Shown here: piece by piece, positions 1-23,241 of the stretch | Layout: each line of letters starts with the position of its first letter | How positions within the stretch are numbered: the first letter of the stretch is position 1 | Virus record (IMG/VR): IMGVR_UViG_3300027987_000369 | Location: 1 to 23,241 of that record | DNA length: 23,241 bases | Strand: one strand, 5' to 3' | Source: a virus | Position numbers and translations under genes: made by a program | The notes under the pieces: model-generated | Databases searched by the model: none | Told to the model about the DNA's origin: nothing | The model's input: the letters and a program-made list of their open reading frames with translations, nothing else

Positions 1-1
1 A

Positions 2-538
2 AAGGGTGGGAAGCAAAGCGGAAAAACGCGGCGCGCAAAAGCGAAGCCTCGCCGAAGCAACCCTTCAAGGGAGGCTTCGTGTTCCGACGAAGCCCCCCTC
101 AAGCATCGCCGGAACCCTATTACTACTACTACTACACCTACTACTACTAGGGATAAGGGGGTTGTCCCGCGCGAGGCGCTGGACATCGCCGGCCACCTTG
201 CCGACGAGATCATCCGCCGTCTTCCGAACTCAGCCCCGGCTCGAGAGCGTGGAGAGACCGTGGAGCGCTGGGCGAAGGACATCGACAAGCTCCACCGTCT
301 CGACGGCCACCCGTGGGATCGCATCGCCGCCGTTGCGGCGTGGTCGCAGGCGGACCCCTTCTGGCAAGCGAACATCCTCAGCGGCGCCAAGCTCCGCGAG
401 AAGTTCGACCAGCTCCAGGCGCAGATGATCAAGGCGGGCAAGCGCCCGGGTGGTTCGGGCCTTTCGTCGCAGGCCATCTGGGACATGGCCGACAAGCTGG
501 AGGCCAACGGTGCGGAGGGGGCCTATGTCGCAGAGTGA
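2..538 (+). CDS. Phage replication protein, O-like, C-terminal part (5' partial)
   Basis: The frame is open from the first bases to the stop at 536-538, so about 178 C-terminal residues are seen and the start lies upstream. The last 90 residues (from about base 260) carry the pattern DGHPWDRI, then W-Q-D-FW, then NILSGAKLREKF, typical of the conserved C-terminal domain of phage replication proteins that have an N-terminal winged helix. In that family the protein binds the origin or recruits the helicase and loader. The first 50 residues are a basic linker ending in a Thr run encoded by a triplet repeat (118-150). In the adjacent +1 frame the same stretch encodes a Tyr run ending in a stop, so it is uncertain which frame is used upstream of the repeat. 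The next gene overlaps its 3' end and is a helicase-loader candidate, which supports the replication role. Confidence 0.75.
   Translation, partial: KGGKQSGKTRRAKAKPRRSNPSREASCSDEAPLKHRRNPITTTTTPTTTRDKGVVPREALDIAGHLADEIIRRLPNSAPARERGETVERWAKDIDKLHRLDGHPWDRIAAVAAWSQADPFWQANILSGAKLREKFDQLQAQMIKAGKRPGGSGLSSQAIWDMADKLEANGAEGAYVAE
118..150 (+). repeat. TAC triplet microsatellite in the replication-protein linker
   Basis: About ten imperfect TAC triplets run in a row, interrupted by one ACC. In the coding frame they give Thr residues with one Pro. In the frame that starts at base 1 they give Tyr residues and end in TAG at 148-150. Low-complexity, repeat-encoded linkers between the two domains of phage replication proteins are common in the family as I know it. 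The repeat is a natural place for replication slippage. Confidence 0.8.
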
Positions 539-1064
539 CGCCGCGCGCGCCGTCGCTGTTCTCGCCGCGGCGTTCCCCAGCGCCCGCATCGAGGCGCCGA
601 CGCTGCGGGTCTACGCCAAGCTCCTGGCCGACGTGGACCCCGAGGCGCTGAGTCGCGCCGTGACGCGACTGGCTGCGACCTCCCGGTTTTTTCCGACCAT
701 CGCAGAACTGCGGGGCGAGGTCGCGGCCGAGGCGACGGAGGGGCTCCCTGCGCCCGAGGTTGCGTGGGGCGAGGTCGTCGAGGAACTGCGTCGCGTCGGG
801 CACACCGCGGCCCCGCAGTTCTCGTGCCCCGAGATCGGGCAGGCAGTGCGCGCCATCGGTGGCTGGGGCGCGCTGTGCTTTGCGTCGCGGAACCCGTACG
901 ACCGAGCGAGGTTCGTGGACGCGTATCGCGCCGTCCGCGCCAGCGCGGTGCGCGCCGAACAGCTCCACGGCGTGACCAACGCACTGTCCCCGGCGCCGCA
1001 ACCTGCGGCCCGGGCTCTTGTTACCAAGACTGCAAGATCACTCTCGAGGGGTGAAGATGGCTAG
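525..1064 (+). CDS. Helicase-loader-like replication protein (lambda P / G39P type)
   Basis: This 179-residue protein starts at ATG 525, inside the end of the upstream replication gene, behind GGAGGGG at 514-520. Residues about 10-60 hold AFP, then TLRVYA-LL-D-DPE, then A-TRLAATSRFFPTIAELR. This pattern is typical of small phage proteins annotated as replicative helicase loader/inhibitor or P-like. In the family the protein delivers the host or phage DnaB-type helicase to the origin. The rest is charged and helical without a nucleotide-binding motif, so it is not a DnaC-type AAA+ loader. The overlap with the O-like gene fits the usual O-P pairing. The family call rests on motif resemblance only. 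Confidence 0.65.
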   Translation: MSQSDAARAVAVLAAAFPSARIEAPTLRVYAKLLADVDPEALSRAVTRLAATSRFFPTIAELRGEVAAEATEGLPAPEVAWGEVVEELRRVGHTAAPQFSCPEIGQAVRAIGGWGALCFASRNPYDRARFVDAYRAVRASAVRAEQLHGVTNALSPAPQPAARALVTKTARSLSRGEDG

Positions 1065-1350
1065 TTCACCGAAGACTCTCGCCGAGGCCGCTGCCGGCGA
1101 CCGCCTGGACGTCGTGGTCCGCGTGGTTGTCACCGACGCCCGCGAGGCAAAGCACCGGGACGGTGTCCTGATGGTGCGACCGACCCGACTTGTGGAGGTG
1201 TTACGGCGCAAAGAGGGCGCAATCGCCTACGACGAACTCGTCCACGAGGGTTCCACATGGAACGACGGCGAGCCGTTCTATCTGCCGCTGAGCACCAAAG
1301 TGGTGCGGCCGGTGGTTCTCAACGGTCACTGGGTGCAGGGGCAACATTGA
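1057..1350 (+). CDS. Hypothetical small early protein
   Basis: A 97-residue product whose ATG at 1057 overlaps the end of the upstream gene and follows GAGGGG at 1045-1050. It looks like a small beta-rich domain: two strands of alternating Val/Asp (LDVVVRVVVTDA), a basic middle (VLRRKEG) and a C-terminal YLPLS-VVRPVVLNG segment. There is no membrane segment, signal peptide or metal-binding motif. I do not recognise the family. Its position between the replication module and methyltransferase genes suggests early expression. Confidence 0.6.
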   Translation: MASSPKTLAEAAAGDRLDVVVRVVVTDAREAKHRDGVLMVRPTRLVEVLRRKEGAIAYDELVHEGSTWNDGEPFYLPLSTKVVRPVVLNGHWVQGQH

Positions 1351-1460
1351 GCGATCTGAACCGACACCTGTGGTCGCAATGCTTTCATGGCCCGTACCGG
1401 CGCCCATGGCGGGTGCGACTGTTCGCGTGGTTGCGCCGCCTCTCCGGGAGGCTGCTGTGA
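1347..1460 (+). CDS. Possible 37-residue basic peptide (TTG start)
   Basis: The frame starts at TTG 1347, where TTGA overlaps the stop of the upstream gene, and ends at TGA 1458-1460, where GTGA overlaps the next gene. The product is rich in Arg, Trp and Leu (HLWSQCFHGPYRRPWR, then LFAWLRRLSGRLL) and could form a basic amphipathic helix. The gap between two real genes is otherwise unexplained and the start/stop couplings match the rest of the operon. Nothing else supports it and no function can be given. Confidence 0.35.
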   Translation: MSDLNRHLWSQCFHGPYRRPWRVRLFAWLRRLSGRLL

Positions 1461-1951
1461 GCATCGCGCCCTGCCTGTCCAGTGCCGACATGGGGTGGCA
1501 GACGCCGCTGGAGATCCTGGCGCGCGTTCGCCGAGTGGGCCGTATCGACCTCGACCCGTGCTCCAGCGGTGAGGATCAGGTCTGCGCGCGGCGCACCTTT
1601 ACGGCGACGGAGGACGGTCTCAACCAGGAGTGGGGTTCTGGTCTGGTGTTCGTCAACCCACCATACGGTCGCGCCATCCGCGACTGGGCGGGCAAGTGCC
1701 GCGACCAGTGGCTCGAGTACGAGACGGAGATTGTGGCCCTCTTGCCGGCCAGGCCGGACACGAAATGGTTTCATGAATCGGTTTTTCCCGAGGCGCACCT
1801 GTGCTGGTGGCGCGGTCGGATTCGGTTTGTCGGCGCGACTAACAGCGCGCCGTTCCCCTCGGTGGTTGCGTACTGGGGGAGGTCGCCGCAGCGGTTTCGC
1901 AACGCGTTTGCCGGCTGCGGCTTTGTCTGGGAGCGAAAGGGCGAGCGATGA
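1457..1951 (+). CDS. Phage Dam-type DNA N6-adenine methyltransferase
   Basis: From GTG 1457, which overlaps the preceding stop and follows GGGAGG at 1446-1451, the product has 164 residues, normal for the compact phage Dam family (PF05869). Members transfer a methyl group from S-adenosylmethionine to N6 of adenine in DNA. Visible motifs are WQTP (14-17), DLDPCSS (31-37), the catalytic NPPYG (67-71), a W-GRIRF segment (about 119-125) and SVVAYWG near 135-141. The earlier ATG at 1370 would extend into the upstream peptide frame without family support. It probably marks phage DNA against host restriction or plays a regulatory role. The target sequence cannot be read from the gene. Confidence 0.88.
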   Translation: MSIAPCLSSADMGWQTPLEILARVRRVGRIDLDPCSSGEDQVCARRTFTATEDGLNQEWGSGLVFVNPPYGRAIRDWAGKCRDQWLEYETEIVALLPARPDTKWFHESVFPEAHLCWWRGRIRFVGATNSAPFPSVVAYWGRSPQRFRNAFAGCGFVWERKGER

Positions 1952-2322
1952 GTGAAGACCAGCGAGAAGTGATGCGCAGCTACGAGGCCATCCTTCCGGT
2001 TGAGCTGTCGAAGGAAGAGTTGTTGGTGAAGTCGAAGGTGATGTCCGAGTGCATTACCCGCATTGATGAGATTGACCACGACCTGCGGGACTACCGTGCC
2101 CGCATCCGCGAGGAGCAGCACGAATTGCAATCGAAGATCTCCGCCCTCGCATACTGCATCCGCACCGGCACCGAAGACCGCGAGGTCGAGTGCCAAGATC
2201 TAGCCGACTGGAAAACCGGCAAGGTCGTCACCTTGCGACTCGACACCGACGAGGAGATCGAGGTCCGTGAGATGACCCAGAACGAACGTCAACGGTCGTT
2301 GTTGCCCACCGATGGTGAATGA
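1948..2322 (+). CDS. Hypothetical coiled-coil early protein
   Basis: A 124-residue product starting at ATG 1948 with a 4-base ATGA overlap with the methyltransferase. Residues about 15-75 are strongly heptad-like and charged, consistent with a long coiled coil. The C-terminal third (DWKTGKVVTLRLDTDEEIEV-EMT) looks like a small beta hairpin. Similar small coiled-coil proteins are common beside phage nucleic-acid enzymes, but I cannot name the family. The tight coupling suggests co-expression with the methyltransferase. Confidence 0.7.
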   Translation: MSEDQREVMRSYEAILPVELSKEELLVKSKVMSECITRIDEIDHDLRDYRARIREEQHELQSKISALAYCIRTGTEDREVECQDLADWKTGKVVTLRLDTDEEIEVREMTQNERQRSLLPTDGE

Positions 2323-2747
2323 CAGCGCCCGACAAGACACGGCTGCCGCGGACCCGGGGCGACTGCCCAGCGGAGCGGCCGTGCGCGCACTTCTCTTGCC
2401 GACACAACCTGTCGGTGAACATCCGCGGCAACGGTTCGATCACCTGGGTAACCGGCTACCAGCGCGGGCGCGTGGAGCGGTTCGAGAAGCGACGCCAGTG
2501 GCCGCAGGTCTTCGGCATTTCTCGAGAGCGACAGGAGCGCGAGGCGGAGAAACTCGTGGACGAGCTGTTCGAGTGGTGGTCGCAGTTCAAAACGAACTGC
2601 GCGCTGGATATTGCCGAGGAGGGCGGCGCGACCCTCGAGGACATCGGCGAACTGCTGGGTCTTACCCGCGAACGGGTGCGGCAGATCGAAACGGACGCGC
2701 AGCGGAAACTCAAACGCAAGCGGTGGGATGGCGCGACGGAAGGCTGA
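2319..2747 (+). CDS. Sigma-70 region 4-like helix-turn-helix DNA-binding protein
   Basis: A 142-residue protein beginning at ATG 2319 (ATGA overlap). Residues about 105-133 ([20 protein letters not shown] followed by basic residues) match sigma-70 region 4, the part that contacts the -35 element. There is no region 2, so it is not a full sigma factor. The N-terminus has a Cys/His cluster (C16, C22, C27, H29) and the linker reads [11 protein letters not shown]. This combination recalls a group of small DNA-binding proteins I associate with Myxococcota and relatives. It could be a transcription regulator, for example of middle or late genes, though no target is visible. Its end overlaps the next gene by 20 bases. 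Confidence 0.75.
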   Translation: [142 protein letters not shown]

Positions 2748-3135
2748 CAAGCTCCAGGACTATCTCCAGCCGTTTCGCGATCTCGAGTCACTCGAAGACC
2801 TCGCGCCGGCGGTGGATGACCCTGCGAGCATTCGGTTGCTCGCTTCGTGGCCCCGCATTCGCGTGGAGTGGAGACCGGGCAAGGGCAAGGCTCCAGAGTC
2901 GTCCGCGGAGCGGTGGACGTGGCTGTGGAGCGAGGTGCGCCTCGACGTTGAGCAGCTCGGCGTTGCGACCCGACTCCCACGCACCACGCTCGATCTGTGC
3001 CTGCGTTGCGCGGTCGAGGCGCGGCTCATCTACCCAGACGGCAGCGTCCACGCGCACGCTCGCCGACTCGTCGCGGCGTTTACCGCGACACGATTGCCCG
3101 GTCGCAAACAGGGGCGGCCAAAGAAAGGTGAATGA
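2728..3135 (+). CDS. Hypothetical early protein
   Basis: A 135-residue product from ATG 2728, overlapping the sigma-4-like gene by 20 bases. It opens with a basic patch (MARRKADK), has a helical acidic middle, then a segment about 65-115 that could be a winged-helix-like fold (LGVATRLPRTTLDLCLRCAVEARLIYPDGS), and ends in a basic tail (GRKQGRPKKGE) suited to nucleic-acid binding. This HTH reading is an inference from pattern only. The family is not recognised. Confidence 0.6.
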   Translation: MARRKADKLQDYLQPFRDLESLEDLAPAVDDPASIRLLASWPRIRVEWRPGKGKAPESSAERWTWLWSEVRLDVEQLGVATRLPRTTLDLCLRCAVEARLIYPDGSVHAHARRLVAAFTATRLPGRKQGRPKKGE

Positions 3136-3302
3136 TGGACGACACTAGAAACCACCCTGCGGCGGTGCAACTGCGCGGCCCATGGGCGCGACTCTGCGCC
3201 GCCTGGGGTTGGTGTACCGAGCAACAGCAGGAACTCATCGCGAGAATTGCCAACGAACTTGCGGCAAAGAACGTGCCACGCGAGGAGGTCGGCGGTGATT
3301 GA
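3132..3302 (+). CDS. Small hypothetical protein (56 aa)
   Basis: The frame starts at ATG 3132, overlapping the previous stop (a second ATG follows at 3135), and ends at TGA 3300-3302. The product includes PWARLCAAWGWCTEQQQELIARIANELAAKNVPREEV, a hydrophobic-aromatic stretch followed by an amphipathic helix. It fits the chain of overlapping genes and its end covers the ribosome site of the next gene (GAGGAGG at 3282-3288). No function is suggested. Confidence 0.5.
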   Translation: MMDDTRNHPAAVQLRGPWARLCAAWGWCTEQQQELIARIANELAAKNVPREEVGGD

Positions 3303-3477
3303 GCTGTGGTTGGCGGCGCACCTTGGCGGCAGCGTCTGCGCCGTCACGGTGATGACCTGCACCTTCCTGCGACGCGCGCCGGAGCGCTCGTTTTTCCGCA
3401 TCCTCGTGGCGGCGGGCATCGCCGCCCTGTTGTGGCCGGTGTTCGTGCCGGTGGCGATTCTGACCGGAGAACGATGA
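3295..3477 (+). CDS. Small two-span membrane protein
   Basis: From GTG 3295, with GAGGAGG at 3282-3288, the product has 60 residues. Two hydrophobic segments flank a short basic loop: the first over about residues 2-22, the second over about 32-54 (ILVAAGIAALLWPVFVPVAIL), with RRAPERS between them. This is an inner-membrane protein by appearance. Holins can look like this, but the location in the early operon and the lack of an adjacent endolysin argue against assigning lysis. It is the only clear small membrane protein in the window. Confidence 0.6.
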   Translation: MIELWLAAHLGGSVCAVTVMTCTFLRRAPERSFFRILVAAGIAALLWPVFVPVAILTGER

Positions 3478-3716
3478 GGAAGCATCCCCAAAAGTACGCC
3501 CGCGATTGCCTCGCCAGCATCACCATTGGAGAACTCGTCGGCGGCCTCGCTGCTCTGGACGACAGCGGCGCAACGGATGACGAACTCTGCGATTATCTGG
3601 ACCAAGAGTTTCTGTGGGGCTGTTGGGGTTCGGTCGCTGAGGATGCGGACCGGTTGTTCTTAGCCGACGTCCGCGGCCTGATCGTCGCCGCGCTTCGGTA
3701 CGGGCGGGCCCATTGA
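3474..3716 (+). CDS. Hypothetical acidic protein (80 aa)
   Basis: The ATG at 3474 overlaps the previous stop (ATGA). The product starts basic (MRKHPQKYARD) and becomes strongly acidic (DDSGATDDELCDYLDQEFLWGCWG, then EDADRLFLADVR), mostly helical. There is no metal motif or membrane segment. The acidic character is seen in some DNA-mimic anti-restriction proteins, but that is only a compositional remark. Family not recognised. Confidence 0.6.
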   Translation: MRKHPQKYARDCLASITIGELVGGLAALDDSGATDDELCDYLDQEFLWGCWGSVAEDADRLFLADVRGLIVAALRYGRAH

Positions 3717-4737
3717 ATGTCCTGTCTCTATGTTCCGGGTATGGCGGGCTCGACCTTGGGATCCGAATGGCCCAACTGGAGTCGGACGGCCTTTGCGTCA
3801 TGCGGTGCAGAAGTACATCCGTGTCGTGCCACTCCGACATCAACGATCGGCCCGAACCGTCTGTTACGTGGAGAGGGAAGCCTATGTCGCGGCCACGCTG
3901 GTTGCGCGCATGGAAGAGGGGCGGTTGGATCCGGCTCCTGTCTGGTGCGACGTTGAGTCCTTCGACAGCGCGCCGTGGTTTGGTGTCGTGGATTGCGTCG
4001 CTGCCGGCTTCCCGTGCCAACCGTGGAGCAACGCCGGCAAGGGAACGGGCACGAGTGACAAACGGTGGATCTGGCCCGCCATCGCCCGGGTGGTTCGCGA
4101 GGTGGGAGCGGGCCTCGTCTTCCTGGAGAACGTGCCCGGTTTGGTATCGCGAGGTGGCCTCGAGGCAGTGCTCGGTGACTTGGCCGCCCTCGGGTTCGAT
4201 GCGGAATGGTCGTGTCTATCAGCGGCCGAAGTTGGAGCTCCCCACCGACGCAACCGGCTTTTCATTCTCGCCGCCAACCGGCATGGCAGAGCTTGGCTCA
4301 GTGCTGCCGACGCCGACGGCGGCATCGTACGGGTCGAACCAGGGCGGCGCCGCGGGGCGCACGGGGAAGGTGCGCCACAGTCTCGAGTCGATGGCGAAGC
4401 TGCCGACGCCCACCGCGGCGGACTCGAGGGGGACGCGCACCGAGGGCTACGGCAACCCGAAAGCGGGAACCACGCTCACGGATATGTTGAAGGCGGGCCT
4501 GCCGACGCCGACCGCTCGCGATTGGAAGAGTGGGTGCAGCAACATCACTCGCAACAGGCGCCCGCTCAACGAAACGCTTTCGCAGGCTGGCCATGGCCCC
4601 CGCCTAAACCCTGCCTTCGTGGAGTGGATGATGGGTCTGCCACCCGCGTGGACCGAATTAGAGCTTGCGGGAACGGTGTCGTCCCGCAGCAAGCCGCCGC
4701 TGCCTTTGCAGCGCTCGCAGGAAGGATGATGGCATGA
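3713..4737 (+). pseudogene. C5-cytosine DNA methyltransferase with motifs split between two frames
   Basis: The family transfers a methyl group to C5 of cytosine. Motif I (LSLCSGYGGLDLG) begins at ATG 3713 in one frame. From about 3851 the conserved protein continues in the next frame: RTVCYVEREAYVAATLVARM, catalytic AAGFPCQPWSNAG with its Cys, FLENVPGLV, and GAPHRRNRLFILA near 4240-4275. After about 4280 the conserved text returns to the first frame (LPTPTAASYG, LPTPTARDW, FVEWMMGLPPAWTEL near 4620-4660). At the end, ACGNGVVPQQAAAAF is again in the second frame, stopping at 4737. The first frame stops at 4729. Both frames are open for about 1 kb. At least two frame changes are needed, so the gene is disrupted, misassembled or recoded. 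The stop at 4737 overlaps the next start, as expected of an intact operon. Confidence 0.8.
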
Positions 4738-5129
4738 CGAAAGAAACGCTCTGCGTTGCCTGTAAATTGCCGATGGCCGATGGCTGGACAGTGAAGTTCT
4801 GTTCGGACAGTTGTCACGCTGCGTACGGGTCTGGGTTCAACGATGCCGCAGCTCTGTACAAGCGCGCGCAAGAGTTGGAGCGCGTGGACGAGTGCGCGGC
4901 GGTCAGACTGCGCGCGCGCAGGTATGCAGACGCCCTCGAGGTGCGCAAGGTAAATAGGGACTGGCCAGCGCTACAGATAGTCGTGGATTGGCTGCGCGAA
5001 CTGGCCGGGCACGACGACTGCCCGGACGACAATGCGCGCTGCCTTCTGCCGAGCTGCGATGAGATCGTCGGCGTGCGCAACACCTACTGCTCTCGGGTGT
5101 GCACGGAGAGGGGCGGCGCGCGGCCATGA
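4734..5129 (+). CDS. Small protein with two Cys-rich zinc-finger-like motifs
   Basis: From ATG 4734 (ATGA overlap) the product has 131 residues. A first metal-binding-like unit lies at the N-terminus (CVACKLPMADG, then FCSDSCHAAYG) and a second at the C-terminus (CLLPSCDEIVG, then YCSRVCTERG). Both have the CxxC or CxxxxC plus F/Y-CSxxC pattern of FCS-like or treble-clef fingers. Between them is a helical Arg/Ala-rich stretch (about residues 40-85). Such proteins usually bind nucleic acid or partner proteins, but no enzyme motif is seen. The next gene carries a third copy of the same type of motif. Confidence 0.65.
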   Translation: MTKETLCVACKLPMADGWTVKFCSDSCHAAYGSGFNDAAALYKRAQELERVDECAAVRLRARRYADALEVRKVNRDWPALQIVVDWLRELAGHDDCPDDNARCLLPSCDEIVGVRNTYCSRVCTERGGARP

Positions 5130-5323
5130 CGAAGTGCGGCCACTGTGGGGAACCGTACGATCCCAAGCCGCGCCGGGGCCGATGGGCCGGGGAGCAGCGT
5201 TACTGCTCTCTGGACTGCTATCGCCGCAGTCGGGCATTCGCCGACGTCGGAAACGAGGCTCACGAGATCGAACTCGCGACCGACGTCCACGTCGGGCTGG
5301 CGGCGCTTCTGGGGGTGGGATGA
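5126..5323 (+). CDS. Small FCS-like zinc-finger protein (65 aa)
   Basis: ATG 5126 overlaps the upstream stop. The N-terminus has CGHCGEPYDP followed by YCSLDCYRRSR, a probable four-Cys zinc site like those of the preceding protein; a basic PKPRRGRW segment sits between the Cys pairs. The C-terminal half is acidic, then hydrophobic. It may be a nucleic-acid-binding accessory protein or a duplicate of the neighbour's C-terminal finger. The exact function is unknown. Confidence 0.65.
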   Translation: MTKCGHCGEPYDPKPRRGRWAGEQRYCSLDCYRRSRAFADVGNEAHEIELATDVHVGLAALLGVG

Positions 5324-5763
5324 GCGAGGCTAGCGTCTACGACCGAATCCGCGAGTCTCTCGCCAGCATGGGTCACGTCGGGCAGCTCCCGCTCGAGTTG
5401 GCGAAAGTGCCGGGCTGGTCGCCGCCACGGGTTATCCCGTATCAGTGGTGTGTTGAGCGCCAGAGCATCTATGACCGGTGGTACCGAAACCGAACTCACT
5501 TCCTGATGGTCGGCATCACCGCATGCGTTGAAGAGGACCAGCGCGTCTGGGTTCATCTGTCCATGTCGCACCGCAAGCGAGTGCCGCGCTGGGATGAGTT
5601 GCGGGACGCCAAGGACATTTTTCTCGGTCGCGACGTCTGCGCCTACCAAGTGCTGCCGCCGCAGTCTGAGTACGTGAACATCGATGACCGCGTGCTGCAC
5701 CTTTGGCATTGTCCAGAGACGCGGCCGTTGCCCGACTTTCGAATTGGAGGGATTGGGATATGA
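5320..5763 (+). CDS. DUF7694-like conserved phage protein
   Basis: A 147-residue product from ATG 5320 with a 4-base overlap. The C-terminal half holds WVHLSMSHRKRVPRWDEL, then KDIFLGRDVCAYQVLPPQSEYVN and VLHLWHC. I recall this pattern from a widespread phage and bacterial family of unknown function, tentatively DUF7694. The conserved H, W and LPP-YVN positions look structural. The N-terminal 70 residues are variable. No catalytic role is established to my knowledge. It sits among nucleotide and DNA metabolism genes. Confidence 0.7.
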   Translation: MSEASVYDRIRESLASMGHVGQLPLELAKVPGWSPPRVIPYQWCVERQSIYDRWYRNRTHFLMVGITACVEEDQRVWVHLSMSHRKRVPRWDELRDAKDIFLGRDVCAYQVLPPQSEYVNIDDRVLHLWHCPETRPLPDFRIGGIGI

Positions 5764-5975
5764 GCGAAGAACGCCGCAAGGAAGCGGTCAATCACCCAGA
5801 GCATTACAACCCAGGCCCGCTTGAAACGATCAACATCATCGAGGCGTATGAGCTTGGCTTCAATCTGGGCAACGCGATCAAGTACATCCTCCGCGCCGAC
5901 AGGAAGGGCCGACGCGAGGAGGATTTGCAGAAGGCCCTTTGGTACCTCAAGCGAGAACTGGGAGATCGAACATGA
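5760..5975 (+). CDS. DUF3310 protein (T7 gp1.7-like domain)
   Basis: A 71-residue protein from ATG 5760. It shows the hallmark order of DUF3310: NHPEHYNPG, ETINIIEAYEL, FNLGNAIKYILRADRKG, EEDLQKALWYLKREL. The same domain occurs in the phage T7 gp1.7 nucleotide kinase region, so a role in nucleotide metabolism is possible, but this short version has no P-loop and I infer nothing more. It is coupled to the following deoxyribosyltransferase-like gene by an ATGA overlap. Confidence 0.85.
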   Translation: MSEERRKEAVNHPEHYNPGPLETINIIEAYELGFNLGNAIKYILRADRKGRREEDLQKALWYLKRELGDRT

Positions 5976-6292
5976 GAGTTGTTTACATGGCTCACCCCTT
6001 GTCGGGTGACGTCGAGGGAAACATTCGTCGCGCGAAGCAAATGTTGCGCGACCTTGAGGAGAAGCACCCGGACGTGGCCATCGTCGCCACCTGGATCACG
6101 GAGTGCGAGGTATGGGACGACAGCAACCCGGAGCATCGCGAGGCCGGCCTGCGTCGGGACCTGGCCGTCATTGCCAAGTGCGACGAGCTCTGGCTCACCG
6201 GGCCGGAGATCTCCGCCGGCATGATGCGCGAAGCGGCGAAGGCGACCGAACTGGGAATTCCGGTAACAGATCTGACCGCGAGGAACGAATGA
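5972..6292 (+). CDS. Nucleoside 2-deoxyribosyltransferase-like protein (DUF4406/DUF7768 type)
   Basis: From ATG 5972 the product has 106 residues. It starts with VVYMAHPLSGDVEGNIRRA, continues with VAIVATWITECEV, a DLAVIAKCDELWLTG segment, and ends with ELGIPVTDL. This is the Rossmann-like fold of phage proteins related to nucleoside 2-deoxyribosyltransferases, in which the N-terminal G-D loop and the acidic residue before the D-E-WL strand form the nucleotide site. The family exchanges or cleaves bases on deoxynucleosides; activity here is inferred. With the DUF3310 neighbour it forms a small nucleotide-metabolism pair. Confidence 0.7.
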   Translation: MRVVYMAHPLSGDVEGNIRRAKQMLRDLEEKHPDVAIVATWITECEVWDDSNPEHREAGLRRDLAVIAKCDELWLTGPEISAGMMREAAKATELGIPVTDLTARNE

Positions 6293-6357
6293 GCTGCGAC
6301 TGTCGGGGTGCGCCGTCGGAAGTCAAGAAGGGTCGCTCAACTGCGCGCGACTGTTGA
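6289..6357 (+). CDS. Possible 22-residue Cys-containing peptide
   Basis: ATG 6289 overlaps the upstream stop and the frame closes at TGA 6355-6357, which forms the left edge of the terminator hairpin. The peptide begins MSCDCRG and ends TARDC. Such short terminal ORFs occur by chance. The ATGA coupling typical of this operon is the only support. Confidence 0.3.
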   Translation: MSCDCRGAPSEVKKGRSTARDC

Positions 6358-6389
6358 GCAAACCAGAAAGATGGGATTGCTCTTTTTTT
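6356..6389 (+). terminator. Intrinsic terminator ending the early operon
   Basis: GAGCAA (6356-6361) pairs with TTGCTC (6377-6382). An inner CCA (6363-6365) can pair with TGG (6372-6374) around a GAAAGA loop. Seven T residues follow at 6383-6389. This is a clear rho-independent shape. It closes the run of overlapping early genes. The 98 bases after it, before ATG 6488, are AT-richer than their surroundings and are where a promoter for the next block would be expected, but I cannot point to convincing -35/-10 boxes. Confidence 0.75.
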
Positions 6390-6487
6390 CCGATTTCCGA
6401 TTTTGGATCCCGGCAAAAAACGGTGCCCTCGCAATCCCACCGACGCGTCACAATTTCGGAAGCTGTCGATATCATTGAGGAAGATAG

Positions 6488-7135
6488 ATGAATGATTCCA
6501 AGAAGGTAGCCAAGAAGGGGAAGGCGAAGGGCGGCGCGAAGGGTGCCTCTGCCGACGCGCCGACGCGTATCGAAGCGACGCGTCTCGACTCGATCGAACC
6601 GCTTGCGCGCAACGCCAAGGCCCATGACGTCCCGAAGATCGTGCGGTCGTTTCGTCGCTTCGGGTTCGTTGCGCCACCGACCATCGATGAAAAGACGGGC
6701 ACGCTCGCAGCGGGCCACGGGCGCGTCAAAGCGCTTGAGCGCATGCGCAAGGGCGGCGAGAAGCCCCCTGCCCGAATCGATGTTGCCGCCGATGGCATGT
6801 GGATGGTGCCGGTGTTGCGAGGCATCTCGTTCGCCAACCAGCATGAACTCGAGGCGTACGCCATCGCCGACAACCGACTGACTGAGGTGGGTGGTTGGGA
6901 CAAGGAGAAGCTCACGGACTGGCTCCGCGACGGCGATGAGGACTTCGAGAGCATCGGCTTCAGCCAGGACGACGTGAAGAAGCTCCTGGGTGAGATGTCC
7001 GAGGAGATGGAGAAGGAGGGCGAGTCTGACTTCGTCTTCCAGGTGCTCGTCGAGTGTTCGGACGAGGACCACCAAGCGGAAGTGTTGGCCCAACTTGAAG
7101 GGGAGGGGATGAAATGCCGACCGTTGATATCCTGA
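6488..7135 (+). CDS. ParB/Srx-fold nuclease-like protein
   Basis: A 215-residue protein from ATG 6488 behind GAGGAAG. The first 20 residues are Lys/Gly-rich. Residues about 30-135 form a ParB N-terminal-like domain: I-LDSIEPLARNAK, FGFVAPPTID, the nucleotide-site motif AAGHGRVKAL (GHGR 76-79) and AYAIADNRLTEVGGWD (124-138). The C-terminal part ends FQVLVECSDEDHQAE and GMKCRPLIS, seen in phage proteins that sit before methyltransferases or ABC-like ATPases. The ParB/Srx fold includes nucleases, CTPases and adenylating enzymes, so the reaction here is open. It overlaps the downstream ABC-ATPase gene by 22 bases, which suggests a joint function. Confidence 0.85.
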   Translation: MNDSKKVAKKGKAKGGAKGASADAPTRIEATRLDSIEPLARNAKAHDVPKIVRSFRRFGFVAPPTIDEKTGTLAAGHGRVKALERMRKGGEKPPARIDVAADGMWMVPVLRGISFANQHELEAYAIADNRLTEVGGWDKEKLTDWLRDGDEDFESIGFSQDDVKKLLGEMSEEMEKEGESDFVFQVLVECSDEDHQAEVLAQLEGEGMKCRPLIS

Positions 7136-8065
7136 TCGAAGGCGCGCACCCGGACAGCGTCCGCAGCCGTCAGGTGTGCTCGATGTTTGATGTTCCGCCG
7201 GAACGCAAGTCCGCGCTCAAGTGGCACGGCCAGGTTCCCATTGATGAGCGCGAGTGGTCTGTTGGTCTCATCGTCGGCCCCTCGGGGTGCGGCAAGAGCA
7301 CCATCGCTCGCCACCTGTTCCCCGAGGAGATGGCGCGCACGCTCAAGTGGAAGGGCGGCTGTATGGTGGACGACTTCGCCGACTCGTTCTCGGTGAAGGA
7401 GATCGCCAGCGCACTCGGGTCGGTTGGCTTCAACACCATCCCGGCGTGGCTGCGCCCGTTCTCGGTCTTGTCCAACGGTGAGCAGTTCCGGGCGGGGCTT
7501 GCCCGACTGGGTTTTGGAGCCGGCGACAATGGCCTTCGCTTGGAGGTCGGTTCAACCCCGCCCAAGCGTCGAAGTCGAAGTCTGCCGAACAGAGCACAGC
7601 GACTGGAAGATCTTCGCTCCGTTTCACTATATGAGCGCGGATCTGCTCAAGGCGGCCCGCTGTTGGGTCCTGAAGGTCGGCGGCGAGAAGGTCGCCTTCG
7701 TGGGCGAGAGTCGCTTCCCCCATCCGAAGGTGAAGAACATCCGCCGCATCAACCGCGCCGTGTGCCTGCCCGACTGGCAGGGGCTCGGTCTGGTGTTCGC
7801 GCTGATGGACACGGTCGGGAAGGTCTACTGGTCGCAGAAGGAGCGGGTGCGTGCCTACCCGGCACACCCGTCCTTTATTCGTTCGTTTCAACGTCACGAG
7901 CGCTGGAAGCGCTGCCAGAAGCTCGGGCAGCCCACCAGCGTCAACATGAAAGGCGCGCGCAAACGCAACTGCGCCATCGGCGGTCGCGCGATGAGTTCGT
8001 TCGAGTGGGTCGGCGGCGACGGTGGCATCGACTCGACTACCGCCCGGCAATTGCTGGCCGGTTGA
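7114..8065 (+). pseudogene. Phage ABC-ATPase/GNAT fusion with internal deletion and frame change
   Basis: In one frame from ATG 7114 the protein has Walker A (GPSGCGKST, residues 55-63) and an ABC signature-like LSNGEQFR (119-126). After R131 (about base 7506) the family normally continues with Walker B, D-loop and His switch. None of these is present. The C-terminal domain resumes at once in the +1 frame from about 7502: PDWVLEPATMAFAW, RPSVEVEVCRT, FAPFHYMSADLLKAA, then a GNAT-like CLPDWQGLGL, ending at 8065. I estimate 50-75 missing codons from memory of intact relatives. The first frame reads on to 8076 with an unrelated tail. The product cannot be a normal ATPase. The overlap with the ParB-like gene is intact. 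Confidence 0.8.
7529..8065 (+). CDS. Possible stand-alone GNAT-like (Mom-like?) domain
   Basis: This is the C-terminal domain of the disrupted fusion, readable from ATG 7529 with TTGGAG at 7514-7519 as a possible ribosome site, giving 178 residues. It contains the FHYMS segment (residues 32-36), beta strands WVLKVGGEKVAFVGE and the acetyl-CoA-loop-like QGLG (84-87). Phage Mu Mom, which converts adenine to a carbamoylmethyl form, is a GNAT-fold protein with a comparable HY motif; the resemblance here is an inference. Independent translation would rescue this domain after loss of the ATPase core. An alternative is that it is never made. Confidence 0.4.
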   Translation: MAFAWRSVQPRPSVEVEVCRTEHSDWKIFAPFHYMSADLLKAARCWVLKVGGEKVAFVGESRFPHPKVKNIRRINRAVCLPDWQGLGLVFALMDTVGKVYWSQKERVRAYPAHPSFIRSFQRHERWKRCQKLGQPTSVNMKGARKRNCAIGGRAMSSFEWVGGDGGIDSTTARQLLAG

Positions 8066-8393
8066 ACCCGCTGTGAGGCTTCAGGCGATGCCAGCGATAC
8101 TGATCCAAAAAGCGCACCCCGGGATAGAGCGCTTTCACGCTCTCAATGAGCACCTGCGCCGACGGGAAGCCGTCGGCGACGGCGACCTCGTCGGTGATGT
8201 CTTCGGGGAACCGAAGGTGCAGGATCGACTTCAGCTCCGCCGTGGCGAAGGTGCTGTTCTGCCGATACCCGTTGCGCATGACGATCTCGGTGCCGACCTC
8301 GGGGTCTGGAAGGATCGTTGCTCGTCGCAACGTCGCCGTTTTGGTGCCGGCAAGGATTGGGTCCACAAAGCGCCATTTAAACTGCAACTCCAT
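8037..8393 (-). CDS. ASCH-domain protein (only minus-strand gene)
   Basis: Reading the minus strand from ATG at 8393 to TAG at 8037-8039 gives 118 residues. It has KWRFVDPILAGTKTATLRR, PEVGTEIVMRNG, DITDEVAVADGFPS and AQVLIESVKALYPG. The G-KT-T-RR, P-VG and ADGF patterns are those of ASCH domains, a PUA-like fold that binds RNA or modified nucleosides and sometimes hydrolyses acetylated cytidine. I see no good Shine-Dalgarno before the start. A longer start upstream would invade the divergent gene and lacks domain support. Its 3' end overlaps the GNAT frame by 29 bases in a convergent arrangement. Confidence 0.72.
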   Translation of the reverse strand: MELQFKWRFVDPILAGTKTATLRRATILPDPEVGTEIVMRNGYRQNSTFATAELKSILHLRFPEDITDEVAVADGFPSAQVLIESVKALYPGVRFLDQYRWHRLKPHSGFNRPAIAGR

Positions 8394-8411
8394 CGAGGGG
8401 GACGCTAACAG

Positions 8412-8612
8412 ATGAACGAACGGGGCCAAGCGCAAAGCCAAGCTCACACGGCTTCCATTGTCGCGAACCTGACTCTCTTGCAGACGTTGACTCATATCGT
8501 CCGCGGGGTGCGACGTGGCGCCTTGCTCGACGAGTCGCGCAACGAAGTGAACCAAGCTTGGGCGCTGCTCATCAGGGCGCGCGATCGAGAGATGGGAAGA
8601 CCATGGCTGTGA
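8412..8612 (+). CDS. Hypothetical helical protein (66 aa)
   Basis: ATG 8412 follows GAGGGGGA at 8395-8402. The product is helical, with a hydrophobic first half (SIVANLTLLQTLTHIVRGV) and a charged second half (ESRNEVNQAWALLIRARDREM). It is not hydrophobic enough for a confident membrane helix. Divergent from the ASCH gene, with 18 bases between their starts. Family not recognised. Confidence 0.55.
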   Translation: MNERGQAQSQAHTASIVANLTLLQTLTHIVRGVRRGALLDESRNEVNQAWALLIRARDREMGRPWL

Positions 8613-8899
8613 AGAAAACGCAATGCCCGAACTGTGCCGGCGCTGGCATCATCCCTATTGAAAGAGGGGGCGGCGACTGTGGCATCTGCGACGGCACCGG
8701 CAGAGCGACCGCCGACGACTGGGACTCCGAACTCAGCCCCGGCGACAACGTTCTGAAAATGGCCTGCGCGTGGGTGAAGAAGCTGCCCGACGAAGCGTTG
8801 TGGGCGCTTGCTACCTCGGCGAACCCGGCGATAGGAGATCCCCTGATGAATATCGTGGCCGTGGAGGCCACGGCGCGACTCACGGGGAGATCGAGATGA
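8603..8899 (+). CDS. Small DnaJ-type zinc-finger protein
   Basis: A 98-residue product from ATG 8603, overlapping the previous gene by 10 bases. Residues 8-35 hold two CxxCxGxG-type units (CPNCAGAG and CGICDGTG), as in the DnaJ cysteine-rich zinc domain and in many small phage proteins. The rest is helical (VLKMACAWVKKLPDEALWALA). The J domain is absent, so it is not a DnaJ homologue. It may be a small nucleic-acid or protein-binding adaptor. Confidence 0.7.
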   Translation: MAVKKTQCPNCAGAGIIPIERGGGDCGICDGTGRATADDWDSELSPGDNVLKMACAWVKKLPDEALWALATSANPAIGDPLMNIVAVEATARLTGRSR

Positions 8900-9081
8900 A
8901 ACAAACCCGGGCAGTGCTGCCACCGCACAGCAAGTCAGTGGAGCGCCGGCCAGACGGCGACGGCGTCACGCTCCACGACGGTCCGCTGTATATGCCGCTG
9001 AGCGCATTGGAGGCCGGCCATCTCTGCCGGTTGTTGGTTGACTGGGGGTTCGGTCCCCCGGAGGAGGGGAAGAAACCATGA
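8896..9081 (+). CDS. Hypothetical protein (61 aa)
   Basis: ATG 8896 overlaps the preceding stop (ATGA). The product contains SVERRPDGDGVTLHDGPLYMPLSALEAGHLCRLLVDWGFGPPEEG. This looks like a tiny beta-plus-helix domain. No metal, membrane or catalytic motif is visible. Family not recognised. Confidence 0.55.
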   Translation: MKQTRAVLPPHSKSVERRPDGDGVTLHDGPLYMPLSALEAGHLCRLLVDWGFGPPEEGKKP

Positions 9082-9441
9082 ATGAAGAGGAGCATGGGTA
9101 AGCTGGTCCGCTACGCGGACATCGTCCGCGACGTGCCCGACGTACCCGACGACGCCATTGGCGCGGCCGAGTGGGTCCACAACGTTCTGTGTCAGGAACT
9201 TCATGACAACCTGGCCGACCCCGCTCTGGTTGGCGAGAAGCGCCGCGACACCATTTTGAAGTTGTCGATGCGAGTCGTCCAGGCGACGCCGCACAGCGAA
9301 CTGTTCCAGGCCCGGGAATCGTTGCGCGAGGAAGAGAACGCTGTTTCGGGCAACAGCAAACTTCGGGGGAAACTGGAAGACAGTGTATCGGGGAGCGCGG
9401 GACATATACGCGCGGCAGCTCCTAGAAGGCGCCCGAAATGA
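9082..9441 (+). CDS. Hypothetical protein before terminase, possible small terminase subunit
   Basis: Starting at ATG 9082 (or ATG 9094, which sits right after GAAGAGGAG and would drop four residues) the product has 119 residues. It is helical and acidic in the first half (VRYADIVRDVPDVPDDAIGAAEWVHNVL) with a basic C-terminus (RAAAPRRRPK). The only reason to propose a small terminase subunit is its place immediately before, and overlapping by 59 bases, the large subunit. No clear DNA-binding motif is visible. Confidence 0.5.
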   Translation: MKRSMGKLVRYADIVRDVPDVPDDAIGAAEWVHNVLCQELHDNLADPALVGEKRRDTILKLSMRVVQATPHSELFQARESLREEENAVSGNSKLRGKLEDSVSGSAGHIRAAAPRRRPK

Positions 9442-11002
9442 TGCCCGGTTCCAAGATCTGGCCATCGAGTTCGTTCTAGAGGGCTGGCGAAAGACCAGCG
9501 AGGATGTCTACGTCCGGCAACCGGACAAGGACAAGTTGCTGATGGCGTGCGGCGGTCGCTGGGACCGAAAGCACAAGCAATGGAGCACCGAGCCGCCCGA
9601 CAAGGTGCTGCGCGTGGGCGTTCATCCGGGGCAGAAAGATGCCGCGCTGTGGTGGCGCGAGTGGCTAGTCGCTCGTATCACAGGGGAGCAGCTCGAAACG
9701 CCCATATACAGCTCGCTTCTGTATGGTGGTTCTCGTTCCGGCAAGACGCACCTGGGGCTGCGTATGGCCGTCGCCTTTATGATCGCAGTTCCGGGCAGTC
9801 GTGTGTGGCTCGTCCAAGAGGCCGAGATCGAACGGGCAGACGAGATCGAAGCGGAGCTTGACGAGTTCCTCCCCGATGAGTGGTTTGAGAAGCGTGGGGC
9901 GCAGTATCGCTGCGTCAACGGGTCGGTAGGCCGGGTTCGGTCCGCGAAGTACCCCGCAAAGCTCAAACGCGGCCGTTGTGACCTCGCGTTCCTCAATGAA
10001 GGCCAGAACGTCAGCGAACTTGCCCACGCCATGCTCCGAATGAGGACATCCGATACTGGCGGTGTCGTCCTCATCGCAGCCAACCCGCCCAACGATAATC
10101 CCGACGGGCAGTGGATCGCCGACAGCATCGAAGAGGAAAAAGCCGGGCGTCGTCCCAATATGAAGGTCTTCAACCTCAACGCGGTTGGCAATCCATACAT
10201 CAACCGAGAACAGCTTGAGGCTCTCAAAAACGAGACGGATCCCCGGACATACGAAATTGAGGTACTGGGCCGTGTCCTGCCACCATCTGACGCCGTTCTT
10301 CATGCCTTCAGTCCTCTGGAGAACGTTGCGCCGGTGCCGCACAGCAAGTGGGACATCACCGACGAATTTGCTGCGAAGTGTGGGCTCGGCGTCAACGTGA
10401 CCGACATCGTCGGCCTCGACTTCCAGCGTACCCCATTCATGGCCGCCGTGGCATCGAGAGCGTTTCGCAATCCGCAGGACGCAAAGCGCCCGCTTCTCTA
10501 CCATCGCCTCGCCATTCGCGTGGAGCTGGGCGACGAGTACGACCTGTCTGACTCGCTGTATGACCACGACTTCGACCCGGAGACCACCGTTCTGATTTGC
10601 GACGCGTCGGGCGACTGGCAGGACGCGGACAGAACCAAGGGCGGCGCCAGCTTCGAGATTCTGCGGCGCTGTGGCTGGCGCCGCATCCACAAGCCAGACG
10701 TAAACTCCGAGCGCAACCCGCCGCTCCTCGAGCGAATGAAAAACGACAACCGGCTGTTTTGCTCCGAGTCCGGCATGCGGCTGGTTCGCATTGACCCGGT
10801 GGGCGCGGCGTCGCTGATCCAGGTCTGCAAGCACTACCGCATGAAGCACGGCAAACCATCCCGAAACAGCCAGTACACCCACGAATACGACGCCATGTCC
10901 TACATCCACTACAGGGTCTATCCGCGCCGCGTCACCCACCGCGGGCTGGGCTACAAGCGGCTGAAGGGTCGCAAGCGAGCCAGCGAGTTAAAGAAGCTCT
11001 GA
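9383..11002 (+). CDS. terL: Large terminase subunit with N-terminal extension
   Basis: From GTG 9383 the protein has 539 residues. Walker A is GGSRSGKT (115-122), Walker B with catalytic Glu is DLAFLNE (200-206), and the coupling motif region is AANPP (233-236). The RNase H-like nuclease has Asp346 (GLDFQ), Asp407 (ICDASGD) and Asp503 (EYDAMSY). The enzyme cuts concatemers and pumps DNA into the prohead using ATP. Residues 1-100 precede the ATPase and include CGGRWDRKHKQW (56-67), a GxRWD-K-W pattern like DUF5710. The GTG start lies inside the upstream gene behind GGAAG; the next ATG (residue 54) would cut into this segment. The last 30 residues are strongly basic. Confidence 0.93.
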   Translation: MYRGARDIYARQLLEGARNDARFQDLAIEFVLEGWRKTSEDVYVRQPDKDKLLMACGGRWDRKHKQWSTEPPDKVLRVGVHPGQKDAALWWREWLVARITGEQLETPIYSSLLYGGSRSGKTHLGLRMAVAFMIAVPGSRVWLVQEAEIERADEIEAELDEFLPDEWFEKRGAQYRCVNGSVGRVRSAKYPAKLKRGRCDLAFLNEGQNVSELAHAMLRMRTSDTGGVVLIAANPPNDNPDGQWIADSIEEEKAGRRPNMKVFNLNAVGNPYINREQLEALKNETDPRTYEIEVLGRVLPPSDAVLHAFSPLENVAPVPHSKWDITDEFAAKCGLGVNVTDIVGLDFQRTPFMAAVASRAFRNPQDAKRPLLYHRLAIRVELGDEYDLSDSLYDHDFDPETTVLICDASGDWQDADRTKGGASFEILRRCGWRRIHKPDVNSERNPPLLERMKNDNRLFCSESGMRLVRIDPVGAASLIQVCKHYRMKHGKPSRNSQYTHEYDAMSYIHYRVYPRRVTHRGLGYKRLKGRKRASELKKL

Positions 11003-11054
11003 GCACGAATTGCAATGTTTGCGCTTTCCCCGCCCGGGGGTGAGCTTTGTTCTC

Positions 11055-12401
11055 GTGAAGTTGTGGAACTGGCTGCGCCGCGGGCGCCGCAAGAAGGCCG
11101 CCGACACCCGGGTGGTCCGTCGGCGTCGCCGGCCGATGGCGGCACTGGGGCTGGGCGTGCCCCCGCCCCCGCTTGCCCTGATGACTGGGCAGCAACAGGT
11201 GCGCCCCGTTGACTGGCTCGACGGGTTCCCGACGCACCCGGGCCACGGCCTTGAGGTGCAGACGGTGGTCTCCATCTACCGCGAGGCCGAGGCCGGTTAC
11301 CCCACCCGTCAGTGCGATCTGTTCGAGGACATCATTGAGAACGATGGACACCTTCGTTCGGTGATTGAGGCTCGAACGCTGGCCGTCGCCGGCAAGCCGT
11401 TCTCCATTCTGCCCGGCGGCGATTCGCCGGTGGACATTCTCGCCGCGGACATCCTGCGCGAGTCGCTGGAGAGCACCAATTTCGAAGACGCCATCACCAT
11501 GATTCTGGGCGCGCGCTACTTCGGCTTCAGCGGCACCGAGATTCTGTGGCGCGACGCGGATGGCGACGTGGTCCCCGCGTGGTTCCTCACCGTCCCGTTC
11601 CGTCGTTTCCGATTCGCGCCCGACGACACGCCGCTGCTCCTGAACGCCAACACCAGCATGAGCGGTGAGCCGCTGCGACCTGGCCACTGGATTTTTACCC
11701 GCAACAGCGGACCGATGACCAGTCTCACTGTGCGCCAGGGCCTGATGCGGACCGGTTCGTTCTTTGCACTGTGGAAGAGGTGGGGGTGGCGAGACTGGAA
11801 CATCTACAGCGAGAAGTACGGCATCCCGCTGGCGCTGGGTCGCCACGACCCGGACGCATCCGAGGACGAGCTCGAGGAACTGGACGCGGCGCTCGAGGAC
11901 ATCGGCGAGGCCGGGCAGGCTCGCTTCAGCAAGCACGCCGAGATCGAGATTCGCGAGGCGACACAGGGCGGCGACGCCAACGCTCTGCACCGAGCGATCA
12001 TCCAGGAGGCGAACGCGGAGATCTCCAAACTCATCACCGGCTCAACGCTCACGGTCGAGACGGGCTCTGCTGGCTCATTCGCGCAAGCGCGCGTCCACGA
12101 GTCGCGCAGCTTTGACTTGGTCATCTCCGACGCCAAGTTGGTGCAGGACAGATTCGCTGACGCCATCTCGCGGCCGTTTCTGTTTTTCAACGGATTCCCG
12201 CGTGGCACTCGCCCACCGCAAATGAAGATCGCCGTCTCGAAGGAAACCGATCCTTTGACGCGAGCGCAGGTCTTCAAGACGCTGCACGAGATGGGCATGC
12301 CGTTGGACAAGGAGCAACTCAGAGAAGAGTTCCAGCTACGCGCACCGCCGGACACGGACGACCGCGAGCTGGTGCGACAAGGGGAGGCACAGGCGCAATG
12401 A
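11055..12401 (+). CDS. Portal protein, Mu gp29-like (DUF935)
   Basis: The portal forms the ring through which DNA enters the head. From GTG 11055, with GGGGGTGAG about ten bases upstream, it has 448 residues; a TTG at 11010 would add 15. Family features are FEDIIENDGHLRSVIEARTLAVAGKPF, ARYFGFSGTEILW, a WKRWGWRDWNIYSEKYGIPLALG segment, IIQEANAEISKLITGSTLT and ISRPFLFFNG. These match DUF935 portals of Mu-like phages, slightly shorter than Mu gp29. The N-terminus is very basic. It overlaps the protease gene by 4 bases, so no gpF-like minor head gene lies between them as in Mu. Confidence 0.88.
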   Translation: MKLWNWLRRGRRKKAADTRVVRRRRRPMAALGLGVPPPPLALMTGQQQVRPVDWLDGFPTHPGHGLEVQTVVSIYREAEAGYPTRQCDLFEDIIENDGHLRSVIEARTLAVAGKPFSILPGGDSPVDILAADILRESLESTNFEDAITMILGARYFGFSGTEILWRDADGDVVPAWFLTVPFRRFRFAPDDTPLLLNANTSMSGEPLRPGHWIFTRNSGPMTSLTVRQGLMRTGSFFALWKRWGWRDWNIYSEKYGIPLALGRHDPDASEDELEELDAALEDIGEAGQARFSKHAEIEIREATQGGDANALHRAIIQEANAEISKLITGSTLTVETGSAGSFAQARVHESRSFDLVISDAKLVQDRFADAISRPFLFFNGFPRGTRPPQMKIAVSKETDPLTRAQVFKTLHEMGMPLDKEQLREEFQLRAPPDTDDRELVRQGEAQAQ

Positions 12402-13702
12402 ACATCGAGACCATGACTTGTTTCGACTGGTGCCGATCGGCGCCGGTCCCCGGGCTGCCCATCGAATTCCCCGCCGCGGTCTCCGGCGAGCTGCGCAAGG
12501 CAAAGAAACGCGCGTTGGTTTCCTCCATCTCGCGCGAACAGCGTCTCGACATGCTCGAGCGCCTGCATGCCGGCGAGGTTGTGGAGCTGGACGTTGGGTT
12601 CCGCGCCTTTCAGCAAACCGACGGTCTGCCCAACAAAAACTTTCTCCGCTTCAAGTCGGGCATGCTGCGCAAATTCGCCGCGTCGTTTGTCGGGATGCCG
12701 GTGCTGCGCGACCACGACCAGCACTCCATCGAGGCGCGCGCGGGCACCGTTACCGACTCCGAGCTGATTCGGCTCTCGGATGGCACCATCGCCATCGATA
12801 TGATGGGTCGGTTCAGTGCGCCGTGGGCGGTCGAGGCGGTGTTGTATGGCACCCTGGATCGCTTCTCAATCGGTTGGGACTACCCGTCGCTGTCCTCTAT
12901 CAACTGTTCCGTCTGCAAGTGCCCGGTGCTTACCAAGTGCGAGCACCTGCCCGGCGACGAGCTGGAGAACGGCGTGCGCGTTGAGTTCGTCTTCACCGCG
13001 GCGACGGGCGTCGAGGTCTCGGGTGTCAGCGTCCCGGCTGTCGCGGGCACGGGCATCAGTGAAATTCGCGCCGCGCTCAGCGCGCGCTTCTCTCAAAGTT
13101 TTGCCGCACCCAAACCCGGGGGCGGAGAGGACAAATCAGAACAAAGGACAACAGGCATGGATAACATCGCCAAAGCGCTCGGCTTGAAGCCGGACGCGGA
13201 TCAAGAGACGATCCTCGCCGCCATTCGGGCGAAGGATGCTCGGTGCGAGCAAGCCGAAGAGGTTTCGGCGACGCTCCGTGCTGAGAACACCGAACTCAGC
13301 CAGCGCGCTGAGAAGTGGGAACGCGAGAACAAGGCGCTCGCCGTCGATCGGCTGTTCGCGCGGTACGCCGACCGGTTCCCGAAGACCCGCAACGAGCAGG
13401 GCGAGGTGGTTGTTTCGCCTCTCGAGACCAGTCTCCGCGCCCTCGCGGAGAAGGACGCGGCCGGCGTTGAGGCAACTCTCGCCAGTCTGCCGCAACTTTC
13501 CCCGACGGAGGCGGCACCGCAGTCGCTGTCACCCACGGAGAAGCCCGAGGAAAAACCGGCGCTGTTGCCGGTGCTGTCGCCCGCGCTCAACGCGGCGCTG
13601 CCCACGGTCATGCAACAGCTCGGTCTTTCTGCCGAGGACGTTGCCAAGTTCAACCCCATCTCCGGCAGCGAGGTTGACCCTCGCGCGCTGTGGTTCCACT
13701 GA
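12398..13702 (+). CDS. Prohead protease-scaffold fusion (Mu gpI-like)
   Basis: A 434-residue product from ATG 12398. Residues 1-240 form the protease part, with LRDHDQHS (candidate catalytic His106), LDRFSIGWDY (candidate Ser157) and a Cys cluster (C170, C173, C175, C181, H183) typical of many Mu-like proteases. Residues 254-434 are a scaffold: helical, coiled-coil like, Pro/Glu-rich, ending FNPISGSEVDPRALWFH. The protease cleaves the scaffold and itself during head maturation. An in-frame internal start at 13157 probably makes free scaffold, as in Mu I/Z. The catalytic residues are assigned by pattern only. Confidence 0.82.
   Translation: MNIETMTCFDWCRSAPVPGLPIEFPAAVSGELRKAKKRALVSSISREQRLDMLERLHAGEVVELDVGFRAFQQTDGLPNKNFLRFKSGMLRKFAASFVGMPVLRDHDQHSIEARAGTVTDSELIRLSDGTIAIDMMGRFSAPWAVEAVLYGTLDRFSIGWDYPSLSSINCSVCKCPVLTKCEHLPGDELENGVRVEFVFTAATGVEVSGVSVPAVAGTGISEIRAALSARFSQSFAAPKPGGGEDKSEQRTTGMDNIAKALGLKPDADQETILAAIRAKDARCEQAEEVSATLRAENTELSQRAEKWERENKALAVDRLFARYADRFPKTRNEQGEVVVSPLETSLRALAEKDAAGVEATLASLPQLSPTEAAPQSLSPTEKPEEKPALLPVLSPALNAALPTVMQQLGLSAEDVAKFNPISGSEVDPRALWFH
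13157..13702 (+). CDS. Nested scaffold protein (internal start, Mu gpZ-like)
   Basis: ATG 13157 is in the same frame as the protease and is preceded by AAAGGA at 13143-13148, a well-spaced ribosome site inside the gene. The product, 181 residues, begins MDNIAKALGLKPDADQETIL, which reads like a true N-terminus. It has a long coiled coil (about residues 25-65) and a Pro/Leu/Ser-rich C-terminal region. By analogy with Mu it would be the abundant scaffold on which the capsid protein assembles. Confidence 0.65.
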   Translation: MDNIAKALGLKPDADQETILAAIRAKDARCEQAEEVSATLRAENTELSQRAEKWERENKALAVDRLFARYADRFPKTRNEQGEVVVSPLETSLRALAEKDAAGVEATLASLPQLSPTEAAPQSLSPTEKPEEKPALLPVLSPALNAALPTVMQQLGLSAEDVAKFNPISGSEVDPRALWFH

Positions 13703-13714
13703 GAGGACTGAGTC

Positions 13715-14134
13715 ATGGCTCTCGCAAAAGAAAAAAACATCAAGATGAAAAACCCCGGGCGCCGGCAGTCGTACGGGGTCGCGGCATCCACCACCATCTA
13801 CAAGGGCGCGCTGGTCGCGATCGACACCGACGGGTACCTCATCCCGGCGGCGGACACTGCCAGCATTGTCTGCGTTGGAGTGGCCGACGAGTCGGCCGAC
13901 AACTCCGGCGGTGCTGACGGCGACCTCTCGGTCCTCGTCTGGCGCTCGGGCGTGTTCGCCTTCGCAGCCAACGGCACGGCGCCCACGCAGGTGAACGTCG
14001 GCCGTGTGCTCGTCGCCGAGAGCGACGAGGACGTGTCCACCGCCGCGGCGATGACCAATGATGTTCTGGTCGGAACCCTGGAGGAAATCGACGGCTCAGA
14101 CTTCTGGGTCGATATCTCTCAGAAGGTCCAATAA
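13715..14134 (+). CDS. Capsid decoration/cement protein (DUF2190-like)
   Basis: A 139-residue product from ATG 13715, with GAGAGGA at 13701-13707. It is beta-rich: ASTTIYKGALVAIDTDGYLIPAA, VCVGVADESADNSGGADGDLSVLVWRSGVFAFAA, and LVGTLEEIDGSDFWVDI. The AATTxYKGALVA type start and G-F-F-A strand are typical of head-stabilising proteins that sit on the capsid surface. Its place between scaffold and capsid gene agrees. Confidence 0.8.
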   Translation: MALAKEKNIKMKNPGRRQSYGVAASTTIYKGALVAIDTDGYLIPAADTASIVCVGVADESADNSGGADGDLSVLVWRSGVFAFAANGTAPTQVNVGRVLVAESDEDVSTAAAMTNDVLVGTLEEIDGSDFWVDISQKVQ

Positions 14135-14153
14135 GGGAAGGGGAACCTGACTA

Positions 14154-15065
14154 ATGTCTCTCGTAAATCAAAGTAAGATCGACGCGGCGCAAATCGGTTT
14201 CTCGACCCGGTTCAACCGCGCTCTGAGCGCAGTTGAAGACCCGGCTCTGGCCATTGCCATGGAGATCCCGTCTGACACCAAGACGGAAGACCATGACTGG
14301 CTCGGGACCGTGCCCGGCATGACCGAGTGGGTTGACGATCGGAAGATGAAACAGCTCCGCGCTGAGAACGTCCGCATCGTCAACAAAGACTGGGCCAACG
14401 GTCTGGTCATCAACCGCAATGACATCCTCGACGACCGCCTCGGCATCGTGAATCCGATGATTGACGAGCTGGCGCGCAAGGCGGGGCTGCACTGGGGCAA
14501 GCTCGTCGTGGACGCGCTGGTCGCCGGGTTCTCCACGAGCTCTGCGTTCGGCACCGCCTACGATGGCGTGGCGTTTTTCTCCGCGTCTCACCCGGTCCAA
14601 GAGGCCGGTGGCGTGCAGAGCAACACGACCGCCTCGGCTCTGTCGGACACGACCTACTTCTCCGCTCGCGCGGCGATGTGGTCCTACACCGACGACGAGG
14701 GCGACCCTCTCGGCATCGCGCCGGACACCCTCATTGTGGGGCCGAGTCTGGAGAAAACGGCTCGCGAGATCACTCAGGCGGACATCGTCGAGAGTTCTGG
14801 CGGCGCCGGCGTCCGCAACGTTCTCCAGAACACGGCGCGCGTTATCGTGTCGCCGCGACTGGTCGGCGCTGCGGCGAGTCACTGGTTCCTGTGCTCGCTC
14901 AGCCAAGCCGTGAAGCCCATCATCCTGCAAATCCGTGAGCCCATCAGCCCGGACGAGCCGGATCGCACCGACGAGTTCGCCCGCAAGGTGATCAAGTTCG
15001 GCGCGAGTGGCCGCGGCAACGTCGGCTACGGCCTCTGGCAGTTCGCCTACGGGTCCAACGCGTAA
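14154..15065 (+). CDS. Major capsid protein, Mu gpT-like
   Basis: A 303-residue protein from ATG 14154, behind AAGGGGAA. Family landmarks are FSTRFNRALS, WLGTVPGMTEWVDDRKM, the F/W-NGL-I-RNDILDDRLG strand, GTAYDGVAFFSASHP, PDTLIVGPSLEKTAREI and HWFLCSLSQAVKPIILQIREP. They match the Mu head subunit gpT (HK97 fold). The length is close to that of gpT. It assembles around the scaffold and portal. A strong hairpin follows its stop. Confidence 0.92.
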   Translation: MSLVNQSKIDAAQIGFSTRFNRALSAVEDPALAIAMEIPSDTKTEDHDWLGTVPGMTEWVDDRKMKQLRAENVRIVNKDWANGLVINRNDILDDRLGIVNPMIDELARKAGLHWGKLVVDALVAGFSTSSAFGTAYDGVAFFSASHPVQEAGGVQSNTTASALSDTTYFSARAAMWSYTDDEGDPLGIAPDTLIVGPSLEKTAREITQADIVESSGGAGVRNVLQNTARVIVSPRLVGAAASHWFLCSLSQAVKPIILQIREPISPDEPDRTDEFARKVIKFGASGRGNVGYGLWQFAYGSNA

Positions 15066-15084
15066 CCCGCAATCGACTAGGACA

Positions 15085-15106
15085 GGGGCCCCGAGAGGGG
15101 CCCCTT
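15085..15106 (+). terminator. GC-rich hairpin after the capsid gene
   Basis: GGGGCCCC (15085-15092) and GGGGCCCC (15097-15104) form a perfect 8-bp stem around GAGA, extended by an A-T pair on the outside (15084/15105). Only two T follow, so it may be a partial terminator or an mRNA-stabilising structure. It lies 20 bases after the capsid stop and would let capsid mRNA be made in excess over the tail genes. Confidence 0.65.
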
Positions 15107-15139
15107 ACTGACCAACCCAGCGCTTAGGAGAGCGGTTCT

Positions 15140-15433
15140 ATGAAGGTGATTTGCAAAAGCAACACAGGGCACCGGCTTTGGCTTCCGGACGCGAAGGTGT
15201 ACGTGCCGGCCGAGTTCGAGGAAATCGAAGTCGAAGACCGCCGCGCGCGCTGGTTGACGGATGACGTTCGGGTTGTGGTTCAGGGCTCGAAGACCGCCGG
15301 AACGATCCATGCGCCGCCTGGCCGCACCCCCCCGCCGCCTCCGTCCGAACCGATGGCGCGCGAACCGCGCACGCCCACGGCCCCACCGGTGTCCAAGACG
15401 CGGCCGAAGCGCCGCAAGAGGTCCGAGGACTAA
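15140..15433 (+). CDS. Small proline-rich, basic-tailed protein (Mu gp35 position)
   Basis: A 97-residue product from ATG 15140 behind AGGAGAG. Residues 1-50 form a small beta domain (MKVICKSNTGHRLWLPDAKVYVPAEFEEIEVEDRR-RWLTDD). Residues 55-97 are disordered, with a run of six Pro and a Lys/Arg tail (KTRPKRRKRSED). Its place after the capsid gene corresponds to Mu gp35. The fold and role are unknown. The 38-type gene downstream has a similar design of short beta domain plus basic tail. Confidence 0.7.
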   Translation: MKVICKSNTGHRLWLPDAKVYVPAEFEEIEVEDRRARWLTDDVRVVVQGSKTAGTIHAPPGRTPPPPPSEPMAREPRTPTAPPVSKTRPKRRKRSED

Positions 15434-15436
15434 CCG

Positions 15437-15874
15437 ATGGGCGACTACATCACTCGCGCAGAGGCGCTCATCGCCGTGGGCAGCAATGAGCGACTTGTTG
15501 AACTGACCGATCGGAACGGAGACGGTCTCGAGGACGATGGCATCCTGGACGATGCCATCGCGCGCGCTGAGTCGATGGTGAATTCATACGTGCGAAAGAA
15601 GCGCGAGGTCCCGGTGACACCCGCGCCGCAGGTGTTGAAGGACGTGGCCGCCAAGATGACCGACTTCATTCTGAAGGAGGACATCGGGGCCACGACCGAG
15701 AAGGACGAGCGCAAGCATGACCGCTGCATCGAGTGGCTCGAGAAGGTCGCGGCGGGCTCTGTTGTGCTGGGGGTCAACCCGGCGCCGGCGGCGTCGCCGC
15801 TGAACTCGTCGCGGAGCTGGTCGCGCCCCACGTCCAAGGCTGTCTCCCGAGAAAAGATGAAGGGGTACTCCTGA
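15437..15874 (+). CDS. Head completion/neck protein, Mu gp36-like (DUF1320)
   Basis: A 145-residue product from ATG 15437, three bases after the previous stop. It has YITRAEALIAVGSNERLVELTDRNGDG, DDGILDDAIARAESMVNSYVRKKREVPVTPAPQVLKDVAAKMTDFIL. This is the DUF1320 pattern. These proteins are thought to complete the portal-proximal connector after packaging. The Ser-rich C-terminal 40 residues are variable. Confidence 0.85.
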   Translation: MGDYITRAEALIAVGSNERLVELTDRNGDGLEDDGILDDAIARAESMVNSYVRKKREVPVTPAPQVLKDVAAKMTDFILKEDIGATTEKDERKHDRCIEWLEKVAAGSVVLGVNPAPAASPLNSSRSWSRPTSKAVSREKMKGYS

Positions 15875-15877
15875 ACG

Positions 15878-16456
15878 ATGGCACTGCGGCGCCTATCGGG
15901 GTGGCTCGAATTCGACACCACCTCACTGGACAAGGCCACCGATCGCACGATGCGGAACTCCCGCGACATGCGGGCGGTTTGGAAGGTCGTGCGCAAGCCG
16001 TTCCGCCAGCGGCAGGCCGTCCACGTTGAGAAACAAGAGAGCAGCACCGGCTCCAAGTGGCCCGGTCTGGCGCCCTCGACCCGAGACAAGCGGCTCCGCA
16101 AAGGCGGGCGCCATCGCAACTACACCAAGAAGGGCAAGATTCGGAAGCCCGCGCAGCGGCGGCTGAACAAGGTGCTGTCCAAGAGGTTCGCCAGCGCGCT
16201 CCAATCCAAGAGCACGCCGAGCGAACTGCGACTCACCAGCCGCATTCGCAGCCGCAAGGGGAAGCCCTACTCGATGGTTCACCAAAAGGGTGGCTACGCT
16301 GGCATGGGCGGTCGCATTCCCGCGCGTGAGTTCCTGTACGTGGACGCGGTCATCATGGTCCACGTTCTCCGACTGATCGGGAACTACATGGCGAAGAGTT
16401 TTGAGATCGACCGCGCTCTCGCTCGCGTTCAGGCGGGATTGGATTTCCGGGGATGA
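15878..16456 (+). CDS. Tail completion protein, Mu gpG-like (phage virion morphogenesis)
   Basis: A 192-residue basic protein from ATG 15878. The family core is GSKWPGLAPSTRDKRLR, a basic middle with several KKGK/RK stretches, VHQKGGYAGMGGRIPAREFL, then a helical end. The PAREFL motif is the signature of phage virion morphogenesis proteins (PF05069), which join tail to head. In Mu the gene lies upstream of the protease; here it lies between the gp36 and gp37 homologues, next to the tail genes. Confidence 0.85.
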   Translation: MALRRLSGWLEFDTTSLDKATDRTMRNSRDMRAVWKVVRKPFRQRQAVHVEKQESSTGSKWPGLAPSTRDKRLRKGGRHRNYTKKGKIRKPAQRRLNKVLSKRFASALQSKSTPSELRLTSRIRSRKGKPYSMVHQKGGYAGMGGRIPAREFLYVDAVIMVHVLRLIGNYMAKSFEIDRALARVQAGLDFRG

Positions 16457-17103
16457 GCACCGCCACCGCCATCTCTCAACGGCAGCAGCTTGAAGACGAG
16501 ATCATTGCTCGCCTGAAGTTGTCCATCGGTCGCCCGACGTCGCCCACCGGTTACGTTCGCCTGATCGAACCATACAACGGGGAGATCGACGAGACGGACG
16601 GACCGGAGGACATCCGAGAGGCGCTGCGCGGGCGCGTGCCCGCCATTCTGGTGACGGCAAACGTGTCGATGCTGCGGTCGATCTCGGTAACAAAAGCGCT
16701 CTTTCGCCGGACCATCTCGTTCGAGCTTTACTGTGTCTCGGACCATCTGAGGTCGCCCAAGAGTCGCCTGCGTGCCGACGCGGCACACCAGACCGATTCG
16801 CGCCGTGACCCGGGTATCTACAAAATGGTGGAGGACATTGCCGAGACGCTGCAAGGGCAGCCCTGTTTGGTGCCGGGCGCGGGGCCTCTCATGCCCAGCC
16901 GCGAGGACGTGCTGTTGCAGCGGCCAGACTTCACCGCGTGGCGTCTCCAATACGACTGCACCGTGGACTCGTTCAACAAACCGTTCGACTACTCCGAGAC
17001 GGACCTGCTCTCCATCGGTCTCGAGGGCGACCTCACCGACGGAGATATCGATGGCGAAGACGCACCTAACCCAATTGTTCAGGCCACGGTGGACGTGAGC
17101 TGA
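16453..17103 (+). CDS. Tail terminator/connector, Mu gp37-like (DUF1834)
   Basis: A 216-residue protein from ATG 16453 (ATGA overlap). It contains QQLEDEIIARLK at the N-terminus, RGRVPAILVTANVSM, RTISFELYCVSDHLRSP and GIYKMVEDIAETLQGQPCLVPGAGPL, followed by an acidic tail. This order fits DUF1834, the gp37 group of Mu-like phages. It probably caps the tail tube at the neck. The acidic C-terminal extension of about 30 residues is unusual but not diagnostic. Confidence 0.8.
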   Translation: MSTATAISQRQQLEDEIIARLKLSIGRPTSPTGYVRLIEPYNGEIDETDGPEDIREALRGRVPAILVTANVSMLRSISVTKALFRRTISFELYCVSDHLRSPKSRLRADAAHQTDSRRDPGIYKMVEDIAETLQGQPCLVPGAGPLMPSREDVLLQRPDFTAWRLQYDCTVDSFNKPFDYSETDLLSIGLEGDLTDGDIDGEDAPNPIVQATVDVS

Positions 17104-17114
17104 GGGGATAGAGA

Positions 17115-17387
17115 ATGGGCAAAATCAAAGTGAAAGCGCGCGAAGGTCTGAAGGTGTTCTTCCCGGTGAAGACGTACCCCGCTCCGGGTCGGCGCAACTT
17201 CGTGCTCACCGGCGACGAAACGATCGAGGTGAACGGCAACGACCTGTTCGTCCAGAAACAATTGCGCATCGGCGACCTCATTGTGGTCCGCCGGCAGAAA
17301 GTTAGCCCGGCGCCCAGTGCAACGCCGGAGGAGAAACCGACCAAACGGCGCTCGAAGGAGCGCTCCACCAAGGGGAGTGACGAATGA
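17115..17387 (+). CDS. Mu gp38-like small protein (DUF2635-like)
   Basis: A 90-residue product from ATG 17115, with GAGGGGA at 17102-17108. It has KVKAREGLKVFFPVKTYPAPG, an EVNGNDLFVQKQLRIGDLIVV segment and a basic, disordered tail. The G-KV--PV----P------V-----F--Q-L--GD pattern and the place directly before the sheath gene match DUF2635 proteins of Mu-like tails. Its role is not well established. Confidence 0.65.
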   Translation: MGKIKVKAREGLKVFFPVKTYPAPGRRNFVLTGDETIEVNGNDLFVQKQLRIGDLIVVRRQKVSPAPSATPEEKPTKRRSKERSTKGSDE

Positions 17388-18823
17388 CGATTCTACACAG
17401 TATCCCGAGCAGCCTTCGCGAGCCGAATCAGTTCCACGAGATCGACATTCTCTCGGCCGCGCAGGGTCTCGTTCCGCTCGACAACAAGGTGCTGCTCGTT
17501 GGCACCCAGAACTCCGCGGCGACCGCCACGGCAAACGAACCCAACCAAGTCTTCGACGAGGAGCAGGCCGATCTGCTCTGGGGGCAAGGGTCCGAACTGG
17601 CTCTGATGGCGCGGCAGGCTCTCGCTGTCGGGCGCCTGAAGGGCTTCCAGCCGCAGATCTGGGGCGTCGGCGTCGCCGACCCCGCGGGCACCGCGGCGAT
17701 TCACAAGTTCACCGTGGCCGCGGGCACGGCGACGGCCGCGGGCGATATCGTCTTCCGCATCGGCAACGTCTCGTTCCGCGCGGGCGTCTCCATCGGTGAC
17801 GATCAGGACGCGGTCGCGCTGGCCATGAAGGCGGCGGTGGACGAGAAGCTGAAGCTGATCCCCGTCACGGCGGCAATCAACGGCACCAACGCCAACGAGT
17901 TGGACCTCACGTTCACCTACACCGGCGTGAACGGCAACGACCTGTTGCTCAACGTGGACGACGTGGGCCTGACCGGCATGTCCGTGTCCGTCTCGGCGCC
18001 GACCGCCGGCGTGGGCGCCACGACGCTCACCACCGCGTTGGCGAACGGTCTCACCGGCGACTACGAGTGCGTGGCCATCGCCAACCACGCGAGCGCGGAC
18101 GTTACCGCTCTCAACACTCACCTGGACGCCGCGTGGGATGCCGCACAAAAGCGCTGGCGTCACAGCTTCATGGCTGAGACAGGCACGCTGTCAACGGCCA
18201 CCACTCTGGCGGGGTCGGCCGACGATCATCGGCAACAGATCGCCAGCTACTACAACTGCCCGAACTGGCCCGGCGAGATTGCGGCCAGCCTGGCCGTGGC
18301 TGTTTCCGCTCGCGAGGCGCCCAACTACAACTGGGACTTCGACGAGATGCCGCTGGGCATGCCGCCCGACGCGGACGCCTACACCTCGTCCGAGGTGGAG
18401 ACGGCACTCGCCGCCGGCGTGATCCCGCTGCGGCCGAACTACAACGGGTCCATCAGCGAGATCGTGCGCATGGTGACCACGAAGACCACGGAGAACTCGG
18501 CGCCGTTCGAAAATGCCAAGGACCTCGCGACCATTCGCACGCTCATCTACACCATCCGGCAGATCGACGCGAAGGCGCGCAGCCAGTTCAAGGCCGTGAA
18601 CATGTCGGCGCGGGTCCTCAAGCGTCTCCGCTCGGTCATCCTCAACGTGCTCGACCAGCTCGAAGAGGTCGAATACATCCAGAACGTGGAGGCACTCCAG
18701 GATCTGCTTGTCGTGGAGGCCGACGCGACTGTCGCCACGCGGGCTGTTGTGGCCGTGCCCGTCAACCCCGTTCCGAACCTTCACCAGATCGTTTTCAAGC
18801 ACACCCTGTTTGTCGGAGGCTGA
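17384..18823 (+). CDS. Tail sheath protein, Mu gpL-like
   Basis: A 479-residue protein from ATG 17384 (ATGA overlap). N-terminal sheath features are QGLVPLDNKVLLVGT and WGQGSELALMARQAL. The centre has repeated short Thr/Ala-rich segments with a VNGNDLLLNVDD stretch. The C-terminal core has SREAPNYNWDFDEMPLGMPP-like text, GVIPLRPNYNGSISEIVRMVTTKT and the wall-forming RTLIYTIRQIDAKAR-QFK. These are the landmarks of the Mu L sheath family. The sheath contracts to drive the tube through the envelope, so the particle is a myovirus. Confidence 0.92.
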   Translation: MTILHSIPSSLREPNQFHEIDILSAAQGLVPLDNKVLLVGTQNSAATATANEPNQVFDEEQADLLWGQGSELALMARQALAVGRLKGFQPQIWGVGVADPAGTAAIHKFTVAAGTATAAGDIVFRIGNVSFRAGVSIGDDQDAVALAMKAAVDEKLKLIPVTAAINGTNANELDLTFTYTGVNGNDLLLNVDDVGLTGMSVSVSAPTAGVGATTLTTALANGLTGDYECVAIANHASADVTALNTHLDAAWDAAQKRWRHSFMAETGTLSTATTLAGSADDHRQQIASYYNCPNWPGEIAASLAVAVSAREAPNYNWDFDEMPLGMPPDADAYTSSEVETALAAGVIPLRPNYNGSISEIVRMVTTKTTENSAPFENAKDLATIRTLIYTIRQIDAKARSQFKAVNMSARVLKRLRSVILNVLDQLEEVEYIQNVEALQDLLVVEADATVATRAVVAVPVNPVPNLHQIVFKHTLFVGG

Positions 18824-18826
18824 TAG

Positions 18827-19225
18827 ATGGCTGCAACTGTCCAAGACATCGCTGTTTGGGATTACAACGGGCCGCAAGGTTCGCGCGAGCTTCAATTCGT
18901 GGAGTCGTCGTCCATCAACCGGACGAAGTCTCGAAGCCGCGTAAAGACCATGAACCGCTCGCGCCGTGCGCTGGCGTTTCAGTCCGGCACCGAAGAGGTC
19001 TCGGTCAGCTTCACCGTGGTGCCACAGCACACCAACCCCGAAGTGGACTGGATCAAGGCGTGGCGCAACGACGAACTGTTCGATCTCACCGCCGAGCGCG
19101 GTCTCGATGGGGCGCGGGAGAAGATCCGCGACTGCATCGTGTCCGACGTCTCCGATTCTCACAATGAGAACGGGGAGGCGCGGCAAGAGGTGACGATCGA
19201 AGGTCTCGTAACCCGCGATGAGTGA
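18827..19225 (+). CDS. Tail tube protein, Mu gpM-like
   Basis: A 132-residue product from ATG 18827, three bases after the sheath. It is beta-rich with RSRRALAFQSGTEEVSVSFTVVPQ, NPEVDWIKAWRNDELFDLTAERG and a DCIVSDVSDSHNENGEARQEVTIEGLVTRD end. The last segment is the typical tube strand-turn pattern. Size and place right after the sheath fit the tube subunit of Mu-like tails. Confidence 0.87.
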   Translation: MAATVQDIAVWDYNGPQGSRELQFVESSSINRTKSRSRVKTMNRSRRALAFQSGTEEVSVSFTVVPQHTNPEVDWIKAWRNDELFDLTAERGLDGAREKIRDCIVSDVSDSHNENGEARQEVTIEGLVTRDE

Positions 19226-19742
19226 GGCGCAGGCGGACAAGAGCGCGGGCGTTCTGTTCCTCGAGCGAGTTCGCAAGGGGACGGACGCCCGACGCTCGGT
19301 GAAGTGGCCGGGCACCGACGAGGTGGTCGGTCAGCTCGTGCCGCTTACCTGCGCGGAGCAGGACGCGGCCATCGCGGCGGCGTGGGCTCATTTTCGCGAG
19401 CTCGAAGTCCAGGTGAATCTGTACAGCTCGGACGACTTCAACTCAGAACTGTTCCTCCAGGTGCTTTCTCGTGCGCTTCGGCAGGAGGACGGCAAGACGA
19501 CCGTGTTCCGCGACGCCGCCGAGCTGCGGGAGAACCTCACCGCCGACGAGCGCACCTGTATCACCGACGAATACGCCGACCTGCTCGCCGAGGTGAATCC
19601 GCGACTGCGCGATCTCACCCCGGAGTTAGCGGCGTCCATTGAGGCGGCTGTAAAAAAAAAGGACGTCGTGACGTTGAGCGGGTTCGGATCGAATTTGCTC
19701 GCGACCTATTTGCTTACTATGGACGACCGGCAATTGAACTGA
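19218..19742 (+). CDS. Tail assembly chaperone, zero-frame product (Mu gp41-like)
   Basis: A 174-residue product from ATG 19218, overlapping the tube gene by 8 bases. It is acidic and helical: FLERVRKGTDARRSVKWPG, LTCAEQDAAIAAAWAHFRELE, NSELFLQVLSRALRQEDGKTTVF and LTADERTCITDEYADLLAEVNPRLRDL. Tail assembly chaperones wrap the tape measure protein before tube growth. The run of A at 19652-19660 close to the 3' end is a frameshift site that would swap its last 26 residues for a longer tail. Confidence 0.83.
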   Translation: MSEAQADKSAGVLFLERVRKGTDARRSVKWPGTDEVVGQLVPLTCAEQDAAIAAAWAHFRELEVQVNLYSSDDFNSELFLQVLSRALRQEDGKTTVFRDAAELRENLTADERTCITDEYADLLAEVNPRLRDLTPELAASIEAAVKKKDVVTLSGFGSNLLATYLLTMDDRQLN

Positions 19743-19936
19743 CCTACTGGCAACTGTGGGAGTGGGCGAAGCTCAAAGGCATCCATGAAGATCTGAAGAC
19801 ACCGAAGACGAAAGCGCGCCCGGGTGTTTCGGAAAGGTTCCGAGTTGTAACGCGCGCGGAGAGGGAAAGGCTTAGACGTGCTGGGAACAAGCGCCACCGC
19901 GGTCATTCGCGCCGACAACAGAAAGCTCAGTGGTGA
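19218..19936 (+). CDS. Tail assembly chaperone, -1 frameshift product
   Basis: If ribosomes slip back one base on A-AAA-AAG (19655-19661), translation continues from 19661 in the -1 frame to TGA 19934-19936, giving about 239 residues (148 plus 91). The new part is protein-like: RIEFARDLFAYYGRPAIELTYWQLWEWAKLKGIHEDLK followed by a basic tail. It has no start codon near its beginning, so frameshifting is the only evident access. GAGG at 19641-19644 lies ten bases before the slip site, as in dnaX. The end overlaps the tape measure start by 59 bases. Two-form chaperones of this kind are known from lambda G/GT and Mu gp41. Confidence 0.85.
19652..19661 (+). other. Programmed -1 frameshift site (A9G)
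   Basis: Nine A followed by G, containing the classical heptamer A AAA AAG with the right phase relative to the chaperone frame. An upstream GAGG could act as the stimulating anti-Shine-Dalgarno contact. Confidence 0.85.
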
Positions 19937-21701
19937 CCTCGCCAAGACGCGAGCCAAGTTCGCCAAGACTTTCGGGCGCATTGGAAAGGGAATCGCCGGC
20001 AAGCTGGGGCGCGCGCTCTCCCCCCTGAACATTGGTCTTGGCACCGCAGGTGTGGCCGCCATCGGGAAGTCTGTTCTCGACTTCGAAGACTCGCTCAACC
20101 GGGTGTCGATTCAGGCGGAGATGTCCGCCGAGAAGACCGACGAACTGCGACAGCGAATGATCGAACTGTCGGGCGCCACCGGCATCTCGCGCAACGAACT
20201 CGTCCAGGGCGTGACCGCGCTGGTCAACCTTCAGGGCACCACGGGCGCCAGCGCTGACAAATTGGCGGTGCTGTCCGAGGCGTCGCTCGCCACCGGCGAG
20301 TCGATGGAGAACCTCGCCGGTCTCGCTTTCGCGCTGGGCAACTCGTTCAAGGTGACCGATGCCGCGGGTCTTGAGAAGGGACTCAGCGGCATCATCCAGG
20401 CCGGCAAGGTCGGCGCCGTGCCTCTCGGTCAGATGAACGTGGCTTTGCAGCAGCTCTCGGCGCAGTTCGCGGAGTTCGGCAACAACATCGGCCCCGAGGG
20501 CGCCGCCGAGCTGGCGGCAGCAATGCAGGTCGCTCGTCGCGGGTTCGGTTCGGCGGAGCAGGCGGCGACTGGCGTCCAGTCCATGATGGTGAACCTTATC
20601 AAGCAGGCCAAGACGCTAAAGAAGAAATATAAGATCGACGTCTTCGAGGACGACGGCAAGACGCTCAAGTCGCTCAGCCAGCTCGCCCCGCTGTTTGCCA
20701 AGCTCACCCTGCCCCAACTCACCGACGCGCTGAAGCGTGGCGAGGCGGTCAAGGGCATGAAGGCGCTTGTGGACAACCTCAAGGACGCGGAGGACGCGAC
20801 GGGCGAAACGGTGCTTGGGTTCTACTCCATCGCCGAAGCCGCCAAAGGCTCCAATGCGGTCGCGGAGGACGCGGCGAAACGCCGAGAGTCCAGCGCGTTC
20901 CAGATGCAAAAGCAGCTTAACCGGATCAAGGAGACCATCGCCGAGGTCTTCACGCCGGAGCGGATCGAGAAGTTCGTGATGGTGATGGAGAAGCTCGCCG
21001 ACGCTGTGGGCTTTGTTGTGGACAACTTCGCGCTGTTTGCGACCGGCCTGGCCGCGCTGAAGCTGGCGAGTTTCATCGGTCAGTTTGCCGCCATCGCCGG
21101 CACGGCGGGCACGGTCGCAACCGGGGTTGCGGGGGCCACCGCCGCGGTGGGCGGACTGACCGCGGCTCTCGGCACGGCAGCGGCAGCGTTCGGCATTCTG
21201 GGTGCGGCATTTCTGGCGCTGCCGGTGGCAATCAAGGCGGGCACGTGGCTGGGCGAAAAGGCTGGCGAGAATACGGCATCCAATCGCGGCGAGAAGGTCG
21301 AGGCGTTTGCCATCGATCGCTTCAAGGACATCCAGAAGGGCCGAAAGAGGATGCAGGGTGCTTCTAGTCTGACCCAAGAGAGGTTGCTGAACGAATACAA
21401 CCGCGACTCGTTCGGCCTCTACAATCGAGCGCAGGCGCGCGGCGTTATCGGAGAGACGGGCGAGATCAACGAGAAAGCGTTCCGCAAGACCTTCATGGAC
21501 CCGTCCGGTTCACGCGCCATGCTGAGCCAACAGGAGCGCGACACGCTGCGACAGGAGATCGTGGCTGCCCGCGATCTCGTTATGGAGCAGCGCAAGTGGG
21601 CCGCGGAGGGCGTGACCGTGAAGTTGGAGGTGGACAACCTCGGCAACGTGGTAGCGAAGCCGGCGCAATTCAGCTCTGAATACCGAGGAGTCAGCGAATG
21701 A
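19878..21701 (+). CDS. Tape measure protein
   Basis: A 607-residue protein from GTG 19878 behind GAGAGGGAAAGG. It opens with a basic helical region typical of tape measures (TAVIRADNRKLSGDLAKTRAKFAKTFGRI), then the TMP-family module with DSLNRVSIQAEMS, LSGATGISRNEL and ELAAAMQVARRGFGSAEQAATGVQSMM. Residues about 377-460 are strongly hydrophobic, with Ala/Gly-rich segments that could enter the host membrane at injection. It ends as a charged coiled-coil region. Using the usual 0.15 nm per residue, the length suggests a tail of roughly 90 nm. It follows the chaperone, as in Mu. Confidence 0.92.
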   Translation: MLGTSATAVIRADNRKLSGDLAKTRAKFAKTFGRIGKGIAGKLGRALSPLNIGLGTAGVAAIGKSVLDFEDSLNRVSIQAEMSAEKTDELRQRMIELSGATGISRNELVQGVTALVNLQGTTGASADKLAVLSEASLATGESMENLAGLAFALGNSFKVTDAAGLEKGLSGIIQAGKVGAVPLGQMNVALQQLSAQFAEFGNNIGPEGAAELAAAMQVARRGFGSAEQAATGVQSMMVNLIKQAKTLKKKYKIDVFEDDGKTLKSLSQLAPLFAKLTLPQLTDALKRGEAVKGMKALVDNLKDAEDATGETVLGFYSIAEAAKGSNAVAEDAAKRRESSAFQMQKQLNRIKETIAEVFTPERIEKFVMVMEKLADAVGFVVDNFALFATGLAALKLASFIGQFAAIAGTAGTVATGVAGATAAVGGLTAALGTAAAAFGILGAAFLALPVAIKAGTWLGEKAGENTASNRGEKVEAFAIDRFKDIQKGRKRMQGASSLTQERLLNEYNRDSFGLYNRAQARGVIGETGEINEKAFRKTFMDPSGSRAMLSQQERDTLRQEIVAARDLVMEQRKWAAEGVTVKLEVDNLGNVVAKPAQFSSEYRGVSE

Positions 21702-22627
21702 GCGTGCTTGCCGGCAACGATGGGTTCACCTTCGAGGCGCGCTTCGATGGCATCTGTTTCGACGTGCTGTCCAGTTCGATCACCGAGGGCCGCGAGGTCG
21801 TCCGCCACAAGTTCCCGAAGATTGACGGCGTCAACACCGAGGACATGGGCGGCAACGGGATGGAGATCAGCCTGGAGATCATCTTCGTTGACCACGGTTT
21901 CCAGGTGGATCCAGTCAACGGGGATCAGGGCGATTACCTCGAGCGTTTCAGAACCTTCCGCGAGCTGGCAAGCAAGAGCGCCGTCCGCACTCTGCTCCAC
22001 CCATACGTCGGCGCCGTGTCGTGCCGCATTGGAGACTTCAGCCACAATGCCGACGGCGACGGGCAACCGGTCATTCGCGCGTCGGTGCAGTTCATCGAAG
22101 ACACCGACACCGAACCGGTGTTGCGCGCCGCCGATGCCTTTCAGCCATTGGCAAGCTCGCAAGAGGTGGAGACGGAGTTGCTCTCGCTTCAGGCCGCCGC
22201 GCTGGGGATAGGTTATGAAACGCCGATCGCCGATGGCGTGCTCGCTGAGGTGCAGGACTGGGAGAACGATGCCGATCTTTCCGCTCGCGAGATCGCACAA
22301 CGGATGGCGACGCTGTCCAACCAGCTCAACGATGAACTCAACGCCTTCGAGGACGCCGCCGACCTCGACAACTACCCGCTGGTCAAGGCATACACCAAAC
22401 TCCAGTACCAAGTGAGGCAGGTGGCCGAGGCGGTCATCAGCGAGACCAACCGTCTCGTGCGCCTCGAGACCACCGAACCGTTGCCCATGCGCATCATTGC
22501 GGCGCGCTTCTACGGGGCGAAGGACCACGAGCGACGCACCGAGGAACTGCTGGATCTCAACCCTGAGATCCGAGACCCGACTCTGGTGCCGCGCGGCGTG
22601 AAGCTGAAGGCTTTCTCCATCGCATGA
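21698..22627 (+). CDS. Baseplate/tail hub protein, Mu gpN-like (DNA circularisation N-terminal domain)
   Basis: A 309-residue protein from ATG 21698 (ATGA overlap). The N-terminal 130 residues have FDVLSSSITEGREVVRHKFPKIDG, GGNGMEISLEIIFVDHG and LLHPYVGAVSCRIGDFSHNADGDGQPVIRASVQFIED, matching the domain named DNA circularisation N in Mu N-like proteins. The middle is helical. The C-terminus (MRIIAARFYGAKDHERRTEELLDLNPEIRDPTLVPRGVKLK) is LysM-like, as in tail proteins of the gpX type. It probably helps join tube and baseplate. The family name reflects annotation history, not proven circularisation. Confidence 0.87.
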   Translation: MSVLAGNDGFTFEARFDGICFDVLSSSITEGREVVRHKFPKIDGVNTEDMGGNGMEISLEIIFVDHGFQVDPVNGDQGDYLERFRTFRELASKSAVRTLLHPYVGAVSCRIGDFSHNADGDGQPVIRASVQFIEDTDTEPVLRAADAFQPLASSQEVETELLSLQAAALGIGYETPIADGVLAEVQDWENDADLSAREIAQRMATLSNQLNDELNAFEDAADLDNYPLVKAYTKLQYQVRQVAEAVISETNRLVRLETTEPLPMRIIAARFYGAKDHERRTEELLDLNPEIRDPTLVPRGVKLKAFSIA

Positions 22628-23241
22628 TCCACTACCACCAAAGACGCGTGATCGCGGACGGCGTGGACGTGTTCGGCTGGAAAAGCTACCGGGTCTCGGT
22701 GGACGTGCTGCAACCCGCGGACGCGTTCGGGCTCACCATGCAGTTCTCAAAAGAGGCATGGGATCTCCTGCGCCCCGATCGCGAGGTGTCCATTTGGATA
22801 GACCGCACCCGCATTCTCACCGGGTACGTGGACTCTCGAGAGAAGAGCTACACGGACGGCAGCGAACTCACCATCAGCGGGCGCGATAAGACCGGGAGGC
22901 TCGTGGACGACTGTTCGCCGGTCTTCAACTTCGGCGGGCTCACCGTAGAGAAGTTGGCGAAAAAGATCGTGGGCGATCTGTTCGACAGCATAGACATAAC
23001 CAACGAGGACAATCGGCGGCTCGTGCGCAACGCCAAGGCGGCGCAGGCGCGCAGCGTCGGCGAGCCAATCTTCACGCGCGGACGCAACACGCCCAAGCGA
23101 GTCATGCCCGGGCAGACGCGCTGGGCGGTGTTGCAGCAGTTCCTTGAGGAAGCGGGGCTCATCGCCTTCTCCAAGGCCAACGGCAAAGAACTGTTCATCG
23201 GTCAGCCGAATCAACAGCAGCCCCCGCAGTACCTGTTCGCG
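22624..23241 (+). CDS. Baseplate hub protein, Mu gpP-like (3' partial)
   Basis: The ATG at 22624 overlaps the previous stop (ATGA) and the frame is open to the last base, giving 206 residues. Features are GWKSYRVSVDVLQPADAFGLTMQ, WIDRTRILTGYVDSREKSY, ELTISGRDKTGRLVDDCSP and LTVEKLAKKIV near residues 100-118, then PGQTRWAVLQQFLEEAGL-AFSKANGKELFIG. This matches the gp27-like hub fold of Mu gpP, which sits at the tip of the tube. The C-terminal part is outside the window. Confidence 0.88.
   Translation, partial: MIHYHQRRVIADGVDVFGWKSYRVSVDVLQPADAFGLTMQFSKEAWDLLRPDREVSIWIDRTRILTGYVDSREKSYTDGSELTISGRDKTGRLVDDCSPVFNFGGLTVEKLAKKIVGDLFDSIDITNEDNRRLVRNAKAAQARSVGEPIFTRGRNTPKRVMPGQTRWAVLQQFLEEAGLIAFSKANGKELFIGQPNQQQPPQYLFA

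Follow-up and report, generated by a model that had tools for sequence, protein, structure and literature searches.

A phage ABC ATPase-GNAT gene probably disabled by a small frameshifting deletion

Fusions of an ABC ATPase with a GNAT domain occur in phages and are predicted to modify DNA bases with an acyl group, as stated in a passage of PMC7824862 that cites earlier work of the same group; Tenacibaculum phage pT24, named there as an example of a carrier, was also retrieved here among the relatives. In a passage of the same source, Mom of phage Mu, a GNAT-fold DNA base modification enzyme, is presented as a GNAT superfamily member with DNA bases as its substrate; compared by description, Mom differs from the ABC-GNAT family in that it has no ABC domain. 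The family is often paired with a ParB-like protein: tblastn searches with the ParB-like protein of the window (the whole stretch of DNA that was analysed, 23,241 bases, which is also the whole virus record) placed such a gene directly upstream in at least 62 of 219 relatives.

The fusion collected in PHROG 11143 has the same halves, order and motifs as the window locus, but the window copy lacks the Walker B, D-loop and His-switch motifs and is frameshifted. The closest intact relative, IMGVR_UViG_3300037011_000696 (hereafter L002), is 51% identical over the retained columns and likewise has a ParB-like protein upstream; unlike the window, it encodes the full core in one open frame of 393 aa. 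The same order, ParB and then ABC-GNAT, is found in the sequenced isolate Jace, a Gordonia/Rhodococcus phage, whose gp86 ('ATP binding protein') is, in contrast to the window copy, a full-length fused product of one annotated CDS of 1095 nt. In Lactococcus phage P335 (Orf24/Orf25) and Streptococcus phage Javan523, the ABC and GNAT parts lie in two frames, as in the window; in both, however, the core is intact and the two frames are in a -1 relation past the ATPase domain, at a slippery-type site. The features of the window locus are the following.

6488..7135, + strand: ParB/Srx-like gene, intact (phrog_620, E 4e-31; phrog_498, E 1.5e-30).
7114..7505, + strand: N-terminal remnant of the ABC ATPase domain, frame 1, with Walker A GPSGCGKST and signature LSNGEQFR (phrog_11143 positions 10-124).
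7501..7510, + strand: deletion junction GCCCGACTGG, about 170 bases gone, CC.G common to both borders at 7502-7505.
7502..8065, + strand: GNAT-fold domain, +1 frame, otherwise intact, stop TGA at 8063-8065 (phrog_11143 positions 180-352).
7513..8076, + strand: out-of-frame tail of 187 codons, stop at 8074-8076, which a ribosome starting at 7114 would append past the junction.
7516..7531, + strand: candidate site of internal initiation in the GNAT frame, with GGAG at 7516-7519 and ATG at 7529-7531.
8037..8555, - strand: ASCH-domain gene (PF04266, E 7e-7).

The end of the ParB-like gene overlaps the start of the ABC ORF at 7114 by 22 nt, and phrog_498, one of the two families that this gene matched, is a DNA methyltransferase with a ParB part. 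A C5-cytosine methylase gene at positions 3730-4737 of the window fits a DNA-modification context. The ASCH-domain gene is convergent with the GNAT frame, and their 3′ ends overlap.

A reading made beforehand from the sequence only (the sequence-only reading) had placed Walker A and the signature-like motif in one frame, with the PDWV text resuming at about 7502 in the next. Both placements were recovered: frame 1 is open over 7114-7512 and holds GPSGCGKST and LSNGEQFR, while the +1 frame from 7502 reads PDWVLEPATMAFAW and leads into the GNAT domain. The close fit of the two pieces to the known family was also confirmed, as the phrog_11143 profile matches two non-overlapping segments, at positions 10-124 (E 2.9e-32) and 180-352 (E 4.5e-30), and a profile derived from 44 relatives aligns to the window over its positions 1-130 and 185-354 only, with about 54 positions absent. 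The N-terminal ABC part is 56% identical to residues 1-131 of L002. The GNAT part gave weak matches to Pfam Acetyltransf_1/7, keeps the Q-G-x-G acyl-CoA loop (LPDWQGLGL) and, in an AlphaFold model of 7529-8062 (pLDDT 82.5), matched GNAT structures in the PDB (best E 6e-7); this model predicts that the domain folds even as a separate piece. Two features of PHROG 11143 are missing in the window: the Walker B/D-loop/His-switch segment (DEFTSVVDR...CH) and the delivery of both domains in one product, through one frame or by -1 recoding, as the GNAT domain lies in the +1 frame with no slippery site.

The size of the gap was obtained by projecting onto the window the spacing between the two conserved parts in viral relatives, which had been retrieved by means of the GNAT part and among which this spacing is nearly constant. 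The implied loss was 170 bases in 72 of the 78 relatives holding both parts, and 172, 176 or 177 in the others. This alignment to intact phage homologues upholds the earlier proposal of a single clean deletion of 50-75 codons, and the missing length of 56 codons plus 2 bases therefore entails a frameshift. In L002, the protein stretch that matches the missing block (...LLERSDPIVIDEFTSVVDRQVAKIASHAVQKYVRRNNRHLIACSCHFDIIEWLQ) contains Walker B, the D-loop and the His switch, whose absence had been noted beforehand. The piece after the join starts exactly at the PDW motif, past the entire His-switch segment (SCHFDIIEWLQ in L002). In the alignment of 44 sequences, the window lacks 14 near-invariant columns, all of them within the block and including D143, E144, T146, S147, D150, R151 and H178 (L002 numbering); outside the block, 45 of 50 such columns are retained. 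Both strands of the contig were searched for the missing block, which was not found at any other place. Family members were also checked for an equally core-less, continuous gene; none was without the block, so the reading of the gap as a loss was not refuted.

The join lies at 7502-7505 within GCCCGACTGG. In the comparison with L002, agreement on the left extends through GCCCG (conserved Ala-Arg codons), and on the right it covers CC.GACTGGGT (Pro-Asp-Trp), which leaves an ambiguous join region of about CCCG. Judged by the conserved codons of the family and by L002, the identity shared by the borders is at most 4-5 bases; the repeats that had been suggested for these borders thus amount to this microhomology, and no longer direct repeat of useful length was found at the join. 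Repeats of only 4-5 bases can direct a deletion by replication slippage or end joining, or a chimeric amplification product, but cannot cause repeat collapse in a de Bruijn assembler. As the borders share only 4-5 bases, far below the k-mer length, repeat collapse by the assembler is unlikely. Of the two options offered at the outset, real loss or assembly collapse, the single internal deletion stands and the collapse is disfavoured, with a chimera or bad gap closing as possible sources of error.

The two halves show no sign of later decay, since their GC3 values (0.84 and 0.82, each in its own frame) resemble those of intact neighbours; their codon-position composition is also coding-like, each in its own frame. 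Because 45 of the 50 near-invariant residues outside the block are kept, the loss looks recent. The matched major structural genes (terminase, portal, head, sheath and tape measure) are each in a single open frame; hence, the contig is not generally error-rich. Taken together, the short borders, the single-frame structural genes and the coding-like halves favour a real and recent deletion, and we infer that the event was probably molecular and not an error of the data. No strain-level relative was found with the junction 31-mer or the terminase among viral contigs, or with the GNAT part among genome contigs; DNA similarity among phages gave short pieces only, and the terminase of the window had no match in the L002 contig.

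Based on these results, the gene is probably a copy of the known phage ABC-GNAT family that lost its function through a small frameshifting deletion. About 170 bases would have dropped out, with the ends rejoined at a microhomology of 4-5 bases; the ATPase catalytic domain would thereby have lost its second half, including Walker B, D-loop and His switch, and the reading frame would have changed. A ribosome starting at 7114 would then produce a Walker A half-domain of 131 family residues followed by the unrelated 187-residue tail, and the GNAT domain would no longer be made in its normal context. In ABC ATPases without Walker B and His switch, ATP hydrolysis should be lost. The truncated product should not hydrolyse ATP, and the ATPase activity of this copy has presumably been lost. 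The long out-of-frame tail was considered as a sign of selection and rejected, given that 188 open codons arise by chance in 3.5-7% of such frames, as estimated from the genes of the contig.

Two points weigh against a disabled gene. The record is a single contig whose nearest relative is only about 51% identical at the protein level, so a sequencing or assembly artefact has to be considered, in which the gene is intact in the phage and a chimeric library molecule, or gap closing by the assembler, linked the two sides through a short overlap. No second copy of the contig was found, the remainder of the gene is undecayed, and a join at a short common sequence favours chimeras too; on the other hand, the 4-5 bases shared, as judged by the family codons, are fewer than any assembly k-mer, the overlap usually required for gap closing exceeds that length, and the single open frames of the matched structural genes speak against a generally poor contig. 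We regard such an artefact as possible, though rather unlikely. The undecayed GNAT half, with its plausible internal start, would also fit continued use: the deletion may have freed the GNAT domain, which would be translated alone from ATG 7529 and act without the ATPase. This ATG stands at the start of the linker with a suitably spaced GGAG, and the domain is intact and predicted to fold in isolation. The Shine-Dalgarno duplex of -5.6 kcal/mol is matched or beaten by 6 of 86 internal ATGs of the contig (best 7%), and the ATG itself falls within the stretch translated in the other frame through 8076.

The habits of the family argue further against a freed GNAT domain. Split-frame relatives mostly have no start codon for the GNAT frame (27 of 34 representatives), which is reached by a frame change, so a free-standing GNAT is not a family habit; relatives deliver the domain attached to an intact ATPase, and no core-less relative was found. 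As relatives seem not to produce the GNAT domain by itself, use of ATG 7529 is unlikely. Remodelling of this kind is therefore improbable, and slighter still is the chance that the deletion is real and was kept, with a stand-alone GNAT from ATG 7529 modifying DNA or another target without the ATPase, beside a Walker A half-domain. Accordingly, the view that the phage keeps the ParB partner and the GNAT domain without ATPase function holds for the intact ParB-like gene and the retained GNAT fold, while a working GNAT is not supported as stated, the domain being out of frame with the gene start. It could also be argued that the change of frame is the normal recoding of the family and not damage, as about 40 distinct relatives carry the domains in different frames. 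In these relatives, the shift is nearly always -1, after an intact ATPase core, at an A6N or C5AC slippery site; the window has a +1 shift that falls within the core at GCCCGACTGG, where there is no slippery site, and it lacks 56 codons, a loss that a frameshift cannot make good. A programmed frameshift in the window was rejected on these grounds and is barely conceivable.

Among the relatives examined, the fusion is encoded in one frame at 177 loci, while ABC and GNAT lie in different frames at 42 distinct loci (plus duplicates). Two of the 42 are broken copies, the only others among the relatives: in L234:2501-3115 the signature motif is interrupted by an in-frame stop (NGQ*FRAG), and L114:2962-3504 changes frame within the ATPase core. 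Their removal left 40 loci, of which 34 representatives were analysed. The relation between frames is -1 in 33 of the 34, the exception being L074, with a run of 11 A, and the frames typically overlap by 85-118 nt. An in-frame slippery site lies within the overlap, A AAA AAN in 33 representatives and C CCC CAC in one; the commonest prophage type is GTA AAA AAA AAG or AAC, and CCCCCAC is common to the linkers of P335 Orf24/25 and Javan523. No ATG, GTG or TTG precedes the GNAT domain in its frame in the 27 representatives mentioned above. Candidate -1 recoding linkers were located in L087 (3537-3648), L093, L104, L115, L206-L242, L039, L069, L163 and L164. On the family tree, which was built by a quick method and has some weak branches, the split state occupies several separate positions.

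Additionally, 14 fused representatives (L010, L013, L033, L040, L042, L047, L048, L050, L051, L053, L054, L070, L071 and L075) carry an in-frame A-run at the same linker, where a -1 slip meets TAG after three codons in all 14; such a slip would give an ATPase-only product. Together, the split and the fused designs suggest that conserved recoding may yield both ATPase-alone and ATPase-GNAT products in the intact family, much as dnaX makes two subunits. The putative slippage could be ribosomal or transcriptional, the data being compatible with either, and no stable or conserved RNA structure was found downstream of the recoding site in relatives (mean z -0.41). A literature search on recoding or on ABC-GNAT-ParB in phages returned nothing direct. 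The pattern in relatives does not explain the window, but it indicates that GNAT is normally attached to an intact ATPase.

Taken alone, the window locus shows damage to an accessory gene, which is a common occurrence; it suggests that a phage can lose the predicted ABC-GNAT modification system and retain the ParB-like neighbour. The recoding pattern of the intact family is a stronger lead than the deletion and opens a testable approach to a phage modification enzyme that is so far uncharacterised. In P335 (L164, 3585-3965), the annotation starts Orf25 at a TTG and so clips the start of the GNAT domain, which begins upstream of it in the same frame and has no start codon there.

Follow-up and report, generated by a model that had tools for sequence, protein, structure and literature searches.

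A broken copy, in a tailed-phage fragment, of a conserved ParB-ABC ATPase-GNAT cassette that is probably devoted to DNA acyl modification

The Mom protein of phage Mu protects Mu DNA from restriction. Another phage GNAT, coupled to an ABC ATPase and found in pT24, has been predicted to place an uncharacterised acyl mark on a DNA base (Iyer 2013, as related in an excerpt of PMC7824862). For the ASCH fold, an excerpt of PMC6972931 describes the E. coli protein YqfB, which hydrolyses N4-acyl-cytosines, including N4-acyl-cytidine, N4-acyl-deoxycytidines and N4-acyl-dCTP, by means of Thr24, Lys21 and Glu74 with Arg26. The window analysed here is the whole of a 23,241-nt stretch of viral DNA (IMG/VR record IMGVR_UViG_3300027987_000369, positions 1 to 23,241), in which an earlier note had proposed an undescribed DNA or nucleoside modification or protection system between positions 6488 and 8393. 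Using tblastn, pT24 was identified as a homologue of the window GNAT (E 2e-13) and of the intact protein of locus L002 (E 2e-52). The word undescribed had to be given up, since an ABC ATPase with a GNAT is already presented as a predicted DNA base acylator in the same excerpt of PMC7824862. No description of a ParB-ABC-GNAT cassette was found in the literature searched, which included excerpts of PMC7824862, PMC10853773, PMC12839542, PMC6972931 and PMC12707154; as far as that literature extends, the ParB platform, the cassette swaps and the donor clues presented below appear to be new.

Profile matches identified the window as a fragment of a tailed phage, with a Mu-type portal (PF06074, E 3.1e-82), a tail sheath, a minor tail protein and a terminase. 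Upstream of the terminase large subunit gene (9383..11002, + strand; phrog_2, E 1.7e-11) lie, in order, a ParB-like gene, the start of an ABC ATPase, a GNAT domain and, on the opposite strand, an ASCH gene. The ParB/Srx-type protein (6488..7135, + strand, 215 aa) consists of an N-terminal ParB/Srx domain with a GHGR motif and a short C-terminal tail domain, and it matches both phrog_620 (E 4e-31) and the ParB-methyltransferase family phrog_498 (E 1.5e-30). The window copy was not matched by Pfam ParB_N at E 0.1, a profile that its relative L035 matches at 1.4e-6; the GxxR motif is present, and G76 and R79 are invariant in an alignment with 27 relatives. The final 22 nt of the gene (7114..7135, + strand) overlap the start of an ABC ATPase N-terminal half (7114..7512, + strand; Pfam ABC_tran, E 1.3e-5; phrog_11143 positions 10-124, E 2.5e-32), in agreement with the overlap of a ParB-like ORF and an ABC ATPase described in the earlier note. 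Walker A (7276-7302) and an LSNGEQ signature (7468-7485) are located in this half. The GNAT acyltransferase domain follows on the same strand in a second frame, at approximately 7502..8065 (Acetyltransf_1, E 0.003; phrog_11143 positions 180-352, E 3.6e-30), with HY at 7625-7630 and QGLG at 7778-7789. Convergent to the cassette, the ASCH gene occupies 8037..8393 on the - strand (Pfam ASCH, E 7.4e-7) and overlaps the 3' end of the GNAT by 29 nt, so that its earlier placement there was correct. Walker A, Walker B, H-loop and GNAT CoA loop are used here as the customary motif names. A PADLOC search matched the window ParB to MTase_II only, and the window GNAT ORF gave no match to its defence-specific proteins. 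The ABC part of intact relatives matched PADLOC mad3 (1.5e-8 and 4e-11) within the signature/Walker B region alone, matches that are read as general ABC homology.

The ABC ATPase and the GNAT had been taken for a single fused protein, which is not what the window encodes. The ABC ORF beginning at 7114 uses frame 1, the GNAT uses frame 2, and positions 125-179 of phrog_11143, which matches in both frames, are absent. The spacing from the signature (SNGEQ) to PDW is 31 nt in the window versus 201 nt in L002, L147, L020 and L164, a net loss of 170 nt that is not a multiple of 3; the junction of this deletion and frameshift lies at 7489..7516 on the + strand. The stretch lost contains Walker B, the D-loop and the H-loop, while Walker A and the signature remain, and the window copy does not encode a complete one-chain ABC ATPase (Walker A, signature, Walker B, H-loop) with GNAT. 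Judged by these features, the window cassette is probably inactive, or else the contig is misassembled. Given the net 170-nt loss and the frameshift through the ATPase core, we hold with good confidence that the feature in the window is a decayed relic or an assembly gap without function, whatever the intact family does. On the other side, no family-invariant residue of the GNAT half is lost in the window and the ParB reading frame is open, which suggests that the lesion is very recent or that the contig was misassembled, and not that the copy has been decaying for long. A relic or gap in the window copy is compatible with a DNA-modifying role for the intact family.

Homologues of the cassette were collected as 80 IMG/VR loci and 80 bacterial loci, 160 in all. 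A ParB profile match accompanied ABC-GNAT in 76 of 80 loci in each set. These contigs are not independent of each other: at 80% identity the 72 full-length viral proteins reduce to 21 clusters. The four viral loci lacking a match (L004, L007, L075 and L080) are cut at a contig end or have no ATPase start. Measured from the ABC start to the end of the ParB stop codon, the 22-nt overlap recurs exactly in 75 of the 76 measurable viral loci. Among the 80 bacterial loci, the exact 22-nt overlap is found in 28 and another spacing in 36; two more are fused, and by the same rule the remaining 14 show no ParB within 700 nt. Single-chain ParB-ABC-GNAT fusions occur in L121 (611 aa) and L155 (584 aa). 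ABC-GNAT itself is usually one chain of approximately 360 aa (phrog_11143 has 357 positions), and the ATPase and GNAT are two separate genes in Lactococcus P335, MismyG, L039 and L069. The recurrence of the same genes in 80 + 80 loci indicates that the arrangement is not due to chance. ParB and the ABC-GNAT behind it form a real unit, and the conserved order that had been suggested as a check was indeed found.

A terminase-like cluster, whose member in L042 is a Terminase_3, was present in 71 of the 80 viral loci at a median offset of 1458 nt from the ABC start, mostly just 3' of the cassette. The two DNA methyltransferases and the deoxyribosyltransferase-like gene of the window, which had been linked to the cassette, were rejected as parts of it: homologues of the Dam, Dcm and DUF7768 genes occur in one, two and none of the 160 loci, respectively. 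FPHPKVKN was likewise rejected as a family signature, since it had served as a scan pattern for both locus sets and is absent from most bacterial members; the conservation of DEFTSVVD in the bacterial set is biased, as this was one of the scan patterns of that set. Streptococcal and oenococcal phage records annotate members of the family as ABC transporters (iron-siderophore), and the ATPase fold is transporter-like. This function is extremely unlikely, being contradicted by an architecture in which the ATPase is fused or coupled to GNAT and ParB, and no membrane partner was noticed among the recurrent neighbour clusters.

Alignment showed that the roughly 41 C-terminal residues encoded by the ParB gene (7010..7132, + strand) form a separate mini-domain, here termed the CTD. 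Scanning with the L035 ParB as query yielded a set of 75 ParB-domain loci, in which the tail was found in five of six ParB genes adjoining ABC-GNAT versus none of 68 other ParB loci; the 75th locus, L290, is cut, has no ParB domain and was left out of this count. Porphyromonas gingivalis phages 006a and 009a and Pseudomonas phage Komp_PAO1_1 lack the ParB/Srx domain and retain the tail, encoded by a stand-alone gene of 42-49 aa before ABC-GNAT. Neither ParB nor CTD was detected upstream of ABC-GNAT in pT24, and in Leptospira LE4 the tail match fell below threshold. With these two exceptions, the small tail is the constant partner of ABC-GNAT.

The GNAT had been likened to Mu Mom on account of its HY motif. 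In 70 GNAT sequences including that of the window, 14 columns, which cover active-site and CoA-loop residues, are invariant; the window keeps all of them, with W, F, H, Y, R, P, D, Q, G, P, W and R as the residues kept. An AlphaFold2 model of the window GNAT has a GNAT fold with a mean pLDDT of 87.5. In an hhalign comparison with Mom the HY motifs are in register, at a probability of 0.66% and an E of 0.086 that is not significant. At E values up to 0.1 the window GNAT ORF matched only Acetyltransf_1 and Acetyltransf_7 in Pfam, and it did not match Pfam Mom (PF25680), a profile that Mu Mom itself matches at 2.4e-75. Membership of the Mom family was rejected on these two grounds. The best 50 matches listed in a fold search with the GNAT are generic GNATs, dominated by the protein N-acetyltransferases RimI, Naa50 and Ard1, and include many acetyltransferases of proteins or small molecules; the absence of the Mom structure 8bv8 from those 50 says nothing either way. 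With the whole ABC-GNAT model, the matches listed were filled by ABC cassettes.

Such fold matches would suit a GNAT that acylates a protein, for example terminase, portal, host RNA polymerase or a restriction enzyme, with ParB and the ATPase targeting DNA-bound proteins near packaging. The cassette adjoins terminase genes, and host RNA polymerase is a known target of phage GNATs (excerpt of PMC7824862). We nevertheless consider a protein substrate rather unlikely, because near-identical phages have a DNA methyltransferase or Mom at the same place and DNA methyltransferases carry this ParB domain as a fusion. Within the 75-locus set, an N6/N4 DNA methyltransferase comes next after the ParB domain in 49 loci (48 of 48 in one alignment, plus L266), Mom adjoins it in 10 (by profile search, Pfam-confirmed for L223 and L258) and ABC-GNAT occurs with it in seven, an assignment of neighbours that leaves out L279, L280, L283-L285, L286 and L289. 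A TET-associated glycosyltransferase follows the ParB domain in L278, and a phrog_854 glucosyltransferase lies near it in L282. The ParB proteins of L279 and L280 are of the same length as that of L278.

A comparison of near-identical marine phages located the exchange. L216, which carries ABC-GNAT, and L219, which carries a ParB-methyltransferase, are 94.3% identical over 2904 nt ending with the ParB domain, cannot be aligned through the cassette, and are 90.5% identical over the 1011 nt directly after it. The same pattern was seen with the methyltransferase loci L222, L225 and L236, and in L223 Mom stands in place of ABC-GNAT between flanks that are 93.2% identical over 840 nt and 84.2% over 1062 nt. 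The unit swapped behind the same ParB domain is the ParB tail together with ABC-GNAT. In the Mu-like phages of P. gingivalis, the right-end slot, which is the site of com-mom in Mu, holds ABC-GNAT and a formyltransferase in 006a and 009a versus Mom in 012a and 015a; the flanks are 81-89% identical and the last 87-90 nt 81-83%. Mom was not found by profile search in any of the 160 ABC-GNAT loci. Since Aeromonas phage PX29 has Mom as well as ABC-GNAT, the two are not strict alternatives.

Natural replacement by a DNA methyltransferase or Mom is the best functional evidence for DNA modification that the comparisons offer, and it is an equivalence of position, not of chemistry. Since known DNA-modifying enzymes occupy exactly the place of the cassette in related phages, DNA acylation is probable, and the cassette is probably a DNA acyl-modification cassette of the predicted kind. 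The role in DNA base modification put forward in the earlier note is thus supported by the conserved order together with the swaps.

Genes for a possible acyl donor accompany some members. An aspartate 1-decarboxylase (PanD, PF02261) and a short CoA-transferase III (CoA_transf_3, PF02515) lie right behind ABC-GNAT in Gordonia phage Jace, L020, L111, L125 and L127, identified by Pfam for both genes of Jace and L125, the L020 decarboxylase and the L111 CoA-transferase, and by phmmer for the rest. L125 and L127 are near-identical, and the pair requires four changes on the tree. L095 has only the CoA-transferase, further from ABC-GNAT. A formyltransferase (PF00551) is found behind ABC-GNAT in the P. 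gingivalis phages, Komp_PAO1_1, 10 Gordonia phages and the faecal records MT835523 and MT836387, with adjacency taken from coordinates in both faecal records and nine of the Gordonia phages; the three members placed in the tree form one clade. Donor genes are rare, with PanD in 4 of 160 loci, and no formyltransferase was found in the 160 ABC-GNAT loci. These accessory genes point to an aminoacyl donor, in that aspartate could be converted to beta-alanine and then beta-alanyl-CoA for transfer to a base, with formyl capping the aminoacyl group.

From the conserved unit and its swaps, together with the accessory genes and the conserved active-site residues, we infer that DNA is the substrate, and we favour, with reasonable confidence, a phage base-modification system in the intact family, in which a ParB-guided ABC-GNAT acylates a base amine. 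The ParB/Srx domain, a plug-in module common to phage DNA methyltransferases, Mom and a glycosyltransferase, would bring the enzyme to DNA, and the short tail would be the specific adaptor to the ABC ATPase-GNAT protein. Binding and hydrolysis of ATP may drive loading on DNA or the opening of a base pair, after which the GNAT would acylate an exocyclic amine of a base with acyl-CoA as donor. In members with dedicated donor genes, the group transferred would probably be aminoacyl, with the decarboxylase and CoA-transferase supplying beta-alanyl-CoA, and the formyltransferase may cap its free amine. The putative mark would shield phage DNA from restriction, and the ASCH protein may remove or read N-acyl bases.

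The ASCH gene is supported as a recurrent neighbour. When 50 of the 80 viral records were scanned with the Pfam ASCH profile, four matches were obtained (L002, L020, L026 and L027, from three lineages), all directly 3' of ABC-GNAT and one of them over the cut-off. With queries derived from the neighbours, 18 of 21 ASCH ORFs lay within 1.5 kb 3' of ABC-GNAT (p 1e-12), 15 of these 18 convergent as in the window; this statistic is biased, as the six queries were chosen as cassette neighbours and the loci are related, and the unbiased test is the Pfam scan only. The distribution of ASCH on the tree needs 11 changes. The best PDB matches of the window ASCH are N4-acetylcytidine amidohydrolases, which are weak (E 0.08 and 0.41). 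It is conceivable that the GNAT acts on a free nucleotide or RNA instead of DNA, with ASCH recycling the N-acyl nucleoside: YqfB-type ASCH proteins cleave N4-acyl-cytidine and N4-acyl-dCTP (excerpt of PMC6972931), and the window protein keeps the active-site K-x-x-T-x-R, corresponding to Lys21, Thr24 and Arg26 of YqfB. In the other neighbour ASCH proteins that the motif search could read, Glu replaces the Thr nucleophile, which may mean binding rather than cutting, and ParB domains are common to enzymes that act on DNA; a nucleotide or RNA substrate is accordingly quite unlikely.

Beyond the favoured base-modification role, a wider scheme is put forward only tentatively, in which one ParB domain, usually near terminase, would serve as a modular platform for the writers methyltransferase, Mom, glycosyltransferase and ABC-GNAT, with ABC-GNAT aminoacylating bases (beta-alanyl or formylated glycyl-like) and ASCH erasing or reading the mark. 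If DNA acylation is right, it would account for a gene that is common in phages and that annotations often give as an iron or ABC transporter, a possible aminoacylated base would join the list of phage DNA modifications, and a swap-in architecture would have one ParB domain serving many DNA writers. Named, culturable phages would offer the chemistry for measurement. For the window itself the significance is smaller, as its copy is damaged.

Among known systems, the ABC ATPase-GNAT system of Iyer 2013, known here through an excerpt of PMC7824862, is the same protein family with the same predicted function, phrog_11143 matching both window halves; in the window it stands with a ParB/Srx gene and its CTD and a convergent ASCH gene, and its ATPase is broken. 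The ParB-fused phage N6/N4 DNA methyltransferases (phrog_498, PADLOC MTase_II) share the ParB domain and the place in near-identical phages, and differ in having a methyltransferase effector where the window family has CTD and ABC-GNAT. E. coli YqfB, an N4-acetylcytidine amidohydrolase, has the ASCH fold and equivalents of its Lys21, Thr24 and Arg26 in the window protein, whereas the similarity is only weak (E 0.08), Glu74 is replaced by Asp, and His70 and Asp27 are not kept. Mu Mom (PF25680, PDB 8bv8) resembles the window GNAT in belonging to the GNAT superfamily, in having HY in register and in occupying the same genomic slot in sister phages, but the window GNAT has no Pfam Mom match and no significant hhalign score against Mom, and the Mom loci compared carry neither the ABC ATPase nor the CTD.

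Each of the writers, the DNA-modifying genes that lie behind the common ParB domain, may have its own ParB tail. In the ParB genes of three loci that adjoin Mom or a glucosyltransferase (L223, at 419-958, L265 and L282), the tail that accompanies ABC-GNAT is replaced by a short CxxC zinc-ribbon-like C-terminus. A 42 aa gene annotated as an 'acr candidate' (L205 5673-5801; BK068091.1) is the ParB tail domain preceding ABC-GNAT, and the anti-CRISPR label is therefore doubtful. At L281, approximately 2 kb containing other genes separates the tail-bearing ParB from the ABC ATPase.

Two DNA methyltransferases and a deoxyribosyltransferase-like gene had earlier been tied to the cassette by proximity, an association that was not borne out: across the compared loci (80 viral and 80 bacterial), no recurrence with the cassette was found for the Dam-type methyltransferase (1370-1951), C5 methyltransferase (3730-4737) or deoxyribosyltransferase-like DUF7768 gene (5939-6292) of the window. 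Its CxxC zinc-ribbon-like gene (8558-8899) does not recur with the cassette either.

Numerous cassette copies are located on bacterial chromosomes (L084-L163), many of them from Planctomycetes and Nonomuraea. Terminase or portal genes adjoin at least some of these copies, which are therefore read as prophages or their remnants.

In Gordonia phage Jace, an ASCH match (1.5e-6) is located on the minus strand (L164 5656-6114), in a region annotated as a helix-turn-helix protein. Gene gp3 of Gordonia phage AnClar (L209 2312-2962), annotated as a tRNA-methyltransferase, matches Formyl_trans_N and shows 39% identity to the formyltransferase of Komp_PAO1_1.
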